Of a DNA stretch of 64,000 nucleotides, positions 1 through 64,000 are shown one piece after another (position 1 is the stretch's first letter; the number at the start of each line of letters is the position of its first letter). The notes beneath the pieces are model-generated. The model saw only the letters and a list, made by a program, of their open reading frames with translations, had not been told where the DNA came from and searched no databases. Made by a program: the position numbers and the translations under genes. The DNA comes from Arthrobacter sp. PAMC25564 (lineage in GTDB: Bacteria > Actinomycetota > Actinomycetes > Actinomycetales > Micrococcaceae), in the NCBI RefSeq assembly GCF_004798705.1, contig NZ_CP039290.1:1364001-1428000 (forward strand), in the 5' to 3' direction.

Positions 1-561
1 AGTGCCGCGCTGCGCACCCGGGTCACCGCCCTGATCAGTCCATCGGAAATCGCGCTGAAGGACACCATTGCGACCGCTGTCACTGGCGCGACCTACCGCC
101 TCGTCTCGGTCCTTACCGCGATAGATGACAGGGGGGACTACGGCCACAACATCATCACCGACAACCAGGTGCCTAGCGGCGACTGGTTCACTGCCGGTGT
201 GACGACTGGGGGGAACAGCCTTGTTGAGAACAACTACGGCGTGCACGTGCGGGCTTCGATTGCTGGCGGTTTGGTGTCGGGCAGCACCCTTTCGCTTGAT
301 ATCAGACATGGGGCAAAGTTCTTTTACACGCTCTCATCTAACTGTGTCGTGACGGTTGCCGGGGCGCCATACACTGGCATTGAAATTATGGTTTCACTGA
401 CACAGGACGGCGCCGGGAGCAGGACGATCATCTGGCCGGCGAACTTCAAGTTCGCCGGATCCGCGCCCAACCTTTCCGCGGCCGCAAACAAAACCGACCT
501 GTTCATGTTCGTCTATGACGGCACGAACTGGTGCGAGCTGGGGCGGACGATGAGCACGTAA
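1..561 (+). CDS. C-terminal part of a phage-tail or surface-type protein (5' end outside window)
   Basis: The frame is open from base 1 to the TAA at 559-561, so this is the last 186 residues of a larger protein; the GTG at 169 reads as an internal codon. The residues are rich in Gly, Ser, Thr and Val, as in beta-rich extracellular or tail proteins. The end reads SLTQDGAGSRTIIWP, then FVYDGTNWCELGR, a C-terminal module I associate with tail-spike and pectate-lyase-like proteins of actinobacteria and their phages. No catalytic motif lies in the visible part. Base composition is less GC-rich than the genes after 4.1 kb, and IS remnants follow at once, so the gene sits in an acquired or eroded segment. 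Being coding is fairly sure; the function is inference. Confidence 0.6.
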   Translation, partial: SAALRTRVTALISPSEIALKDTIATAVTGATYRLVSVLTAIDDRGDYGHNIITDNQVPSGDWFTAGVTTGGNSLVENNYGVHVRASIAGGLVSGSTLSLDIRHGAKFFYTLSSNCVVTVAGAPYTGIEIMVSLTQDGAGSRTIIWPANFKFAGSAPNLSAAANKTDLFMFVYDGTNWCELGRTMST

Positions 562-737
562 ATGATACCGCCTATGTCTTGTTAGTGGGGAAAGAAGCTC
601 TCCGACGGGAAGGACGTCGTAAAATGCCACGGGACAACGCTCCGTGAATACAAGGAATCGTTGCATGACGGCAACCGCGCTACCTATCTCCCGGAGGTTC
701 CGTACCGTGTGCGGCTGACAAGAAGATTAACCTGGGC

Positions 738-1221
738 ACGAACCTTTACCTGCGCGCCGAGCCACTGCATACCTGCGGGATACTGACGCTCCTCGATATT
801 GAAGGGCACCGCATCACCGCGTTCCTGGGTAATTTATCCCGCTGGCACGAACCGGCCCCGGACGTCCGGCACAGGACCCACGGCCGGTGCGAGAACCGGA
901 TCAATACGTTGAAGAGCACGGGCCTGGGCAAACTGCCCTTCACCTCCTTCGCCGCGAACCAGGCCCGGGCGCAGACCGCGGCCCTGGCCATGAACCTCAC
1001 CTTATGGCTGCAACTGCCGGCCTGCCCTACTCGGGACGGGCCAGGTTCTGGGGCGGCAACGCTGGCGCGACCGGCTCCTCGCGACGGCCGGTAAAATCAC
1101 CCGCCACGGACGATGCACACGTCTGTTGCTCCCGCAGGCCAGTCCCGATAAGAGCCTCGTTGCCGCGTTGGTCGAGGCGATTTCCTGGCTCGCGAAGCCA
1201 CCGGTCACCGCCCTGACATAA
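738..1221 (+). pseudogene. Decayed IS1380-type transposase, C-terminal part, frameshifted
   Basis: Reading from about 738 in one frame gives LYLRAEPLH, DIEGHRITAFLGN and then RCENRINTLKSTGLGKLPF followed by SFAANQ, the conserved C-terminal part of IS1380-family DDE transposases (usual pattern RCEDRIR-KDTGLRNLP-FAANQ). The match continues to LWLQL near 1015, then needs a change of frame near 1030-1060, where RQRWRDRLLATAGKITRHGR resumes and runs to the TAA at 1219-1221. The N-terminal two thirds and the catalytic core are missing. The sequence up to about 1410 (ending in ACAAAATTTGGGCTAACC) resembles the outer end of such elements. The element is dead. Family assignment rests on remembered consensus. 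Confidence 0.7.
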
Positions 1222-1401
1222 GACGGGCACGGACCGCCCGCCGCACCAGGAAAGGCCCCGACAGCGATGGGAGAAGTGGAATCCCGCACCCACCCCGGAG
1301 ACATCAGGGGCAGTCAGCCTTGCCCAAGACCGGCAAACTGACCACCGTCCACACCGCCGGGCCCACGACCCCTCAACCCGCAGAACCATACAAAATTTGG
1401 G

Positions 1402-2883
1402 CTAACCTAGAGATCCGTGGCCAGCCACGCGGATGTCTATGTGGTCAAGGTACACCGTCCCCGAACGTGCACTCCCCGGAGCTAGAATGCAGTTCAAATA
1501 TCCAAATCGCGATTTTGCTGGTGCCGTGACATCGGTTTCGAATCGGGACCATGTGGATCCCATATTTGGATAGAAGGAGGTTTCTGAAATCGCCTCTTCG
1601 TTAGCATTACGCCATTTGATGGACAATTCAATGTCTCTACTAAGCAGATTCCCGCTGGCAATGCGAATTCGGCCAGCGAGTCGGTAAATGACAGATTCTG
1701 TCACCGGAATTGCCTGAGAACGAACCGCCTGAGAGCCGCTCGTTGCTGTCAGTGCCAGCACCTTCGTGCCAAACATTCCCGCGTCAGACAATGCAGTAAC
1801 TGAATCGCTTGATGCAGCAGTGCCTGTGCTAGAAGCGAACCACGTGGGGATTCCAGGTTCTTCAAAGGATGGGTCAGATATTATCCCGGCTGATCCAAAT
1901 ACGTCTCGAGGTAGGACCGTGGGTACGCTAAGATCATAGGCCAACTGCGCCACAGTCCTATACTGGTCCACGGTTGATATTCCAGGTCTGTCAATTTGGT
2001 GAGAATAAAATGAAACGATTATTGGCGAAGCTGCGGCCTTGCGGACAAGGGCCATAGCTCGATTTAAATTTGCTGGATTTTCAATGTCAACCCGGTAAAA
2101 TCGAGGAAAACTATCCCCCAAATTGGTCCATGACGGCAGATTTGTAGTCGGGGAAAGAGTCACGCCCCAACTTCGAAACCTGGAGTACAGCTCCTGGTCG
2201 CAGGCGGCGTTCCACGAGCCGAACGGGTAGGCAAACGTAGACGGGCGTTGCCCGGTTAGGCCTTGGATCCAATCCGAGCAAGTGTCCGTCTCAGTTGCGC
2301 GCTGGTCAGGAGTCAAGGTCACGTAATCGGCGTGGCTCGTGGAATGGTTGGCGATTTCGTGTCCCCTGACGCATGCATCAAGTACCTGCTCGGCAGTCAT
2401 CTTCCCGGGCTGGCCTATCCAGCCACAGGTGATCGCTAATGCCACCCGTTGGTCCAAGGTCTCATGAAAATCCAACAGACTCAGGGCATCCGAATATCCG
2501 TCATCAAGGGTGAACACGACTGCTCCACGGGCCAGCGCAGTTTGGTTGCGCAGAGTGTATCCGGCCGTCGCAACTCCAGCGGCCGGGACGACTGTCCCAA
2601 CGCGCCCTGGTAATGGAGTGACGGCTTGCGCGGGACTACTTGACAGTAGCGCGACGGCCCCAGTGCCGGCGGCGACCGCCGTTCCCATAGACAGCAGTGC
2701 CCTTCGATTTAATCTAGGGGGGGCTGGGGCCCCTTCACATGCTGGATCGGTTTCAGCTGTATGTCTGCCACGATCGGTGAGACTAACATCTGCCGTCGCG
2801 GATTCTGCGCGGACAATACTGTCGGTGCGCGGACTCTCTGATCCTCGTAGGCCCTTGATCAGTCCTTTGAACGGCGAGCCCAT
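1402..2883 (-). CDS. Tat-exported polysaccharide deacetylase (NodB fold) with C-terminal beta domain
   Basis: This 493-residue protein should remove N- or O-acetyl groups from a cell-wall or exported polysaccharide outside the membrane. The ATG at 2883 was chosen because AAAGGTGG stands 5 bases before it; an ATG 10 codons upstream has a weaker site. A twin-arginine signal lies at residues 60-61 (NRRALLSMG) followed by a hydrophobic stretch ending SPAQA. The NodB domain begins near residue 123: TLDDGYSD gives the catalytic and metal-binding Asp127-Asp128, and HEIANHSTSH gives the metal ligands His180 and His184. AYPFGSWN is a third family motif. Residues after about 340 form a carbohydrate-binding-like beta domain (SDPSFEEPGIPTW onward). 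The gene is clearly poorer in GC than its neighbours and lies between dead IS elements, so it was probably acquired. Confidence 0.85.
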   Translation of the reverse strand: MGSPFKGLIKGLRGSESPRTDSIVRAESATADVSLTDRGRHTAETDPACEGAPAPPRLNRRALLSMGTAVAAGTGAVALLSSSPAQAVTPLPGRVGTVVPAAGVATAGYTLRNQTALARGAVVFTLDDGYSDALSLLDFHETLDQRVALAITCGWIGQPGKMTAEQVLDACVRGHEIANHSTSHADYVTLTPDQRATETDTCSDWIQGLTGQRPSTFAYPFGSWNAACDQELYSRFRSWGVTLSPTTNLPSWTNLGDSFPRFYRVDIENPANLNRAMALVRKAAASPIIVSFYSHQIDRPGISTVDQYRTVAQLAYDLSVPTVLPRDVFGSAGIISDPSFEEPGIPTWFASSTGTAASSDSVTALSDAGMFGTKVLALTATSGSQAVRSQAIPVTESVIYRLAGRIRIASGNLLSRDIELSIKWRNANEEAISETSFYPNMGSTWSRFETDVTAPAKSRFGYLNCILAPGSARSGTVYLDHIDIRVAGHGSLG

Positions 2884-3031
2884 CACAACCACCTTTACAG
2901 ATTGTTCCTCCATTACCTGAATAGAATGATCCTAAGAAATGCGACTGCTATTAAAGCGGGTATCTTGTACCTTATTTATTTTGCTTCGGGTGGCTCAATT
3001 ACTTGGTTTCTGGTGACTGTACTCGGCAGCG

Positions 3032-3225
3032 TCAACCCGTCTTCGCGACATCTTCCTTGAGTAGCCTGGTAAATACTTCCCCCGGAGCGAAGTAGCCCAA
3101 GGAAGCCAAGGGCGGTCGGTGAGCTCCTCTGCGATGGAGTCGAGGACGGGCTGGCGGCTGGTCAGGTCGATGGCCTTTGGCAGATACTCGCGGATGAGCC
3201 CGTTGGACGCTCCTCTCATTGGCAA
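3032..3225 (-). pseudogene. IS30-type transposase remnant, C-terminal end
   Basis: The minus strand reads NGLIREYLPKAIDLTS, then SIAEELTDRP in one frame, and LGYFAPGEVFTRLL in another. This is the closing segment of IS30-family integrase-fold transposases (usual NGLLRQYFPKGTDL, ELNNRPRK-LGW-TPAEVF). The frame must change near 3110, and everything before this segment is missing, so it is a short dead fragment. It faces the ISL3 remnant that follows. Confidence 0.65.
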
Positions 3226-3382
3226 CCCGCCGAGGGCGCCGAATGAGAGGCTGCAGCCCTTCGCAGATAAGCATGGTCAGGGCGGTCTGACGCTGGCGCC
3301 GCGGCATAGTGCGGCGGGAAAGAGGCCAGGGTCTCTTTGAATTGGTAGCGACGAAGCTTTCAATTTCAGAAGAGTTCCTGAT

Positions 3383-3854
3383 ATGCCCAAAGCTACTTCC
3401 TGTGCGGGCGGGCGCTGGTGCGAGCGTGCAGATGCCCTGTTCGATGTCGAGGTCAGCCCCGTCAGCCCCGTCAGCTCCTTCACGGCAACCGGGACCGGCG
3501 TCCTTCTGCGCGTCGAGACCGGCGAGGGCATCACGGGCTGCCTTGAGTGCGGTGTCGTCGCCGTCGGGCAGGGCCGTCCGCAGGTCCGGCTCCATGACAT
3601 CCCCTGATTCGGCCGCCCGGTGCGGCTGCTGTGGGCCAAGCGTGTCTGGCGATGCGCGGATCCGGGCTGCCCGACGACAACGTTCAACGAAAGAGCACCC
3701 GCCGGCAGGATCCCGGGCGAATCTGACCGCCCGTGCCGTGAACTGGGCAACCGATGCGCTCCAGGACGTCGACACCTCGGTCTCGGTCCTGGCCGCCATC
3801 GACCGCCACTTCAACGGCTACATTTACGATGCCCGGATGAAAAACGCTGCCTAA
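3383..3854 (+). pseudogene. ISL3-type transposase remnant, N-terminal part, with stop and frameshift
   Basis: The plus strand reads ALFDVEV, GCLECGVVAVGQGR and VRLHDIP, then a TGA at 3605-3607, then in the same frame FGRPVRLLWAKRVWRCADPG, ending CPTTTFNE. After a frame change near 3690, LTARAVNWATDALQDVDTSV follows. This order matches the zinc-finger N-terminus of ISL3-family transposases (CPECG, HD-P, RRWRCP-C--TF, AVxWAxxAL). The DDE catalytic domain is absent. An in-frame stop, a frameshift and truncation mark it as dead. Confidence 0.7.
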
Positions 3855-3921
3855 AACTCAAGATTAGTGCCAAAGTTTGGAAGACCAACGAACGTCAGGC
3901 GAGCACAGGGGTTCTAGGCCG

Positions 3922-3957
3922 CCTGGTACCGAGACCTCGCCCGTCTCGGTACCCAGG
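3922..3957. repeat. Strong isolated hairpin in the IS-remnant region
   Basis: CCTGGTACCGAGAC at 3922-3935 pairs with GTCTCGGTACCCAGG at 3943-3957 across a 7-base loop, with one bulged base. No T run follows on either strand, so it is not a classic intrinsic terminator. It lies about 150 bases before the metallo-hydrolase start. It may be an element end or a stop for read-through from the remnants. Confidence 0.5.
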
Positions 3958-4110
3958 TTCAGATGTATACCACCGACAGGCGAGGAGAACCGCTGCCCGA
4001 TTCGCGGCCTCGACGGCGGGTGCTTCCTTCCGGCGTTGAGGCCCCGTGGGTAGAATCGAGGCCTGAACATCGCAGCAACGCAGCAGCACCGCCGGAATTA
4101 CGGAGATTTA

Positions 4111-4926
4111 ATGTCACGATGGCTCGAGGTCGGTCCGGACAACTACGTACTGACAACCCAGGGATCCCTGCTGAACACCGGCCTGGTGGTGGGGACCGAA
4201 CGCGCCATGGTGATCGACACCGGCGGCGGACCCCGGCAGGGTCGCGAGATCCTCGATGCGGTGCGGGAGAAGACGCAGCTGCCGCTCGTCGTCGTCAACA
4301 CCCACGCCCACTACGACCACTTCTTCGGCAATGCGGTCTTCGCCGACGACGGCGTCACGGAGTTCTGGGCCCACGAGAACTGCGCTGCCGCCATCGAGGA
4401 CAACGGTGACGGACAGCGCCGGCTCGTGGAGTCCGGGGAACCGGAAATGGCGGCCGGGCAGGGTGAGAACGTCGAACTGGTGGTGCCGAACGCCATCGTC
4501 AAGGACCAGCCGGTCCTGGTGGACCTCGGCGGCCAGAGCGCCACGCTGTTCTATTTGGGCCGCGGACACACCGACGGCGACCTCCTGGTGGGGACCGGCA
4601 CCACCCTCTACACGGGGGACCTCGTGGAACAGGGCTCGCACCCGTCCTTCGAGGATTCCTACCCGGAAGATTGGGCCGACGCCCTCCGGCACCTCTCCGC
4701 CCTCCGGCACCGCTACGAGTTCCTGATTCCCGGCCACGGGGAGCCGTGCGGGGACCAGTTCGTCAAGACCATGGCCAACACCATGTCCACCGCGGTGCGG
4801 CAGGCCGTCCAGTCCATCCGCGACACGCCCAGCGACGCGACCAAGGCGATCCCGGTGCTGCCCTACGGACCCGAACAGTCCCGCTGGTTCATCAAGCGGC
4901 TGCAGGAGACCCGGGCGCAGCACTGA
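4111..4926 (+). CDS. Metallo-beta-lactamase fold hydrolase
   Basis: A 271-residue cytoplasmic protein of the metallo-beta-lactamase superfamily. The metal site is intact: THAHYDH gives His65, His67, Asp69 and His70; GRGHTDGD supplies a further His; GDLVEQG and the late IPGHGEP give the bridging Asp and the last His. No signal peptide is present. The size and spacing suit glyoxalase II-like or general hydrolases of this fold; the substrate cannot be told. The ATG at 4111 follows CGGAG by about 8 bases. It is the first normal high-GC gene after the IS-remnant segment and appears to be a single-gene unit, since the next gene starts after 97 bases. Confidence 0.85.
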   Translation: MSRWLEVGPDNYVLTTQGSLLNTGLVVGTERAMVIDTGGGPRQGREILDAVREKTQLPLVVVNTHAHYDHFFGNAVFADDGVTEFWAHENCAAAIEDNGDGQRRLVESGEPEMAAGQGENVELVVPNAIVKDQPVLVDLGGQSATLFYLGRGHTDGDLLVGTGTTLYTGDLVEQGSHPSFEDSYPEDWADALRHLSALRHRYEFLIPGHGEPCGDQFVKTMANTMSTAVRQAVQSIRDTPSDATKAIPVLPYGPEQSRWFIKRLQETRAQH

Positions 4927-5023
4927 GCCGTTCGGGGACGCTTGGGCGCGCCTAACGGGCAAGCTCCCGGGCTGCCACGCAAGGGTAGGATGGCGGCAGA
5001 TATCCGGTCTCTATTGGGGGAAT

Positions 5024-6232
5024 ATGCGGGGATATACTGCTGCACCCATCCGTGGTGATACGACACTGCCTGCGTTAACCGGGTTGCGGTTCCTGGCTGC
5101 ACTAGCGGTCTTGATATCGCATTTCAACCACAGAGGGCTGATTTCAGTTCCCGCCGGCGTGATCGAATTCCTCGACGGCGGCCGAACGGCGGTAGCCCTT
5201 TTCTTCGTGTTGTCCGGGTTCATCCTGGCGTACAACTACCCGGGCCTGTCCGGCTCCGCTGAGCGGACCAGGTTCTATGCCAGCCGGATCGCCCGAATCT
5301 ATCCGGTAACGCTGCTCGCGCTCGGACTCGGGGCCATTGGTGTCAGCTACGCCGCCACGCACCCGGATTCGGGCCGCCTGCTGGACTGGTACTCGCTGGA
5401 GGAAGCCAGCCCGTTCGCCCTTGGAACCAGTTTCCTGGCTCAGGCGACCATGACAACCGCGTGGTTCCCGGTGGCCGCCGTGACCCAGCCGTGGAACGGC
5501 TCGGCTTGGAGCATCGGCTGTGAGGTGTTGTTCTACGCTTTGTTTCCCCTCCTGATCGTGAAGCTTCGCAAGCTGAGGTTCAAACACATCGCCTACATCC
5601 TGATCGGGGCGTGGATCTTCCAGATGCTGGCGATCCGGGCGGCCATTTCGTTCGCCCCGGCAGAGCAAGTGGGCTTGCTGGTGTACCAGTTCCCCGTATT
5701 GCACCTGTTTGAATTCCTCGTGGGCATAGCGGCGGCCATCGTGTTCCTCCGGGGCGGCCGGGAATGGTTGTCACGGGGCTCACGGCGCCGCCTCGTGCTG
5801 GCGGCAGCTCTTGTCCCGCTGACGCTGCTGTCCTTGTTTCAGCCGGTTGCCCCGGCCTACGTCTTGATGGGCCCGCTCTTTGCCGTGCTTATCCTGGGCC
5901 TGGCCGTGAACCCTGCAGGCCGCCGCAGCTTCCTGGCGAGGCGGCCCATGATTCTTCTTGGCGAGGCAAGCTTCGCGCTCTACATGATTCATGCGCCGTT
6001 GATGATGATCTTCATGATTGCGGACCCGCCCGAAGGGGCGGGCTGGTTGCTCATGGCTGGCACGGTGGGCCTGAGTATCGCCGTCTTCCGCTGGTTCGAA
6101 ACCCCGGCACGCCACTGGACACGCGCAGCTGTCCTCCGAATGGTGCCGTCCGGTTGGGGCCGCGACAGGCCAGCGGTAAATCTCCTAGTTCCCGGTAAAC
6201 CATCAGGCCCTGTGAATACAGTCGAGGACTGA
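5024..6232 (+). CDS. Membrane-bound acyltransferase of family 3 (OafA/YrhL type)
   Basis: A 402-residue integral membrane protein. It opens with LTGLRFLAALAVLISHF, the signature of acyltransferase family 3, where His33 is the expected catalytic residue. About ten hydrophobic segments follow, including FFVLSGFILAYNY and the late ASFALYMIHAPLM. Such enzymes carry acetyl or other acyl groups across the membrane to sugars of surface polysaccharides, antibiotics or lipids. No periplasmic SGNH domain is attached; the C-terminus is a short soluble tail. GGGGGA stands just before the ATG. A role on the same surface glycans as the deacetylase at 1.4-2.9 kb is possible, but only from proximity. Confidence 0.85.
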   Translation: MRGYTAAPIRGDTTLPALTGLRFLAALAVLISHFNHRGLISVPAGVIEFLDGGRTAVALFFVLSGFILAYNYPGLSGSAERTRFYASRIARIYPVTLLALGLGAIGVSYAATHPDSGRLLDWYSLEEASPFALGTSFLAQATMTTAWFPVAAVTQPWNGSAWSIGCEVLFYALFPLLIVKLRKLRFKHIAYILIGAWIFQMLAIRAAISFAPAEQVGLLVYQFPVLHLFEFLVGIAAAIVFLRGGREWLSRGSRRRLVLAAALVPLTLLSLFQPVAPAYVLMGPLFAVLILGLAVNPAGRRSFLARRPMILLGEASFALYMIHAPLMMIFMIADPPEGAGWLLMAGTVGLSIAVFRWFETPARHWTRAAVLRMVPSGWGRDRPAVNLLVPGKPSGPVNTVED

Positions 6233-6253
6233 ACACCTTCCGGGTTGCGGGCC

Positions 6254-6454
6254 TCAGTGTTGGCGGATCAGCGCGAGGTAGGCGACCGATCCTGCGGCGG
6301 CAGCCAACAGGGCGAGCCCCACGTATTGAGCCATCCGCCAAAAGCGGCGGCGCGCGGTCCTGCGGACCTCGTCTGCCATGGTGTAGCCGTGCTTCAACGC
6401 TTCCTCCAGTGGATCGTGCCGCCCGGCTGGTACTGCAAGCCGGGTATTGGACAT
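6254..6454 (-). CDS. Small single-helix membrane protein flanking the ImmA module
   Basis: A 66-residue protein if read from the ATG at 6454 (MSNTRLAVPAGRH); longer starts at 6475 (ATG) and 6481 (TTG) lie inside the palindrome and seem less likely. The layout is an acidic/polar N-terminus, a very basic stretch RRTARRRFWRM, one hydrophobic helix (YVGLALLAAAAGSVAYLAL) and a short tail, so the N-terminus should be cytoplasmic. It is divergent from the peptidase gene at 6548 and shares with it the 12-mer GGCATGTCCAAT over the start codon. The basic-helix part resembles the small protein at 8573-8716, which bounds the module on the other side. I know no named family. Confidence 0.55.
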   Translation of the reverse strand: MSNTRLAVPAGRHDPLEEALKHGYTMADEVRRTARRRFWRMAQYVGLALLAAAAGSVAYLALIRQH

Positions 6455-6482
6455 GCCTAATCTACAATTAGACATGTCCAAT
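6446..6482. promoter_or_regulatory. 16-bp inverted repeat, likely operator over the start of the divergent small gene
   Basis: ATTGGACATGCCTAAT (6446-6461) and ATTAGACATGTCCAAT (6467-6482) are inverted copies with one mismatch, 5 bases apart. The left arm covers the ATG of the leftward gene. A further half site lies over the start codon of the rightward gene. Symmetry and position suggest a dimeric regulator; the HTH protein at 8078-8506 is the obvious candidate. Binding is inferred. Confidence 0.65.
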
Positions 6483-6544
6483 AATCATGCCGCAGTCTGC
6501 TTTGTTACGAAGTGAAATCGGCCTGTACAAAAAGGTAAGGTTTG

Positions 6545-6556
6545 GGCATGTCCAAT
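6545..6556 (+). promoter_or_regulatory. Third half site of the same repeat, over the peptidase start codon
   Basis: GGCATGTCCAAT here is identical to the 12-mer that covers the start of the leftward gene, and contains the ATG at 6548. The two divergent proteins therefore both begin Met-Ser-Asn. Such placement would let one protein block both genes. Confidence 0.55.
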
Positions 6557-7063
6557 CCTGAGCCGGAGGGTTCCCTGGCGGCCAACTACGACGAAGCCCG
6601 GGGGATCGCCGTTGCGGCGAATGCCCTGCTGGACCTCCCGGACACGGTCAGCCTGGACACCATCCGGCGGTACGTGGAGACGCTCCGTGGGCGTCGGGTG
6701 GTCATCCGGGAGACGAGCGACCTCAATGGCAGCGACGTTTGCGGGCTGTGGTTCGGCCTTGACGACATGGAGCTCATCTTCCACGCGTCAGCGGCGCAAG
6801 GCCTGCACCGGGACCAGATCATCCTGCACGAATTCAGCCATATTCTCCTCAACCATGAGCAGGAGGACTTCCCGGCCGCGCAGTTCCAGGGGATCTTCCC
6901 GCAGCTGGACGGGAACGCGGTGCTGCGCGCGCTGCAACGCAGCGGACAGGGCTCCGTCACGGAAATGTCCGCGGAAATCCTTGCCGATCTGCTGGCTGAG
7001 CGGATCCGCCTGTCCGGTCCCTCCTCTAAGCGGTTGAAGAAGTTCGACGAGGTCTTCGGATGA
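6548..7063 (+). CDS. ImmA/IrrE-type metallopeptidase
   Basis: A 171-residue soluble protein with a zinc-peptidase motif HEFSH at residues 94-98, in the setting IILHEFSHILLNH usual for ImmA/IrrE (COG2856). Relatives cut repressors or act with HTH partners; in actinobacteria this short form is often labelled as the toxin part of a toxin-antitoxin-like pair. The ATG at 6548 was chosen over a TTG two codons upstream because TAAGG lies 10 bases before it and the protein then begins MSN like the divergent gene. It overlaps the next gene by 4 bases (ATGA), so the two are translationally coupled. Family assignment is firm; the target is unknown, and the HTH protein two genes on is the likely partner. 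Confidence 0.85.
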   Translation: MSNPEPEGSLAANYDEARGIAVAANALLDLPDTVSLDTIRRYVETLRGRRVVIRETSDLNGSDVCGLWFGLDDMELIFHASAAQGLHRDQIILHEFSHILLNHEQEDFPAAQFQGIFPQLDGNAVLRALQRSGQGSVTEMSAEILADLLAERIRLSGPSSKRLKKFDEVFG

Positions 7064-8085
7064 TGCAACTGGTTGCCGTGGCCGTTCTTGGCGTCGCTGT
7101 TGCCGTCCGATTCCCCTCCCTGCTGAAGAACCGCCGGGATCCGGTGTTCTTCGGCTGCCTCTTTGCCCTGCTGGCTGTCCTGGCGAACATGCGCCCGGTG
7201 TTGATGCTGGCCTACGCAACATTCGGTCCCGGCGTGGCATCCACTGTCCTGGTAGGGGGCCTGGCCAGCCACCTCATGATGCTGACGGCCTTGTTTTTCA
7301 TCGGTTCGGCGCTGGCGAGTGCCGCGGTCCCGGACGGCGTTTGCCGAACGAGCAACGCGAAGCCCTTTCTCGTTTTTGTGGTGGCAGTGGCCGCGCAACT
7401 TACCACCTTTGCCGGAGCCGGGCTCGGGGCATACCTGCCCATGCTGCTGGATGGGAGGCCCGGCGTGCAGGAGGTCACCACCGCCTACGTGCTCTTTGAA
7501 CTGACGTTCATCCTCTATCTCCTCTGGGTGTTCGCCCACCTTGCCCGTACCTGCGTCAGGTACGTCCCGCGGATGACCGGCGGCATGAAAACCGGCTTCA
7601 GGGTTGTCGCCGCAGGCATCATCATCGGGGGAGCCATGGCCATCCTGTACCTTGGCGCGCTGCTGCTCAGCTACGTGCAAAGGGACCCGCATGCGGCGGC
7701 CGCCCTGGCGTCCTGGTATGCCGCGGCCAGGGGGGCAGGCACGGCCTGCATTGGCATCGGCCTTGCCATTCCCGCGGTATCAAGCCGGCTGGCCCGCTGG
7801 CGCGGACGGCAGGCCAGGCAGTGGATACGTGCGGTCTGGGAGCGGACCGTAGGGCCGGCAAACCTGCAGCTGATACCCCTCAGTGTGTCGGCGTCGGCCG
7901 AGCAGCGGGCGCACCGGATGCTGATTGAAATCCACGACGCCAACCTGGCCGGCCGAGGAACCGGGCTGACCGCCGAAGACGCCTTGAAATTGAAAAAGGC
8001 CGAAAGCCGCCTGGCGTCGTCCGGAGCCAGGACCGGAAGCCCCGCCGCGGCGGGCCATTCAGATTTAGGAGAGCACCATGCCTGA
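7060..8085 (+). CDS. Seven-helix membrane protein, DUF6545 / MAB_1171c type
   Basis: A 341-residue protein with about seven hydrophobic segments in the first 240 residues (for example LFALLAVLANMRPVLMLAYA and FLVFVVAVAAQLTTFAGAGL), followed by a cytoplasmic domain of roughly 100 residues (WERTVGPANLQLIPL, RAHRMLIEIHDANL). This layout and the IEIHDA segment match what is called the MAB_1171c family of putative transporters with a C-terminal DUF6545. No transport motif is visible, so the name transporter is weak. The gene overlaps the ImmA-type peptidase before it by 4 bases and the HTH gene after it by 8. That gene order is known to me from other actinobacteria. It may be a membrane sensor or the peptidase target. 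Confidence 0.8.
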   Translation: MMQLVAVAVLGVAVAVRFPSLLKNRRDPVFFGCLFALLAVLANMRPVLMLAYATFGPGVASTVLVGGLASHLMMLTALFFIGSALASAAVPDGVCRTSNAKPFLVFVVAVAAQLTTFAGAGLGAYLPMLLDGRPGVQEVTTAYVLFELTFILYLLWVFAHLARTCVRYVPRMTGGMKTGFRVVAAGIIIGGAMAILYLGALLLSYVQRDPHAAAALASWYAAARGAGTACIGIGLAIPAVSSRLARWRGRQARQWIRAVWERTVGPANLQLIPLSVSASAEQRAHRMLIEIHDANLAGRGTGLTAEDALKLKKAESRLASSGARTGSPAAAGHSDLGEHHA

Positions 8086-8506
8086 CACCGGAGGACTTCC
8101 AAGCAGCCAGACGCTGGCCCGCAAACTGGACCTGTTGATGGACACCATGGTGGCGGAGGGCGGGGAGCCATACAGCTACCTGGACATCGCCGAGGCAATG
8201 GACCGGGCCGGAACGCCCTTGTCCCGGGCGCGATGGCAGTACATGCGCGCCGGTACTGGTCCGCAACCGCGTGACCGCGGACTCCTGGCCAACCTGGCCA
8301 GGTTCTTCCAGGTGGATGGGTCCTACCTGCTGGAAGAGAATTGCGAGCTCCCGGACCGGATCACCTCCCAGCTCGAACTGCTGCGGACCATGCGCGCCGC
8401 AAAAGTCCGCAGTTTCGCCTCCCGCCAGCTCGCCGATCTGTCACCGGACACGCTGCGCCGCATCAGCGAAATGATCGAGGCCGAAACCGGGCCGTCCCGG
8501 CCCTGA
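8078..8506 (+). CDS. Small HTH regulator of the ImmA/DUF6545 module
   Basis: A 142-residue protein. Residues 10-80 form a Cro/C1-like helix-turn-helix of the divergent actinobacterial type: LARKLDLLMDTM, YSYLDIAEAMDRAG, SRARWQYMRAGTG and LLANLARFFQVDGSYL, the last being the usual end of an XRE domain that counts residues before a short C-terminal helix. TTAGGAGAGCACC gives a strong ribosome site before the ATG at 8078, inside the end of the preceding gene. It is the third gene of the module and the obvious candidate to bind the palindrome at 6446-6482. Degradation by the ImmA-type peptidase would fit the family, but is inferred. Confidence 0.8.
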   Translation: MPDTGGLPSSQTLARKLDLLMDTMVAEGGEPYSYLDIAEAMDRAGTPLSRARWQYMRAGTGPQPRDRGLLANLARFFQVDGSYLLEENCELPDRITSQLELLRTMRAAKVRSFASRQLADLSPDTLRRISEMIEAETGPSRP

Positions 8507-8572
8507 GGCGATTTTCGACATAAACCGCTGGACTGTCCCTACCCGAAACATCGGGCAGGTACCATCCCCTAT

Positions 8573-8716
8573 ATGCGGACTGACATGGGCAGATACCACG
8601 CCAGGGATACAAAACGGGAATCCCGGAGACGGCGTTTCCAGGCACTGGCGTACGCGGGGCTGGCCGCGCTCGCCGTGGTGACGGCCGCCGTCGTCGTGAT
8701 CGCGCTGCAGCGGTGA
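8573..8716 (+). CDS. Tiny single-helix membrane protein (47 residues)
   Basis: The frame from the ATG at 8573 to TGA at 8714-8716 encodes 47 residues: a polar start, the basic stretch KRESRRRRF, one hydrophobic helix (LAYAGLAALAVVTAAVVVIAL) and a final QR. The pattern RRRF-x-x-x-A-x-Y-x-GLA repeats that of the protein at 6254-6454, so the two may be related and bracket the ImmA/DUF6545/HTH genes. TACCAT lies 7 bases before the ATG and could be a -10 of a leaderless transcript; no ribosome site is seen. CCCGA-aaca-TCGGG at 8541-8554 is a small inverted repeat in its promoter. Confidence 0.5.
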   Translation: MRTDMGRYHARDTKRESRRRRFQALAYAGLAALAVVTAAVVVIALQR

Positions 8717-8842
8717 CCCGACTCGCCGGCTCCGGGCCACCGGCGCGTCGGTTGAGGCTGCCGCCTGCCCCTAGACTTGGACCTTGGACCTATTCAAACG
8801 AGCGTTGCAGCGGCCTGCGCTGTGAGTCCTAGGGGAACACGT

Positions 8843-10153
8843 ATGCCAGAACCGGTCGACACCACCTCTGCTGACGCTGCCGTCGAGGCAGAGCAGCCCG
8901 AACTCCGACGCCGGCGTGACCGCCGCGGCGATGACTCCGACCCCCGGACGGGAACCATGCCAATCATCACGCCCAACGACGTCGGCAACCAGCCGGTGGC
9001 TCCGGTCCGCAGCGGATCCTGGGCCGAGGCCGCCGCCGCCGCGGACGCGACCCAGGCCATTGACGGCGCTTCCACTGACAGCGCTTCCACCGATACAGCA
9101 CCGCTTCCGCCGCGGGCGGCCCTGGCCGCCGCCCCGGCCCTGCCCGAAACGGCGCCCGCGGTCCCGGCCCAGCCCGCACGCTCCACCCGCTCCGCCGGCC
9201 GCGCGGCGGCACTGGCCACCCCGGGCCCGGACTTCATCAGCTCACCGGGACTCTTTGTCCGCGAGCAGAAGCCCCGGCCCCGCGGCGGCTTCCGCGGCGC
9301 CCTCTACAAGATGACCGGCGGCAGCCTGAACCTCGGGCCCGGCGCCCGGCAGCGCGAGGAGGACGAGCTCGCGCGGCGCATCTCCCGCCAGCTCCAGGGC
9401 AGCTACAACACCGCCGTCCTGAGCCTCAAGGGCGGGATCGGCAAAACGTCCACCACCGTCGGCGTCGGACTGACCCTGGCCGAATACCGCGGCGATCCGC
9501 CGTGCGCGATCGACGCGAACCCCGACTCCGGCGACCTCGTGGAGCGCGCCCTCGGCGAGGGCCTCTACCAGCAGCAGAGCCCGCGCACCATCACGGACCT
9601 GCTCAAGAACATCGACTCGGTCGATTCGCTCACGGACCTGGCCCGGTACATGCACCATGCCGGCCGGCTGCACCTGATTGCCGGCGAACAGGACCCCGAG
9701 GTCTCCGACTCGCTGACCGCCGAGGAATACCTGCGGATCCGCAAACTCGTCTCCGGCTACTACTCCGTGGCCCTGACGGACTGCGGAACCGGCGTCACGC
9801 ACAACGCCATGAGCGGGATCCTGCAGTCTGCGGACAACCTGATCATCGCGTCGGGCTATGCCGTCAGCGGGGCCAAGCGCGCCCGCAGCACCCTGCACTG
9901 GCTGGCGAGCCACGGCTACGAGGAACTGGCCCGCAACGCGATCGTGGTCATCACGGATAAGGACGAGGTCTCCTCCCGGGTGGACAAGGACGCGATCGAG
10001 GAGCACCTGTCCGGCATCTGCCGGCAGCTGATCGCCGTTCCCCACGACCGCGGAGTGGCCGACGGCGACCTCGTCACCCTGGACGTGCTGCGCCCCGAAA
10101 CACGGCGGGCCTACAAGGAGATCGCCGCCGCGATCGTGGACGGGTTCGTTTAG
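8843..10153 (+). CDS. MinD/ParA-like ATPase with long disordered N-terminus
   Basis: A 436-residue protein. The ATG at 8843 follows AGGGGAACACGT; an in-frame start 66 bases upstream lacks a ribosome site. Residues 1-185 are low in order and rich in Ala, Pro, Thr and charged residues. The ATPase domain starts near 188 with LSLKGGIGKTS, a deviant Walker A with the signature Lys196 and Lys201; ALTDCGTG is Walker B-like and IVVITDKDE follows. This arrangement is that of MinD-like ATPases tied to type VII (ESX) secretion and to unlinked actinobacterial copies. No ESX gene is near. It would act as a membrane- or partner-bound switch. The GAF-ANTAR gene follows after 8 bases, so the two may share a transcript. 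Confidence 0.8.
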   Translation: MPEPVDTTSADAAVEAEQPELRRRRDRRGDDSDPRTGTMPIITPNDVGNQPVAPVRSGSWAEAAAAADATQAIDGASTDSASTDTAPLPPRAALAAAPALPETAPAVPAQPARSTRSAGRAAALATPGPDFISSPGLFVREQKPRPRGGFRGALYKMTGGSLNLGPGARQREEDELARRISRQLQGSYNTAVLSLKGGIGKTSTTVGVGLTLAEYRGDPPCAIDANPDSGDLVERALGEGLYQQQSPRTITDLLKNIDSVDSLTDLARYMHHAGRLHLIAGEQDPEVSDSLTAEEYLRIRKLVSGYYSVALTDCGTGVTHNAMSGILQSADNLIIASGYAVSGAKRARSTLHWLASHGYEELARNAIVVITDKDEVSSRVDKDAIEEHLSGICRQLIAVPHDRGVADGDLVTLDVLRPETRRAYKEIAAAIVDGFV

Positions 10154-10161
10154 GCTTAGGC

Positions 10162-10896
10162 ATGGTCAACTATGCCGGGAATGAAGCCGTCCTGCAGCTG
10201 CAGGACCTCATCATGGGCACCGGGAACGTCGAGGACTTCCTTGACCGTCTCGCGGAATTCTCCGCGGCCACGCTTACCCACTCCGTCGGCGCGGAGATCG
10301 ACTGCGGGGTGACGCTCCGGCGTCGGAAGCGGTCCATGACGGTGGCGGGCAGCAGCCAGCGGGCCGTCACCCTGGACCGGATCGAACAAAGCATCGGCGA
10401 CGGCCCCTGCCTTGAGGCGTTGCGGACCCGGTCCGTGGTCCTGCTCGCCGATGTGGATAAGGACGCTCGCTGGCCGGACTACCAGCTCCAGCTCGCCGCC
10501 AACGGATGCCGCAGCACCCTCGGTGTTCCGCTGGAAATCGGCGAGGACGCGGCCGCCGCGCTGAACTTCTTTGCCTCTGCCACCGGGGTCTTCACCGACG
10601 ACGTCATTGCCTGGGCCGCGGGCTTCGCGGACCTCGCCGGCCGGGCCCTGCGCCTGGCCGTGCGGATCGGCACGGCCCAGTCCCGCGCGGAGGACCTGCA
10701 GGCCGCCATGGAGCACCGCACCTCGATCGACGTGGCCTGCGGCGTCATCATGGCCCAGAACCGCTGTTCCCAGGACGAGGCCATGGCCATCCTGACGAGG
10801 GTCTCCAGCAACCGGAACCAGAAGCTGAGGGACGTCGCCGCCGGAATCCTGCATAACCTGCCGGGCGGAGAAGTCCGCACCCACTTCGACGCGTGA
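10162..10896 (+). CDS. GAF-ANTAR RNA-binding antiterminator protein
   Basis: A 244-residue cytoplasmic regulator. Residues 20-165 form a GAF sensor domain (with the GDGPCLEALRT and STLGVPLEI segments). Residues 180-240 form an ANTAR domain: AMEHRTSIDVACGVIMAQNR, then EAMAILTRVSSNRNQKLRDV, with the conserved Ala, Gly and Arg pattern of the AmiR/NasR RNA-binding three-helix bundle. Such proteins sense a ligand or light and bind paired hairpins in leader RNAs to prevent termination. TAGGCT lies shortly before the ATG and could serve a short or absent leader. Targets are not identifiable. Confidence 0.85.
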   Translation: MVNYAGNEAVLQLQDLIMGTGNVEDFLDRLAEFSAATLTHSVGAEIDCGVTLRRRKRSMTVAGSSQRAVTLDRIEQSIGDGPCLEALRTRSVVLLADVDKDARWPDYQLQLAANGCRSTLGVPLEIGEDAAAALNFFASATGVFTDDVIAWAAGFADLAGRALRLAVRIGTAQSRAEDLQAAMEHRTSIDVACGVIMAQNRCSQDEAMAILTRVSSNRNQKLRDVAAGILHNLPGGEVRTHFDA

Positions 10897-10971
10897 CGCT
10901 GCCCACCGCGACCTCCCAGCCCCGCCCACCGCCCGTCCCCGCCCACCGTGCCCCACCCGCCCACCCAACTA

Positions 10972-11021
10972 GCTCGCAGTTGTTGTCGTTTTGAGCGCCC
11001 AAAACGGCAACTACTGCGAGC
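10972..11021. repeat. Intergenic palindrome, family C (copy 1)
   Basis: GCTCGCAGTTGTTGTC and its inverse with two mismatches form 22-base arms around a short loop (GAGCGCC region). A second copy, with the same flanks (AACTxGCTCGCAG and CAGTCGGGC), lies at 54698-54745. It sits downstream of the GAF-ANTAR gene, between convergent genes. Confidence 0.75.
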
Positions 11022-11183
11022 CAGTCGGGCCGGGGCAGGCATGGAGACGGGATGGTGCCGCCGGCCCAGGGCCAGGGGCATTCCTGGGGGACGGCCTCCG
11101 CGGGCGCGCCGCCGGAATCGACAACGTCGCCGGGCGCCTCGGGCTCATGCCTTGACGGTCTAAACGTATTTGCCGACGTCCGG

Positions 11184-12533
11184 TCAGGTCACATTGAAGG
11201 GCACGCTGGTTGCCGACGTCAGCCCTGGGCTGCTCGCCACCAGGCTGGTCCCGGTAGTTTTTCCATTGATGGAAAGATCGCTGAACGTGGCCATACCGTG
11301 GATGGATTTGATGGATTTGGTTCCCTTAAGGTTGCGCTGGGTAGCCTCCATTGATACCGATGCCGTGGAGTCGTCGGTCTGGTTGCCGAAACGGTCAACC
11401 ACCAGGACGGTCACCGCCGGTGTGATGGTGGCGCCGTTCCCGGTGGTAGTTGGCTGCTGGCCAAAGGCGAGGGCACTCGCGGCTGCGGCCGTGATGGTGG
11501 CGGACTGCGAGGCGCCGGTGAGTCCTGTTGTGCTGACGGTGATCGACGGCGTGCCCATTTTGGTGTCGCCGTAGAAGAACGTGGCGGTGGACGTCCCGGA
11601 CGGAATTGTTATCTGTGTGATAGCCGCACCGCCGGAGGTGGCGGCGAAAACGCCCGTTCCGGTGGAGCCGAGGTTCAGCGTGGTGGTGCCCACCGTGACA
11701 GGGGCACCGGTGTCATCCTGGCGTTGCACTGTGATGGAACCCAGGGTGGCGCTGTCCGAGGCCTGGCCCGTGACGGCGCCGGTGGTGAAGGCAAGTTTTC
11801 TGGCGACGGCCGCAACGTTGAAGGCCGTGCTGGTGGCGGAGATCAGGCCGGTGCTGGACGCGGCGAGGGTGTACCCGGCACCGGCCCTATTGATGGACAG
11901 GTTGCTGAAGGTGGCAACCCCTGAGGAATTGGTGGCCGCTGTGAGTGTGCCGGAGAGGGTTCCCGCGCCGGGGTTGGTGCCGATCGCGACGCTCACCTGG
12001 ATGCCGGCGGCGGGCACGGCCGCGCCGGACGCGGTCTGTACGGCCACGGTGACGGCCGGCGCAATCGACGCCCCCGCCGGGACATTGCCTGGCTGCGCGG
12101 TGAACACCGTCTTGGTGGCCGTGGCAACGGCGACCGTACCGCTCGCGGCGCTGGTCCCCGTCCAGGACCGGTAGACCGCGGTGACCTTGTACGTGTAGGC
12201 GCCGTCGGGCACCCCGGTGTCCGTACAGGACGTACCAGTTATGAGTGTGGCGGGGCTGCTGCCGCAGGCCGCCAGGGTGCTGGCACCGGTGGCGCGGGTG
12301 ACGTAGTACCCGGTGGGTGTGGTTGCCCCGGCCGCGGCGGCCCACGTGACGGGAACGCTGGACATGCTGGTGGATGGCACCGAGACGCCTGTGGGTTCTG
12401 CCAGCGTGCCGGCGCTGGCCGCTCCCACGCCTCTTCCCGTTGCCTGCCAGTAGGCCGTCGCGGCCGTTGCGCCGATCAGCGTGAGGAGAACCAACGCAAT
12501 GCTGACCAGTGCTCCATGGCCGATCAGGCGCAC
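11184..12533 (-). CDS. Exported multi-domain Ig-like/fibronectin-like surface protein
   Basis: About 449 residues if read from the GTG at 12533 (VRLIGHGALVSIAL), preceded by GGAGCTGGA. Frames open further to 12602 and 12680, but a strong hairpin lies in that stretch, so the later start is preferred. The hydrophobic signal VSIALVLLTLIGATAATAYW, then an ATxRGVGAASAGT segment, resembles the SipW/TasA-type signal of the adjacent gene. A fibronectin-like domain follows (TWAAAAGATTPTGYYVTRAT), then three or more repeats of an Ig-like unit ending in TFSNLSINRAG or TFSDLSINGKT and a closing SATSVPFNVT. Ser, Thr, Ala and Gly dominate. It is probably a cell-surface or matrix protein; the substrate is unknown. 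Confidence 0.75.
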   Translation of the reverse strand: MRLIGHGALVSIALVLLTLIGATAATAYWQATGRGVGAASAGTLAEPTGVSVPSTSMSSVPVTWAAAAGATTPTGYYVTRATGASTLAACGSSPATLITGTSCTDTGVPDGAYTYKVTAVYRSWTGTSAASGTVAVATATKTVFTAQPGNVPAGASIAPAVTVAVQTASGAAVPAAGIQVSVAIGTNPGAGTLSGTLTAATNSSGVATFSNLSINRAGAGYTLAASSTGLISATSTAFNVAAVARKLAFTTGAVTGQASDSATLGSITVQRQDDTGAPVTVGTTTLNLGSTGTGVFAATSGGAAITQITIPSGTSTATFFYGDTKMGTPSITVSTTGLTGASQSATITAAAASALAFGQQPTTTGNGATITPAVTVLVVDRFGNQTDDSTASVSMEATQRNLKGTKSIKSIHGMATFSDLSINGKTTGTSLVASSPGLTSATSVPFNVT

Positions 12534-12540
12534 AAATAAG

Positions 12541-12584
12541 TCCAGCTCCTGCCGGAACCCGTGGCGGGTTCCGGCGGAGCTGGA
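12541..12584 (-). terminator. Strong hairpin between the two exported-protein genes
   Basis: Arms at 12541-12561 and 12565-12584 pair over 20 bases with one bulge and a 3-base loop; the arms begin TCCAGCTCC and end GGAGCTGGA. On the minus strand CTTATTTG follows, a weak T tail. It would end or reduce transcription from the upstream gene at 12694-13167. It overlaps a longer possible N-terminus of the next gene and argues for the GTG start at 12533. Confidence 0.6.
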
Positions 12585-12693
12585 CTCACGTGTGCCTGGC
12601 ATCTGGGGCTCTCTGACGGGCTGGTGCCTTATGTTTCTGCCAGCAGTTAGGCGCGAGACTAGCAGATTCCAGCCGGGCATCAGCCGTGTGGTG

Positions 12694-13167
12694 TTAGCTT
12701 GCGGCGATGTACAGCGGTACCGTGACGTTCTTGCACGCGTCCTGGTTCTGCGCCCGATTGATCATGGAGACCGTGACGGTACCCGTCTTGATGCCCGAAG
12801 CAGCGATCTCGCCGGGCGTGAAGGTTGGTGTGCCCACGGTGAAATCGGCGGCGGTGCAGCCGGAGACCGTGTCCCACGTTGTTCCATCGGACTTGGCCAC
12901 TGTGACGCTGACCGCCGCGAGATTCTGGGATCCGGTGCCCGGGTTGGTGACTGTGAAGGCCACGGTCTGGGCGGGGCCGCCGGGTGTGAGCGGGCCGCCG
13001 GTGGCTGCGGTGGTCGTCACCGTGAAGCTAGTGCTGGTTCCGGCCGAAGTGGCGCCCGTTCCGTTGCCCATGGCGGACCAGTAAGCGAATGCCGCTCCGC
13101 CTCCGACGGCCAGCAGTACGGCCGTGGTGATCGCGATGCGCCTTCTACGTCCAATAACCTTCGTCAT
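12694..13167 (-). CDS. SipW/TasA-type exported protein
   Basis: A 157-residue exported protein. GAGGGG stands before the ATG at 13167. The N-terminus is MTKVIGRRRRIAITTAVL followed by LAVGGGAAFAYWSAMGNGTG, a basic start, hydrophobic helix and AYW cleavage region like that of SipW-processed camelysin/TasA proteins. The rest is a beta-rich domain (SFTVTTTAATGGPLTPGG, VAFTVTNPGTGSQNLAAVSV) with two Cys in the second half that could pair. It should be cleaved and released or built into surface fibres. It lies just upstream of the larger protein with the same type of signal, so the two probably act together. No dedicated signal peptidase gene is nearby. Confidence 0.75.
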   Translation of the reverse strand: MTKVIGRRRRIAITTAVLLAVGGGAAFAYWSAMGNGTGATSAGTSTSFTVTTTAATGGPLTPGGPAQTVAFTVTNPGTGSQNLAAVSVTVAKSDGTTWDTVSGCTAADFTVGTPTFTPGEIAASGIKTGTVTVSMINRAQNQDACKNVTVPLYIAAS

Positions 13168-13403
13168 GTCAATTCCCCTCGTAGGTGCGTAGTCCGCGAG
13201 ACCAATAATGCGGAAGCCGCAGAGACCGTTGGCGCCTTTTCAGGCCCCGATGTATCGAGTTTTGCGGGCCCAGATCAAGTGCGGCCCAAGGAAAACCCAA
13301 GGAAAACCCAAGGTTTACTCAAGAGTGTTCAGCGCACCGGCTGCCGTGCCGTCCCCGAGGAACCCGGTGCACCGTCAGGTGACAGTTGCCTAGGATGAAG
13401 GGG

Positions 13404-14618
13404 ATGACCACCACACGCCACGCACCCTTCAGCCTCCGCAGCATCGCCGTCCCCGCGTTCGGGCCCGCCCTGCTGTTCAGTATCGGGGAAGGCGCCATCC
13501 TGCCGGTGGTGGCCCTCTCCGCCCGGGACCTTGGCGCTTCGGTGGCCGTCGCCGCGTTGGTCGTCACCCTGATCGGGCTGGGCTCCTGGTTCTTCAACCT
13601 GCCGGCCTCGCTGATCACCCTCAAGTTCGGCGAACGCTGGGCGATCGTCGGAGCCGCGGCCGCCAGCGCGCTCGCCCTGGCGGCCGCGGCCGTGTCCGCG
13701 CTGCTCCCGGCGGGACTCTGGCTGCTCGCGGCGGCGATGGTCGTCGTCGGGATGGCCGCGAGCGTCTTCAGCCTGGCCCGGCAGAAGTACCTGACCGAGG
13801 CGGTCCCGGTGATCTTCCGGGCCCGGGCCCTGTCCACGCTCGGCGGCGTCACCAGGATCGGCATCTTCATCGGGCCGTTCATCGGCGCCGGGGTGATGCA
13901 GTTCTCCGGGATCACCGGCGCCTACTGGGCCGGCGTCGTCGCCATGGCCGCCGCCGCCGTCCTGTCCGTGACCATTCCGGACCTCGTGGCGGCGCCGGCC
14001 GCGGCGGACGGCGTCCCCGTCCGGCAGCCCACGCTGCGCAGCGTGGCTGTGTCCCACGCCGGCGTGTTCCTGACCGTCGGGGTGGGGGTGTTGCTGCTCA
14101 GCGCGCTGCGGGCCTCCCGGCAGGTCGTCATCCCGCTCTGGGCCGACCACCTGGGCATGGATGCCACGCAGGCCTCGCTCATCTACGGGATCTCCGGAGC
14201 CATCGACATGCTCGTCTTCTACCCGGCGGGCAAGCTGATGGACCGCAAGGGCAGGCAATGGGTCGCGGTGCCGTCCACCCTGATCATGGGGACGGCGATG
14301 CTGCTGATTCCGCTCAGCACCGGCTTCGTGGGCCTGATGCTGGCGGCGCTGCTGATCGGCTTCGGCAACGGCATCAGCTCCGGCCTGAACATGACGCTCG
14401 GGGCCGATTTCTCACCGGACAACGGCCGCGGCCAGTTCCTCGGCATCTGGCGGTTCATGGCCGACGCCGGATCCACCGGCGGCCCGGTGCTGCTCTCAGC
14501 CGTGACCGCTGCGGCCTCGCTCGGCGCCGGGGTGGGCGCCACCGGGGTGCTCGGCTTCGCTGCCGCCGTCGTCTTCGGCATCACCATTCCCCGGCTGAAG
14601 CACCGCCGGAACTACTGA
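13404..14618 (+). CDS. MFS transporter
   Basis: A 404-residue membrane protein with about 12 hydrophobic segments and the MFS pattern of a charged loop between helices 2 and 3 (SLITLKFGERWAIV) and again between helices 8 and 9 (PAGKLMDRKGRQWVAVPS). The ATG at 13404 follows GATGAAGGG at a good distance; a TTG six codons earlier is less likely. The second half has GFGNGISSGLNMTLGADFS. Substrate is not deducible; drug or metabolite efflux is the usual role of this subgroup. Three copies of CCCAAGGAAAA lie about 90-120 bases upstream. Confidence 0.85.
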   Translation: MTTTRHAPFSLRSIAVPAFGPALLFSIGEGAILPVVALSARDLGASVAVAALVVTLIGLGSWFFNLPASLITLKFGERWAIVGAAAASALALAAAAVSALLPAGLWLLAAAMVVVGMAASVFSLARQKYLTEAVPVIFRARALSTLGGVTRIGIFIGPFIGAGVMQFSGITGAYWAGVVAMAAAAVLSVTIPDLVAAPAAADGVPVRQPTLRSVAVSHAGVFLTVGVGVLLLSALRASRQVVIPLWADHLGMDATQASLIYGISGAIDMLVFYPAGKLMDRKGRQWVAVPSTLIMGTAMLLIPLSTGFVGLMLAALLIGFGNGISSGLNMTLGADFSPDNGRGQFLGIWRFMADAGSTGGPVLLSAVTAAASLGAGVGATGVLGFAAAVVFGITIPRLKHRRNY

Positions 14619-14683
14619 GGCCTGCCCCTGGGCCTGGGAGCCCGGGACGCGCATCCTGGCCCTCGCTGCGCAACCTGCCCTCC

Positions 14684-14741
14684 GCTGCGCACATTCCCTG
14701 TCGCGGCCGGAATTCCGGTAGCGACAGGGAATGTGCGCAGC
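14684..14741. repeat. Intergenic palindrome, family D (copy 1)
   Basis: Perfect 21-base arms (GCTGCGCACATTCCCTG... and its inverse) surround CCGGAATTCCGG. The flanks GACGCGCATCCTG and GCCAGGCACAAGGCG recur around copy 2 at 16483-16540. It lies between convergent genes and could also act as a two-way terminator, although no T run follows. Confidence 0.8.
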
Positions 14742-14820
14742 GCCAGGCACAAGGCGCAGCGTGGGAGCGGCGGGAGGCTCCGCGCCCTCAGCGCCCCGGC
14801 GCGTCCCGCCGTCGTCGCCG

Positions 14821-15693
14821 TCAGCTGCGCTTGAGCCGGTTGGCCGGCGGCAGGCTGTGGTTGGCGGCCAGGATCCGGAGCGCGTCCATTGCGGGGATTC
14901 TGTCGGCGGACTCCAGGAGCAGCCAGGAGCGGTGACCGGGGTCCGAGAGTTCTTCGTGCAGAGTCAGGACGCGGGATTTGTCACTGCCTTTCATCTGCCG
15001 TGCCGTGATCAGCGGGTTCCTGATGGTCGCGCACAACACGACGGCGTCGTCGAGGTGACGGTCCTTGTCCCGGGAGTCTTCCCGATAGGCGGCGCCTTTC
15101 AGAACCAGTGCGCCGAGGGCATTGGGGATGCTGATGAGCACCGGGCCGTCGTCGTCGGCGGTCATCCGGCAGTTGACTGTCCGCCGCAGGGCCTGGGTGC
15201 CGCCGGGGACCTGGAAAGGCCTACGGCCGCCGAGGGTCGGGAGCATCTTCGGAGCCAGGTGGTCGGCGACCATCACATCGATCTGCTGGTCACCGCGGAC
15301 GAACCGGTGCGCCGGCGCCGACGCGTCGATGGAAGGCTCAAGCTCGTAGCCCAGCGACCGGAGGACGGCCGCGACAGACATCGTCGTCGCCGCGCCCGTC
15401 TCAATGTGCAGCACGATGTCGACGTCCGCCGTGGGCCGGGATACGGCGAGTCCGGCGGCGGCCGAGTGCAGCTGCACCATGAGCCCGCCGACGAGGGTCC
15501 ACTGGGTCGAGGGCAGTGCCCGTGCCAGCTCGACGCACTGCGGCCACGGGATACCCCAGCCGCCCGGCGGTACGGGGACATCCCACATGGGCCAGTCATC
15601 GGGCGTGTCATCCGGCGGGACCGAGCCTTCAGCGATGGCTGGCTCCGACATGGAGAAGTCCGGTGATGACCCGCTGGCCGGCGCTGCGCTCAC
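14821..15693 (-). CDS. Nucleotidyltransferase-fold protein, AbiEii-like toxin candidate
   Basis: Up to 290 residues from a GTG at 15693; an ATG at 15651 is an equal alternative (276 residues). The core has WTLVGGLMVQLH then SRPTADVDIVLHI, the GG and D-x-D pattern of minimal nucleotidyltransferases of the AbiEii/AbiGii type, and VRGDQQIDVMVAD as the third acidic strand. These enzymes transfer nucleotides to tRNA or proteins and act as toxins in known pairs. The start overlaps the end of the HTH gene before it, so the two are coupled. That gene takes the place of an antitoxin. Toxicity is inferred from family and layout, not shown. Confidence 0.75.
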   Translation of the reverse strand: MSAAPASGSSPDFSMSEPAIAEGSVPPDDTPDDWPMWDVPVPPGGWGIPWPQCVELARALPSTQWTLVGGLMVQLHSAAAGLAVSRPTADVDIVLHIETGAATTMSVAAVLRSLGYELEPSIDASAPAHRFVRGDQQIDVMVADHLAPKMLPTLGGRRPFQVPGGTQALRRTVNCRMTADDDGPVLISIPNALGALVLKGAAYREDSRDKDRHLDDAVVLCATIRNPLITARQMKGSDKSRVLTLHEELSDPGHRSWLLLESADRIPAMDALRILAANHSLPPANRLKRS

Positions 15694-16333
15694 GGGTGGC
15701 GAGGGAACCCATCAGGTCCACGGCGATGGCCGCGACCAGGGCCCGGCCGTCGGCGAAGGGTTCGGCGATGTCCACTTCGTGCAGGATGGCGTTGCCGTCG
15801 GGGTCTTCGACCATGCCGAATGCGTCAGCGAGGGCCTGGGCATCCCCGGCCATGACGTAGCCTTCGGCGATCCCTCCGCCACCGGACAACCCGAAGGTTG
15901 CCGCCATGGCTCCGTCGCGCATCGCGGCTGCCCCGCTGGCGACGAGATGATCGTTTAGGGCCGCCAGCCCGTCCGGGCTGACGCGGAATCGTCGTGTCGT
16001 ATCCTTCTTCCGGGCCAGGAGGCACACGGCATTGGCGTCCAGCTCGCGCAGCCTGCTCCTCAGCCGCGACTTCTCTGAGGAGGAAATCCAGGTGGGGTTC
16101 TGGCCGGAGAGCAGCGCCAGGGCTGCCCAGGCGGTCTTTGCGGTCCACGCTCGGCCATGACGCGTGCCGCCGACAGCGACGCGCTCAACGGTGGACCGGT
16201 CGATGAGGATGGTCTTGCCGACCGTGCCGGCCGCAGTCAGCTGGCCGGAGCGCAGCAGGCGGTGGACCGACATCTTGCTGCGGTCGAGGCGTTCCGCGGC
16301 TTCGGCGACGGTGATTCCCCTATCCGTTCCCAT
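15629..16333 (-). CDS. HTH regulator, likely antitoxin of the nucleotidyltransferase pair
   Basis: A 234-residue protein. Residues 7-60 form a MerR/excisionase-like helix-turn-helix: ITVAEAAERLDRSKMSVHRL, then LLRSGQLTAAGTVGKTILID. The rest (AWTAKTAWAALALLSGQNPT, SRLRSRLRELDANAV) is typical of the actinobacterial protein found with nucleotidyltransferases, where it should neutralise the partner or repress the operon. It is the first gene of the pair. Four near-identical sites of the form CACTAnnnGTT lie directly upstream of its ATG at 16333, so autoregulation is very likely. ORF and partner order are seen; the antitoxin role is inference. Confidence 0.75.
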   Translation of the reverse strand: MGTDRGITVAEAAERLDRSKMSVHRLLRSGQLTAAGTVGKTILIDRSTVERVAVGGTRHGRAWTAKTAWAALALLSGQNPTWISSSEKSRLRSRLRELDANAVCLLARKKDTTRRFRVSPDGLAALNDHLVASGAAAMRDGAMAATFGLSGGGGIAEGYVMAGDAQALADAFGMVEDPDGNAILHEVDIAEPFADGRALVAAIAVDLMGSLATRERSAGQRVITGLLHVGASHR

Positions 16334-16334
16334 G

Positions 16335-16401
16335 CACTAATAGTTATGGATCTAACGGGTAGTGTCAATGCACTAACCGTTGCGTGTGGGACGGTAAGTG
16401 T
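16335..16401. promoter_or_regulatory. Multi-site operator of the HTH/nucleotidyltransferase pair
   Basis: AACGGGTAGTG (16354-16364) and CACTAACCGTT (16371-16381) are inverted copies, one mismatch, 6 bases apart. CACTAATAGTTA at 16335-16346 and, on the other strand, CACTTACCGT at 16391-16400 add two more half sites. GGTAGTGTCAATG and GGTAAGTGTCAATG recur about 32 bases apart, three helical turns. The array covers the probable promoter and start of the HTH gene. Confidence 0.65.
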
Positions 16402-16482
16402 CAATGATCGACCGTGAGGGTTGTCTTGCCATGCGCCAGCTGGCGATGCACAAGCCGCCCCTCGACGCGCATCCTGCCTCTC

Positions 16483-16540
16483 GCTGCGCGCATTTCCTGT
16501 CGCGGCCGGAATTCCGGTAGCGACAGGAAATGCGCGCAGT
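16483..16540. repeat. Intergenic palindrome, family D (copy 2)
   Basis: Arms GCTGCGCGCATTTCCTG... and its inverse around CCGGAATTCCGG, differing from copy 1 (14684-14741) by compensating changes in both arms, so pairing is kept. It lies downstream of the AhpD-like gene. The two copies flank the HTH/nucleotidyltransferase locus. Confidence 0.8.
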
Positions 16541-16600
16541 GCCAGGCACAAGGCGCCGCGCGGGAGGCACCACGGCCGTTCCGGGCGCCTGTAACGGCGG

Positions 16601-17194
16601 CTAATCCGAGTTGGCTGGGCGCACAGGGAGCGGTGCCAGCAACGCCTCACGCAGTTCCGGGCTCAGGCCTTCCGGGATGTCAAGATCCACCGCCAGTGCG
16701 AGCAGCACCCGGCTGAAGTAATTCCGCGCGCCGGCCGCCAGCGTGACGTCCACAATCTCCCGGTCGGTGAAGCCCAGCTCACGCAGGGCCCGCGAATCGC
16801 CGTCGGTCATGGCGGCGGCATCGGTGCTGAGCTTCACGGCGTAGTCCATCATGGCCACCTCGGCGGGGGACAGGCCGGCGTCGTGGAAATCCCGGGCGAC
16901 GGCCAGCAACTGGTCTTCGCCCAGGATGTTGAGGGTCTTCTTGCCGTGGGCCAGCCGGCAATGGTCCGACCCGATGGCCTGGGCCGCGGCAAGGGTCACC
17001 AGTTCGTAACGGCGCACGCCCAAAGAGGAGCTGATCGCCTTGGTCAGGGACTCCCAGGCGAGGTAGGCCTCCGGATTGAGGCTGACGGCCCTGGTGTGGC
17101 TGGGCACCTGGCCCATCGAGCGGATATCCTCCGCGTAGATTTCAGCCGTCAGGCCGGTGGCTTCGGCGTCGGACGGAAGGTCCAGGATGCTCAT
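16601..17194 (-). CDS. AhpD/carboxymuconolactone decarboxylase-fold protein
   Basis: A 197-residue protein of the AhpD-like fold, all-helical, with the segment AAAQAIGSDHCRLAHGKKTL where the family has its redox pair. Usual members read CxxC-x-x-H; here the first Cys is Ser or His, leaving one Cys before the conserved His. Peroxidase activity by a disulfide cycle would therefore not be possible in the normal way. The gene overlaps the aminotransferase upstream by 4 bases and so belongs to the same transcript. A role tied to that enzyme is possible; none is known to me. Confidence 0.8.
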   Translation of the reverse strand: MSILDLPSDAEATGLTAEIYAEDIRSMGQVPSHTRAVSLNPEAYLAWESLTKAISSSLGVRRYELVTLAAAQAIGSDHCRLAHGKKTLNILGEDQLLAVARDFHDAGLSPAEVAMMDYAVKLSTDAAAMTDGDSRALRELGFTDREIVDVTLAAGARNYFSRVLLALAVDLDIPEGLSPELREALLAPLPVRPANSD

Positions 17195-18411
17195 GTTGCC
17201 TTCTCCTTCGCTTGCCCGCTGCCGGCGATGGCCTCCGCGAACACCGGGAGGCTGCGCTGGATCATCTCTTCGCTGGCCGTCAGGGACATGCGGAAGTAAC
17301 CGGGTGTTTCAAACAGGACGCCTGGGAGTACGAAGACCCCGCGTTGCGCGAGTGCATCGACGAAGGCCTCGTCGTCGGCGATCGGGGCATGCGCGAACAA
17401 GTAGAACGATCCCTCCGGCGACTGCAGCCGGTATCCCATCCCGGTGAGCGCATCCACCAGAAGATCCCGCTTGCGTTGCAGTTCGCCGATGTCGATGGAA
17501 AACTGCTCCAGCCTGGGCAGGGCGTATTGCATGAGCGCGTTGGGGTAGATCCAGCCCAGCGCCATCTGGAGGGCCGCGAGGGCCTCCCGCAACGCTCCGC
17601 GGTCCGGCATGGCCGGCGGCAGGGCGACGTAGCCGATCCGTTGCCCGGGCGCCAGATGCGTTTTGCCGTAGGTGTAGGCGAGGAGGGTGTACGGGTAGTA
17701 TTCGGCGGGGCTGTGGAAGCGGGCGCCGTCGTAGACAATCCGGTTGTAGGCCTCGTCGGAGAGCAGATAGACGCGCCTGCCGTTGCTGCGCGACGCCCCT
17801 TCCAGCATGTCGGCCAGGTCCTTCAGGAGCGAGGGCGGATAGATCCTGCCGGTCGGGTTGTTGGGCGTATTGACGATCACCACCCGGGTGCGCGGCGTGA
17901 TGGCCGCCCCCAGTGCCGCCAGATCGACGTCGAACGTCTCGGCGTCGCAGCGGATTTTGACCGGCACCAGCCCGGCCTCGAGGAGAAGCGGCTCATAGAA
18001 GAACCAGGGCGGCAGAGTGAAGATGACCTCGTCGCCGGGGTCGGCGACGGCCTTCAGGGCAAGCGGAATCGCGGTGAAGCCTCCTGTGGTGAGGTGGATG
18101 TCCGCCGGTTCGAAGGGCAGGCCCAGCAGGCGCTGCAGGGACGCCGCAGCGGCGGCCTGCGCCTCCGGCTCGTTCGTTTTGTAGGCAAACCACTGCTCAT
18201 TCCGGGGCGCCAGCGCATCACTGAGGGCTTCGACATAGGCGGCCTGGGGCATCTCGTGGGGGTTGCCGAAGGCAAAGTCGCAGATGTCCGGCTCGTTCTG
18301 GCGCCAGGCGTAGACCGAGTCGCGGAGAAAAGTATCTATCCGTCGTTGTGAAGGAACTGACGCGAGGGTGATGGAGCGCCCTGAAACCGGAGACTCACCG
18401 ATGATGCCCAT
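17191..18411 (-). CDS. PLP-dependent class I/II aminotransferase
   Basis: A 406-residue fold-type I aminotransferase. Key features are NTPNNPTG at 181-188, SDEAYNRIVYDG from 218 (the Asp and Tyr that hold the PLP ring) and the PLP lysine Lys250 in TYGKTHLAPGQRIGY. The C-terminal part has the substrate-carboxylate Arg in FRMSLTAS. It transfers amino groups between an amino acid and a 2-oxo acid in the cytoplasm; the specific substrate is unclear, since the segment around the lysine fits several subgroups. It is the first gene of a two-gene unit with the AhpD-like protein. Confidence 0.85.
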   Translation of the reverse strand: MGIIGESPVSGRSITLASVPSQRRIDTFLRDSVYAWRQNEPDICDFAFGNPHEMPQAAYVEALSDALAPRNEQWFAYKTNEPEAQAAAAASLQRLLGLPFEPADIHLTTGGFTAIPLALKAVADPGDEVIFTLPPWFFYEPLLLEAGLVPVKIRCDAETFDVDLAALGAAITPRTRVVIVNTPNNPTGRIYPPSLLKDLADMLEGASRSNGRRVYLLSDEAYNRIVYDGARFHSPAEYYPYTLLAYTYGKTHLAPGQRIGYVALPPAMPDRGALREALAALQMALGWIYPNALMQYALPRLEQFSIDIGELQRKRDLLVDALTGMGYRLQSPEGSFYLFAHAPIADDEAFVDALAQRGVFVLPGVLFETPGYFRMSLTASEEMIQRSLPVFAEAIAGSGQAKEKAT

Positions 18412-18558
18412 GACGGTACCTCGAGACTATGCGGCGTGTAAGTACGAGTGTGTTAAGTCAACGCGCTGCTGAGCCAGTGGATGCGGTGCAGGGACCATTC
18501 TGGACCCCGGCCGCACGGATGTAAACGGGCTGCAAGAATCCCGTGCGCTGCCGCGCCC

Positions 18559-19563
18559 TCAGCGATCCGTGGCGTCCCGCCGTCGTGCGTCATGGCGTGC
18601 CGTGCGGCGTGCCGCGTGGCCGAACAGCCAGACGCCGGCCACCGTGGCGAGGTACCCGGCGATGACGATCAGTGAGGTTCCGGCCCAGAAGTAACTCGTG
18701 ATGCTGGCTTCCTGCCCCGGTGCGACCTTCAGCAGCGAATAGCCGGCCAGCCCGGCCGCGGCGAGGCCCAGGATCACCGGCAGCGCCACCCACCACCGTG
18801 ACGCGGCCCAATGTTCCCCGTAACCGCTCCAGACGTTCCAGCGTGGCCCGGTGCGGATGATCAGCCAGCCGGCCGGGAGCATAAACGCCGCCACCACCAG
18901 GAACGCGGCCACGACGTCGGCCGGACGGTGCCACTGGTTGACGAGCGTGGACACCCCGGTGGCGACGGCGAAGCTGCCGCCCAGGAAGCCGGCCAGCGGG
19001 CGCCAGCGCGGCGAGACCATGAGGAACACCGCGGCCGCGGCCGAGGCTGCCATCGTGGTGTGGCCGGAGGGCAGGGAGTTCAGCTCCAGCGTCTCGACCC
19101 CGCGGTAGGGCCGCACCGGGACCAGGTCCTTGAGGATCTGGGTGGCCACGTTGGCGCCGACGCAGGCCGCCACCGCAATCCCGGCGGCGGCCCAGCGCCG
19201 CCGGACGATGGTGACGAAGAGGACCACGACTGTGGCGATCACCACGGACAGGGCGGGCAGCCAGTCCAGGAACCCGGTGGCGGCCTTGCCCGCCGTTCCG
19301 CTCAGCGCCACGGCTTCCACCAGCGCCGATTCGTCGATGAACTGGCCCGTGGTGGTGCGGACGAAGAAGAAGTAGGTTGCGGCGAGCGCGGCCACGCAGC
19401 CGAGGGTGGCCAGCAGGAACAGGATCCCCGTGGCCGTTCCGGGGTGCCGCTGCGCGGGAGCGGGGCGTGCCGACGGGCGCGGTGGGTATGCCGGGTACTC
19501 CGCCGACGGGTGGTTGCTGGTGCGTTCCTGCCGAAAAATCATCGCTAACAGGTTCGCACACAA
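18559..19563 (-). CDS. PAP2-family membrane phosphatase
   Basis: A 334-residue membrane protein (GTG at 19563, or ATG at 19542). After a proline-rich cytoplasmic stretch come about six to eight helices. The phosphatase motifs are KDLVPVRPYRG, LPSGHTTMAAS and, less canonical, NQWHRPADV, giving the two His and the Lys, Arg and Asp of the PAP2 site on the outer face. Likely substrates are lipid phosphates such as phosphatidate or undecaprenyl diphosphate. It is divergent from the GH32-like gene, about 40 bases apart. Confidence 0.85.
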   Translation of the reverse strand: MCANLLAMIFRQERTSNHPSAEYPAYPPRPSARPAPAQRHPGTATGILFLLATLGCVAALAATYFFFVRTTTGQFIDESALVEAVALSGTAGKAATGFLDWLPALSVVIATVVVLFVTIVRRRWAAAGIAVAACVGANVATQILKDLVPVRPYRGVETLELNSLPSGHTTMAASAAAAVFLMVSPRWRPLAGFLGGSFAVATGVSTLVNQWHRPADVVAAFLVVAAFMLPAGWLIIRTGPRWNVWSGYGEHWAASRWWVALPVILGLAAAGLAGYSLLKVAPGQEASITSYFWAGTSLIVIAGYLATVAGVWLFGHAARRTARHDARRRDATDR

Positions 19564-19601
19564 CCCTGCGAGCCGCCTGAGGGGGCGCGTAGTCTGTGCC
19601 C

Positions 19602-20843
19602 ATGGACGATGCTGTGAACCATCCGGACCCGGCCTTCCCGCTGTTCCATCCCCGGCCCGCGAAGGGCTGGATCGGTGGTCCCTGCGGCCTGGGCCACCGG
19701 GACGGCCGGTTCCACGTGTTCTTCCAGTTCAACCCGGACTCGGCGCGGCAGGAGGGGATCTGCTGGGGCCATCTGAGCTCGCCGGATCTTCTCCGCTGGA
19801 CGGAAGAATCCGTCGCGCTGCGGCCGCAGCCCGCCGGCCCGGATGAGCTCGGCTCCTTGACCATGCCCGCGGACCCGCGGGTCACTGCCGTGCGGGACCC
19901 GTTCCTCTTCCGGTTCCAGGGCCTCCGCTTCGCCCTGCAGGGGGCCGGGCTGGCCTCCGGCCACGCGGCGGTGCTGCTCTACAGCGTCGACGATCTCCGG
20001 GTCTGGAACTGCGAAGGCATCTGGCTCAGCACCGAGGATCCGCTCGCGGCCGCGCACCTTCCCGCGGCGATCTGGGAGTGCCCGCAACTGGTCCGGGTGC
20101 CGGATTCCTCCGGCGCGGAGACCTGGCTGTTCATGGCCTCGCTGTCGAACTCCGGGAACGATGACCACCCCGGCGGGGTCGGCTACCTGCTGGGTTCCCT
20201 TGCCGCCGACGCCGTCACGGGCCTGCCGGTCTTTGTCCCCGTGGCCGGAGGGAAGGCCGATCTGGGCCCGGATTTCCATGCCGCGCAGATCCTCCCGCTG
20301 CCGGACCGGGCACTGCTCTGGGGCTGGTCCAACGAGGTGGCGGGCAACGAGGCGGCGGGCAACGAGGTGGCGGGCAACGAGGTGGCGGGCGCCGCCCGCC
20401 GGGCCGGCCGCAGCCAGGCGGAAATTGATGAGGCGGGCTGGGCCGGCGTGCTCACCTTCCCGCGCCGGCTCTTCGTGCACGGCGGTGCGCTCGCCGTCGA
20501 ACCGGCAGCGGAAATCACCGCCTACCGGGGGAGACGGTGCCTGAAGAACGCCGCCGGAACGCTGCACCTTCCCCGCCATGCCGAAGCCCTGGTCACCGGC
20601 GGGGAGGGCGGGATCCGGCTGGTCCTTGCCTCAGCGGGAGGGCGCCGGACGGTCTTCGCCGACACCGTGGCCGGCGGCGACGAACTCCGGATCTTCATCG
20701 ATTCCTCGATCGTGGAGGTCTACCGGCACGGTTCCGTTCCCGCCACCGTGCGCGCCTACCCCGCCGCGGGGGAGGACTGGCAGCTCGAACTGCCCCACGG
20801 CGCCGCGGCCGACGCCTGGGAACTGCACCAGCCCGGTGGGTAG
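19602..20843 (+). CDS. GH32-like protein lacking the catalytic nucleophile motif
   Basis: A 413-residue relative of beta-fructosidases (GH32). The order of motifs is kept: HPRPAKGWIGGPCGLGHRDG, FHVFFQFNP, WGHLSSPDLLRW, AVRDPFLF (the RDP stabiliser) and WECPQL (the acid/base Glu), then a C-terminal beta-sandwich ending LRIFIDSSIVEVYR. In active enzymes the first motif is W-M-N-D-P-N-G; here it is WIGGPCG, so the nucleophile Asp is missing, and the stretch after WGH is shortened. It may bind rather than cut fructans. Four 5-residue repeats NE(V/A)AG at about 245-264 look like replication slippage. TAGTCT lies 6 bases before the ATG, as for a leaderless transcript. Confidence 0.8.
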   Translation: MDDAVNHPDPAFPLFHPRPAKGWIGGPCGLGHRDGRFHVFFQFNPDSARQEGICWGHLSSPDLLRWTEESVALRPQPAGPDELGSLTMPADPRVTAVRDPFLFRFQGLRFALQGAGLASGHAAVLLYSVDDLRVWNCEGIWLSTEDPLAAAHLPAAIWECPQLVRVPDSSGAETWLFMASLSNSGNDDHPGGVGYLLGSLAADAVTGLPVFVPVAGGKADLGPDFHAAQILPLPDRALLWGWSNEVAGNEAAGNEVAGNEVAGAARRAGRSQAEIDEAGWAGVLTFPRRLFVHGGALAVEPAAEITAYRGRRCLKNAAGTLHLPRHAEALVTGGEGGIRLVLASAGGRRTVFADTVAGGDELRIFIDSSIVEVYRHGSVPATVRAYPAAGEDWQLELPHGAAADAWELHQPGG

Positions 20844-20850
20844 CACCGGG

Positions 20851-21067
20851 GGACATGCCCATTCTTCGCGCCCAGGCCCGGGCAAAACGGGAACATGTCC
20901 ACGCGCCGAGCCCGGGGTGGGGCATGCTCCGGATCCGGGCGTATGCGCGGCGGCCCCGCTGCGGGATCGGGCTGATCCCCCGGGAGGACATGCTCATTTT
21001 TCGCGCCCAGGCCCGGGCATAACGGGAATATGTCCACGCGCCGAGCCCGGGGTGGGGCATGTTCCGG
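20851..21067. repeat. Two 82-bp direct repeats with internal symmetry (family E)
   Basis: Copies at 20851-20932 and 20986-21067 differ at only about five positions. Each begins GGACATGC, holds CGCGCCCAGGCCCGGGC and ends GGGGTGGGGCATG-TCCGG, with GGACATG and CATGTCC inverted within each copy. They follow the GH32-like gene; frames across them are not protein-like. Confidence 0.75.
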
Positions 21068-21393
21068 AGCCGGGTAACACCCACCTGAAACTCAGGTAGC
21101 CGGTACGCGTGCCGGTCCGAAACTCGGTTCCTAGACTCGTTCCTACCGGTGAAGTTCTTCACCGTGATGACGCTCCTTGAGCGGGGCCGGCGCCGACGAG
21201 TTCCTCGCCCGGGGACTCACCCCCAGTCGCCGCCGGCCCATTCAAGGGCCTCCCCTTCAAGCCTCGTCAAGCCCGGCGCCCGGTCATGGCCTGCCCCGTA
21301 GAGCGGCACCATGCCGGGCACCGCAGTCATCCGAGCAACGCAGCCATCCGGGCACTCTGCAGCCGGATTCACGGCGGTGCCTGCAACGGCCTC
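21068..21393. other. Noncoding stretch before the response regulator end
   Basis: No plausible gene, tRNA or IS end was seen here. It holds an 18-base perfect palindrome at 21147-21164 (listed separately) and short inverted repeats such as CCGGTACGCGTGCCGG. The rest is ordinary high-GC sequence. Confidence 0.5.
21147..21164. promoter_or_regulatory. Perfect 18-bp palindrome, possible protein-binding site
   Basis: CGGTGAAGTTCTTCACCG is fully symmetric with no loop, which suits a dimeric protein better than an RNA hairpin. It stands in the noncoding stretch between the GH32-like gene and the end of the response regulator. No gene start is close, so its target is unclear. Confidence 0.4.
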
Positions 21394-22242
21394 TTAAGCG
21401 GCGGCTTCCGCGGGGGCCATCCGGTACCCGACGCCGCGTACGGTGCGGATGAAGCGTGGTTCCCGTCCCTTGTCGCCCAACTTCTTGCGCAGGTTGCCGA
21501 TGTGTACCTCGACCAGATGCTCATCCGAGGCCCACTCGTTGCCCCACACTTTCCGCAGGAGGGCTTCCCGGGTCCACACGAGTCTCGGTGCGCCGGTTAG
21601 CGCTGCCAGGAGATCGAACTCGGTCCGGGTCAGCTCCAGCTCAACGCCAGCCAGGGAGGCTGTCCGGCCTTCGACCTCGACCGCCAGCGGCCCGTGCCGC
21701 AGCACGGTGGCGGGTGCGGCGTCGGTCGCGCGGCGTTGGCGGGTGGCGGGTGCGGCGTCGGTGGCGCGGCGTTGGTGGCCATTGCGCGCAGCGGCGACTT
21801 CTTCTTCCGTCATGGGCACGACATCGCTGGCCCGGCGTTGCGGGGTGGGCCGTTGCGGGGTGGGGCGGTGCCGGCGGAGCGCTGCGGCTACACGGGCCTG
21901 GACCACACGCCGGCTGAACGGCTTGCTGATGTAATCATCCGCGCCGGCCTCGAGTCCGATAATTTCGTCGATCTCGTCTGCACGTCCAGTGATTATGAAG
22001 ACGTAGGCTTCGGAGAATTTCCGCAGCCGCCGGCACACTTCCACGCCGTCCAAATCGGGAAGGTCGAGGTCCAGCGTCACCACGTCCGGATGGTATTCCT
22101 TGATTTGCAGGAGGCCCTCAGCCCCGGTGGCACTTTCGCGCACCGCGAAGCCCCGCATTTCCAGCGAGCGGCGGATCAGCATGCGGGTATTGCTGTCATC
22201 ATCGATAACGACGGCGCGGAGTTGAGTCAGTGGTCCAACCAT
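21394..22242 (-). CDS. OmpR/PhoB-type response regulator with repetitive linker
   Basis: A 282-residue two-component regulator. The receiver domain (1-125) has the acid pair Asp14-Asp15, phospho-acceptor Asp58 in VVTLDLDLPDLDG and the Lys in DDYISKPFSRR. The C-terminal winged helix (about 185-278) has ELTRTEFDLLAAL, VWTREALLRKVWG and VEVHIGNLRKKLGD with RTVRGVGYRMAP. Between them lies an unusual 60-residue linker made of near repeats (RPTPQR twice, QRRATDAAPAT twice). No sensor kinase is next to it, so it is an orphan in this window. An inverted repeat at 22277-22293 lies upstream. Confidence 0.9.
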   Translation of the reverse strand: MVGPLTQLRAVVIDDDSNTRMLIRRSLEMRGFAVRESATGAEGLLQIKEYHPDVVTLDLDLPDLDGVEVCRRLRKFSEAYVFIITGRADEIDEIIGLEAGADDYISKPFSRRVVQARVAAALRRHRPTPQRPTPQRRASDVVPMTEEEVAAARNGHQRRATDAAPATRQRRATDAAPATVLRHGPLAVEVEGRTASLAGVELELTRTEFDLLAALTGAPRLVWTREALLRKVWGNEWASDEHLVEVHIGNLRKKLGDKGREPRFIRTVRGVGYRMAPAEAAA

Positions 22243-22276
22243 TGCCCCAGCTTCTTAGATCAAAATGTTCACTCTC

Positions 22277-22293
22277 ACACGTACCTCACGTGT
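22277..22293. promoter_or_regulatory. Inverted repeat in the response-regulator/menC divergent region
   Basis: ACACGT-ACCTC-ACGTGT, 6-base arms, 35 bases upstream of the response regulator start, in a locally AT-richer stretch. It could be an autoregulatory site; there is no other support. Confidence 0.35.
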
Positions 22294-22439
22294 AACATCG
22301 CTCCCACGTTAGCAGGAGGGCGCATCTGTCCAGCGCAAATCTTGAGATTTTTCGCCGTGGCGGCCGGTGCGGGCGAGCTTCAGCGGCGGACCACTCGTCC
22401 GGGAAAGCAGTTCACCCCTGCCGCCGGTAGAGTGAGAGC

Positions 22440-23519
22440 ATGCCCTCCGACGCCGCCTCCGACGCCGACGCCGCCCCGCTGGACGTGCCGGGACATCACC
22501 CTTACCCCCGTGCAGGGCATCTCCCCGGGCTGGACGAGCTTCTGGCCGGCGCCTACGTGGTGAGCCTGCCGATGCGCGTAAAATTCCGCGGGATCCTGCA
22601 GCGCGAAGCCCTGCTGCTGAAGGGCCCGCTGGGCTGGGGGGAATTCTGCCCGTTCCCGGAGTACGGCGACGCCGAAGCCTCCCGCTGGCTTGCCGCCGCG
22701 ATCGAGGCCGGCTGGCGCGGCTTCCCCGCGCCCCTGCGGGAGGCCATCCCGGTCAACGCCACCGTCCCGGCCATTGCGGCAGACCGCGTTCCCGAAATCC
22801 TCGCCCGCTTCGGCCGGGTGGACGCCGTCAAGGTCAAGGTGGCCGAGCGCGGCCAGAGCCTCGACGACGACGCCGCCCGCGTTGCGGCCGTCCGCGAGAC
22901 CTGCCCGGATGCCGCAATCCGGGTGGACGCGAACGGCGGCTGGGACGTCCGGGCGGCGGTCGAAGCACTCACCCGGCTCTCCGCCGTCGGGCTCGAATAC
23001 GCCGAACAGCCGGTGCCGGACATCGCCGGCCTCGCCGAGGTGCGCCGCCGGCTGCGCGCGGCCGGCACCCCGGTCCTCATCGCCGCGGACGAGAGTGTGC
23101 GCAAGGAGGACGACCCGCTCAGGGTGGCCCGCGCCGGCGCTGCGGACCTGATCGTCGTGAAGGTGGCCCCGCTCGGGGGCGTGCGGCGTGCCCTGGACAT
23201 CGTGGCGCAGGCCGGGCTCCCCGCCGTCGTCAGCTCGGCCCTGGACACCTCGGTGGGGATCCGTGCGGGGCTGGCGCTCGCCGCGGCGCTGCCCGAGCTG
23301 CCGTACGCCTGCGGGCTGGGGACCGTTTCCCTGCTCGCCGCCGACGTCACGCGGGATTCGCTGGTGCCCGACGACGGCGCCATCCGCCTCCGCGATGTGG
23401 CGGCCGACCCGGAGCTGCTGGCGGAGCACGCCGCGTCCCCGGAGCGCCGGGACTGGTGGCTGGACCGGCTGCGGCGGGTCCATGCGGTGCTGGCCGCGGG
23501 TGGCAACTCCCTGTCATAG
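22440..23519 (+). CDS. menC: o-Succinylbenzoate synthase
   Basis: A 359-residue enolase-superfamily enzyme that dehydrates SHCHC to o-succinylbenzoate in menaquinone synthesis. The fold residues are VDAVKVKVAERG (the KxK pair, second Lys catalytic), VDANGGWD, YAEQPVPD, IAADESV (Asp, Glu metal ligands) and IVVKVAPLGG with the second catalytic Lys. GLGTVSLLAADV follows near the end. TAGAGT lies 6 bases before the ATG at 22440 and no ribosome site is visible, so the transcript may be leaderless. menD, menF and menG lie further along but in separate units. About 40 N-terminal residues precede the usual start of the fold. Confidence 0.9.
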   Translation: MPSDAASDADAAPLDVPGHHPYPRAGHLPGLDELLAGAYVVSLPMRVKFRGILQREALLLKGPLGWGEFCPFPEYGDAEASRWLAAAIEAGWRGFPAPLREAIPVNATVPAIAADRVPEILARFGRVDAVKVKVAERGQSLDDDAARVAAVRETCPDAAIRVDANGGWDVRAAVEALTRLSAVGLEYAEQPVPDIAGLAEVRRRLRAAGTPVLIAADESVRKEDDPLRVARAGAADLIVVKVAPLGGVRRALDIVAQAGLPAVVSSALDTSVGIRAGLALAAALPELPYACGLGTVSLLAADVTRDSLVPDDGAIRLRDVAADPELLAEHAASPERRDWWLDRLRRVHAVLAAGGNSLS

Positions 23520-23557
23520 GGCCGGGAACGCCAAGGTTCATCTGCGACAATCCGTCC

Positions 23558-24451
23558 ATGACTGAGCCGGTTCAAGTAGTCCATGACAGCAACCCCGCTT
23601 CCCGTCGCCCCGGAGGCATCCGCCGCGGTGCCGGGGTTCGCGGCGGCAGGTACGGTGCCAGGTATGCCGCCAGCAAGGTCCCGGAAGTCTCGGTGTATTT
23701 CTGGATCACCAAGGTCCTCACCACCGGGATGGGCGAGACGACCTCGGACTTCCTGGTGACGCGGCTCGATCCGGTGATCGCCGTCGGGCTCGGGGCGGCA
23801 GGACTGGTGATCACGCTGGTGTTGCAGTTCGCCGTCCGCCGGTACATTCCGTGGGTTTACTGGTCTGCCGTGGTGATGGTCAGCGTCTTCGGCACGATGG
23901 CCGCCGATGTCCTCCACGTGGGGCTGGACGTGCCGTACGCGGCATCGACCGCGCTCTTCGCGGTGGTGCTGGCCGTCGTCTTCCTGGTGTGGCACCGCAC
24001 CGAACGGACGCTGTCCATCCACAGCATCCACACACCGCGGCGGGAGTTCTTCTACTGGGCCGCCGTTATGACCACCTTCGCCCTCGGAACCGCCGCGGGC
24101 GACCTCACGGCCATGACGCTGCAGCTCGGGTATCTTCCCTCGGCGGTGCTGTTTGCGGTGATCATCGCGATTCCGGCGATTGGCTACCGGCGGCTGGGGC
24201 TGAACGCCGTTCTCGGGTTCTGGTTTGCCTACGTCACCACACGGCCCCTCGGGGCTTCGGTGGCCGACTGGATGGCAGTCTCCCCGGCCCGCGGCGGACT
24301 CGACTGGGGTTCCGGACCCGTCAGCCTCGGGTGGGCCGTTGCCATCCTCGGATTCGTCGGCTACCTGGCCATCACCGGCAAGGATGTCCAACGCGAGGAC
24401 GTGCCGCCGGCGAGTTCACCGGATCTTCACCCGGTGGAGAGTTCCGCGTAG
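23558..24451 (+). CDS. Conserved multi-helix membrane protein (COG4705-like)
   Basis: A 297-residue protein read from the ATG at 23558; GACAAT lies 6 bases before it and there is no ribosome site. After about 40 charged residues (RRPGGIRRGAGVRGGRYG) come roughly eight hydrophobic segments. Two stretches are alike: YFWITKVLTTGMGETTSDFL and FYWAAVMTTFALGTAAGDLT, an internal duplication of four helices each with a conserved T-x-G-x-(T/A)-x-(S/G)-D motif. This is the pattern of COG4705 membrane proteins, function unknown. It follows menC after 38 bases. Confidence 0.75.
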   Translation: MTEPVQVVHDSNPASRRPGGIRRGAGVRGGRYGARYAASKVPEVSVYFWITKVLTTGMGETTSDFLVTRLDPVIAVGLGAAGLVITLVLQFAVRRYIPWVYWSAVVMVSVFGTMAADVLHVGLDVPYAASTALFAVVLAVVFLVWHRTERTLSIHSIHTPRREFFYWAAVMTTFALGTAAGDLTAMTLQLGYLPSAVLFAVIIAIPAIGYRRLGLNAVLGFWFAYVTTRPLGASVADWMAVSPARGGLDWGSGPVSLGWAVAILGFVGYLAITGKDVQREDVPPASSPDLHPVESSA

Positions 24452-24505
24452 CCCGCGGCTGGCAGGGTGGGCGGACCGCATCCCACCCTCCTGGAAGGTC
24501 TCCCC

Positions 24506-26620
24506 ATGCCTGAAACCTCCGCCCGCCGGTTCAGCCTGCTCCCCATGCTCGGCCACACCAAGGGCAAGCGCAGCCCCATCACCTGCGCGCTGAAGTGCGA
24601 CAACGCCTGCACCGGCGAGGTCTGCAACACCAGCTCCAACAGCTACTTCCGCGACATCGCCTCCGCCACGATGTCCCGCCGCGCCGCCCTGGGCTTCGGC
24701 GCCGCCGGCGCGCTCGCCGTCGTCCTCGGCAATGCGGTGGCCTCCGCCCCGACGGCCGTGGCCGACGCCGGTCCCGGCCTTGCGGCCGCCGCGAAGGAGG
24801 GCTTCGCGAAGTCCAAGCTTCAGTTCACCGCCATCGCGCCCGTCGCCGCCACCGTGGACGCCCTCACCGTGCCCGAAGGCTTTGCCTGGCAGCCGGTCAT
24901 CCGCTGGGGCGATCCGCTGTTCAACGATGCCCCGGACTTCGACGTGGACAAGCAGACCGCCGCCGCCCAGGCCCGGCAGTTCGGCTACAACAATGACTAC
25001 ACGGACATCCTGCCGGTCGACGGTTCCAAGGACCGGCGCGCGGTGCTGTTCGCCAACCACGAATACACCAACGAGGCCATCATGTTCCCGGCCGGCTTCG
25101 ATGCCGCCGCGGCGCGGGGAATCGGCCGCGCAGCGCACGGGCTGACGGTTGTCGAGCTCGAACGGAAGAACAAGAACAAGCCGTGGAGCTACGTCAAGGG
25201 CGCCCCGCTGAACCGCCGCTTCCTGACCGACACCACGTATGAACTCACCGGACCGGCCGCCGGTTCCGCCCTGGTCAGCACCGTGGAGGACCCCTCCGGC
25301 CGCGCCATCAAGGGCACCCTTGGCAACTGCGCCGGCGGCACCACCCCGTGGGGCACCATCCTCTCCGGTGAAGAGAACTTCAACGGCTACTTCGTCTCGC
25401 CGGGCACCTCCGCGTCGGATAAGCGCTACGGACTGGGCAGCAAGCCCACCGCGCGCCGCTGGGAACTGGACGATCCGCGCTTCGACACCCGGAACGCCGG
25501 CTACGCCAACGAGACCAACCGCTTCGGCTGGATCGTCGAAGTGGACCCGTTCGACCCCACCTCCACCCCGCGGAAGCACTCCGCGATGGGCCGCTTCAAG
25601 CATGAGGGCGCCAACGTGATCGTCGCCGACTCCGGGCACGTGGTGGCCTACATGGGCGACGACGAGCGCTTCGACTACCTCTACAAGTTCGTCTCCAAGG
25701 GCACGTACCAGGCCGGCGACTCGAAGGCCGCCCGCCGCAACAACATGGACCTGCTCACCGAGGGCGACCTCTTCGTGGCCAGGTTCACCGGTGACTCCCC
25801 GGCGTCGGAAATCACCGGCAACGGCGCCCTCCCTTCCGACGGCGCCTTCGACGGTTCCGGCGAGTGGTTGCCCCTCGTGGTCGGCGGGAAATCCGCGGTG
25901 GACGGCATGTCGGTCGAGGAAGTCCTCGTCTACACCCGCCTGGCCGCGGACAAGGTGGGCCCCACCAAGATGGACCGCTGCGAAGACGTCCAGCCCAGCC
26001 TGCACACCGGCAAGGTCTACGTCGTCTGCACGAACAACTCGGACCGCGGCAAGACGGACGCCGCCGGCGCCTACCTCAAGGAGGGCCCCACCGAGGTCAA
26101 CCCGCGCAACGAAAACCGCGACGGCCACATCGTGGAAATCACCGAGACGGGCGGCCAGGACTCCACGAAGTTCAACTGGAACCTGCTGATGGTCTGCGGC
26201 GATCCCGCGAAGAACACCTCCACGTATTTCAGCGGCTTCCCGGCGGACAAAGTCTCGCCGATCTCCTGCCCGGACAACGTGGCCTTCGACTCCGTGGGCA
26301 ACCTGTGGATCTCCACCGACGGCGCCCCCTCGAGCATCGGCTACGCGGACGGACTCTTCAAGGTCACCCTGGACGGTGCCGAACGCGGCAAGGTGGAGCA
26401 GTTCCTGGCCGTCCCGCGCGATGCCGAAACCTGCGGCCCGATCATCCACGACGAGGAACGCACCGTCTTCGTGGCCGTGCAGCACCCGGGCGAGGAAGGT
26501 TCCTTCGCGGACCAGCACTCCTACTTCCCGGACTACGTCAAGGCAGGTACGACGCCGAAGCGCGGCCAGGCGCGCGCCCCGCGTCCGTCCGTGGTCCAGG
26601 TCTTCCGCGGCGACGCCTAA
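24506..26620 (+). CDS. phoX: Tat-exported PhoX-family alkaline phosphatase
   Basis: A 704-residue exported phosphatase that releases phosphate from monoesters outside the cell, using calcium and iron in studied relatives. CTGGAAGG stands before the ATG at 24506. The N-terminus has the Cys-rich CALKCDNACTGEVC usual for actinobacterial PhoX, then a twin-arginine signal at residues 58-59 (SRRAALGFGAAGALAVVLG). The DUF839 propeller follows, with AVLFANHEYTNEA, NCAGGTTPWGTILSGEENFN and the late ISTDGAPSSIGYADG. Length is normal. It is a single-gene unit; phosphate-starvation control is usual for the family but no Pho box was identified here. Confidence 0.9.
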   Translation: MPETSARRFSLLPMLGHTKGKRSPITCALKCDNACTGEVCNTSSNSYFRDIASATMSRRAALGFGAAGALAVVLGNAVASAPTAVADAGPGLAAAAKEGFAKSKLQFTAIAPVAATVDALTVPEGFAWQPVIRWGDPLFNDAPDFDVDKQTAAAQARQFGYNNDYTDILPVDGSKDRRAVLFANHEYTNEAIMFPAGFDAAAARGIGRAAHGLTVVELERKNKNKPWSYVKGAPLNRRFLTDTTYELTGPAAGSALVSTVEDPSGRAIKGTLGNCAGGTTPWGTILSGEENFNGYFVSPGTSASDKRYGLGSKPTARRWELDDPRFDTRNAGYANETNRFGWIVEVDPFDPTSTPRKHSAMGRFKHEGANVIVADSGHVVAYMGDDERFDYLYKFVSKGTYQAGDSKAARRNNMDLLTEGDLFVARFTGDSPASEITGNGALPSDGAFDGSGEWLPLVVGGKSAVDGMSVEEVLVYTRLAADKVGPTKMDRCEDVQPSLHTGKVYVVCTNNSDRGKTDAAGAYLKEGPTEVNPRNENRDGHIVEITETGGQDSTKFNWNLLMVCGDPAKNTSTYFSGFPADKVSPISCPDNVAFDSVGNLWISTDGAPSSIGYADGLFKVTLDGAERGKVEQFLAVPRDAETCGPIIHDEERTVFVAVQHPGEEGSFADQHSYFPDYVKAGTTPKRGQARAPRPSVVQVFRGDA

Positions 26621-26661
26621 GCGCTGACCCTCCCGCCCCTTCCGCACGGGCTCCGGCACAG

Positions 26662-26726
26662 CGACGCGGGGTCAGATCGCGCCCATCCCGAGGCCCGGGA
26701 TGGGCGCGATCTGACCCCGCGTTGCT
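26662..26726. repeat. Intergenic palindrome, family A (copy 1)
   Basis: Thirty-base arms beginning GCGACGCGGGGTCAGATC and ending GATCTGACCCCGCGTTGC match with one mismatch around a 5-base centre. The ends GCAACGCGGGGTCA / TGACCCCGCGTTGC recur at 52686, 56285 and 60289. It lies between phoX and argS. Confidence 0.85.
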
Positions 26727-26776
26727 TCTGATGGCGGGGGAGCGCCGGGGTGTGGACGAACTGATAATTTGGGAGG

Positions 26777-28624
26777 GTGAACAATCCGGCCGAAATGGTT
26801 ACCCCCAGAGTCCAGGCAGCTATTGCCAGCGCGTTCGGCGAGGAGTTCCGCGGGACGGACCCGGTGATCCGGCCCTCACAGTTCGCGGACATCCAGATCA
26901 ACGCCGCCATGGCACTCGCCAAGAAGGTCGGACTGCCGCCGCGGGAGGCCGCCGCGAGGATCGTGGACGCCCTGGACCTGGACGGCGTCTGCACCACCGT
27001 GGAAATCTCCGGGCCGGGCTTCATCAACCTCACCTTTGACGGCACCTGGATCGAGGAACTGCTCAACGCGCAGGCGTCCACGGCCGCCGGTGCCACCGCG
27101 GCGGACGAGCCGACGGCGGAACCGCAGCGCGTCGTCGTCGACTATTCCTCCCCGAACGTCGCGAAGGAAATGCACGTCGGCCACCTGCGCACCACGGTGG
27201 TGGGCGACAGCCTCGTCAAGGTCCTTGAGGCGCTGGGGGACACCGTCATCCGGCAGAACCACATCGGCGACTGGGGCACCCCGTTCGGCATGCTGATCGA
27301 ACACTGGCTCGAGATCGGCGAGGACTCCCCGGAGGCGGCCCTGCTGGTGGAGGACCCCAGCGCCTTCTACCAGGCGGCCCGGGCCAAGTTCGACGCGTCC
27401 GCCACCGACGAGGACGGCTTTGCCACCCGGGCCCGGCTCCGCGTGGTGGCGCTGCAGGGCGGCGATGCGGAGACCTTCGCCGTCTGGCAGCGGCTCGTGG
27501 CGCAGTCCAAGCGCTACTTCAATGCCATCTATGCCGTCCTGGGCATCAGCCTCACCGATGACCACATCGCCGGCGAGAGTTCCTACGACGCGCATTTGGC
27601 ACAGCTGTGCCAGGAACTTGAGGAACGCGGCATCGCGCGGATCAGCGACGGCGCCCTCTGCACCTTCCCCGCCGGCTTCACCGGCCGCGACGGGGCGCCG
27701 CTGCCGCTCATCATCCGCAAGTCCGACGGCGGCTACGGCTACGGCACCACCGACCTCGCCACCATCCGCTACCGGGTCCGCGAACTGGAGGCGGACCGCG
27801 TCCTGTACGTCGTCGGCGCGCCGCAGAACGTCCACCTGCGCATGGTCATGGCCAGCGCCCGCGACGCCGGCTGGCTGCCGGACACCGTGGAGGCCGTGCA
27901 CGTGCAGATCGGCAACGTCCTGGGCGAGGACGGGAAGATCCTCAAGTCCCGCTCCGGCACCCCGGTCAAACTCATGGCCCTCCTGGAGGAGGCGGTGGAC
28001 CGCGCCCGCGCCGTCATCGACGCCAGCCGTCCCGAGCTCACCGATGAGGAACGCGCCGTGACGGCCCGCCAGGTGGGCATCGGCGCCGTCAAGTACGCCG
28101 ACCTCTCCGTGGGGCACGACACCGAATACGTCTTCGACTTCGACCGGATGCTGGCCCTGACCGGCAACACCGGACCCTATGTCCAGTACGCGGCGGCCAG
28201 GATCCGCTCCATCCTGCGCAAGGCCGGCGTGCTGGAACAGCACCTCGGGACCGGGAGCGGCCCGACGGCGGCCGCCGCGGCGGGAATGGCCGGGCATGAA
28301 ACAGCGGCCGGGGGAACGGCGGCGCAGGGAACGGCGCCCGCGGCGGCGATCGCCGTCGTCGAACCCGCGGAACGCGCGCTCGCCCTGCACCTGCTCGAAT
28401 ACGGCGCCACCCTGCAGAAGGTGGGGGAGCTGCTCGAACCGCACCGGCTGTGCACCTACCTGTTCGAGCTCGCCCAGCTCTTCACCTCCTTCTACGACCA
28501 GTGCCCCGTGCTGAAGGCCGAGGAATCCGTCCGGGAATCGCGGCTCGCCCTGTGCTCGCTGGTGCTGCGCCGGCTTTCCGGCGGCCTGGAACTGCTGGGC
28601 ATCGAGACGCCGGAGAACATGTGA
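26777..28624 (+). CDS. argS: Arginyl-tRNA synthetase
   Basis: A 615-residue class I synthetase that charges tRNA-Arg. The Add-1 domain (1-110) is followed by the nucleotide-binding core: SSPNVAKEMHVGHLRTTVVG carries the HIGH-type motif HVGH, then NHIGDWGTPFGM, and the GKILKSRSGTPVKL loop replaces KMSKS, as is common in ArgS. The anticodon domain ends with SFYDQCPVL and LCSLVLRRLSGGLELLGIETPE. It is longer than usual because of an Ala/Gly/Thr-rich insert at about 492-525 (GPTAAAAAGMAG onward). The start is GTG at 26777 after GGGAGG. menD begins on the last 4 bases. Confidence 0.95.
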   Translation: MNNPAEMVTPRVQAAIASAFGEEFRGTDPVIRPSQFADIQINAAMALAKKVGLPPREAAARIVDALDLDGVCTTVEISGPGFINLTFDGTWIEELLNAQASTAAGATAADEPTAEPQRVVVDYSSPNVAKEMHVGHLRTTVVGDSLVKVLEALGDTVIRQNHIGDWGTPFGMLIEHWLEIGEDSPEAALLVEDPSAFYQAARAKFDASATDEDGFATRARLRVVALQGGDAETFAVWQRLVAQSKRYFNAIYAVLGISLTDDHIAGESSYDAHLAQLCQELEERGIARISDGALCTFPAGFTGRDGAPLPLIIRKSDGGYGYGTTDLATIRYRVRELEADRVLYVVGAPQNVHLRMVMASARDAGWLPDTVEAVHVQIGNVLGEDGKILKSRSGTPVKLMALLEEAVDRARAVIDASRPELTDEERAVTARQVGIGAVKYADLSVGHDTEYVFDFDRMLALTGNTGPYVQYAAARIRSILRKAGVLEQHLGTGSGPTAAAAAGMAGHETAAGGTAAQGTAPAAAIAVVEPAERALALHLLEYGATLQKVGELLEPHRLCTYLFELAQLFTSFYDQCPVLKAEESVRESRLALCSLVLRRLSGGLELLGIETPENM

Positions 28625-30402
28625 GCCCGGCGCGCGGGCTGGCCGCGATCGCTGCCGCACGCATCGCCGTCGCCACGCTGCTGGACGCCGGGGTGCGCTA
28701 CGTCGTGGTGGCTCCCGGCTCACGGTCCGCGCCGATGGCCTACGCCCTGGCCGAGGCCGATGCCGCCGGACGGGTGGAGCTGCTGGTCCGGATCGATGAA
28801 CGCTCCGCCGGTTTCACCGCCCTCGGCCTGGCCCTGGCCACCGGGGCGCCCGCGGCCGTGCTCACCACCTCCGGGACCGCCGTCGGGAACCTCATGCCAG
28901 CGGTCATGGAAGCAAACCACGCCGCGGTGCCGCTCGTGGTCATCTCGGCGGACCGGCCCGAGGAGCTCCGGGGGACCGGCGCCAACCAGACCACCATGCA
29001 GCTGGATCTGTTCGGCGACCACGTCCGCTTCGCCGTCGACGTGCCCGCCGGGGCCGACCCGCGGCGTGCCGTCGAGACGGCACTCAGCGCGGCGACCGGG
29101 GCGTTCGAGGACACCCCGCCCGGGCCGGTGCAGCTGAACCTGGCATTCCGCGACCCGCTGGTTCCCGCCCCCGGCGACGCGCTTCCCGCCGGGGGCGGGA
29201 ACCGGGTGTACCGGGCCGCCCACGGCCCGCTGGCCCTGGATTTCCCGCCCGCCTCCGAGGCCCTGCCGGAGCTGCGCACCGTGGTGCTGGCCGGGCACGA
29301 CGCCGGTCCGGTGGCCGAGGCGTTTGCCCGCGCCCACGGCCTGCCGCTGCTCGCCGAGCCCTCCTCCAACGCCCGGTTCGGGCCCAACGCGGTGGGGCCC
29401 TACCGGCTGCTGCTGGAACACTTCGGACCGGAGTCGGAGCAGCCGATCGAGCGCGTGGTGCTGTTCGGCCGGCCCACGCTCTCCCGGCCGGTCAGTGAGC
29501 TGCTGGCGCGCGCCGACGTCCCCTCGGCCCTGTACCAGCCGGTTCCCGTGGCCTGGTACGAGCCCGGCCGCCGCACGGAACTGCCGCTGCAGAACCTGGC
29601 GGAGCTGGGCGACTTCGCGGGCCGCGGCTCCTCCGCGTGGCTCGATGCCTGGCTGCTGGCCGGCGCCGCCGCCCAGCACGCCGTGGACCTGGTGCTCTCC
29701 GGTTCCGCCGGGGGGTCCGCGGGGGCCGCGGGGTCGGCCGCGGGGGCCGCGGGGTCCGCCGCCGGGTCCGCGGGTTTGGCCGCGGCCAGCGGGCCGTCGG
29801 TGGCCGCGCTGGTCTGGGAGAACTCGCGCGGACAGCTGATGCTCGGGTCCTCCAACGGGATCCGCGACGCCGATCTCGCCGCTGCCCCCGCCGCGGAACC
29901 CCAGGCCACAGTGTTCGCCAACCGCGGCCTCGCCGGGATCGACGGCACCATCTCCACCGCCACCGGAATCGCCGTCGGCGGCCGGCAGGAGACCACCGTG
30001 CTGATGGGCGATGTCACCTTCCTGCACGACGCCGGCGGACTGCTGCTGGGCGCCGGGGAAGCCGAGCCCGCGCTCCGGATCGTGGTGCTCAACGATGCCG
30101 GCGGAGCGATCTTCGGGCTCCTGGAGCACGGCACCGTCGAGGCGGCGGGCCGCTACGGGAACGCCGTCGAACGCCTCTTCGGCACCCCGCACAGCGTGGA
30201 CATCGCGGCACTCGCCGCGGCCTACGGCGTCGCACACCGCCCGGTCAGCACGACGGCGGAACTGGCCGAGGCGCTCTCCGCGCCGCTGTCCGGCCGCAGC
30301 ATCATCGAGGTCCGCACGGACCGGCACGGGCTCCGCGAGCTGCACGCGCGCATCCGCTCCGCAGTGGACGCCGCCGTGGCGGGGGTACCGGCAACGGATT
30401 AG
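28621..30402 (+). CDS. menD: 2-succinyl-5-enolpyruvyl-6-hydroxy-3-cyclohexene-1-carboxylate synthase
   Basis: A 593-residue ThDP enzyme that joins 2-oxoglutarate to isochorismate, the first committed step of menaquinone synthesis. The GTG at 28621 overlaps the argS stop (GTGA). Motifs in order: VVVAPGSRSAPMAYAL at the start, RIDERSAGFTALGLALATG, TSGTAVGNLMPAVMEA, and in the C-terminal domain FANRGLAGIDGTISTATGIA, GDVTFLHDAGG for ThDP-Mg and LNDAGGAIFGLLEHG. Residues about 360-390 are an Ala/Gly/Ser-only stretch encoded by imperfect 12-15 base repeats, probably a slippage-made surface loop. menF and menC are in other units of this window. Confidence 0.93.
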   Translation: MSPARGLAAIAAARIAVATLLDAGVRYVVVAPGSRSAPMAYALAEADAAGRVELLVRIDERSAGFTALGLALATGAPAAVLTTSGTAVGNLMPAVMEANHAAVPLVVISADRPEELRGTGANQTTMQLDLFGDHVRFAVDVPAGADPRRAVETALSAATGAFEDTPPGPVQLNLAFRDPLVPAPGDALPAGGGNRVYRAAHGPLALDFPPASEALPELRTVVLAGHDAGPVAEAFARAHGLPLLAEPSSNARFGPNAVGPYRLLLEHFGPESEQPIERVVLFGRPTLSRPVSELLARADVPSALYQPVPVAWYEPGRRTELPLQNLAELGDFAGRGSSAWLDAWLLAGAAAQHAVDLVLSGSAGGSAGAAGSAAGAAGSAAGSAGLAAASGPSVAALVWENSRGQLMLGSSNGIRDADLAAAPAAEPQATVFANRGLAGIDGTISTATGIAVGGRQETTVLMGDVTFLHDAGGLLLGAGEAEPALRIVVLNDAGGAIFGLLEHGTVEAAGRYGNAVERLFGTPHSVDIAALAAAYGVAHRPVSTTAELAEALSAPLSGRSIIEVRTDRHGLRELHARIRSAVDAAVAGVPATD

Positions 30403-30450
30403 CCTGCACGGCAGGCGCCGCCTGGGCGGCCGCGCTTCCGGCTCCGCCGC

Positions 30451-31115
30451 CTTCGATGCGCGAATTACCCTGCGCGGCGGACATTTCCTGGCGACACCCG
30501 AATACGCGCAGCGTCCGGTATTTTGCGCCGCGCGGGTCATGGTGCGCGTCGCCAGCGGCGGCCCGGCTGGGGTTGTCCGCCTGGGGGCCACTCGTTCTTC
30601 TCTGCCTTCTCTGATCCTCCGCCGCGGCACCCCTTCGACGCGCAAATTACCCTGCGCGGCGGTCATTTCCTGGCGACACCTGAATACCCGCAGCGTCAGG
30701 TAATTTGCGCCGCGCGGGACATGGTGCGCGTCGCCAGCGGCCCGGCTGGGGTTGTCCGCCTGGGTGCCACTGGTTCTTCGCCGCCTTCCCGGATCCTCCG
30801 CCGCGGCACCCCTTCGATGCGCGAATTACCCTGCGCGGCGGACATTTCCCCGCGACACCGGAATACCCGCCGCGTCCGGTATTTTGCGCCGCGCGGGTCA
30901 TGGCGCGCGTCGCTAACGGCCCGGCTGGGGTTGTCCGCCTGGGTGCCACTGGTTCTTCGCCGCCTTCCCGGATCCTCCGCCGCGGCACCCCTTCGATGCG
31001 CGAATTACCCTGCGCGGCGGTCATTTCCCGGCGACACCGGAATACCCGCCGCGTCCGGTATTTTGCGCCGCGCGGGTCATGGTGCGTGTCGCCAGCGGCG
31101 GCCCGGCTGGGGTTT
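30451..31115. repeat. Four tandem copies of a ~180-bp hairpin-containing repeat
   Basis: Units start with CTTCGAyGCGCrAATTACCC at 30451, 30633, 30812 and 30991 (periods 182, 179, 179). Each has GCGCrAATTACC facing GGTAwTTTGCGC about 60 bases on, so each unit can fold. The constant parts include GGCCCGGCTGGGGTTGTCC. Frames run through on both strands but look like translated repeat, not protein. The block fills most of the gap between menD and the AbiEi-like gene. Confidence 0.85.
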
Positions 31116-31172
31116 TCCACATAGAGGATCCGGGGGATGGTGCCGCCGACCAGGGGCTGGGACCGTCGTCTC

Positions 31173-32126
31173 ATGAACGAATTGCCCAGGCTGATCCTCA
31201 CCCGCGACCACTTGCAACAGGGCGTCACGCCCAAGGAGCTCGCCCGCCGCTGTAAGTCCGGCGCGCTGGTCCGCGTGCGGCAGGGAATCTATGTTGACGG
31301 GAACGCGTGGCGGGCACTGAGGTTCTGGGAACAATACCGTCTGCGGGTGAGCGCGGCGGCCGAGGCGTTCTCTACGACGACGATCTTCGCGAGGCACTCC
31401 GCCGCGTCCGTGTGGGGGATCCCCACCATCGGTCTGTGGAATCCCGTCCATGCCCTGACGCTCCAGAACGACGGCGGACGCTCGCGTGCCGGGGTGCTGC
31501 GGCACTACGCTCCACCCTCGGGGGTGACGGCAGTCAGGCGGGAAGGGCTCCTGGTCACCGGGAGGGTGCGCACCGTGCTGGACCTTGCCGCCTTCACTCC
31601 GTTTGCCGAGGCGGTGGTGCCCGTGGACCATGTACTGAGGGCGGACACTGCGCACGGTCTGCAGGCCTTGACGAAAGACGCCCTTGTTGCCGGAATTGAC
31701 GGCAGCTACAGCGGGGCTGCCAGGCGTCGGATCCTGGCTGCCGTGGAGTTCGCCGACCCTCGGTCCGGCTCCGCGGGGGAGTCCTTCAGCCGGGCACTCA
31801 TCGCCGTTGCCGGATTTGAGCCTCCGGACCTTCAACGGGAGATCCGCGACGGCTCCGGGCTCGTCGGTTTCACGGACTACTACTGGGACAAGGTACGCGT
31901 GGCGGGCGAGTTCGACGGCATCGAGAAGTACCTGAAGCCCGAATATCTGAAGGGAAGAACCGCCTCGCAGGCCGTCGTGGACGAAAAGCTGAGGGAGGAC
32001 AGGATCCGCGCCGTAGGGAACGGAGTGGTCAGGTGGACCTGGGCCGACCTCATGGCAGCCGGGCGGCTGGAGAGGAAGCTGGTAGCGGCCGGTGTGCCCC
32101 GCCGTCGAGCCCGCTCCGCCGGATAG
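31173..32126 (+). CDS. AbiEi-like protein with C-terminal endonuclease-like domain (orphan)
   Basis: A 317-residue protein (ATG at 31173; an ATG 12 codons upstream is possible). The N-terminal 60 residues (LTRDHLQQGVTPKELARRCK, LVRVRQGIYVD) are the winged-helix domain of AbiEi-type antitoxins. The C-terminal part has GESFSRALI, VGFTDYYWDKVRVAGEFDG and EKLREDRIRA, the pattern of a PD-(D/E)xK or Vsr-like nuclease fold. Proteins with this fusion are common in actinobacteria; their role is not known. No AbiEii toxin is next to it. It is bounded by tandem repeats on both sides. Confidence 0.7.
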   Translation: MNELPRLILTRDHLQQGVTPKELARRCKSGALVRVRQGIYVDGNAWRALRFWEQYRLRVSAAAEAFSTTTIFARHSAASVWGIPTIGLWNPVHALTLQNDGGRSRAGVLRHYAPPSGVTAVRREGLLVTGRVRTVLDLAAFTPFAEAVVPVDHVLRADTAHGLQALTKDALVAGIDGSYSGAARRRILAAVEFADPRSGSAGESFSRALIAVAGFEPPDLQREIRDGSGLVGFTDYYWDKVRVAGEFDGIEKYLKPEYLKGRTASQAVVDEKLREDRIRAVGNGVVRWTWADLMAAGRLERKLVAAGVPRRRARSAG

Positions 32127-32130
32127 CCGC

Positions 32131-32340
32131 GACGCGCAGCCGCCCCGCCCCGCGACGCGCAGCCGCCCCGCCCCGCGACGCGCAGCCGCCCCGCCCCGCG
32201 ACGCGCAGCCGCCCCGCCCCGCGACGCGCAGCCGCCCCGCCCCGCGACGCGCAGCCGCCCCGCCCCGCGACGCGCAGCCGCCCCGCCCCGCGACGCGCAG
32301 CCGCCCCGCCCCGCCCCGCGACGCGCAAATGCCCTGCCCC
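32131..32340. repeat. 23-bp minisatellite, eight units plus degenerate tail
   Basis: The unit GACGCGCAGCCGCCCCGCCC+CGC starts at 32131, 32154, 32177, 32200, 32223, 32246, 32269 and 32292 with virtually no variation; a variant (GACGCGCAAAT) follows at 32320 and shortened copies (GACGCGCATTCCACCCC) to about 32390. There are no spacers, so it is not a CRISPR. The period is not a multiple of three and it starts just after the AbiEi-like stop codon. Confidence 0.9.
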
Positions 32341-32388
32341 GCCCCGCGACGCGCATTCCACCCCGCGACGCACATTCCACCCCGCGAC

Positions 32389-32440
32389 GCGCAAATGCCC
32401 TGCCGCTGCCGGAATTCCGGTAGCGGCAGGGCATTGGCGC
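32389..32440. repeat. Intergenic palindrome, family D variant (copy 3)
   Basis: GCGCAAATGCCCTGCCGCT faces its inverse around CCGGAATTCCGG, the same centre as copies 1 and 2, but with different arms. GACGCGCAAATG at its left edge continues the minisatellite unit, so the minisatellite seems to have grown out of this element. Confidence 0.75.
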
Positions 32441-32506
32441 AGCGGCAGGCGGGGGCCGCGTCGACGGTCATGCTGCGCGGGAGGCCGTACCTTGAGGGCT
32501 GGAGAC

Positions 32507-33283
32507 CTACAGCACGCGGCTGAGGAACTCCTTGGTGCGGGCCTGCTGCGGGTTGGCGAGGATCTCACGTGGATCGCCGGACTCCACCACGACGCCGCCG
32601 TCCATGAAGGTCAGCCGGTCGCCCACTTCCCGGGCAAAGCCGATCTCGTGGGTCACCACAATCATGGTCATGCCGGACTTGGCGAGGTCCTTCATGACGT
32701 TCAGGACGTCGCCCACGAGTTCCGGGTCCAGTGCGGAGGTGGGCTCATCGAAGAGCATGAGCGCCGGGTCCATGGCCAGGGCCCGGGCAATCGCGACGCG
32801 CTGCTGCTGGCCGCCGGAAAGCTGCGAGGGGTAGTGGTCGGCGCGGGATGCCAGCCCCACGCGGTCCAGCAGTTCCATGGCCCTCTTCCGGGCTGCGTCG
32901 CGCGACTGTCCCTTGACCTGGACCGGCGCCTCCATGATGTTGTACAGGGCGGTCTTGTGCGGGAACAGGTTGAACCGCTGGAACACCATGCCGATCTCGC
33001 GGCGCTGGGCGGCGATTTCCCTGGTCTTGAGGTCATGGAGCCGGCCGTTGACCTCGCGGTAGCCGATCAGGTGCCCGCCCACGGAAATGCGTCCCGCGCT
33101 GATGCTCTCAAGCAGGTTCACGCAGCGCAGCATGGTGGACTTGCCCGAACCGGACGGCCCGATTACCACGGACACCTCGCCCTGGTTGACCTCAAGGTCG
33201 ATGCCGCGCAGCACGTGGTGCTGGCCGTAGTACTTGTGGAGGCCTTCGATCCGCACCAGCGGCTTCTCAGTGGTGATCGTCAT
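32507..33283 (-). CDS. Polar amino-acid ABC transporter ATPase
   Basis: A 258-residue ATPase of the GlnQ/HisP type. GAGGAGG precedes the ATG at 33283. Walker A is [16 protein letters not shown], the signature is [16 protein letters not shown], Walker B is [15 protein letters not shown] and the switch His lies in VVTHEIGFA. It drives the permease encoded upstream, whose end it overlaps by 4 bases (ATGA), giving tight coupling. The likely substrate is a polar amino acid, judged from the family of all three genes; the exact one is not known. Confidence 0.92.
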
Positions 33284-34251
33284 TTTGCCTCCTCCTCGGG
33301 AAAGTCCATCTTCAGGGCCGGCTCCGCTGCGGCGCTTGGAGCCACGGCGGCGGCTGCCTTGGCGGCAGCCGGGTTGATCGCGGCAGGAGCCAGGTTGTCC
33401 ACGCCCTTGCCGTAGTATGCCTCGATGAAGTGCTGGCCCACCATCAGCAGGCTCGTGATGACGAGATACCAGATGGCCGCCACGATCAGCAGCGGCACGG
33501 GAAGGTAGGTCCGGTTGGCCAGGGTGTTCGTGGCAAACGTCAGGTCCAGGGTGAACGGCACGGCCAGGACCAGCGACGTGGTCTTCAGCATGCCGATGGT
33601 CTCGTTGCCGGTCGGGGGCACGATCACCCGCATGGCCTGGGGCAGGATGATCCGCCACATGATCTTGGTCTTGCCCATGCCGAGGGCCTCGGCGGCTTCC
33701 ATCTGTCCGCGGTCCACGGACTTGAGGCCTGCCCGGAAGATTTCGGCCAGGTAGGCGGACTCGTTCAGGCCAAGGCCCAGGATGGCCGCGGCCGTGGCCG
33801 TAATGACCACGCTGGTGTCCACGCTGAAGAAGTCCGGGCCGAAGGGGACGCCGGCAGTGATCTTGGGATACAGGACCGAGATCAGGCCCCAAAAGATCAA
33901 CTGGGTGTACACCGGGGTACCGCGGAAGAACCACACCCAGGTCCAGCTGGACCAGCGGAACACCGGGTTCTCCGACTGGCGCATGAACGCCAGCAGGATG
34001 GCAAGGACGATGGCCAGGACCATCGACGATACGGTCAGGATCAACGTCCACCCGACGCCCTGGACCACCTTGGTGTCAAGGATGTAGGTCCCGACGACGT
34101 CCCAGCGGAAGTTGGGGTTCGTGACCAGGCTCTGCAGCAGGAGGGCCAAGGCACCGAGAATGATGATGGCGCTGACCCAGCGGCCCGGGTGCCGCACCGG
34201 TACCGCGTTGTTCAGCACCGGTGCGGCGTGGTCTGGCTGATGGGTGTCCAT
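33280..34251 (-). CDS. Polar amino-acid ABC transporter permease
   Basis: A 323-residue membrane protein. The ATG at 34251 ([15 protein letters not shown]) was chosen; the open frame further upstream overlaps the binding-protein gene. The HisM/GlnP-type core has [35 protein letters not shown] (the family's RGTP motif) and the EAA loop [20 protein letters not shown] with [12 protein letters not shown]. The last 40 residues are Ala/Pro-rich and probably cytoplasmic. Only one permease gene is present, so it should work as a homodimer. Confidence 0.9.
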
Positions 34252-34286
34252 CTGGGTCCCTGATCTGTGTCCGGTTGCGGGAAGAC

Positions 34287-35240
34287 TCAAGATCCGGCCG
34301 CCGGGTTGATCTCGGACTTGGTGATGGCGCCATCGGCGTTGCCCCAGCCCTGCAGGATCTTCTTGTAGGAACCGTTCTCCATGAGCTTGGTGACGGTCTT
34401 CTGGATGACGTCGGCCCACGCGGTGTCAGACTTGGCCACGGCGATACCCTGGGGTGCGGCGTCGTAGACGTCGCCGAGCTTTTCGACCTGGCCGTTGGTC
34501 TGGGTCACGGCGTAGCCAATGATCGGGGAATCGGCCGCCATGGCGTCGATGCTGCCGTTGACCAGCCGGGTGGTGATGTCCGTCTGGTTCTTCAGCGTCA
34601 CGATGTTAATCGGCTGCTTGCCGTCCGCGGCGCACTTCTTGTTGCGTCCGGCCAGGTCGGGATCCTCCTGGACGGTCCCGGTCTGTACGCCGATGGACTT
34701 GCCGCAGACGTCATCCAGGGAGAACTTCTTCGGGTTGCCCTTCTGCACGGCCCAGGCGGTGCCGGCGTTGAAGTAGCTGACCATGTTCACCGCGCCGAGC
34801 CGCTCCGGGTTGATCGTGAACGAGGAAATCCCCAGGTCGTACTTCGGGCCGAGGGCCGGAAGGATCCCGGTGAATTCTGCCGTTTGCACCTGGACCTTCA
34901 GACCCAGCGTGGCACCGATCGCCTTGGCGATGTCGACGTCGTACCCCACCGGGGTCTGGCCGTCGGGGCCCAGGAATTCCGCCGGGGCGTAGCTGGTGTC
35001 CGATCCCACGTTAAGGGTGCCCTTGGACTTGATGGCTGCAGGAACCATGGCCGCCAAGGCATCGTCCTTCTGGACGGTGGAGGGGTCAAAGCTGGCGTTG
35101 GCGCTGCCGGACGGCGAGGCCGAGCCAGGGGCGGCGTTCTGGGAGGCGTTGGTGCAGGCGGTCAGGGCCAGTGCGCCAATGGCGAGGACGGTGGCTGCCT
35201 TGAGCCTGGGGTTGCTCAGAAGCGAACGGGAAATCTGCAT
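34287..35240 (-). CDS. Polar amino-acid ABC transporter binding lipoprotein
   Basis: A 317-residue exported binding protein. The N-terminus ends its signal in LAIGALALTACTNAS, a lipobox with the lipidated Cys, followed by a Ser/Ala/Pro linker. The core is SBP family 3: GTLNVGSDTSYAPAEFL, PVGYDVDIAKAIGATLG, YDLGISSFTINPERLGAVN and SIGVQTGTVQEDPDL. It is the first gene of the three-gene operon reading leftward, 35 bases before the permease. The AT-rich 35250-35350 region should hold the promoter. Confidence 0.92.
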   Translation of the reverse strand: MQISRSLLSNPRLKAATVLAIGALALTACTNASQNAAPGSASPSGSANASFDPSTVQKDDALAAMVPAAIKSKGTLNVGSDTSYAPAEFLGPDGQTPVGYDVDIAKAIGATLGLKVQVQTAEFTGILPALGPKYDLGISSFTINPERLGAVNMVSYFNAGTAWAVQKGNPKKFSLDDVCGKSIGVQTGTVQEDPDLAGRNKKCAADGKQPINIVTLKNQTDITTRLVNGSIDAMAADSPIIGYAVTQTNGQVEKLGDVYDAAPQGIAVAKSDTAWADVIQKTVTKLMENGSYKKILQGWGNADGAITKSEINPAAGS

Positions 35241-35536
35241 TTTCTTACCTTTTGTTGCAGGAGGGATGCATAACTAAGTCGGTTGATAGTGTATCGCCGA
35301 ACAAGAGATGTACGTCACAGAAAACTAAGTTTCACTATTGGATAACTATTCGGAGGTGGAATGCAAGACTTCCCCGCGCCGGGGTGTCTGGAATCCCGGA
35401 TTCGTGCGGCCGTGGCGCACCTGTCGTGCGGCCGTGGCGCACCTGTGGTGCGGCCGCAGTGGAGCTGTCGCGCAGCCCCCGCGGGACAAGAGTCAGCACC
35501 CGCCGGGCAAGAGAATGCGCCCCCGCGCCACCCGGA
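35241..35536. other. Divergence-free gap: promoter region and a 22-bp triple repeat
   Basis: 35250-35350 is markedly AT-rich for this genome and should carry the leftward ABC operon promoter; no sure -35/-10 pair was picked. GTGCGGCCGTGGCGCACCTG-type units begin at 35404, 35426 and 35448 (period 22). No gene was seen. Confidence 0.5.
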
Positions 35537-36928
35537 CTAGCTGCTGATGCCGAGGGATTCCAGCATCGGCCGGAACTTGGCCCAGGTCTCCGCCAGCTCG
35601 GCTTCGGGCGCCGAACCCTCCACGATTCCGCAGCCCGCGTACAGCCGGACGGTCTGCGGCGATTCGATGACCGCGCCGCGCAGCGCGATGCCCCATTCGC
35701 CGTTGCCGGCCGCGTCCAGCCAGCCGACCGGGCCGGCGTACGGCCCGCGGTCCAGATGCTCGAGCTTGCGGATGAGCGCGCCGGCCACCGTGGTGGGGGT
35801 GCCGCAGACCGCCGCGGTGGGGTGGAGCGCGTTGATCAGGGCGAGGCAGGTGGGTACGTGGCCCTCGACCTCGGTCAGCTCGGCCTTCACATCCGAGGCC
35901 AGATGCCACACATTCGGCAGCTCCAGGATGAAGGGTTCGCTGTGCGCGTTCATGGCCTCGGAGAACGGGGCCAGCTGCGTGGTCAGGGACTGGATCGCGA
36001 TGTCGTGTTCGTGCCGCTGCTTCTCGGATCCGGCCAGGACGCGTTCGGCGAATTCCAGCGGCGATCCGGCCATGCCCTCGGCGTCGCGGCGGTCCAGGGT
36101 CCCGGCCAGCACGCGGGCCTGGGCCGTGCGCCCTTCGACCTGGATCAGCATCTCGGGGGTGGATCCGACCAGTCCGTCCACCCCGTAGGTCCAGCATTCG
36201 CGGTAGCGGACGGCCAGCTGGCGCAGGATCTCCGCGGCGTTCACGCCGTCCGGCACCGTGGCGACGATGTCGCGGGCCAGCACCAGCTTCTCCAGGGCCC
36301 CCGTGCGGATCTCGGCCACGCCCGCGGCCACGGCGGCCATCCAGTCCGCCTCGCTCAGCGAGCCGGTACTCAGCGTCGCTGCCCGCGGAGCCGGTGCCGA
36401 AGCAAGTGCCGGGACCGGGTCCGGGGTCGCGCCGTTGCCGGCGGAGACGGCGGGGAGTACGACGTCGGCTCCGGCCGCCGCACCGTCCCCGGCGGCAGGT
36501 GCGTCCAGCCAGCGCTGCAGCGCGGCGCGGGCGCCCGCTTCGGTGAGTTCGCCGTCGTCGAACGTCAGCTGGGTGAGCCAGCCCCGGCCGTCGCGGAGCC
36601 CCACGACAATTTCGGGGACGATCAGCCGCGAGCCGTGCGGGGAAACCTTGGAGAAGGCGAAGGAGCCGAACGCCACCGGGCCGGTGCCGGGGCAGTCCAC
36701 GGCATCCTCGATGTCCGCCTCGAGGACCAGATGGCGCCACCAGATGTCCGCCTCGAGGAAGCGCTCCGGGCCGGTGGCCGTGAACCTGGCGATCTCGCCG
36801 AAGCCCACCAGGCCGGCCTCGCGGCGGGTCCAGCAGAGAAGGTCGTCGCGGACCAGAAACGACGGCAGCCCCCCGGGGAAAGATTCTGCATCGAGGGGGA
36901 CTGTCAGGGTACGGAACGCGCTCGTCAT
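35537..36928 (-). CDS. menF: Isochorismate synthase
   Basis: A 463-residue chorismate-using enzyme that makes isochorismate for MenD. The C-terminal catalytic domain has KLVLARDIVATVP (general-base Lys), GSTPEMLIQVEGR, AGTLDRRDAEGMAG, LHPTAAVCGTPTTVAGALIR and GPYAGPVGWLDAAGNGEWGI followed by ALRGAVI. The HPTAAVCG form is that of isochorismate synthases rather than anthranilate synthases. The N-terminal 200 residues are the usual beta domain. It is divergent from menG (121 bases between starts). A salicylate or siderophore role cannot be excluded, but no such genes are near and menD, menC and menG are. Confidence 0.88.
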   Translation of the reverse strand: MTSAFRTLTVPLDAESFPGGLPSFLVRDDLLCWTRREAGLVGFGEIARFTATGPERFLEADIWWRHLVLEADIEDAVDCPGTGPVAFGSFAFSKVSPHGSRLIVPEIVVGLRDGRGWLTQLTFDDGELTEAGARAALQRWLDAPAAGDGAAAGADVVLPAVSAGNGATPDPVPALASAPAPRAATLSTGSLSEADWMAAVAAGVAEIRTGALEKLVLARDIVATVPDGVNAAEILRQLAVRYRECWTYGVDGLVGSTPEMLIQVEGRTAQARVLAGTLDRRDAEGMAGSPLEFAERVLAGSEKQRHEHDIAIQSLTTQLAPFSEAMNAHSEPFILELPNVWHLASDVKAELTEVEGHVPTCLALINALHPTAAVCGTPTTVAGALIRKLEHLDRGPYAGPVGWLDAAGNGEWGIALRGAVIESPQTVRLYAGCGIVEGSAPEAELAETWAKFRPMLESLGISS

Positions 36929-37049
36929 GATGGGACAACACTACTCGGAAGTACCCTTTGGAGGGTGCAGGCCTGGCCCTTCCCGGCGTTCCCGCAGGTG
37001 AAAGCGGCGGTGGTTCGTGGCTGTGCTGATCATTTGAGACAATGTCAGG

Positions 37050-37835
37050 GTGAACCGAGCATCCTTGGATAAGCGTCCGGACGAAGTAGCCACAATGTTT
37101 GACGATGTGGCCCCCAAATACGACGTCGTGAATGATGTCCTGTCCATGGGACAGACGCGCCGCTGGCGGCGGATCGTGGTCGAGGCCATGGATGTGAAAG
37201 CCGGCCAGCGGGTGCTGGACCTTGCCGCCGGAACGGGCACCTCCAGCGAGCCCTATGCCGACGCCGGGATCGACGTGATCGCCTGCGATTTCTCCCTCGG
37301 CATGCTCAAGGTCGGCAAGCGCCGCCGCCCGGACATCGACTTCATCGCCGGCGACGCCACCCGGCTGCCCTTCGCCGACAACACCTTTGACGCCAGCACC
37401 ATCTCCTTCGGCCTGCGCAACGTCAACGAGCCGAAGAAGGCCCTCGCCGAGATGCTGCGGGTCACCAAGCCCGGCGGCAGGCTCGTCATCGCCGAGTTCT
37501 CCCAGCCCGTCGTGCCGCTGTGGCGCACCATGTATACGGAGTACCTCATGCGGGCCCTGCCGGCCATCGCCGTGAAGGTCTCCTCCAACCCGGACGCCTA
37601 CGTCTACCTCGCCGAGTCCATCCGCGCCTGGCCGGACCAGGACCACCTGGCCGCGTGGCTGCAGGAAGCCGGCTGGGAGAAGGTCACCTACCGGAACCTC
37701 AGCGGCGGCATCGTGGCCATCCACCGCGCCCAGAAACCCCTTGCTTCAACGCCGGACGGCGGCGCTGCCGCCATCGCCAACCACACCGGCCCGGTCGCTA
37801 AGCTGCGCCGCAATATCACCCGCCCGGCGCGTTAG
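37050..37835 (+). CDS. menG: Demethylmenaquinone methyltransferase
   Basis: A 261-residue SAM-dependent methyltransferase of the UbiE/MenG type, adding the last methyl of menaquinone. Motifs: [20 protein letters not shown] at the start, [18 protein letters not shown] for SAM binding, [20 protein letters not shown] and [10 protein letters not shown]. Length is slightly above the usual 230-250. The start is GTG at 37050, with GACAAT 6 bases before it and no ribosome site, so the transcript may be leaderless. The geranylgeranyl reductase gene follows after 12 bases and a prenyl synthase after that, so the run is a quinone-side-chain operon. Confidence 0.93.
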
Positions 37836-37847
37836 CCGAGAGCTGTT

Positions 37848-39248
37848 GTGAATGTACTGATCGTCGGGGCAGGCCCGGCCGGGTCCACTGCCGCCTACTA
37901 CCTCGCACAGGCGGGCATCGACGTCACGGTGCTCGAGAAGACCAGCTTCCCCCGCGAAAAGGTCTGCGGCGACGGACTCACCCCGCGCGCCGTCCGCGAG
38001 ATCCAGAAGCTGGGCCTTCCGCACCCTGAAACCGAAGGCTGGCGCCGCAACAAGGGCCTGCGCCTGATCGCGGGCGGCCGCACGATCGAACTTCCCTGGC
38101 CGGAGGTCTCCGATTTCCCGCAGTACGGGCTGATCCGGACCAGGCTCGGCTTCGACGAGGAGCTGGCCCGGCACGCCCAGGCCGCGGGCGCCGTCGTGCT
38201 CGAACGGCACAGCGTCACCGGGGCGCTGCGCTCCGAGGACGGCCGCGTGACCGGTGTCCGCGCAGCCCTGCTGGACGGATCCGGCCGCAAGACCGGGCAG
38301 ACGCGCGACTTCCCTGCCGACGTCGTCCTCGCCGCGGACGGCAACTCTTCGCGCACGGCGGTGTCCCTCGGCATCCGGAAACGGGACGACCGGCCGCTCG
38401 GCGTCGCCGTGCGCACCTACTTCACCAGCCCGCGCCACGACGACGACTGGATGGAAGGCTGGCTGGAGCTGCGTTCCCCGGCTTCCCACGCCTCGCAAGC
38501 CCGGCGCGGGGCCCGCGCCGGCTCTCTTGGCCGCGACGGGAAACTGCTCCCCGGCTACGGCTGGGTCTTCGGCGTCGGCGACGGAACCTCCAACGTGGGC
38601 CTGGGCATCCTGAACTCCTCCAAGGAATTCGGCAAGATCGACTACAAGCAGGTGCTCCGCGAATGGACCGCCGGCATGCCCGCCGAGTGGGGCTTCACCC
38701 CGGAGAACCAGGTCGGCGAGATCCGCGGAGCGGCGCTGCCGATGGGATTCAACCGCACCCCGCACTATTCGCCGGGGCTGCTGCTCCTCGGCGACGCCGG
38801 CGGCATGGTCTCCCCGTTCAACGGCGAGGGCATCTCCTACGCCATGGAGTCCGCCCGTTTCGCCGCCGAGTTCATCATCGACGGCGCCGCCCGCTCCGCC
38901 TCGGCCGGCTGGACCCGGGCCGACACCGATGCCCACCTCGCGCGCTACGCGGACCACGTGCGCGGACAGTGGGGCTCGCACTTCACCCTGGGCAGGGCCT
39001 TCGCCGCGCTGATCGGCAAACCCGCCATCATGAAGCTCGCGCTCCGGACGGGCATGCCCATTCCGGTGCTGATGCGCTTTGTGGTGCGGCTGCTGGCCAA
39101 CCTTACCGATCCCGCGGCCAAGGGCTTCGAGGACCGTGCCATCCGGGTCCTCGAATCGTTGGTTCCGGCCACGTCGAACACCGCCACCAGCCCGCAGCCC
39201 GGCGCCAACTCCGCGGTTTCCGCAACAGAAGTTAGGGTTAACCCGTGA
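37848..39248 (+). CDS. Geranylgeranyl reductase-family FAD oxidoreductase
   Basis: A 466-residue flavoprotein. It begins VNVLIVGAGPAGSTAAYYLA with the dinucleotide-binding glycines and VLEKTSFPREKVCGDGLTPR, the family's second motif; DVVLAADGNSSRTA and LLLLGDAGGMVSPFNGEGIS give the later FAD contacts. It is expected to saturate isoprenoid double bonds; between menG and the prenyl synthase the natural substrate is the menaquinone side chain (MenJ-like). It overlaps the next gene by 4 bases. The substrate is inferred from position. Confidence 0.88.
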   Translation: MNVLIVGAGPAGSTAAYYLAQAGIDVTVLEKTSFPREKVCGDGLTPRAVREIQKLGLPHPETEGWRRNKGLRLIAGGRTIELPWPEVSDFPQYGLIRTRLGFDEELARHAQAAGAVVLERHSVTGALRSEDGRVTGVRAALLDGSGRKTGQTRDFPADVVLAADGNSSRTAVSLGIRKRDDRPLGVAVRTYFTSPRHDDDWMEGWLELRSPASHASQARRGARAGSLGRDGKLLPGYGWVFGVGDGTSNVGLGILNSSKEFGKIDYKQVLREWTAGMPAEWGFTPENQVGEIRGAALPMGFNRTPHYSPGLLLLGDAGGMVSPFNGEGISYAMESARFAAEFIIDGAARSASAGWTRADTDAHLARYADHVRGQWGSHFTLGRAFAALIGKPAIMKLALRTGMPIPVLMRFVVRLLANLTDPAAKGFEDRAIRVLESLVPATSNTATSPQPGANSAVSATEVRVNP

Positions 39249-40345
39249 CCAACTCTGCAGACCACAGCTGGACGCACGCCGGACACGGCCTGCCGAGCTC
39301 TGAGCCCGACCTGAACACCACGGCCATCGCCACCGGACTCCAGCTCCCGGCGGGATTCGCTGCCATCGCGGGGGACCCTGAACTGGGCCCGGCGCTCACC
39401 ACCAACCTGGCCCGCGTGGAGAAGAAACTCCGCGAAGCCATCGCCAATTCGGACCCGCTGGCCGACGCAACGTCGCGTCACCTGGTGGAAGCCGGCGGCA
39501 AGCGCATCCGGCCCCTGCTCACGCTGCTGTGCGCCCACCTCGGTGACGCCTCGCGGCCCGCCGTGGTGCAGGCCGCCGTCGTGATGGAGCTGACGCACCT
39601 GGCCACGCTGTACCACGACGACGTGATGGACTCCGCCCCGTTCCGCCGCGGCGCCCCCACGGCCCATGAGGTCTGGGGCAACTCCGTGGCCGTGCTGACC
39701 GGCGACTTGATCTTCGCCCGGGCCTCGATCCTGGTCTCCGAACTCGGTTCCCGCGCGCTCGGCATCCAGGCCCGCACCTTCGAGCGGCTGTGCCTGGGCC
39801 AGCTGCACGAGACGGTGGGCCCGCGCCCGGACGAGGATCCGCTGGCGCACTACCTCTCCGTTATCGCGGACAAGACCGGCTCGCTCGTGGCGGCCTCCGG
39901 CCAGCTCGGCGCGATCTTCTCGGGCGCCGACGAGTCCTACGAACCGCTGCTGGTCGAGTACGGCGAGAAGGTGGGCGTGGCGTTCCAGCTGGCCGACGAC
40001 GTCATCGACGTCACCGGCATCAAGGTCAAGTCAGGCAAGTCCCCGGGCACGGACCTGCGCGAGGGTGTGCCGACGCTGCCGGTCCTGCTGCTGCGCAAGG
40101 CCGCCGAAAACGGTGACCGGTCCGCCGTCGAACTCCTGAAACTGATCGACGGGGACCTCAGCTCGGACGAGGCCCTGGCCGCGGCCGTGGCCGGGCTCCG
40201 CGAACACCCCGTCACCGCCGAGTCCTGGGTGGTGGCCCGGGCCTGGGCCGACGAGGCCATTGCCGCCCTCGCCCCGTTGCCCGAAGGCGTGGTGAAGGCG
40301 TCGCTGACGAGCTTCGCGCTGGCCGTGGTGGACCGCGCCAGCTAG
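39245..40345 (+). CDS. Polyprenyl diphosphate synthase
   Basis: A 366-residue trans-prenyl synthase that builds the isoprenoid chain by adding IPP units. The first Asp-rich motif is LYHDDVMDSA (Asp125, Asp126, Asp129), the second is QLADDVIDV (Asp251, Asp252, Asp255). GGKRIRPLL, GDLIFARA and the K-x-G-x-D segment GKSPGTDLREG are the other family motifs. As the third gene of the menG unit it most likely makes the menaquinone side chain (HepT/GrcC1-like), with chain length not predictable here. The N-terminal 40 residues are extra. Confidence 0.9.
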   Translation: MTNSADHSWTHAGHGLPSSEPDLNTTAIATGLQLPAGFAAIAGDPELGPALTTNLARVEKKLREAIANSDPLADATSRHLVEAGGKRIRPLLTLLCAHLGDASRPAVVQAAVVMELTHLATLYHDDVMDSAPFRRGAPTAHEVWGNSVAVLTGDLIFARASILVSELGSRALGIQARTFERLCLGQLHETVGPRPDEDPLAHYLSVIADKTGSLVAASGQLGAIFSGADESYEPLLVEYGEKVGVAFQLADDVIDVTGIKVKSGKSPGTDLREGVPTLPVLLLRKAAENGDRSAVELLKLIDGDLSSDEALAAAVAGLREHPVTAESWVVARAWADEAIAALAPLPEGVVKASLTSFALAVVDRAS

Positions 40346-40382
40346 TTTCCCGGCCGGAGGGTGTGCTTTTCGGCTGCGATCC

Positions 40383-40452
40383 GGGGGCACTTTGGGCCCG
40401 ATTCGGGCTCTACTGCGGCAGGACGACGGCGTGTCCGGGCCAAAGTGCCCCC
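40383..40452. repeat. Intergenic palindrome, family B (copy 1)
   Basis: GGGGGCACTTTGGGCCCG faces CGGGCCAAAGTGCCCCC around about 35 bases. Similar arms occur at 41396-41465 (weaker) and 53177-53246. It lies downstream of the prenyl synthase. Confidence 0.75.
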
Positions 40453-40537
40453 TGACCGCGACGGCGGTTGTGCCGAGTTATCCACATGGCCTGGGTAGAG
40501 CCCTCACGCCGCGCGGTCGACGAGGCATTTTGGGGGA

Positions 40538-41374
40538 ATGAAGCTCACCTCTTTCCTGTCCGCGCGGGGCGGAACAGCCGCCACCGCAGGAATCCTGCGT
40601 GCCGGGTTCAGCCGCCGCGACATTGACCGTGCCCTCGCGGCCGGGGCCATCGTGAGGTTCCGCCGCGGGCACTACGGGCTGCCGCAGGACCCGAGTACCT
40701 ACCGGGCCGCGCGCGAGCTAAAGGGCCTGCTGACCTGCATCTCGGCGGCACCAAGCTATGGTTTGTGGACTTTGGTCCCGGCCCAGACCTTGCATCTTTG
40801 CCTCGGGCATCGCGCCGTACCCGCGGGTGCCGTTGTCCATGGCAGGTGCCGCCACGCCCGCCACGACTGGCTGCCCGTTGCGGGATTGGCGGATGTCCTC
40901 CTGCATGCCCTGCATTGCCTGCCGGAACTGCAGGCCCTCGTGATGGTCCAGTGCGCTGTCGGCCGGGGCGACATCAGCCTTGAGTTCCTCCGCGGCAAGC
41001 TTGGCGGCAACCGGAACGGCCGGGCCCGATCCGTGCTGGACCTGGTCATCCCGCGGGCCGATTCCCTGCTGGAGGTCCTGGCCAACACCGCATTCCGCCG
41101 GGCCGGGCTGCACCTTCGGAGGCATGTGCAGATTCCGGGTGTGGGGGAGGTGGACTTCCTGATCGAGGATTGCCTTGTGGTGGAAACTGACGGGGAGACA
41201 CATCTCGAGCCGCTGCAGGTGAAGAAAGACCGGTGGCGGAACAATGCGAGCGTCGTCGGCGGGTACCTCGTGCTGAGGTTCGGCTACGCCGACGTCGTCC
41301 ATCACCCTGAGCGGATGGTCGCGGAAGTCTTGGCGGTGCTGGAGCTGTGGCGCAGGGGTGCATTCCATCCCTGA
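40538..41374 (+). CDS. AbiEi-like / DUF559-type protein (second orphan)
   Basis: A 278-residue protein. An N-terminal winged helix (GGTAATAGILRAGFSRRDID, AIVRFRRGHYGLP) is joined to a C-terminal DUF559/Vsr-like nuclease fold: SLLEVLANTAFRRAGLHL, GVGEVDFLIEDCLVVETDGE with H-L and then KKDRWRN, giving the E, D, E/D and K/R positions of that fold. The layout is the same as in the protein at 31173-32126, though the sequences are distant. No toxin partner is adjacent. Family B palindromes lie on both sides. DNA cleavage is possible from the residues but not known. Confidence 0.7.
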   Translation: MKLTSFLSARGGTAATAGILRAGFSRRDIDRALAAGAIVRFRRGHYGLPQDPSTYRAARELKGLLTCISAAPSYGLWTLVPAQTLHLCLGHRAVPAGAVVHGRCRHARHDWLPVAGLADVLLHALHCLPELQALVMVQCAVGRGDISLEFLRGKLGGNRNGRARSVLDLVIPRADSLLEVLANTAFRRAGLHLRRHVQIPGVGEVDFLIEDCLVVETDGETHLEPLQVKKDRWRNNASVVGGYLVLRFGYADVVHHPERMVAEVLAVLELWRRGAFHP

Positions 41375-41395
41375 TCATGCTCGCAGCTGCCGTCC

Positions 41396-41465
41396 GGGGC
41401 TACTTTGAAGCCCTCAGCCGCCAGATCCCGGCCAGGAGGCGGCGTGTCTCCGTCGAAGTGCCCCC
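41396..41465. repeat. Weak family B palindrome (copy 2)
   Basis: GGGGCTACTTTGA and TCGAAGTGCCCCC are inverted with a few mismatches, the same ends as at 40383-40452. A tandem GGAGGAAGCAGCC follows. It lies between convergent genes. Confidence 0.45.
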
Positions 41466-41520
41466 GCACCGCACGCGCCGCCCGGAGGAAGCAGCCGGAG
41501 GAAGCAGCCCGGACGGGACC

Positions 41521-41949
41521 CTAGTCCTCGTCCTCGTCGTTGAAGGCCCACTCGAACATGTCGAAGACGAACTCGGAGAAGGTGCCTTCCTCGCTCTTCC
41601 ACTGGCCGCGGGCGTTGTTGCGGCGGTACACAATCGGGTCCGGGACGCTGAGGTCGCCCACGCGGAATCCCCAGGTGAACTGTTCCTCCTCGTCCTCGAG
41701 GAACATCAGGAAGCCTTCGTCATCGACTTCGAGCTCTTCGGGGTCCCAGAAGTAGTGGTAGGCCTCCATGAGGTCATCGCAGCCGCCGACGGCCTGGTAG
41801 AACTCCTTCAGGACCAGCGGCACCTGGAACTGGTGTTCTGCCAGGGCGGCGTCCAGCTCTTCGGCCTGGAGGCCATCCTCTTCCTGCCATTCGTCTTCGA
41901 GATACTTCGGGACAAGCGCGCGGAACTTCTCGAGGAACATGTCAGTCAT
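41521..41949 (-). CDS. Small acidic protein, possibly SMI1/KNR4 (SUKH)-like
   Basis: A 142-residue, very acidic cytoplasmic protein (about a quarter Asp plus Glu). The segment FQVPLVLKEFYQAVGGCDDL and then a run of aromatic/acidic strands (YHYFWDPEELEVDDEGFLMF, QFTWGFRVGDL) resembles the SMI1/KNR4 or SUKH fold, whose members include immunity proteins. The match is loose. It lies 31 bases after the TRIC-like gene on the same strand. There is no toxin gene beside it, so an immunity role is only a thought. Confidence 0.65.
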   Translation of the reverse strand: MTDMFLEKFRALVPKYLEDEWQEEDGLQAEELDAALAEHQFQVPLVLKEFYQAVGGCDDLMEAYHYFWDPEELEVDDEGFLMFLEDEEEQFTWGFRVGDLSVPDPIVYRRNNARGQWKSEEGTFSEFVFDMFEWAFNDEDED

Positions 41950-41980
41950 GCTCTTATCCTAGCCAATCCCGGGCCGTGCA

Positions 41981-42634
41981 TCAGGACGCGTCCGGGCCGA
42001 GCCGGTGCCAGCCGCGGACCGCCAGCGGAACATGCCAATGACGCCGCCAGGCGATGATGCGGAAGGCGAAAACGACGGCGGCCACGGCACTCCCCGTCAC
42101 CGCGTTGAAGGTCCCGGAGACGGACAGCAGCACCGTCAGGCCCGCCCCCGCGAACGCCGGCAGGGCATAGATGTCCTTGGGGTCGAAGAGCCGGGGCACC
42201 TCGTTGGCGGTGATGTCCCGCAGCAGGCCACCGCCCACCGCGGTCGCGATCCCCAGCAGGGCCGCGGCAATGGGCTGCATCCCCTCGGCCAGCGCCTTCA
42301 GGGTCCCGGTGATGCAGAACAGTGCCAGGCCGCCGGCGTCGAACAGGATCAGCAGCGAGGTGAAGCGCTGGAGGCCGGAGAACAGGAAGTACACCAGGAC
42401 CGTGGCGACGAGCGGCGGCGCCAGGTAGACCGGGTTGGTGAGGGCTGCGGGCGGGCCGGCGTTGATGATGATGTCCCTGATCACGCCGCCGCCCAGGCTG
42501 ACCACCGAGGCCAGCATCAGCGAGCCGACGATGTCGAACTGCTTCTTCGCCGCGAGCAGCGAACCCGAGACCGCGAAGAAGAACACGCCGGCCAGGTCCA
42601 GCCAGACCAGGACAACGCTGAAGGAGAAGCTCAT
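41981..42634 (-). CDS. TRIC-type (UPF0126) membrane channel protein
   Basis: A 217-residue membrane protein with seven helices in a duplicated arrangement. LDLAGVFFFAVSGSLLAAKK and DAGGLALFCITGTLKALAEG are the two copies, each followed by a glycine-rich helix break (VSLGGGVIRDIIINAGPPA; TAVGGGLLRDITANEVP). This is the UPF0126 family, homologous to trimeric intracellular cation channels. It probably conducts monovalent cations across the cell membrane. It is divergent from the sirohydrochlorin chelatase-like gene, 60 bases apart. Confidence 0.88.
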   Translation of the reverse strand: MSFSFSVVLVWLDLAGVFFFAVSGSLLAAKKQFDIVGSLMLASVVSLGGGVIRDIIINAGPPAALTNPVYLAPPLVATVLVYFLFSGLQRFTSLLILFDAGGLALFCITGTLKALAEGMQPIAAALLGIATAVGGGLLRDITANEVPRLFDPKDIYALPAFAGAGLTVLLSVSGTFNAVTGSAVAAVVFAFRIIAWRRHWHVPLAVRGWHRLGPDAS

Positions 42635-42694
42635 GGGACGTCCCGGTCGATAGCAGGGGGCGGATGGGGCGGCTCCAAGGTTACGCTAACGGCT

Positions 42695-43450
42695 ATGAAT
42701 AGGCCCATCCTGATCGCCTGCGCCCATGGCACCTCCAGCGTCCCCGGCGCGGCGGAGGTCAATGCCCTCCGGGACGGCATCGCCGTCCTGCGCCCGGGCC
42801 TCGACGTCCGCGAAGCCTACGTCGATGTGCAGGATCCCGGACTGCCGGCCGTGGTGGCGGGCCTCCCGGCGGGGGAGACGGCCGTCGTTGTCCCGCTTCT
42901 GCTCAGCGTCGGGTACCACGTCAAGGTGGACATCGCCCGGGCCGTCAGGAGCCGCCCGGACACGCTCGCGGCAGCCCCGCTGGGGCCGGACCCGCGGCTG
43001 GCGGCCCTGCTGGATGCGCGCCTCCGGGAGGCCGGCGTCACGGACGACGACGCCGTCGTCCTCGCTGCTGCCGGTTCCTCCGACCCCTCCGCCGCGCAGA
43101 ACGTCGAGGAACTCGCCGCCCAGTTGCGGGCGCTGCGGCCCAACCGGATCGTGGCCGGCTATGGCGCCTCGGCCAAGCCCTCGGTTCCCGAGGCCGTCGC
43201 GGCGCTCCGCACAGCGGACGGTGCAGCGGGCGATACGGAGGGCACCGCGGGCCGGCGCCGCGTGGTCATCGCCTCCTACCTGCTCGCCCCGGGTTTCTTC
43301 CACGACCAGCTGGCCAAGGCGGGAGCGGACATGGTCACGGCGCCGCTGCTGCCCTCGCCGGTGCTCGCGGAGATCGCCCTGGAACGTTACGACGCGGCCC
43401 TCGCGATGCACGCCCGCCCCTCCAGTTCAAGGCCCTCGGGGGGTTCGTGA
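42695..43450 (+). CDS. CbiX-type sirohydrochlorin chelatase-like protein
   Basis: A 251-residue protein read from the ATG at 42695. It has the two-half chelatase layout: RPILIACAHGTSSVPGAAEV (metal-binding His10), VVVPLLLSVGYHVKVDI and, in the second half, VVLAAAGSSDPSAAQN and SYLLAPGFFHDQL. Ferrochelatases of this fold insert iron into sirohydrochlorin to give sirohaem, the cofactor of the sulfite reductase encoded next (74 bases on). This fits the sirohaem synthase-like fusion at 53411. TACGCT 7 bases before the ATG may be the -10 of a leaderless transcript. Metal specificity is inferred. Confidence 0.85.
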   Translation: MNRPILIACAHGTSSVPGAAEVNALRDGIAVLRPGLDVREAYVDVQDPGLPAVVAGLPAGETAVVVPLLLSVGYHVKVDIARAVRSRPDTLAAAPLGPDPRLAALLDARLREAGVTDDDAVVLAAAGSSDPSAAQNVEELAAQLRALRPNRIVAGYGASAKPSVPEAVAALRTADGAAGDTEGTAGRRRVVIASYLLAPGFFHDQLAKAGADMVTAPLLPSPVLAEIALERYDAALAMHARPSSSRPSGGS

Positions 43451-43488
43451 CGAAATATTTCCCTAGGTGACTCCCCGTTTCAGGCCCT

Positions 43489-43517
43489 TTGTGACGGCAT
43501 TACGGGCCGCCTAAAGT
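43489..43517 (+). promoter_or_regulatory. Promoter of the sulfite reductase operon, leaderless layout
   Basis: TTGTGA at 43489-43494 and TAAAGT at 43512-43517 are 17 bases apart, and the -10 ends 6 bases before the ATG at 43524. Transcription would begin at the start codon. The sequence GTCGATCCATG here recurs almost exactly at the sirohaem synthase start (GTCGATTCATG). Confidence 0.6.
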
Positions 43518-43523
43518 CGATCC

Positions 43524-45272
43524 ATGACTGATACAGCTCTAGCCGGAGCGTCCCCGGACCAGGCTGCCGCAGGCCGCAGCAAACGCCCCGCCTCCCGCCC
43601 CGCCGCAAAGCCGCACGGGCAGTGGAAAGTGGACGGCACCGCGCCGCTGAACGCCAACGAAACCTGGAAGCAGGAGGACAACGGGCTCAACGTCCGCGAG
43701 CGTATCGAGTCCGTCTACTCCAAGCACGGCTTCGACTCCATCGACGGGACGGACCTGCACGGCCGCTTCCGCTGGTGGGGCCTCTACACCCAGCGCAAGC
43801 CCGGGATCGACGGCGGCAAGACCGCCACGCTCGAGCCGCACGAGCTGGAGGACAAGTACTTCATGCTGCGGGTCCGGATCGACGGCGGCGCCCTCACTAC
43901 CGAGCAGCTGCGCGTCATCGGCCAGATCTCCGTCGACTTCGCCCGCGACTCGGCCGACCTCACCGACCGCCAGAACATCCAGCTGCACTGGATCCGGGTC
44001 GAGGACGTGCCGGAAATCTGGCGCCGCCTCGAGGCCGTGGACCTGTCCACCACGGAAGCCTGCGGCGACGTCCCGCGCGTCATCCTGGGCTCCCCGGTGG
44101 CCGGCATCGCCAAGGACGAGATCATCGACCCCACGCCGCTGATCCACGAACTCGCCGAACGGTTCATCGGCGACCCCGAACTGGCCAACCTGCCGCGCAA
44201 ATTCAAGACCGCCATCACCGGCCACCCGAGCCAGGACGTGGTCCACGAGATCAACGACATCGGCCTGGTGGGCATGGTCCACCCCGAGCTCGGGATCGGC
44301 TATGACCTCTGGGTGGGCGGCGCGCTCTCCACCAACCCCATGCTGGGCAAGCGGCTCGGCGCGTTCGTCAAGCCGGACCAGGCCGCCGACGTCTGGCTCG
44401 GCGTGACCAGCATCTTCCGCGACTACGGCTACCGGCGCATGCGTACCAAGGCCCGGCTGAAGTTCCTGCTCGCCGACTGGGGCACGGAGAAATTCCGCCA
44501 GGTCCTCGAGGACGAATACCTCGGCTACAAACTCAACGACGGCCCCGCAGCGCCCAAGCCCTCCGCCCCCGGCGACCACATCGGTGTGCACGAACAGAAG
44601 GACGGCAAGTTCTTCATCGGTGCCACCCCGCTGGCCGGCCGCCTCTCCGGCAGCCAGCTGGTCAGGCTCGCGGATACCCTGGAAGCCTGCGGCTCCCGGC
44701 GCCTGCGCACCACACCGCACCAGAAGATCGTCGTCCTCGACGTGCCCAAGGACCAGGTGGAACCGCTCGTGGCCGAGCTCGACGCCCTGGGCCTCTCCGC
44801 CCGCCCGTCCGTGTTCCGCCGCGGCACCATCGCCTGCACCGGCATCGAATACTGCAAGCTGGCCATCGTTGAAACCAAGGACACCGCGGCCACCGCCGTC
44901 GCCGAACTGGAACGCCGCCTGGCCGACCTCGTCGAGAACAAGCAACTGCCCCAGGCACTGTCCCTGCACATCAACGGCTGCCCCAACTCCTGCGCCCGCA
45001 TCCAGACGGCGGACATCGGGCTCAAGGGCATGATGCTTCCCACGCCCGACGGCGACCCCACCCCGGGTTTCCAGGTCCACCTGGGCGGCGGGCTGGCTTC
45101 CAGCAGCCGCGAGGAGGCAGGCCTCGGGCGCACCGTCCGCGGCCTCAAGGTCACGGCCGGGGAACTGCCCGGCTACGTCGAGCGCGTGGTCCGCAAATTC
45201 GTGGCCGAGCACAGCGAGGGCCAGACCTTCGCCGAATGGGCCTTCGCCGCCGATGAGGGGGACCTGCAATGA
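43524..45272 (+). CDS. Ferredoxin-dependent assimilatory sulfite reductase (NirA/Sir type)
   Basis: A 582-residue enzyme reducing sulfite to sulfide with six electrons. The two-fold repeated sirohaem fold is complete, and the [4Fe-4S]-sirohaem ligands are Cys438 and Cys444 (CTGIEYC) with Cys486 and Cys490 (NGCPNSC). DRQNIQLHWI and RTTPHQKIVVLDV are the two sirohaem-contact stretches. Tyr65 (SVYSKHGFDSI) and Cys180 (TTEACGDVPR) sit where NirA-type sulfite reductases place the Tyr and Cys by the haem. CysH begins on its last 4 bases, and CysD and CysN follow, so sulfite rather than nitrite is the substrate. Electrons would come through ferredoxin and the reductase at 54781. Confidence 0.93.
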   Translation: MTDTALAGASPDQAAAGRSKRPASRPAAKPHGQWKVDGTAPLNANETWKQEDNGLNVRERIESVYSKHGFDSIDGTDLHGRFRWWGLYTQRKPGIDGGKTATLEPHELEDKYFMLRVRIDGGALTTEQLRVIGQISVDFARDSADLTDRQNIQLHWIRVEDVPEIWRRLEAVDLSTTEACGDVPRVILGSPVAGIAKDEIIDPTPLIHELAERFIGDPELANLPRKFKTAITGHPSQDVVHEINDIGLVGMVHPELGIGYDLWVGGALSTNPMLGKRLGAFVKPDQAADVWLGVTSIFRDYGYRRMRTKARLKFLLADWGTEKFRQVLEDEYLGYKLNDGPAAPKPSAPGDHIGVHEQKDGKFFIGATPLAGRLSGSQLVRLADTLEACGSRRLRTTPHQKIVVLDVPKDQVEPLVAELDALGLSARPSVFRRGTIACTGIEYCKLAIVETKDTAATAVAELERRLADLVENKQLPQALSLHINGCPNSCARIQTADIGLKGMMLPTPDGDPTPGFQVHLGGGLASSSREEAGLGRTVRGLKVTAGELPGYVERVVRKFVAEHSEGQTFAEWAFAADEGDLQ

Positions 45273-46036
45273 ATCCCCAGCCACTCCCCAACCTCGCAAG
45301 CTCGGCCGGGGACCCCGGTGGCCGTGGCCCCTCGGGCCGACGCTCCCATGACGAGCTCAAGGCACTTGCCGAGGCCGGCGCCGCCGAGCTCGGCTGGGAT
45401 GCCCCGGCCCGGGACGTCATCGCCTGGGTGGAGCGGAACTTCGAACTGCCCGCCGTCGCCGTCGCCTGCTCCATGGCGGACGCCGTGCTGCCGGCGCTCG
45501 TCGCGGACCAGCTCCCCGGCGTCGACGTGCTGTTCCTCGAGACCGGCTACCACTTCCCGGAAACCTACGCCACGCGCGACGAGGTCGCCGCCAACCTGCG
45601 CGTCAACGTCGTCGATGTCCTCCCCGAGAACACGGTGGAACAGCAGGACAGGCTACTGGGCAAGGACCTCTTCGCCCGCGACGCCGCCCAGTGCTGCGCG
45701 CTGCGCAAGGTGGCGCCGCTGCGCCGCACCCTCGCCGGCTACGAGCTCTGGTTCACCGGAGTCCGCCGCGACGAGGCCCCCACCCGCACCAACACCCCGC
45801 TCGTCACCTGGGATGAAGCCAACGGCCTGGTCAAGGTCAACCCGCTGGCGGCCTGGAGCTTCGACCAGCTGGTGCAGTACTCCGACGACAACCTCCTTCC
45901 CGTCAACCCGCTGCTTTCGCAGGGCTATCCGTCCATTGGCTGCCAGCCCTGCACCCGCAAGGTGGCGCCGGGCGATGACCCCCGCGCCGGACGCTGGGCA
46001 GGAACCGACAAGACAGAATGCGGACTACACGTATGA
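45269..46036 (+). CDS. cysH: Adenylyl-sulfate (APS) reductase
   Basis: A 255-residue enzyme reducing APS to sulfite. It carries the cysteines of the iron-sulfur type: Cys142-Cys143 (AQCCALRK) and Cys225-x-x-Cys228 (SIGCQPCTRK) for [4Fe-4S], and the catalytic Cys251 in the C-terminal ECGLHV. This set distinguishes APS reductases from cluster-free PAPS reductases. FLETGYHFPET is the P-loop-like region. The start overlaps the sulfite reductase stop, and the ATG of cysD lies on its last codons, so translation is coupled. No APS kinase gene is present in the unit, in line with direct use of APS. Confidence 0.93.
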   Translation: MNPQPLPNLASSAGDPGGRGPSGRRSHDELKALAEAGAAELGWDAPARDVIAWVERNFELPAVAVACSMADAVLPALVADQLPGVDVLFLETGYHFPETYATRDEVAANLRVNVVDVLPENTVEQQDRLLGKDLFARDAAQCCALRKVAPLRRTLAGYELWFTGVRRDEAPTRTNTPLVTWDEANGLVKVNPLAAWSFDQLVQYSDDNLLPVNPLLSQGYPSIGCQPCTRKVAPGDDPRAGRWAGTDKTECGLHV

Positions 46037-46995
46037 GCAACTTGAGCACAACGACGACGGCGGTTGGCTACGCCTCCGCGGCAATCGGCGGCGAAGCCCC
46101 GGCAAGACTCTCCAGCCTGGACACCCTTGAGTCCGAGGCCATCCACATCATCCGGGAGGTCGTGGCCGAGTTCGAGAAGCCGGCGCTGCTGTTCTCCGGC
46201 GGCAAGGACTCCGTGGTGATGCTGCACCTGGCCACGAAGGCCTTCTGGCCGGGCAAGGTGCCGTTCCCCGTGCTGCACGTGGACACCGGCCACAACTTCC
46301 CCGAGGTCATCGAATTCCGCGACCGCACGGTCGAGCGGCTGGGACTGAAGCTCGTCGTCGGCAGCGTCCAGGAGTTCATCGACTCCGGCGAGCTGGCCGA
46401 GCGTGCCGACGGCACCCGCAACCCGCTGCAGACCGTGCCGCTGCTGGACGCGATCCAGCGCAACAAGTTCGACGCTGTCTTCGGCGGCGGCCGCCGGGAC
46501 GAGGACAAGGCCCGGGCCAAGGAGCGGATCCTGAGCCTGCGGGACGAGTTCGGCCAGTGGGACCCGCGCAACCAGCGGCCCGAGCTGTGGAACCTGTACA
46601 ACGGCCGCCACACCGTGGGCCAGCACGTCCGGGCTTTCCCGATCAGCAACTGGACCGAGCTGGATGTGTGGCGCTACATCGAGCGTGAAGGCATCGACCT
46701 GCCGGGCCTCTACTACGCGCATGACCGCGAAGTCTTTGCCCGCGACGGCATGTGGCGCGCGGTCGGCGAGGTCTCCCAGCCGCGCGAGGATGAGCAGGTC
46801 ATCACCAAGACCGTCCGCTACCGCACCGTCGGGGACATGTCCTGCACCGGCGCCGTCGAATCGGATGCCGCCACCGTGCGCGACGTCGTCATTGAAGTTG
46901 CCGCCTCCACCATCACCGAACGTGGCGCCACCCGGGCAGATGACCGCATCTCCGAGGCCGCCATGGAAGACCGCAAGAAGGACGGGTACTTCTAA
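46033..46995 (+). CDS. cysD: Sulfate adenylyltransferase subunit 2
   Basis: A 320-residue ATP sulfurylase subunit with the PP-loop ALLFSGGKDSVVMLHLA. It binds ATP and sulfate and makes APS together with CysN. FGGGRRDEDKARAKERI and ISNWTELDVWRYIEREGIDL are family motifs, and the end RISEAAMEDRKKDGYF is typical. The ATG at 46033 overlaps the cysH stop (ATGA); an ATG five codons earlier inside cysH is unlikely. cysN begins directly after the stop. Confidence 0.95.
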   Translation: MSNLSTTTTAVGYASAAIGGEAPARLSSLDTLESEAIHIIREVVAEFEKPALLFSGGKDSVVMLHLATKAFWPGKVPFPVLHVDTGHNFPEVIEFRDRTVERLGLKLVVGSVQEFIDSGELAERADGTRNPLQTVPLLDAIQRNKFDAVFGGGRRDEDKARAKERILSLRDEFGQWDPRNQRPELWNLYNGRHTVGQHVRAFPISNWTELDVWRYIEREGIDLPGLYYAHDREVFARDGMWRAVGEVSQPREDEQVITKTVRYRTVGDMSCTGAVESDAATVRDVVIEVAASTITERGATRADDRISEAAMEDRKKDGYF

Positions 46996-48402
46996 ATGAC
47001 CACCGAAGCAGTTCTCCCGGCGGACCTGGAAACAGTCCTGCCCACAACTCTTTTCCGCTTCGCCACCGCAGGATCGGTCGACGACGGGAAGTCCACTTTG
47101 GTGGGCCGCCTCCTGCACGATTCCAAGGCGATCCTGGCGGACCAGCTCGACGCCGTTGCCCGCACCTCGTCCGACCGCGGCTTTGGCGGCGAGAAGGGCG
47201 GCATCGACCTGGCACTGCTCACCGACGGCCTGCGCGCCGAGCGGGAACAGGGCATCACCATCGACGTCGCCTACCGCTACTTCGCCACGGACCGCCGCAG
47301 CTTCATCCTCGCGGACTGCCCCGGGCACGTGCAGTACACCAAGAACACGGTGACCGGCGCGTCCACGGCGGATGCCGTCGTCGTGCTCATCGACGCCCGC
47401 AAGGGTGTCCTGGAGCAGACGCGCCGGCACCTGTCCGTGCTGCAGCTGCTGCGCGTGGCGCACGTGATCGTGGCCGTGAACAAGATCGACCTGGTGGACT
47501 TCAGCGAGGCCGTGTTCCGCGGGATCGAGGCGGACGTGCAGCGGGTCGGCCGCGAACTCGGGCTCGGGTCCGATGGCGTCACGGACCTCCTCGTCATTCC
47601 AGTGTCCGCGCTCGACGGCGACAACGTCGTGGACCGCTCGGCCCGGACGCCCTGGTACGGCGGGCCGGCCCTGCTCGAAGTCCTCGAGGCGCTGCCGGCC
47701 GCGGACGAACTCGAGAGCGAGCTGGAGAGCTTCCGCTTCCCGGTGCAGCTGGTTATCCGGCCGCAGGGCGCGCTGGCGCCCGACGCCCTCGCCGGCGGAC
47801 TCGATGCCGGGGCGTACCGGGATTACCGTGCCTACGCGGGCCAGATCACCGAAGGTTCGGTGAAGCTGGGGGATACCGTCAGCGTCCTGACGCCCGGCCA
47901 GGCCCCGCGCACCACCACGGTGACCGGGATCGATTTCGCGGGCGCCGAGCTCAGCGAAGCCGTGGCGCCGCAGTCAGTGGCGCTGCGCCTGGCCGATGAG
48001 TTCGACGTCGCGCGCGGTGACACGATCGCGGCGGCCGGGACAATCCGCCAGGCCTCGGCCGATCTGTACGCCGCGCTGTGCTGGCTTTCGCCCAAGCCGC
48101 TCCGCGAGGGCGCCAAGGTGCTGGTCAAGCACGGCACCAGGACCGTGCAGGCGCTGGTCCGGAACGTGACGGGCAAGCTGGACCTCGCCAGTTTCCAGCT
48201 GGAGCCCACGACCACGCTGGAACTGAACGACATCGGCCACGCCCAGTTGCGGCTCGCGGCTCCGCTCCCGCTGGAGAACTACCTGCATCACCGCCGCACC
48301 GGGGCATTCCTGGTGATCGACCCGCTGGACGGCAACACCCTCGCCGCCGGCCTCGTCGGCGACCACCCGGGCGACCATGAGGACGAGCGCTACTCGATCT
48401 GA
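46996..48402 (+). CDS. cysN: Sulfate adenylyltransferase subunit 1 (GTPase)
   Basis: A 468-residue EF-Tu-like GTPase that couples GTP hydrolysis to APS synthesis by CysD. G1 is GSVDDGKST (residues 26-34), then EREQGITIDVAYRYF, ADCPGHVQYTKN (DCPGH), VIVAVNKIDLVDF (NKxD) and VIPVSALDGDNV. Domains 2 and 3 follow to FLVIDPLDGNTLAAGLV. No CysC (APS kinase) domain is fused at the end, unlike in some actinobacteria. It is the last gene of the sir-cysH-cysD-cysN unit; a double palindrome follows 18 bases on. Confidence 0.95.
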   Translation: MTTEAVLPADLETVLPTTLFRFATAGSVDDGKSTLVGRLLHDSKAILADQLDAVARTSSDRGFGGEKGGIDLALLTDGLRAEREQGITIDVAYRYFATDRRSFILADCPGHVQYTKNTVTGASTADAVVVLIDARKGVLEQTRRHLSVLQLLRVAHVIVAVNKIDLVDFSEAVFRGIEADVQRVGRELGLGSDGVTDLLVIPVSALDGDNVVDRSARTPWYGGPALLEVLEALPAADELESELESFRFPVQLVIRPQGALAPDALAGGLDAGAYRDYRAYAGQITEGSVKLGDTVSVLTPGQAPRTTTVTGIDFAGAELSEAVAPQSVALRLADEFDVARGDTIAAAGTIRQASADLYAALCWLSPKPLREGAKVLVKHGTRTVQALVRNVTGKLDLASFQLEPTTTLELNDIGHAQLRLAAPLPLENYLHHRRTGAFLVIDPLDGNTLAAGLVGDHPGDHEDERYSI

Positions 48403-48420
48403 CCCGTGGGATGCTCGGCG

Positions 48421-48479
48421 CCGGAAGGCTCCGCGCCGGAAGGCTCCGGACCGGAGCCTTCCGGACCGGAGCCTTCCGG
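48421..48479 (+). terminator. Doubled palindrome after cysN, probable terminator
   Basis: Two copies of CCGGAAGGCTCCG face two copies of CGGAGCCTTCCGG, so the whole 59 bases can form one long stem or two short ones. It follows the cysN stop directly. There is no T run, so a Rho-independent stop of the usual kind is uncertain. Confidence 0.55.
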
Positions 48480-48551
48480 CAGTAGCTGAAACCGGCGGCC
48501 TCGGATACCCTGCTGGGTACAGGATCGGCACGGTGATCCGAGGGGGATCTG

Positions 48552-49559
48552 TTGGAAGATCATGAGTCAGTTGTTGCCAGCTCCCTGGAGCAGTATGGTG
48601 CGCTGCTGCCGCGGCTGAATGAAGCTTCCGAAGCAATCGGGCACGCTATCCGCGCCCGGCTCAGGGACGACGGCCTGAACCATCACACCGTGCAGGCCCG
48701 GGTCAAGGACCCCGGTTCCGTCAAGGGAAAACTCGACCGGCTCACTGCCGACGGCAGATTCAAGTATGAACGCGGCCTCGAGCAGCTCAACGACCTCATT
48801 GGTGTCCGGGTCATCATGTTCCTGGAACCCGACATCGCGGACGTTGCAACGGCCCTGAAGGGGCAATTCAGGTGCCGCGAGGACGACGACAAGACAAGCT
48901 CCCAGCGGCGAAACGGCCAGATTGGCTACGCCGGCAGGCACCTCATCCTCGAAGTCCCGGCCGAGAACGTTCCCGTCGGCTGCCAGACGTTCATCGGGGA
49001 GCGCTTCGAAGTCCAGATCCGGACCATGCTGCAGCATGCGTGGGCCGCCTTCGAACATGACATCCGCTACAAGGGCCTCACCGAGGCCAACGCGGAAGTC
49101 GACCGCGCGTTCACCATGGCGTCAACGCTCATTGAACTCGCCGACGCCCAGTTCTCGGCGATCAACGACATCGTCAAACGCCGTCAAGCCGAGGGCGCGG
49201 CTGACTTCGCCGCGAACCCCGCCACCGAGCTCACCGGGGAAATCCTTCTTGACATGCTCGCGCGGCTGCTGCCGGAACACCCCAGAAGCCAGGCCCGCCA
49301 GTATGACTGGCTGGGGGACCTGCTGGCCGCCAACGGCGTGCGGACCGTGGCCGACGCCGAGGAGCTCTTCGGCGCCGCCGACTGGTCCGGCGTGGCCAAG
49401 AGAATGGACTACAAATTTCCCCCCGGCCACGTCCGGATTGCCGACGACTTTCTGTTGAAGACCTGGGGCGTCGACTACATTTCCCGCACCAAATCCCTGG
49501 GGGACGACTCCAAACGGGAAGCGAAGCTGACGTACCGGCTGGAGCGCATGCGGGACTGA
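48552..49559 (+). CDS. Stand-alone RelA/SpoT-type nucleotide synthetase
   Basis: A 335-residue protein starting at a TTG (GAGGGGGATCTG before it). Residues 45-175 are a RelA/SpoT synthetase domain: RVKDPGSVKGKL (Arg50, Lys52, Ser56), LNDLIGVRVIMF (Asp81, Arg86), GYAGRHLILE where classic enzymes have GYxSxH, and FEVQIRTMLQHAWAAFEHDI (Glu153, Gln155, Arg157, His162). No HD hydrolase precedes it, so it is a small-alarmone-synthetase type. A C-terminal domain of about 120 residues (LLPEHPRSQARQYDWLGDLL to the end) is unlike the short tails of RelP or RelQ. It could make (p)ppGpp, or modify nucleotides or tRNA as toxic relatives do. No clear antitoxin adjoins it. Confidence 0.85.
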   Translation: MEDHESVVASSLEQYGALLPRLNEASEAIGHAIRARLRDDGLNHHTVQARVKDPGSVKGKLDRLTADGRFKYERGLEQLNDLIGVRVIMFLEPDIADVATALKGQFRCREDDDKTSSQRRNGQIGYAGRHLILEVPAENVPVGCQTFIGERFEVQIRTMLQHAWAAFEHDIRYKGLTEANAEVDRAFTMASTLIELADAQFSAINDIVKRRQAEGAADFAANPATELTGEILLDMLARLLPEHPRSQARQYDWLGDLLAANGVRTVADAEELFGAADWSGVAKRMDYKFPPGHVRIADDFLLKTWGVDYISRTKSLGDDSKREAKLTYRLERMRD

Positions 49560-49640
49560 TCCGTCGCCGCAGGCTTGCCAGCCCGGAGCTTGACGAATAT
49601 GACGCTGCATGAACCCGCATGACCCCGGGTTTCCGGGCCA

Positions 49641-49670
49641 TTGATCCGCGTTTATGACACTCCCTATGGT
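49641..49670 (+). promoter_or_regulatory. Promoter of the sulfonate-type ABC operon
   Basis: TTGATC at 49641-49646 and TATGGT at 49665-49670, 18 bases apart, give a start near 49678 and a leader of about 110 bases before the ATG at 49789. GGTGGGTCAATGA just after may pair with CATTGATCC around the -35. No riboswitch consensus was recognised in the leader. Confidence 0.45.
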
Positions 49671-49788
49671 GGGTCAATGACTAGAACGGAACGGCCCTCC
49701 AGCGGCCCCCGCCAGGAATTCCAGGGGCGATGTCGCCGGAATTGAACCTCCACCCGGCCCTCGCACACCCCAGAACAGGACTTCACGA

Positions 49789-50958
49789 ATGTCATCCCCC
49801 GAGAACCCCACGCCCAACGAGCCCACACCGGGCACCACCCGCATCGTCGCCGGCGGGTCCGGCAAGCCGAAACGCAAACGCACCCTTGAGATTTCCCTCG
49901 CAGCCGGGCTCGTCCTGCTGATCGGCATCGGCGCCGCCGTGGCCTCCAGCGTGTCCCGTAACAATGAAGCCGCGGCGGCTCCCGCCCCGGCCACTGCCGA
50001 CGCCAATCCGGCCGCTGAACTCAAGCTCGGCTACTTCGGCAACATCACGCACGCCCCGGCCCTCGTCGGCGTCAGCAAAGGATTCATCGCCAAGGAACTC
50101 GGCGGGACCAAGCTCAGCACCCAGGTCTTCAACGCCGGCCCCGCCGCGATCGAGGCCCTCAACGCCGGCGCCATCGACGCCACCTACATCGGCCCCAACC
50201 CGGCGATCAACTCCTATGTCAAGAGCAATGGCGAATCGATCAGCATCATCGCCGGCGCCGCGTCCGGCGGGGCGCAACTGGTGGTCAAGCCCGGCATCAA
50301 CTCGGCGGCGGACCTCAAGGGCAAGACGCTGGCGACGCCGCAGCTCGGCGGTACCCAGGACGTCGCCCTCCGCGCCTGGCTCGGCAAGCAGGGCTACAAG
50401 ACCGCAACGGACGGCAGCGGCGACGTCGCCATCAACCCCACCGAGAACGCCCAGACGCTGAAGCTGTTCCAGGACGGAAAGCTCGACGGCGCGTGGCTGC
50501 CGGAGCCCTGGGCCTCCCGCCTGGTGCTCCAGGCCGGCGCCAAGGTCCTCGTCGACGAAAAAGACCTGTGGGACAAGGGCGAATTCATCACCACCGTCCT
50601 GATCGTCAACAAGAAGTTCGCGGCCGAACACCCGGCCACCGTGAAGGCGCTGCTCAAGGGCCACGCCGAATCCGTGGACTGGCTCAACACCGCCCCCGCC
50701 GCCGAGAAGGCCAGCGTCCTGAACGCCGCACTCAAGGAATCCGCCGGGGCCACCCTGCCGGCCGACGTCATCGACCGCTCGCTGAAGAACATCGTCTTCA
50801 CGGTTGATCCGCTCGCCGGAACCTACAAGAAACTGCTCCAGGACGGCGTCGACGCCGGCACCACCAAGCAGGCCGACATCAACGGCATCTTCGACCTCAC
50901 GGCCCTGAACGCGGTCACCGGCAAGAAGACCTCCGCGCAGGGGCTCGGCAAGGACTAG
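49789..50958 (+). CDS. ABC transporter binding protein, sulfonate/taurine type
   Basis: A 389-residue exported protein. A basic stretch KPKRKRT precedes one hydrophobic segment (ISLAAGLVLLIGIGAAVASS) with no lipobox Cys, so it may stay anchored. The binding fold has LKLGYFGNITHAPALVGVSK, AIEALNAGAIDATYIGPNPA, IIAGAASGGAQLVVKPGINS and KLDGAWLPEPWASRL, the pattern of SsuA/TauA/NrtA-type proteins. Given the neighbours it should bind alkanesulfonates, taurine or sulfate esters; a monooxygenase of the SsuD type is not in the window. ATPase and permease genes follow. Confidence 0.88.
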   Translation: MSSPENPTPNEPTPGTTRIVAGGSGKPKRKRTLEISLAAGLVLLIGIGAAVASSVSRNNEAAAAPAPATADANPAAELKLGYFGNITHAPALVGVSKGFIAKELGGTKLSTQVFNAGPAAIEALNAGAIDATYIGPNPAINSYVKSNGESISIIAGAASGGAQLVVKPGINSAADLKGKTLATPQLGGTQDVALRAWLGKQGYKTATDGSGDVAINPTENAQTLKLFQDGKLDGAWLPEPWASRLVLQAGAKVLVDEKDLWDKGEFITTVLIVNKKFAAEHPATVKALLKGHAESVDWLNTAPAAEKASVLNAALKESAGATLPADVIDRSLKNIVFTVDPLAGTYKKLLQDGVDAGTTKQADINGIFDLTALNAVTGKKTSAQGLGKD

Positions 50959-51002
50959 CTCCTTGACCTCCAGCAATCCGCCACAACAGTTAGGACGTGA
51001 CC

Positions 51003-51728
51003 ATGCCAGTCGTACTGGAACACCTGGGCAAGCGCTTCGGCGACGGCGCCCCGGTGCTGGACGACGTCAACGCCAGCATCGGGCAGGGCGAATTCGTGGC
51101 CCTGCTCGGTGCGTCCGGCTGCGGCAAGTCGACCCTGCTGAACATCATGGCGGGGCTGGAGGCCCCGACGTCGGGAGCCCTGGAAGTGCCCAGCGACGGC
51201 GCCGCCTTTATGTTCCAGGACGCAGCCCTCTTTCCCTGGCTGACTGCCCGGGAAAACATCGAGCTAGCCCTGAAACTGCGCGGCGTCGGGAAGGCCGGGC
51301 GGCGGCTCAAGGCCGATGAACTCCTGGACCTCGTGCACCTGGGCGGGGCGGGGGACAAGCGCCCGCACGAGCTCTCCGGCGGGATGCGCCAGCGCGTGGC
51401 CCTGGCACGGTCCCTGGCCCAGGACCGCCAGCTGCTCCTCATGGACGAGCCGTTCGCCGCCCTGGACGCGATCACCCGCGACCTGCTGCACGACGAGCTG
51501 GAGCGGATCTGGAAGGAAACCGGCCGCACCATCGTCTTTGTCACCCACAACGTCCGCGAAGCCGTCCGGCTGGGCCAGCGTGTGCTGCTGCTCTCCTCGC
51601 GGCCCGGCCGCGTGGTGCAGGAATGGAACGTCAGCGAGGAGCACCGCACCGATGCCGGGCTTGCCGGCCAGCTGACGGGCATCATCACCGCCCGGCTACG
51701 CGAGGAGATCCGACGCCATGCCAAGTAA
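51003..51728 (+). CDS. ABC transporter ATPase, sulfonate/taurine type
   Basis: A 241-residue ATPase of the SsuB/TauB type. The ATG at 51003 follows TAGGA by 7 bases. Walker A is LLGASGCGKSTLLNIMAG, the Q loop AAFMFQDAALFPWLT, the signature LSGGMRQRVALARSLAQ, Walker B LLLMDEPFAALDA and the switch VTHNVREAV. The sequence FQDAALFPW with LT is typical of this subgroup. It overlaps the permease gene by 11 bases. Confidence 0.92.
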   Translation: MPVVLEHLGKRFGDGAPVLDDVNASIGQGEFVALLGASGCGKSTLLNIMAGLEAPTSGALEVPSDGAAFMFQDAALFPWLTARENIELALKLRGVGKAGRRLKADELLDLVHLGGAGDKRPHELSGGMRQRVALARSLAQDRQLLLMDEPFAALDAITRDLLHDELERIWKETGRTIVFVTHNVREAVRLGQRVLLLSSRPGRVVQEWNVSEEHRTDAGLAGQLTGIITARLREEIRRHAK

Positions 51729-52653
51729 GCAAACTCCCCTGATGGAACCTACGGAGACCCGCCATGTCACCGCGGCGCTGACCCGTTCCTCCACTGGTTC
51801 GGCGGACCTCCGCGAACTCGAATCCGGCCTGGACTCGCTGCAGTCCGACGCCGCCCGCAAGGCGCGGATCGACTGGAGCCGGATCCTGCTGCCGGTCGCC
51901 GCCCTGGCCGTCCTGCTGGTGGCCTGGCAGGTCTATGTGTCGCTGGGAATCAAGCGGCGCGACCTCGTACCGGGCCCGCTGGACGTCCTTGGCCAGCTCG
52001 GAACACTCTGGGGGGAGGGGAAGACCCAGGAAGCCATCTGGACCTCGCTGCAACGCGGGGTGGTGGGCTTCCTGATCAGCGTGGCCATCGCCACTCCCGT
52101 CGGGCTGCTGCTGGCCCAGGTCGCACCGCTGCGGCGGGCCTTCGGTCCGCTGATCTCCGGATTGCAGGTGCTGCCCTCCGTGGCGTGGGTGCCGGCCGCC
52201 ATCATCTGGTTCGGACTGACCGACGCCACCGTGTACTTCGTGGTGTTCATGGGTGCCATTCCGTCCATCATCAACGGCCTGATATCCGGGGTGGACCAGA
52301 TCCCGCCGCAATACCGCAGCGTCGGAAAGGTCCTGGGCGCGTCGCGGCTGCAGCTCGCGCTGCAGATCATCCTCCCGGCGGCCCTCCCCGGCTACCTGAG
52401 TGGCCTCAAACAGGGCTGGGCCTTCTCCTGGCGTTCGCTCATGGCCGCCGAGATCATCGCGGTCGGCGGGTCGATCGGCTTCGGCCTCGGCTCGCTCCTG
52501 GACCAGGGCCGTGTCCTCTCCGAGATGACCACCGTGATGGCCGCCATCCTGCTGATCCTCGCCGTCGGCATCCTGATCGAACTGATCGTCTTCGCGCCGA
52601 TCGAAAAGCGCCTGCTCCGGCGCCGCGGCCTCCTGGCCGGCAGCACCCGGTAA
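51718..52653 (+). CDS. ABC transporter permease, sulfonate/taurine type
   Basis: A 311-residue membrane protein with six helices in the BPD_transp_1 fold. Its EAA loop reads PPQYRSVGKVLGASRLQLAL followed by QIILPAALPGYLSGLKQGW, as in SsuC/TauC. The N-terminal 60 residues are cytoplasmic and polar. The ATG at 51718 lies inside the ATPase gene. With the two genes before it this completes a one-permease importer. A family A palindrome follows the stop and could end the transcript. Confidence 0.92.
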   Translation: MPSKQTPLMEPTETRHVTAALTRSSTGSADLRELESGLDSLQSDAARKARIDWSRILLPVAALAVLLVAWQVYVSLGIKRRDLVPGPLDVLGQLGTLWGEGKTQEAIWTSLQRGVVGFLISVAIATPVGLLLAQVAPLRRAFGPLISGLQVLPSVAWVPAAIIWFGLTDATVYFVVFMGAIPSIINGLISGVDQIPPQYRSVGKVLGASRLQLALQIILPAALPGYLSGLKQGWAFSWRSLMAAEIIAVGGSIGFGLGSLLDQGRVLSEMTTVMAAILLILAVGILIELIVFAPIEKRLLRRRGLLAGSTR

Positions 52654-52685
52654 GCTCGGCCACCCGCTAACCGTCCTCCTTCCCC

Positions 52686-52754
52686 AAGCAACGCGGGGTC
52701 ATCTACGGCCCATAAACCCCGGGTTTATGGGCCGTAGATGACCCCGCGTTGCTT
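52686..52754. repeat. Intergenic palindrome, family A (copy 2), perfect
   Basis: Perfect arms of more than 30 bases, from AAGCAACGCGGGGTCATC through CCCATAAACCC to the mirrored CCCCGCGTTGCTTTT. The plus-strand end TTTT makes a passable terminator after the ABC permease. Ends match copies at 26662, 56285 and 60289. Confidence 0.88.
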
Positions 52755-52849
52755 TTGCCACGGCTCCTTGTCCGGGTCCCGGTACCGGCCTACACTCACG
52801 CCTATAGGCCGGTGTGCGGCCGATCCAGCCCGATTCCGAGGAGATAGCT

Positions 52850-53146
52850 GTGGCAGCAAAATTTGGTGTGCTGGCCCTGGTCGAAGCCAAGCCGGGGAAG
52901 GAGCAGGAGGTCTGGGACTTCCTGAACGGGGGGCGCGAGATTGTGCTCAACGAACCCGGTACCCGGACCTGGTACGCCTTCCGGGTCAATGAGAACACCT
53001 TCGGCATCTTCGACACCTTCGATACCGAGGAGGACCGGCAGGCCCACCTGCACGGCGCCATCCCCGCCGCCCTCGGCGAACACGGTCCCGCCATGCTCGC
53101 CAAGGACCCGGACATCAAGCTGATTGAACTCATCGCCGTGAAGTAG
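52850..53146 (+). CDS. Small dimeric alpha/beta-barrel monooxygenase-like protein
   Basis: A 98-residue protein (GTG at 52850 after GAGGAGATAGCT). FGVLALVEAKPGKEQEVWDF and TRTWYAFRVNENTFGIFDTF followed by DTEEDRQAHL match the ABM (antibiotic biosynthesis monooxygenase) ferredoxin-like fold, which forms dimers. Members range from quinone-forming monooxygenases to stress proteins and haem-degrading enzymes; this one lacks a distinctive motif. It stands alone between palindromes of families A and B. Confidence 0.85.
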   Translation: MAAKFGVLALVEAKPGKEQEVWDFLNGGREIVLNEPGTRTWYAFRVNENTFGIFDTFDTEEDRQAHLHGAIPAALGEHGPAMLAKDPDIKLIELIAVK

Positions 53147-53176
53147 GCACAGGAGCGGCGGAGACGGTGGCGGAGC

Positions 53177-53246
53177 GGGGGCACTTTGACACCGACACGC
53201 CGGTATTTGACTCCGAATTAGCTGCCGCGGCCGTCAAAATGCCCCC
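53177..53246. repeat. Intergenic palindrome, family B (copy 3)
   Basis: GGGGGCACTTTGAC and GTCAAAATGCCCCC face each other over about 42 bases. The ends match 40383-40452. It lies upstream of the sirohaem synthase-like gene, after the small ABM-fold gene. Confidence 0.7.
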
Positions 53247-53374
53247 GGACCGCTCCCCGTACCCCACGGCGGCCGGTGTTCCCCGGTGCCCAGGAACTGC
53301 CCCCAAACCCCTCCCGGACCCGCGACAACTATGTGACGTGGCGTTACCTTGCGTGAACTGGTGTTTCCCAACCG

Positions 53375-53404
53375 TTGTTCCGCTCTGTGACGCGGCCCTA
53401 TCGT
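53375..53404 (+). promoter_or_regulatory. Promoter of the sirohaem synthase-like gene, leaderless layout
   Basis: TTGTTC at 53375-53380 and TATCGT at 53399-53404 are 18 bases apart; the -10 ends 6 bases before the ATG at 53411. TGTGACG and GTCGATTCATG are shared with the sulfite reductase promoter (43489-43517), suggesting common control. Confidence 0.5.
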
Positions 53405-53410
53405 CGATTC

Positions 53411-54682
53411 ATGGCAATTCAGGACATTTACCCCACGGCACTGCGCCTCCTCGGCCGACCCGTGCTGGTGGTCGGCGGCGGGCCGGTCGCCACGCGCCGC
53501 GCCAGGGGACTGCTCGACGCCGGGGCCCGGGTCACCGTGGTGGCCCCGGTGGCCTCCGCCGCGCTCCAGGACCTTGCCGACGCCGGGCTCCTCGCTTGGG
53601 AGCCGCGCGGCTACCGACCCTCGGACGTCGACGACGCCTGGTTCATCCAGACCGCCACCGGCGATCCCGCGGTGGACACCCGGGTGGCGGCCGACGCCGA
53701 GGCGCAGCGGATCTGGTGCGTCAACGCCTCCGACCACGAATCCTCCGCCGCCTGGACGCCCGCCGTCGCCGTCGTCGACGACGTCCAGATCGCCGTGAAC
53801 GCCGGGGGAGACCCGCGCCGCGCGATGGCCCTTCGCGACGCCGTCGCCACCGCCCTGGAAACCGGCGACCTGCCGCTGCGCCGGCGGCGGCCCGCCGCCG
53901 GAAGTGTAGCCCTCGTGGGCGGCGGACCCGGCGACACCGGACTCATCACCGTGCGCGGCCGGCGGCTTCTGGGCCAGGCCGACGTCGTGGTGGCCGACCG
54001 CCTCGGCCCGCGCGGACTCCTGCGCGAACTCGCCCCGGACGTCCGCGTGATCGAGGTCGGCAAGACCCCGGGCCACCACCCGGTGCCGCAGTCCGAGATC
54101 AATGGGATCCTGGTCGAGGAAGCCCTCGCCGGACACCGCGTGGTCCGGCTCAAGGGCGGGGACCCGTACGTCCTGGGCAGGGGAGGCGAGGAAGCGGAAT
54201 TCTGCCGCCGGCACGGCGTCGATGTTGAAGTGGTGCCCGGCGTCACCTCGGCGATCTCGGTCCCCGCCGCCGCCGGCATCCCGGTCACGCACCGCGGGCT
54301 GGCCAAGGGATTCAGCGTGGTCACCGGCCACGAGGAGCTCTCCGAGGTCCCGGCCCGGGCGGACCACACCGTGATCCTGCTCATGGGCGTGGGGCAGTTG
54401 CGCGATTCCGCGGCCGCCCTGGGCCGTGCCGGTTTGCCAGCGGCGACGCCGGTTGGCATCGTAGAGAATGGTTATCTGCCGAACCAGCGGGTGACCATCG
54501 GAACGCTCGGGACCATAGCGGACCAGGCGGAGGCCCTCGGCGTCGCGAATCCCGCCGTGATCGTGATCGGCGACGTCGTCCGCGTCAGCCCGTTCGCGCC
54601 GTCGCACTTCAAGACCGCCGACTACAGCACGACCTCCCCGAACAGCCCGCGCACCGCAAGTACCCGCGTCCTGACCCCGTAG
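53411..54682 (+). CDS. cysG: Fused precorrin-2 dehydrogenase / uroporphyrinogen-III methyltransferase
   Basis: A 423-residue bifunctional protein making sirohydrochlorin. Residues 1-150 are the NAD-dependent precorrin-2 dehydrogenase ([20 protein letters not shown], then [18 protein letters not shown]). Residues 165-410 are the SUMT domain: [70 protein letters not shown] and [15 protein letters not shown]. The order matches CysG, but the central dimerisation part is short and chelation may instead be done by the CbiX-type protein at 42695. The product sirohaem serves the sulfite reductase; promoter likeness supports co-control. Confidence 0.9.
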
Positions 54683-54697
54683 CCCCCACCCAACTGG

Positions 54698-54745
54698 CTC
54701 GCAGTTGTTGTCCTTATGAGCCCTCATAACGACAACAACTGCGAG
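54698..54745. repeat. Intergenic palindrome, family C (copy 2)
   Basis: CTCGCAGTTGTTGTCCTTA and its inverse form 23-base arms with one mismatch and a 2-base centre. Flanks AACTGG and CAGTCGGGC are those of copy 1 at 10972-11021. It lies between the sirohaem synthase-like gene and the ferredoxin reductase and ends about 35 bases before the latter. Confidence 0.8.
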
Positions 54746-54780
54746 TCAGTCGGGCCGTGACAGAAAAAAGGAACACAGCC

Positions 54781-56247
54781 GTGTCAACAAACACCCCCGT
54801 AGGAACAGCCGCCCGCCCGCTGCGCGTCGCCGTCGTCGGCTCCGGCCCGGCCGGCGTCTACGCCGCGGACATCCTGACCAAGAGCGAGGCCGTCAAGAGC
54901 GGCGAGCTCACCGTGAGCATCGACCTCTTCGACCGCTACCCGGCACCCTATGGACTGATCCGCTACGGCGTCGCCCCCGACCACCCGCGCATCAAGGGCA
55001 TCGTCAACGCCCTGCACAAGGTCCTGGACCGCGGCGACATCCGTTTCTTCGGCAACGTGGACTACGGCACGGACCTCTCGCTCGAGGATCTCCGCACCCA
55101 CTACGACGCCGTCATCTTCGCCACCGGCGCCATCAAGGACGCGGACCTGAACATCCCGGGCATCGAGCTTGAGGGGTCCTACGGCGGCGCCGACTTCGTC
55201 TCCTGGTACGACGGACACCCGGATGTGTCCCGCGACTGGCCGCTGGACGCCAAGGAAGTCGCGGTGATCGGCAACGGCAACGTGGCCCTGGACGTGGCGC
55301 GCATGCTCTCCAAGCACGCCGACGACCTCCTCGTCTCCGAAATCCCGGACAACGTCTACGCCGGGCTGAAAGCCTCCCCGGTCACCGACGTCCACGTCTT
55401 CGGCCGCCGCGGGCCGGCCCAGGTCAAGTTCACCCCGCTCGAGCTGCGCGAACTCTCCCACTCCAAGGACGTGGACATCATCCTCTACGCCGAGGACTTC
55501 GAGTTCGACGCCGAATCCGACCGCCAGATCCAGAGCAACAACCAGACCAAGACCATGGTGGGCACGCTCACCAACTGGATCGCCGAACAGCCCGAGGACC
55601 TCTCCGAGCTGACGGCCTCACGCCGCCTGCACCTGCACTTCCTGCACAGCCCGGTCGAGGTATACGACGACGCCGACGCCCCCGGCCGCGTCGCCGGCAT
55701 CAGGTTCGAGCGCACCGAACTGGACGGCACGGGCAACGCCCGCGGCACCGGCGAACTGGTGGACTACCCCGTCCAGGCCGTCTACCGCGCGATCGGGTAC
55801 TTCGGATCCTCGCTGCCCGAGGTCGAGTTCGACCACAGCAAGGGGGTTGTGCCGAACGACGGCGGCCGCGTCATGGACGCCGCCGGCACCCATGTGCCGG
55901 GCATCTACGCCACCGGCTGGATCAAGCGCGGACCGGTGGGCCTGATCGGGCACACCAAGGGCGACGCCCTGGAAACCGTGACGTACCTGCTGGAGGACCG
56001 CGAAAACCTGCCGCCCGCCGCGGCACCGGCGCCGGAGACGATCGTCGAGCTCCTGGCGTCCCGCGGCGTGCAGTACACCAGCTGGGAAGGCTGGCTGGCA
56101 CTGGACGCGCACGAGCGGGCCCTCGGCGAGAAGGCCACCGCCGGCGGCGGCTCGCACGGCGTTGAGGTCGCCCGCGAACGCATCAAGGTGGTGCCGCGCG
56201 AGGACATGGTCGGGATTTCCCGCAGCGGCGTGGCAGCGCAGCTCTGA
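54781..56247 (+). CDS. fprA: Ferredoxin-NADP+ reductase, FprA/adrenodoxin-reductase type
   Basis: A 488-residue FAD enzyme passing electrons between NADPH and ferredoxin. RVAVVGSGPAGVYAADILTK binds FAD; FDRYPAPYGLIRYGVAPDHP and NVDYGTDLSLEDL are family motifs; VAVIGNGNVALDVARML binds NADP; and the end GIYATGWIKRGPVGLIGHTK closes the FAD site. The GTG at 54781 follows AAGGAACACAGCC at a proper distance; a GTG eight codons upstream lacks a site. In this setting it should reduce the ferredoxin used by the sulfite reductase. No ferredoxin gene is seen in the window. Confidence 0.9.
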   Translation: MSTNTPVGTAARPLRVAVVGSGPAGVYAADILTKSEAVKSGELTVSIDLFDRYPAPYGLIRYGVAPDHPRIKGIVNALHKVLDRGDIRFFGNVDYGTDLSLEDLRTHYDAVIFATGAIKDADLNIPGIELEGSYGGADFVSWYDGHPDVSRDWPLDAKEVAVIGNGNVALDVARMLSKHADDLLVSEIPDNVYAGLKASPVTDVHVFGRRGPAQVKFTPLELRELSHSKDVDIILYAEDFEFDAESDRQIQSNNQTKTMVGTLTNWIAEQPEDLSELTASRRLHLHFLHSPVEVYDDADAPGRVAGIRFERTELDGTGNARGTGELVDYPVQAVYRAIGYFGSSLPEVEFDHSKGVVPNDGGRVMDAAGTHVPGIYATGWIKRGPVGLIGHTKGDALETVTYLLEDRENLPPAAAPAPETIVELLASRGVQYTSWEGWLALDAHERALGEKATAGGGSHGVEVARERIKVVPREDMVGISRSGVAAQL

Positions 56248-56284
56248 CCCCCGCAATCCACCGCAACGCCCCCTTCAACCCACC

Positions 56285-56349
56285 GCAACGCGGGGTCACT
56301 CCGCGCCCATCCCACAGGGGTTTATGGGCCGTAGGTGACCCCGCGTTGC
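56285..56349. repeat. Intergenic palindrome, family A (copy 3), diverged centre
   Basis: GCAACGCGGGGTCA at 56285 faces TGACCCCGCGTTGC ending 56349. Inside, the left half resembles copy 1 (CGCGCCCATCCC) and the right half copy 2 (TTTATGGGCCGTAG), so it looks like a hybrid. It lies between fprA and the topoisomerase IB gene. Confidence 0.8.
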
Positions 56350-56395
56350 TTGGGTCCTGGCGCAAAGCAGGGCTGTAGTCAGTAGGCTTACCGTC

Positions 56396-57385
56396 ATGAA
56401 ACTCCGTCACAGCAACGCGTCCGGCCGCGGCTGCCGGCGGGTTCCGTCCGGGACCGGGTTCAGCTACAAGGACCTGGACGGGTCCACCCTGCCGCCCGGG
56501 CCGGTCCGGGACCGGCTGGAGGGCATCGGCATCCCGCCGGCCTGGACGGACGTCTGGATTGCCCCCTACGACAACGGGCACATCCAGGCCACCGGGCTCG
56601 ACGCCGTCGGGAGGCGCCAGTACATCTACCACCCGAGCTGGCGGGAACGGATGGACCGGCTGAAGTTCAGCCGTGCCCTCCGGCTCGCCGAAACCCTGCC
56701 GGCCGCGCGCCGGCTCGTCACGATGGACCTGCGTTCGGAGGGGCTGACGCGCGAGCGGGTGCTGGCCGCCGCGTTCAGGATGCTGGACAGCGGGTCCCTG
56801 CGCGTGGGCTCCGAGCGGTACACGAACGAGAACGGCAGCCACGGCCTGGCCACCCTGCTCTGCGCCCACGTGGCGGTGCGCAAGGACGCACTGCGCCTCA
56901 GCTTCCCGGCCAAGAGCGGCAAGACCTGGGAGTCGCGGATCGACGACGCCGACCTGGCCGCCATCGTGCGGCTGCTCAAGCGACGCGGCGGCAACGCCCG
57001 GCTGCTGGCCTATAAGGACGGCCGGGCCTGGTACCCGGTCTCCAGCGCGGAGATCAACGCCTATGTGAAGGAACGGACCGGGGAGGACTTCACCGCCAAG
57101 GATTTCCGCACCCTGCGCGGCACCGTGGCCGCGGCCGTCAGCCTGGCGCAGAGCGGCCCGCAGCGACAGGTCTCGGCCCGGAAACGCGCCATCAGCCGGG
57201 CGATGCAGGATGCGGCCGCGATGCTGGGCAACACGCCGTCGATCGCCCGGAAGAGCTACGTGGATCCCCGTCTGCTGGACCACTTCGCGGCCGGCGAGAC
57301 CATCGACCCGAAGCGCCTGGACTCGGCGGAATCCGAGCTGCGGGCGCTGCTGTACCGCGAAGGCGGGGTCGTCCCCCTGCGCTGA
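56396..57385 (+). CDS. DNA topoisomerase IB (poxvirus type)
   Basis: A 329-residue type IB topoisomerase that relaxes supercoils by a 3'-phosphotyrosine link. The nucleophile is Tyr288 (ARKSYVDPRLLDHF). Other active-site residues are Arg141 (LRVGSERYTNENGSHGLATL), Lys173 (LSFPAKSGK) and Arg238 (TAKDFRTLRG); the expected His of the catalytic set is replaced by Lys or Arg near 284-286 in this subgroup. The N-terminal domain has GIPPAWTDVWIAPYDNGHIQ with ATG. The size is that of bacterial viral-like enzymes. TAGGCT lies 7 bases before the ATG, so the transcript may be leaderless. Confidence 0.92.
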   Translation: MKLRHSNASGRGCRRVPSGTGFSYKDLDGSTLPPGPVRDRLEGIGIPPAWTDVWIAPYDNGHIQATGLDAVGRRQYIYHPSWRERMDRLKFSRALRLAETLPAARRLVTMDLRSEGLTRERVLAAAFRMLDSGSLRVGSERYTNENGSHGLATLLCAHVAVRKDALRLSFPAKSGKTWESRIDDADLAAIVRLLKRRGGNARLLAYKDGRAWYPVSSAEINAYVKERTGEDFTAKDFRTLRGTVAAAVSLAQSGPQRQVSARKRAISRAMQDAAAMLGNTPSIARKSYVDPRLLDHFAAGETIDPKRLDSAESELRALLYREGGVVPLR

Positions 57386-57482
57386 GCTGTGCTGGGCTGC
57401 GCGGAGCGGCCCGGTCCGGGGATGGCGGTGCGGGTCCCGGGATGACGTGCCGGTCCGGGGATGACGGTGCGGGCCGGGGAAT

Positions 57483-58061
57483 TCAGAACTCCGCGTTGAT
57501 GAACCCGATGACAATGGCCGTCCACCAGCAGACCTGCGAGATGGTCAGGCAGGAGAGCATATGGAACCTCTGGCCGGGGGTGAGGTCCAGGAAGGATGCA
57601 GTCGGCGGCAGATGGGCCAGCCGCCTCATGAGCGGGATGAGCATGATGCCGTTGAGGGTCAGGACCAGCACGGCGGCCAGCTTGACGTCGGTCATGGCGC
57701 TGGTCAGATGCGGATTCAGGAAGATTCCGCTGGCCAGCATGCCGGCCAGTCCGCCCCAGATCAGCGGGGTGGCGGCCCCGTCGAGCCGGATCGTCTCGGC
57801 CAGCTCGCGCCTGCCGATGAGCCACAGGAAGCCGTGCCAGTCCACCAGGAGGATGGCCCCGAAGGAGACGACCATGGCCAGGATGTGGGCGATCAGTGCA
57901 TAAGTGTGGGGGAGGCCGACGACGTGCATTGACGCGGCCATCAGCACCGAGGTCAGCCAGGCCGCCGCCGCGGCGACGCACAGGATGACAACGAGGCGCC
58001 TGGTGGCTTTTTCCGATTCGAGTCGTCTGGCTGTACGCCTGCTTACTGCGATGTAACTCAT
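57483..58061 (-). CDS. Unrecognised five-helix membrane protein
   Basis: A 192-residue membrane protein starting at the ATG at 58061. After RRTARRLESEKATRRL come about five hydrophobic segments: VVILCVAAAAAWLTSVLMAA, ALIAHILAMVVSFGAILLVD, PLIWGGLAGMLASGIFL, LAAVLVLTLNGIMLIPL and CLTISQVCWWTAIVIGFI. Several His and Trp residues lie within or near the helices (HVVGLPH, AHILA, DWHGFLW), a pattern of haem- or copper-linked membrane proteins, but no family was recognised. It is alone, 145 bases from the GntR gene end. Short tandem repeats (CGGTCCGGGGATG type) lie just after its stop at 57410-57480. Confidence 0.7.
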   Translation of the reverse strand: MSYIAVSRRTARRLESEKATRRLVVILCVAAAAAWLTSVLMAASMHVVGLPHTYALIAHILAMVVSFGAILLVDWHGFLWLIGRRELAETIRLDGAATPLIWGGLAGMLASGIFLNPHLTSAMTDVKLAAVLVLTLNGIMLIPLMRRLAHLPPTASFLDLTPGQRFHMLSCLTISQVCWWTAIVIGFINAEF

Positions 58062-58205
58062 GGCTTACCTCTGTGGGCCTGAACCCTGGACCACCCTGGA
58101 CGAGCGGGCTGCTGAAGCATTGCCGGGGCTAAATAACGATAGCTCCAACGCTGTGCGTCGACAAGGACGCAGACAAGGACCCCCCCGGGTTCCCCCGGAA
58201 GGCCG

Positions 58206-58886
58206 TCAGTACTGGATCCACTCCGCGCAGGAGTTCAGGTTCCGGTTGACGCTGTCGACGGCGGCAAGCTCGTCGTGTGCCTCGATGGCGTCGGCCAGCT
58301 GGCCGTGGCCTGCGGCGGGGAGGCCGTCGAAGCCGCCGCGGCGTTGCTGGCGGAGGAGGTCGTTGTGGAAGACAGCGCCGAAGCTGAGGTACAGCTCATG
58401 CAGGAGCGGGTTTCCCGATGCCTGGGCCACCAGCACGTGGAAGTCCCAGTCGGCGCGGGCCCAGCCGGCAAAGTCCTCGGACAGCCACGCTGTGCGGCGT
58501 GCGGCGAGCAGCCCGCGCATGGCGGCGATGTCCTGGGCCGTGGCATGGCGGGCGGCCAGCCGGGCCGCCTGGGTATCCAGGCCCACCCGGACTTCAAGGA
58601 TGTGCCCCTGGGTGTGGTCCAGGTACATCCGCTGGGCGGCGCCGGAGATCTCGCTCGTGGCCCGGACATAGGTCCCGTCGCCGCGGCGGACCTCCAGCAT
58701 TCCGCTGTGCGCCAGCGCCTTGATTGCCTCGCGGAGCGTGCCGCGGGAGACGCCGAGGGCTGCCATCAGTTCGGGTTCGGCCGGGATGCGCCGTTGCAGC
58801 GGCCATTCCCCGGAATGGATCAGTTCCCGGAGCTTGGCCGTGATTTCCTCCACCAGCGGCGGCCGGTGTGAAGTCGAGAGTGTCAT
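58206..58886 (-). CDS. FadR-type GntR transcriptional regulator
   Basis: A 226-residue regulator. The N-terminal winged helix has LRELIHSGEWPLQRRIPAEP, then ALGVSRGTLREAIKALAHSG and LEVRRGDGTYVRA. The C-terminal FCD ligand domain has ILEVRVGLDTQAARLAARHA, DWDFHVLVAQASGNPLL and GHGQLADAIEAHD, with the Asp and His ligands of a bound metal. The ATG at 58886 overlaps the end of the MFS gene by 4 bases, so both are on one transcript; it probably controls that transporter in response to a carboxylate-like ligand. Confidence 0.9.
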   Translation of the reverse strand: MTLSTSHRPPLVEEITAKLRELIHSGEWPLQRRIPAEPELMAALGVSRGTLREAIKALAHSGMLEVRRGDGTYVRATSEISGAAQRMYLDHTQGHILEVRVGLDTQAARLAARHATAQDIAAMRGLLAARRTAWLSEDFAGWARADWDFHVLVAQASGNPLLHELYLSFGAVFHNDLLRQQRRGGFDGLPAAGHGQLADAIEAHDELAAVDSVNRNLNSCAEWIQY

Positions 58887-60178
58887 CGCCGCACTCCTCC
58901 CAGCGGCTGGGCTTCGGGCCGGCCCTGGACCTGGTGGCTGCCGGCCTGCGGCTTCTTCGCCCGGACCGTCAGCAGATGCCCCACGGCGACCTGGCCCACG
59001 GCCACGGCCAGCAGCAGGACCAGCGGCAGGGTCCAGTTGCCGGTAGCGCTGTGCAGCAGGCCCATGCCGAACGGCCCGACAGTCGCCAGCAGGTAACCCG
59101 CCGACTGGGCGAGCGTGGACAGTGCGGTGGTCTCGGTGGTGTTTCGGCCGCTGCGGCTGATCATCACCATGATGAGCGGGAAGATGCCAAGCCCGACGCC
59201 GAGGAGAACCGCGGTCAGGGCAGCCATGCTGGCCGGCAGCAGGAGCATGCCGGTGACACCCAGCACGGTGGCGACGGACGCCAGGTAGAACGCGGGGCGC
59301 AGCATCCTGGGGCGCGAACCGATAGCGATCAGCACCATTCCGGCCGGGACCGAGACGAGCTGCATGAGGCCGAACATGAGGCCGCTTTCGGAGGCGCTGA
59401 CTCCTTCCGTGGCCAGCATGTACGGAAACCAGCTCAGTACGGAGTAGGCCAGGAGGGCCTGCAGGGTGAAGCCGGCGGTGATCATGAGCCCGGTGCGGGT
59501 CCGCAGCAGCGGCCACGGTGACACATGCGTGGCCTTCACCGCCGGCGCATGGCGGTGCGCGTGCAGCGCAATCGGCAGGAAGCCCAGGCAGGCGGCGAGG
59601 GCCAGGATGCCGATGGAACCCAGCCCGGCCGAGGGCGAGCCGAGCTGCTGGGCCATCGGCACGATCAGGACGGAGGTGACGGTGGCTCCGGTGGTCATCG
59701 TCATCGTGTACAGACCCGTCATCAGCGACGTCCGGTCCGCGAAATACTCGCGGATGAAGGAGGGCATGGCCACATTGCACACTGCCAGCCCGGACATGCC
59801 GACCACCGTGCCTGCCACCAGCATGCCGGTCGAGGGCAGGCCGCGGAGCAGCAGGCCGCCGGCGAGCATAACGAGCGAGAGCAGGATCGCCTTTTCGACG
59901 CCGAGAAGCCTGGTCAGCCAGGATGTGGCGGCCCCGGCAACCGCGAAACAGAGCGTGGGAATCGATGGGACGACGGCGGCGACAAAGGCTCCGTAGCCGA
60001 GGACCTGCTGGAGGTCGTGGAACAGTGCGGAGGCCCCGCTGATGCCGGCCCGCAGGTTGAGGCCGATCAGCACAATTGCAATCGTTCCGAATACGGCGAC
60101 GGTGCGCGTGCGGATCCGCAGCGGGGCGGAGGGGGCTGCTGAGTCGGGGTGGGCGGAAGCCGCCGTCGTGCCTGTCAT
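58883..60178 (-). CDS. MFS transporter, CynX/NimT type
   Basis: A 431-residue, 12-helix transporter. The first helix VFGTIAIVLIGLNLRAGISG ending in SALF is the signature of the CynX/NimT subgroup (cyanate or 2-nitroimidazole transport). GLAVCNVAMPSFIREYFADR with SLMTGLYT is the second family segment. It is the first gene of a two-gene unit with the FadR-type regulator. The substrate cannot be fixed; the regulator suggests inducible export or uptake of a small organic anion. Confidence 0.88.
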   Translation of the reverse strand: MTGTTAASAHPDSAAPSAPLRIRTRTVAVFGTIAIVLIGLNLRAGISGASALFHDLQQVLGYGAFVAAVVPSIPTLCFAVAGAATSWLTRLLGVEKAILLSLVMLAGGLLLRGLPSTGMLVAGTVVGMSGLAVCNVAMPSFIREYFADRTSLMTGLYTMTMTTGATVTSVLIVPMAQQLGSPSAGLGSIGILALAACLGFLPIALHAHRHAPAVKATHVSPWPLLRTRTGLMITAGFTLQALLAYSVLSWFPYMLATEGVSASESGLMFGLMQLVSVPAGMVLIAIGSRPRMLRPAFYLASVATVLGVTGMLLLPASMAALTAVLLGVGLGIFPLIMVMISRSGRNTTETTALSTLAQSAGYLLATVGPFGMGLLHSATGNWTLPLVLLLAVAVGQVAVGHLLTVRAKKPQAGSHQVQGRPEAQPLGGVRR

Positions 60179-60288
60179 GCCTAAAGGTTAGACGTTTGAT
60201 GTTTGATCGGCACGTTTTGGTGACAGATGTCTCCCGGCAAGACCGCCGCTGGATGGCAACAGAACGGCGACAGAACGGAGACAGAACG

Positions 60289-60353
60289 GCAACGCGGGGT
60301 CAGATAGCGCCCATCCCGGGGCCCGGCATGGGCCGTACGTGACCCCGCGTTGC
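60289..60353. repeat. Intergenic palindrome, family A (copy 4)
   Basis: GCAACGCGGGGTCA at 60289 faces TGACCCCGCGTTGC ending 60353; the centre (GCGCCCATCCCGGGGCCCGGCATGGGC) pairs in part. Three copies of ACAGAACGG lie just before it. It lies between the MFS start and the PucR stop. Confidence 0.82.
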
Positions 60354-60379
60354 TTCGGTCCGGAGGGGGCGGCGGAGGG

Positions 60380-61822
60380 TCAGCCCGGGTGGCGCGTCCC
60401 CAGCCGCTGCACGGCCAGCGCCAGCCAGAGCTGCACCCGGTCCGGGGTCTGGGCCGGATCGTATCCGGTGAGCTCGGTGATCTGCGCCAGCCGGTAGCGG
60501 ACCGTGTTGCGGTGCAGCGTGAGGTCCTCGGCGACGGCGGCCACCGAGCCGTTGTTGTTCAGATAGCTCTCCAGCGTGGCCATGAGTTCGGCCCCGTGCA
60601 GGGCGTCGAAGCTGCGGAGCGGGTTCAGCGACTCATTGGCCATGTCCGCGAGCGGCACATCCTCGCTGGCCAGCAGCAGTGACGTCAGGCTGAGCCGCTC
60701 GGGTTCGTTGACCGGCAGTCCGTGGCTGGCCGCGTCGCGGGCTTCGAAGTAGCTCCAGCGCAGCCCGTTGGGCTTCGTGTAGGCCCCGCCGATGCCGATC
60801 GTGGCGTGGATTCCGGCCTCGGCCAGATGGTCGCTGAGGCCCTTGGCGAGGACGCCCGCGCCGCTGCCGTCGTCGTGGATCACGCAGATCAGGTCCTTCC
60901 CGACGGCGGCACTCACCGCCGCCTCCAGTGGCTGCGGCAGCGAGGACGTTGCCAGCTGCTTGTGGTGTGCCGCGGACTCGGCCAGCAGGACCACGTTCTT
61001 GCGGGTGCTGTTGATGCCGACGCCCGCGAGCCGCCGGGTGGCCTCGCTGGGCTCGAGCGTCCCGTGGATCACGTCCTCCAGGACCTGCCCGGCGAGGGCG
61101 CGCTGGGCCTGGCGCTGCTTGACCATGTTGTTCAGCTCGACGCTGATCAGGTTCTGCGCGTAGCCCACGATCCCGGAGTCCTCGAACGGCTGTTGCACCC
61201 ACAGTGTGCAGGCATCGCGGCGCCCGGTGGGGATCGGGTAGGACGCCCAGCCCTGGGCCGTGGGGGCAGGATGGCCGGGCACGCTGTTGTAAAGCTGGGC
61301 GGTGAACTGGGTCAGCACGATCTGGGTGCGGAGCATGGAGCCCAGGTGTTTCAGGAGCTCGGCGAGGCCGCCGCCGGTGAGCAGGGCGCGGGCCAGGATC
61401 TGGTGCCCGGCGATGAGGCGTTCGAGCTTGCCGACGTGATCCGCGGCCTGGGCGTCCGCCACGAGCTTGCTGATGGCGATGAAGGGGGTCTCGTAGGGCA
61501 CCTCCACGATCGGCAGGCCCCAGCGGTTGGCCTCGGCCACCAGGGCCGGCGGCACAGCGTCGTGCGTCAGCCCGGTCCCGAAGCCGATCCCTACGGCGCC
61601 GGCCCGCTGGACCTGGCGGACAAAGCGGCGCTGTTCCGGGGCGCTCCTGAGCCGCATGCCCGTGGTGAGGACCAGTTCCCCGCCGTTCAGGAAGCGCTGC
61701 GGGTCCTCCTGCTCGGCGACGGCGACCCACAGGATGTCCTGGTGCCAGGTGGTCTCGGCGAGGCCGGCCTTGGTGAGCTTGAGGGAGGGGACCCCCAGCA
61801 GGGCGGCGAGTGAAATGGGCAT
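60380..61822 (-). CDS. PucR-family transcriptional regulator
   Basis: A 480-residue regulator. The N-terminal PucR domain (1-125) opens SLAALLGVPSLKLTKAGL and has LVLTTGMRLRS and GAVGIGFGTGLTHDAVPP. The C-terminal helix-turn-helix reads NNNGSVAAVAEDLTLHRNTV followed by RYRLAQITELTG, a family hallmark. It is divergent from the aldehyde dehydrogenase/gabT unit, 141 bases apart, so it very likely activates that unit in response to GABA or a related nitrogen compound (GabR/PucR-like role). The target is inferred from position. Confidence 0.9.
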   Translation of the reverse strand: MPISLAALLGVPSLKLTKAGLAETTWHQDILWVAVAEQEDPQRFLNGGELVLTTGMRLRSAPEQRRFVRQVQRAGAVGIGFGTGLTHDAVPPALVAEANRWGLPIVEVPYETPFIAISKLVADAQAADHVGKLERLIAGHQILARALLTGGGLAELLKHLGSMLRTQIVLTQFTAQLYNSVPGHPAPTAQGWASYPIPTGRRDACTLWVQQPFEDSGIVGYAQNLISVELNNMVKQRQAQRALAGQVLEDVIHGTLEPSEATRRLAGVGINSTRKNVVLLAESAAHHKQLATSSLPQPLEAAVSAAVGKDLICVIHDDGSGAGVLAKGLSDHLAEAGIHATIGIGGAYTKPNGLRWSYFEARDAASHGLPVNEPERLSLTSLLLASEDVPLADMANESLNPLRSFDALHGAELMATLESYLNNNGSVAAVAEDLTLHRNTVRYRLAQITELTGYDPAQTPDRVQLWLALAVQRLGTRHPG

Positions 61823-61963
61823 GGATTCAGGATAGCCGGACGCTGGTCAAGCGCACTAAAGAATGACGGCAACGGTGTGCAGGTGCCTATTCCCTGGGGC
61901 TGGCCGCTGGAATAGGCTCGGAGCAGTCCAGTTGGGCCCCCAGCGCGAAAGAGGTTGTACACC

Positions 61964-63394
61964 GTGGTTCAAACCTTGCAGAACTTCATCAACGGCGAGT
62001 TTGTCACGCCGGCCGGCACCCGAATGCTGGACATCGTCAATCCCACGAACGGTGACGTGGTGGCGAAGTCACCCGTCTCGGTGCTGGCCGACGTCGACGC
62101 CGCCATGGCCGCCGCCAAGGACGCCTTCAGGAGCTGGAAGCACACGACGCCGGGGCAGCGGCAGCTGATGCTGCTCAAGCTCGCCGACGCCGTCGAGGCG
62201 CACAGCGAGGAGCTCGTCGAGGCGCAGCACCGCAACACCGGCCAGGTCCGCTCGCTGATCGCCTCCGAGGAAGTCGCCGCCGGGGCCGACCAGCTGCGTT
62301 TCTTCGCCGGGGCCGCCCGCATCATGGAGGGCAAGTCCGCCGGCGAGTACTTCGAAGGCCACACCTCCTACGTGCGGCGCGAACCGATCGGCGTCGTCGC
62401 CCAGGTCGCGCCGTGGAACTACCCCTTCCTGATGGCGATCTGGAAGATCGGCCCCGCGCTCGCCGCCGGCAACACCGTGGTGCTCAAGCCTTCGGATACC
62501 ACCCCGGAATCCACCCTCGTCCTGGCCCGCCTCGCCGGGGAGATCTTCCCGGCCGGCGTGCTGAACGTCGTGCTCGGCACCGGCGAGACCGGCGCCCTGA
62601 TGGTGGAACACAAGGTCCCCGGCCTGGTCTCCATCACCGGCTCCGTCCGGGCCGGCATCGCCGTCGCCTCGGGAGCGGCGAAGGGCCTCAAGCGCGCCCA
62701 CCTGGAGCTCGGCGGCAAGGCCCCGGCGGTCGTTTTTGCCGACGCCGACATCAAGAAGAGCGCAGCGGCCATCGCCGAATTCGCCTTCTTCAACGCCGGC
62801 CAGGACTGCACCGCCATCGCCCGTGTGCTGGTCCAGGACTCCGCCTACGACGATCTCGTGGCGGCCCTCGTGGAACACACCAAGACCCTCCGCACCGGCT
62901 CGCAGAATGACGAGGACAACTATTTCGGCCCGCTGAACAACGTCAACCACTTCAACACGGTCAAGGCCCTGGTGGAGTCCCTCCCGGAGAACTGCAGGAT
63001 CGAGACCGGCGGCCACCAGGCCGGCGACAAGGGCTTCTTCTTCGAGCCCACGATCGTCACCGGAGCCAAACAGAGCGACGACATCGTGCAGAAGGAAGCC
63101 TTCGGCCCGGTCATCACGGTGCAGAAGTTCAGCACCGAGGAAGAGGCAGTGGAGATGGCGAACGACGTCGACTACGCCCTCGCCTCCAGCGTCTGGACCT
63201 CCAACCACGGCACCGCCATGCGCCTGAGCCGCGACCTGGACTTCGGGGCCGTCTGGATCAACACCCACATCCTGCTCACCGCCGAAATGCCGCACGGAGG
63301 CTTCAAACAGTCCGGCTACGGCAAGGACCTGTCCATGTACGGCGTCGAGGACTACACCCGCATCAAGCACGTTATGAGTGCGCTGGACGCCTGA
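61964..63394 (+). CDS. Aldehyde dehydrogenase, gamma-aminobutyraldehyde type
   Basis: A 476-residue NAD(P)-dependent aldehyde dehydrogenase. The GTG at 61964 follows GAAAGAGG; a TTG three codons earlier is less likely. Key parts are VAPWNYPFLMAIWKIGPALA, ITGSVRAGIAVASG for the cofactor, LELGGKAPAVV (general-base Glu) and NAGQDCTAIARV with the catalytic Cys. The sequence is close to aminobutyraldehyde and betaine-aldehyde dehydrogenases. With gabT 80 bases downstream and a PucR regulator divergent, it should oxidise 4-aminobutanal from putrescine to GABA. Succinate-semialdehyde as substrate is an alternative. Confidence 0.88.
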   Translation: MVQTLQNFINGEFVTPAGTRMLDIVNPTNGDVVAKSPVSVLADVDAAMAAAKDAFRSWKHTTPGQRQLMLLKLADAVEAHSEELVEAQHRNTGQVRSLIASEEVAAGADQLRFFAGAARIMEGKSAGEYFEGHTSYVRREPIGVVAQVAPWNYPFLMAIWKIGPALAAGNTVVLKPSDTTPESTLVLARLAGEIFPAGVLNVVLGTGETGALMVEHKVPGLVSITGSVRAGIAVASGAAKGLKRAHLELGGKAPAVVFADADIKKSAAAIAEFAFFNAGQDCTAIARVLVQDSAYDDLVAALVEHTKTLRTGSQNDEDNYFGPLNNVNHFNTVKALVESLPENCRIETGGHQAGDKGFFFEPTIVTGAKQSDDIVQKEAFGPVITVQKFSTEEEAVEMANDVDYALASSVWTSNHGTAMRLSRDLDFGAVWINTHILLTAEMPHGGFKQSGYGKDLSMYGVEDYTRIKHVMSALDA

Positions 63395-63474
63395 CGCAGA
63401 TGCATGGCGCTGCCGCATAACGCTGCCGCCTGACCTGGCTTCGCCGTCCACTTCACGCTTAGAAAGGCTTTCCC

Positions 63475-64000
63475 ATGACCACCACCGCAAATGACATCGT
63501 TTACCGGCTTGAGCAGAAGCGCCGGGTCCAGGCCGACTTCCCGGGCCCCAAGTCCCTCGCCCTGACCGAACGCCGCAAGGCCGTGGTCGCCTCCGGCGTT
63601 GCCTCCAGCGTCCCGGTGTTCGTCGCCGACGCCGACGGCGGCATCATCCAGGACGTCGACGGCAACTCCTTCATCGACCTCGGCTCAGGCATCGCCGTGA
63701 CGAGCGTCGGCGCCTCAGACCCGGCCGTCGTCGGCGCCGTGAAGGAAGCCGTGGAGCACTTCACGCACACCTGCTTCATGGTCACGCCCTACGAAGGCTA
63801 CGTCGCCGTCGCCGAGCAGCTGAACCGCCTCACCCCGGGTGACCACGAGAAGCGCACGGTGCTCTTCAACTCCGGCGCCGAGGCGGTGGAAAATGCCGTC
63901 AAGGTGGCACGCCTGGCCACCGGCCGCGACGCCGTCGTCGCCTTTGACCACGCCTACCACGGCCGCACCAACCTGACCATGGCGCTGACCGCCAAGGCGA
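63475..64000 (+). CDS. gabT: 4-Aminobutyrate aminotransferase, N-terminal part (cut by window end)
   Basis: The frame from the ATG at 63475 (AGAAAGG 11 bases before) runs off the window after 175 residues. It reads LEQKRRVQADFPGPKSLALT, DGNSFIDLGSGIAVTSVG, HFTHTCFMVTPYEGYVAVAE, FNSGAEAVENAVKVAR (the PLP-phosphate loop) and AFDHAYHGRTN, the class III aminotransferase pattern with GabT features. It would convert GABA and 2-oxoglutarate to succinate semialdehyde and glutamate. The PLP lysine lies beyond the window. Confidence 0.9.
   Translation, partial: MTTTANDIVYRLEQKRRVQADFPGPKSLALTERRKAVVASGVASSVPVFVADADGGIIQDVDGNSFIDLGSGIAVTSVGASDPAVVGAVKEAVEHFTHTCFMVTPYEGYVAVAEQLNRLTPGDHEKRTVLFNSGAEAVENAVKVARLATGRDAVVAFDHAYHGRTNLTMALTAKA

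What the first reader, a model, noticed from the sequence alone, without database searches (positions are those of the whole stretch)
6254..8716. Compact ImmA peptidase / DUF6545 membrane protein / HTH module bracketed by two similar tiny membrane proteins
Seen: three overlapping genes (HEFSH peptidase, seven-helix protein with cytoplasmic domain, small HTH) with a divergent 66-residue and a downstream 47-residue single-helix protein that share a basic RRRF-helix pattern. Known: ImmA/IrrE peptidases act with HTH repressors; the trio recurs in actinobacteria but its role is unknown. Inference: a membrane sensor, protease and repressor form a switch, and the tiny proteins are its outputs (toxic or signalling peptides).
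Basis: partly seen in the sequence, partly recalled or inferred. Interest (0 to 1): 0.75.

Follow-up and report, generated by a model that had tools for sequence, protein, structure and literature searches.

The report
Membrane-protease-repressor switch from conjugative plasmids
A soil bacterium carries a three-gene switch (membrane protein, protease and DNA-binding repressor) of a kind that also sits beside DNA-transfer genes on conjugative plasmids, and its repressor most likely works through three short palindromes found beside it; of the two tiny membrane proteins around it, only one can plausibly be under its control.

Summary
The five genes are real. The trio is an ImmA-like zinc peptidase, a seven-helix membrane protein (distant MAB_1171c/DUF6545 relative) and an EspR homologue. 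The core GACATGTC precedes 40 of 48 non-redundant trio copies (next best of 256 palindromes: 11) and is in 0 of 187 control stretches, so it is very probably the HTH protein's operator. In 32 of 51 trio loci a relaxase or CHAP gene lies nearby; on four conjugative plasmids inspected, including pAO1, trio genes precede a type IV secretion operon. Best reading: an ImmA/ImmR-like switch with an added membrane sensor, here a chromosomal copy inside a ~3.6-kb insertion. The tiny proteins are homologues from a genus-wide family (139 of 206 genomes), found at none of 51 other trio loci. The 47-aa gene is old backbone, kept by relatives lacking the trio at this site. Only the 66-aa gene, whose start codon lies in an operator, is a candidate target. 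Cleavage and sensing are untested. The membrane model resembles GPCR-type folds, without significant Foldseek support in the PDB.

The parts
6548..7063 (+). ImmA/IrrE-like zinc peptidase (171 aa; HEFSH motif)
   Evidence: H94, E95, H98, H103 and E139 invariant in 16 aligned sequences; 5 of these 16 match Peptidase_M78, the window's own does not; a plasmid relative matching my profile at 1.6e-42 is annotated ImmA/IrrE family metallo-endopeptidase
7060..8085 (+). Seven-helix membrane protein with C-terminal helical hairpin (MAB_1171c/DUF6545 relative)
   Evidence: NF042915 E 6.9e-17, below cut-off; AlphaFold2 model mean pLDDT 85.6, pTM 0.82; R286, E290, D293, E315 invariant in 44 sequences
8078..8506 (+). 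EspR-family DNA-binding protein (142 aa), putative repressor
   Evidence: Residues 9-132 match EspR of known structure, E 2.2e-8; the conserved operator goes with its presence
6446..6461 (.). Operator-like palindrome 1, over the start codon of the 66-aa gene
   Evidence: ATTGGACATGCCTAAT
6467..6482 (.). Operator-like palindrome 2, 21 bp from site 1
   Evidence: ATTAGACATGTCCAAT, full match to ATTRGACATGTCYAAT
6541..6556 (.). Operator-like palindrome 3, over the ATG of the ImmA-like gene
   Evidence: TTTGGGCATGTCCAAT
6254..6454 (-). 66-aa single-helix protein, divergent; the only plausible small-protein target
   Evidence: One close relative besides itself among 5.8 billion proteins; homologous to the 47-aa protein and to a genus-wide family
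8573..8716 (+). 47-aa ORF (43 aa from 8585), single-helix protein of the ancestral backbone; not part of the module
   Evidence: Present between the same neighbours in relatives lacking the trio at this site; dN/dS 0.20-0.43
4928..8508 (.). Segment absent at this site in three relatives: acyltransferase, 66-aa gene and trio (right edge within a few bp of the HTH stop)
   Evidence: blastn matches 4048-4927 and 8573-10897 in L202 with 112 bp between; L204 resumes at 8509, L205 at 8510
5024..6232 (+). Acyltransferase_3 gene inside the inserted segment
   Evidence: Pfam PF01757 E 4.6e-32; a 62% homologue lies before the metallo-beta-lactamase gene in L202

Best explanation
The trio is a protease-relieved repressor switch of the kind used by mobile elements (ImmR/ImmA of ICEBs1), with a membrane partner added and an EspR-family repressor. 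The HTH protein binds palindromes with the core GACATGTC (strongly inferred from conservation). In the window one site lies over and one just upstream of the start of the divergent 66-aa gene, and one lies over the ImmA-like start, so it should shut both its own operon and the 66-aa gene (inferred from position). A signal felt by the seven-helix membrane protein lets the ImmA-like peptidase cut the repressor and release the promoters (inferred by analogy; not shown). On plasmids the released promoters would include those of the relaxase or type IV secretion operon. The window's copy is a chromosomal, probably domesticated one, inserted with an acyltransferase gene between a metallo-beta-lactamase gene and the older 47-aa gene.
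For: Count of all 256 eight-base palindromes in about 320 bp before the first trio gene: GACATGTC in 40 of 48 non-redundant loci, next best 11; 0 of 187 control stretches. In a second, overlapping set of 40 loci the exact site occurs in 17 of 25 with an adjacent HTH gene and 1 of 15 without, Fisher p 2e-4. Bases flanking the core vary with the presumed recognition helix: of 30 sites at the 30 LSRSRWAYM loci, 27 have CTG on both sides; of 14 sites at the 13 loci with S-R-A-R-W-H/Y, 11 have TTA or TTG on both sides; the window (SRARWQYM) has TTR. In the genome only five places match TTRGACATGTCYAA with at most one mismatch: the three here and two inside ORFs of 738 and 433 aa. In 10 of 10 TrwC-relaxase loci the site lies between the divergent relaxase gene and the trio (in L118 about 2.9 kb separate them). 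FB24 plasmid 1 has one site before MpaB-trio and one between the HTH gene and the CHAP-ParA-SCO6880-DUF87 operon. Zinc motif intact; EspR homology.
Against: No cleavage, binding or expression data. 8 of the 48 non-redundant trio loci lack the core in the stretch tested (L097, L128, L138, L144, L145, L151, L152, L157), as do L055, L057 and L058 and the pAO1-type plasmid loci L216, L219 and L220, so the operator is not universal. On FB24 plasmid 1 a minus-strand gene lies between the second site and the CHAP gene. 33 of the 69 plasmid records with an HTH match are typed non-mobilizable, and 19 of 51 trio loci show no relaxase or CHAP gene in the stretch held. The window copy has no conjugation genes beside it, and two conjugation proteins gave no match in its genome (no positive control). 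The membrane protein could be a transporter, as its NCBIfam name suggests. No sigma-70-type promoter was found in 6200-6700. Recognition-helix covariation is confounded by relatedness.
Confidence: 0.62

Rival explanations
1. One reading: both tiny membrane proteins are the outputs (toxic or signalling peptides) of the switch.
For: The two proteins are homologous; one operator overlaps the start codon of the 66-aa gene and another lies just upstream.
Against: The 47-aa gene is backbone in relatives lacking the trio here, with homology resuming upstream of it at 8509-8516 in five of them; the family is genus-wide (139 of 206) and absent from 51 trio loci and 39 further loci and from five plasmid loci; no site reaching 13 of 16 matches lies before the 47-aa gene.
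Confidence: 0.08
2. The HTH protein is an EspR-like regulator or architectural protein and the peptidase does not act on it; the peptidase and membrane protein form a separate pair.
For: EspR (recalled) acts without a partner protease; 15 of 40 loci have ImmA-like and membrane genes without an adjacent HTH gene; 27 of 79 HTH loci have neither partner; 20 of 29 distant HTH loci, on short stretches, show no adjacent ImmA-like gene.
Against: HTH, ImmA-like and membrane genes share one overlapping operon in the window; ImmA-like genes also lie next to the HTH gene in 9 of 29 distant loci (L161-L163, L174-L177, L179, L185); ImmA is known to inactivate the neighbouring repressor ImmR (PMC8960796 abstract; PMC2701414 passages).
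Confidence: 0.2
3. Type II toxin-antitoxin-like pair: the peptidase is a toxin and the HTH protein its antitoxin.
For: COG2856-Xre pairs were proposed as toxin-antitoxin modules (PMC2701414, passages), and a listed paper treats such a pair of another genus as one (PMC10538038, listing and start of abstract only); patchy distribution (45 of 395 genomes of the family).
Against: The 2009 paper itself thinks a protease that cleaves an Xre repressor most likely; sites also face relaxase and transfer operons; the ImmA-like gene lies beside the membrane gene in all 40 loci of the first set.
Confidence: 0.06

Closest known systems
ICEBs1 ImmR/ImmA switch (Bacillus subtilis)
   Same: Repressor gene near an HExxH anti-repressor protease gene; operator in the control region; resident on transfer elements in relatives
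   Different: Repressor is EspR-family; a seven-helix membrane protein is part of the operon; gene order ImmA-membrane-HTH or HTH-ImmA-membrane; the window copy is chromosomal, without transfer genes found
EspR (Mycobacterium tuberculosis)
   Same: Nearly whole-length sequence similarity, residues 9-132, E 2.2e-8
   Different: EspR is not known to me (recalled) to have a partner protease; the window protein has compact palindromic sites beside its own operon
MAB_1171c family / DUF6545 membrane proteins
   Same: NF042915 E 6.9e-17; 19 of 44 aligned family members match DUF6545
   Different: Window protein is below the NCBIfam cut-off and has no Pfam match; the family is named a putative transporter, whereas context here suggests a sensor. 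A knockout of MAB_1171c lowered biofilm mass by about half (PMC8707978, passages)
COG2856-Xre modules of Makarova et al. 2009 (PMC2701414)
   Same: Zn peptidase with a DNA-binding partner, mobile, patchy
   Different: That survey set aside Xre-membrane protein pairs and, in the passages seen, does not describe this trio

Membership tests
ImmA/IrrE peptidases (Peptidase_M78, PF06114) | HExxH zinc motif with a downstream acidic ligand | tested here: met
   H94 E95 H98 and E139 invariant in 16 aligned sequences; the ligand role of E139 is recalled by analogy
ImmA/IrrE peptidases (Peptidase_M78, PF06114) | Match to the Pfam model | tested here: inconclusive
   Window protein: no match at E<=1; 5 of 16 aligned members match, best 1e-5
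EspR family | Full-length sequence similarity to EspR | tested here: met
   Four EspR sequences, E 2e-8 to 5e-8, within residues 8-132 of 142
EspR family | Regulation of ESX-1 or a nucleoid role | not testable with these tools
   No expression or binding data
DUF6545 / MAB_1171c | Score over the curated cut-off | tested here: not met
   61.5 bits against 100; no PF20182 match
ICEBs1-type ImmR/ImmA switch | Repressor and protease genes in one cluster, with operator in the control region | tested here: met
   operator assignment is inferred from conservation
ICEBs1-type ImmR/ImmA switch | Proteolytic inactivation of the repressor | not testable with these tools
   Needs bench work
ICEBs1-type ImmR/ImmA switch | Located on a transfer element | tested here: inconclusive
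   Relatives: TrwC relaxase or CHAP gene in the stretch held in 32 of 51 trio loci, and on conjugative plasmids. Window copy: none seen; own genome 0 matches for a relaxase and a SCO6880 protein, without positive control
GPCR-like seven-helix fold | Structural match well above unrelated folds | tested here: inconclusive
Type II toxin-antitoxin | Toxicity relieved by the partner | not testable with these tools
   No growth data

The most novel reading that the evidence does not exclude
A GPCR-like seven-helix receptor in bacteria directly gates a soluble ImmA-type protease that destroys an EspR-family repressor: a three-protein receptor-protease-repressor pathway that decides when actinobacterial conjugative plasmids (pAO1 and others) transfer, with chromosomal copies re-used to control other genes such as a small membrane protein. 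EspR would then be an orphan member of a family whose other members are protease-controlled repressors of mobile elements.
Probability: 0.33. Interest if true: 0.82.

Novelty: new variant of a known kind. Interest (0 to 1): 0.6.

Why it matters
It gives an uncharacterised actinobacterial trio a definite DNA target, a probable job (control of plasmid transfer) and named test plasmids, pAO1 among them. If right, it adds a membrane sensor to the ImmA/ImmR scheme and puts EspR, known from virulence regulation (recalled), in a family that includes protease-linked regulators of mobile elements. It also shows that two look-alike neighbours of an operon need not belong to it.

Tried and rejected
Rejected: the 47-aa gene as a module part (empty-site comparison). 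Rejected: small ORFs as a general companion of the trio; L053 has one unrelated 35-aa hydrophobic ORF upstream. Rejected: an own-genome regulon; the sites at G000:C1 2314192 and 4013291 lie inside ORFs of 738 and 433 aa. Tried without result: PDB sequence relatives of the peptidase (0); NCBIfam names for it (0 of 16 members); own-genome PF20182 search (0); sigma-70-type promoters or terminators; repeats shared by the insert edges (none of 9 bp or more); GACATGTC at more distant relatives (0 of 17 stretches from 16 of the 29 loci); MmpA, a weak E 0.024 NCBIfam match of the 47-aa protein; HTH in phages (0); window membrane protein in phages (0) and plasmids (0: only the query of a relative, L105, found the 18 plasmid records). 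The BFVD search put actinobacteriophage membrane proteins of unknown function at the top (best E 2.8e-4); their context was not followed. Literature: DUF6545 0 papers; MAB_1171c 1; ImmA IrrE with EspR 0; EspR with Arthrobacter 0; Arthrobacter, ImmA and relaxase 1, a review not read; five-term search 2, that review and PMC2701414. These searches cover open-licence PMC only, so I do not claim the trio is absent from print.

Errors and limits: one search used a wrong ImmA reading frame and was redone. In one search the anchor of L059 was a broken-up ImmA ORF and the L046 site lies further upstream, before the MpaB gene, so both count as misses in 17 of 25 though both have a site; L050, L052 and L054 have a one-mismatch form. 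The one exact site among the 15 loci without an adjacent HTH gene (L062) is hardly palindromic beyond the core. L055, L057 and L058 are called Sinomonas only because L055's contig length equals that of L138 and the three share a genus label. The 79 named loci (the tool kept the best 80 of 126) are 51 trio, 27 without partners and 1 partial (L087); 3 of the 51 were dropped as near duplicates. A checkpoint note says both partnerless loci with a site are contig-edge cases; only L121 is, L083 is not. The 40-locus and 79-locus sets overlap (for example L041 and L096). One search ran with BLAST's low-complexity filter on; one search repeated the small-protein search with it off and again found none. 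Of the plasmid records found, five were inspected (L216-L220; L221 is a second stretch of pAO1).
Full report
WHAT IS THERE. The window is G000:C1:1364001-1428000 of a 4.17-Mb single-contig genome; the named loci closest to its HTH protein come from Arthrobacter, Pseudarthrobacter and kin. The trio is ImmA-like (ATG 6548, ends 7063), membrane protein (7060-8085) and HTH (8078-8506), overlapping by 4 and 8 bp. The 66-aa ORF (6254-6454, minus) and the 47-aa ORF (8573-8716, plus) are as described. Pfam gives none of the trio a clear name, but family members do: 5 of 16 aligned ImmA-like proteins match Peptidase_M78 with H94, E95, H98, H103 and E139 invariant; 19 of 44 aligned membrane proteins match DUF6545, while the window's own reaches only 61.5 bits of 100 for NCBIfam's MAB_1171c family; the HTH protein matches the EspR structures over nearly its whole length, E 2.2e-8.

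THE OPERATORS. Between the 66-aa gene and the ImmA-like gene lie three imperfect palindromes: 6446-6461 ATTGGACATGCCTAAT, 6467-6482 ATTAGACATGTCCAAT, 6541-6556 TTTGGGCATGTCCAAT. They are the only places in the 64-kb window matching 13 or more of 16 positions of ATTRGACATGTCYAAT. The first covers the start codon of the 66-aa gene and the third the start codon of the ImmA-like gene; the first two are 21 bp apart. In the whole genome only two further places match TTRGACATGTCYAA with at most one mismatch, and both lie inside long ORFs of 738 and 433 aa.

CONSERVATION. Forty loci with a membrane-protein homologue (the window and L041-L079) all have the ImmA-like gene beside it. An independent search with the HTH alignment gave 79 named loci: 51 with the whole trio, 27 with neither partner, 1 partial. 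In about 320 bp before the first trio gene of 48 non-redundant loci, GACATGTC was present in 40; the next best of all 256 eight-base palindromes was in 11; 0 of 187 control stretches from the same loci had it; 2 of 27 partnerless HTH loci had it. In the 40-locus set, 17 of 25 loci with an adjacent HTH gene and 1 of 15 without have the exact site within the stretch searched (Fisher p 2e-4). Flanking bases vary with the presumed recognition helix: 27 of 30 sites at the 30 LSRSRWAYM loci have CTG on both sides, while 11 of 14 sites at the 13 loci with S-R-A-R-W-H/Y have TTA or TTG on both sides. Gene order changes (HTH first in L041, L053, L082 and others), and the site then stands before the HTH gene. 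So the site follows the operon head and the HTH gene. Against this, 8 of the 48 loci lack it in the stretch tested, as do L055, L057 and L058 and the pAO1-type plasmid loci.

WHAT THE MODULE USUALLY ACCOMPANIES. Of 51 trio loci, 10 have a TrwC relaxase in the stretch held (up to 6 kb either side of the HTH match), all divergent with the site between relaxase gene and trio, in L118 about 2.9 kb away; 22 others have a co-directional CHAP gene, so 32 of 51 have one or the other. TrwC, MPAB_Lcp_cat and CHAP identities rest on Pfam scans of one or two representatives each. An alpha/beta hydrolase homologue is present in 31 and an MpaB-type oxygenase in 7. A relative's membrane protein (L105) finds 18 plasmid records, 12 typed conjugative; the window's HTH finds 69, of which 22 are typed conjugative, 14 mobilizable and 33 non-mobilizable; the window's own membrane protein finds none. 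On FB24 plasmid 1, pCZY, A. sulfonylureivorans p1 and pAO1, trio-type genes precede an operon with DUF6668 that runs into SCO6880, DUF87 or genes annotated as type IV secretion; on the last three, 0.9-1.2 kb separates membrane and HTH genes. FB24 plasmid 1 has one site before MpaB-trio and one after the HTH gene, ahead of the transfer operon, with a minus-strand gene between that site and CHAP. The remaining 19 trio loci, among them most of the HTH-first class and six Sinomonas loci, showed no relaxase or CHAP gene.

THE EMPTY SITE AND THE SMALL PROTEINS. In L202, L204 and L205 a metallo-beta-lactamase gene (92, 90 and 89% identical to the window's), the 43-aa gene, the MinD-like gene and the GAF-ANTAR gene follow in this order without acyltransferase, 66-aa gene or trio between; all three genomes carry a trio elsewhere. 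In L202 the homology ends at window 4927 and resumes at 8573, with 112 bp between against 3645 bp here; in L204 and L205 it resumes at 8509 and 8510, just after the HTH stop. In L206-L212 a homologue of the 43-aa gene is also present, with only some of these neighbours; L213-L215 have none. The 47-aa gene is therefore backbone. The inserted part is lower in GC (0.58 for the 66-aa region, 0.63-0.66 for the other genes, against 0.70 for the MinD-like gene and 0.68 for the window). The two small proteins are homologous and belong to a family found in 139 of 206 genomes of the genus, with exactly two in this genome; in L204 and L205 another member sits just before the 43-aa gene, and L205 has the closest paralogue of the 66-aa protein further downstream. 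None of 51 trio loci, 39 further membrane-peptidase loci or five plasmid loci has a family member in the stretch held. The 66-aa protein has one close relative, 85% identical; it and the one close relative of the 47-aa protein each lie on a contig of 3309 bp, probably one and the same.

MECHANISM. Shown: operon structure, zinc motif, EspR homology, conserved palindromes tied to HTH presence, transfer-gene context in relatives, empty site. Inferred: the HTH protein binds the palindromes and represses. By analogy with ImmR/ImmA (PMC8960796, abstract; PMC2701414, passages), the peptidase cuts it. Inferred with least support: the membrane protein senses and gates the peptidase. In the window only the trio and the 66-aa gene have operators, so the chromosomal copy most likely controls itself and that small protein.

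LITERATURE. Seen as passages: PMC8707978 (a MAB_1171c knockout has about half the biofilm mass) and PMC2701414; seen as abstract and outline: PMC8960796; seen in a listing with the start of its abstract: PMC10538038. Searches for DUF6545, MAB_1171c, ImmA IrrE with EspR, EspR with Arthrobacter, and Arthrobacter with ImmA and relaxase gave 0, 1, 0, 0 and 1 papers.

Searches confirmed that the two stray sites are inside long ORFs, that pAO1 has its type IV secretion operon after the trio, and that the small proteins are absent from the other loci with the filter off.

Noticed in passing
window 8573-8716; L204:3815-3943 and 4042-4185; L205:4702-4827 and 4916-5059: Genus-wide family of about 40-60-residue single-helix proteins, most with a basic stretch before the helix, in 139 of 206 genomes and often several per genome (pairs a few hundred bases apart in several); no name found.
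   Followed up: partly
window 8777-10153: The MinD-like protein is 26% identical over 388 residues (E 1e-27) to the ParA-like protein of the plasmid transfer operon in L218, though it is backbone in relatives lacking the trio at this site.
   Followed up: no
window 10955-11037: A stretch of about 75 bp recurs in relatives as adjacent inverted copies (L202, L209, L212), as in a REP-like or small palindromic mobile repeat.
   Followed up: no
the 27 partnerless HTH loci among L081-L159, e.g. L100, L104, L106: EspR-like genes without peptidase or membrane gene have a CHAP gene in the stretch held in 22 of 27 cases, and 25 of 27 lack the GACATGTC site.
   Followed up: partly
L217:9482-12536 (pACHL01): Two peptidase-membrane gene pairs in tandem after one HTH gene, followed by an MpaB-type oxygenase; two operator sites before the HTH gene.
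   Followed up: no
BFVD models A0A7G8LIL3, A0A7G9UZD0: Gordonia phage membrane proteins of unknown function resemble the predicted seven-helix fold (E 2.8e-4 and 1.4e-3).
   Followed up: no
L161-L163, L174-L177, L179, L185: Distant EspR-family genes in other actinobacterial families also lie next to ImmA-like genes (9 of 29 loci), L174 with a membrane-protein relative too.
   Followed up: partly
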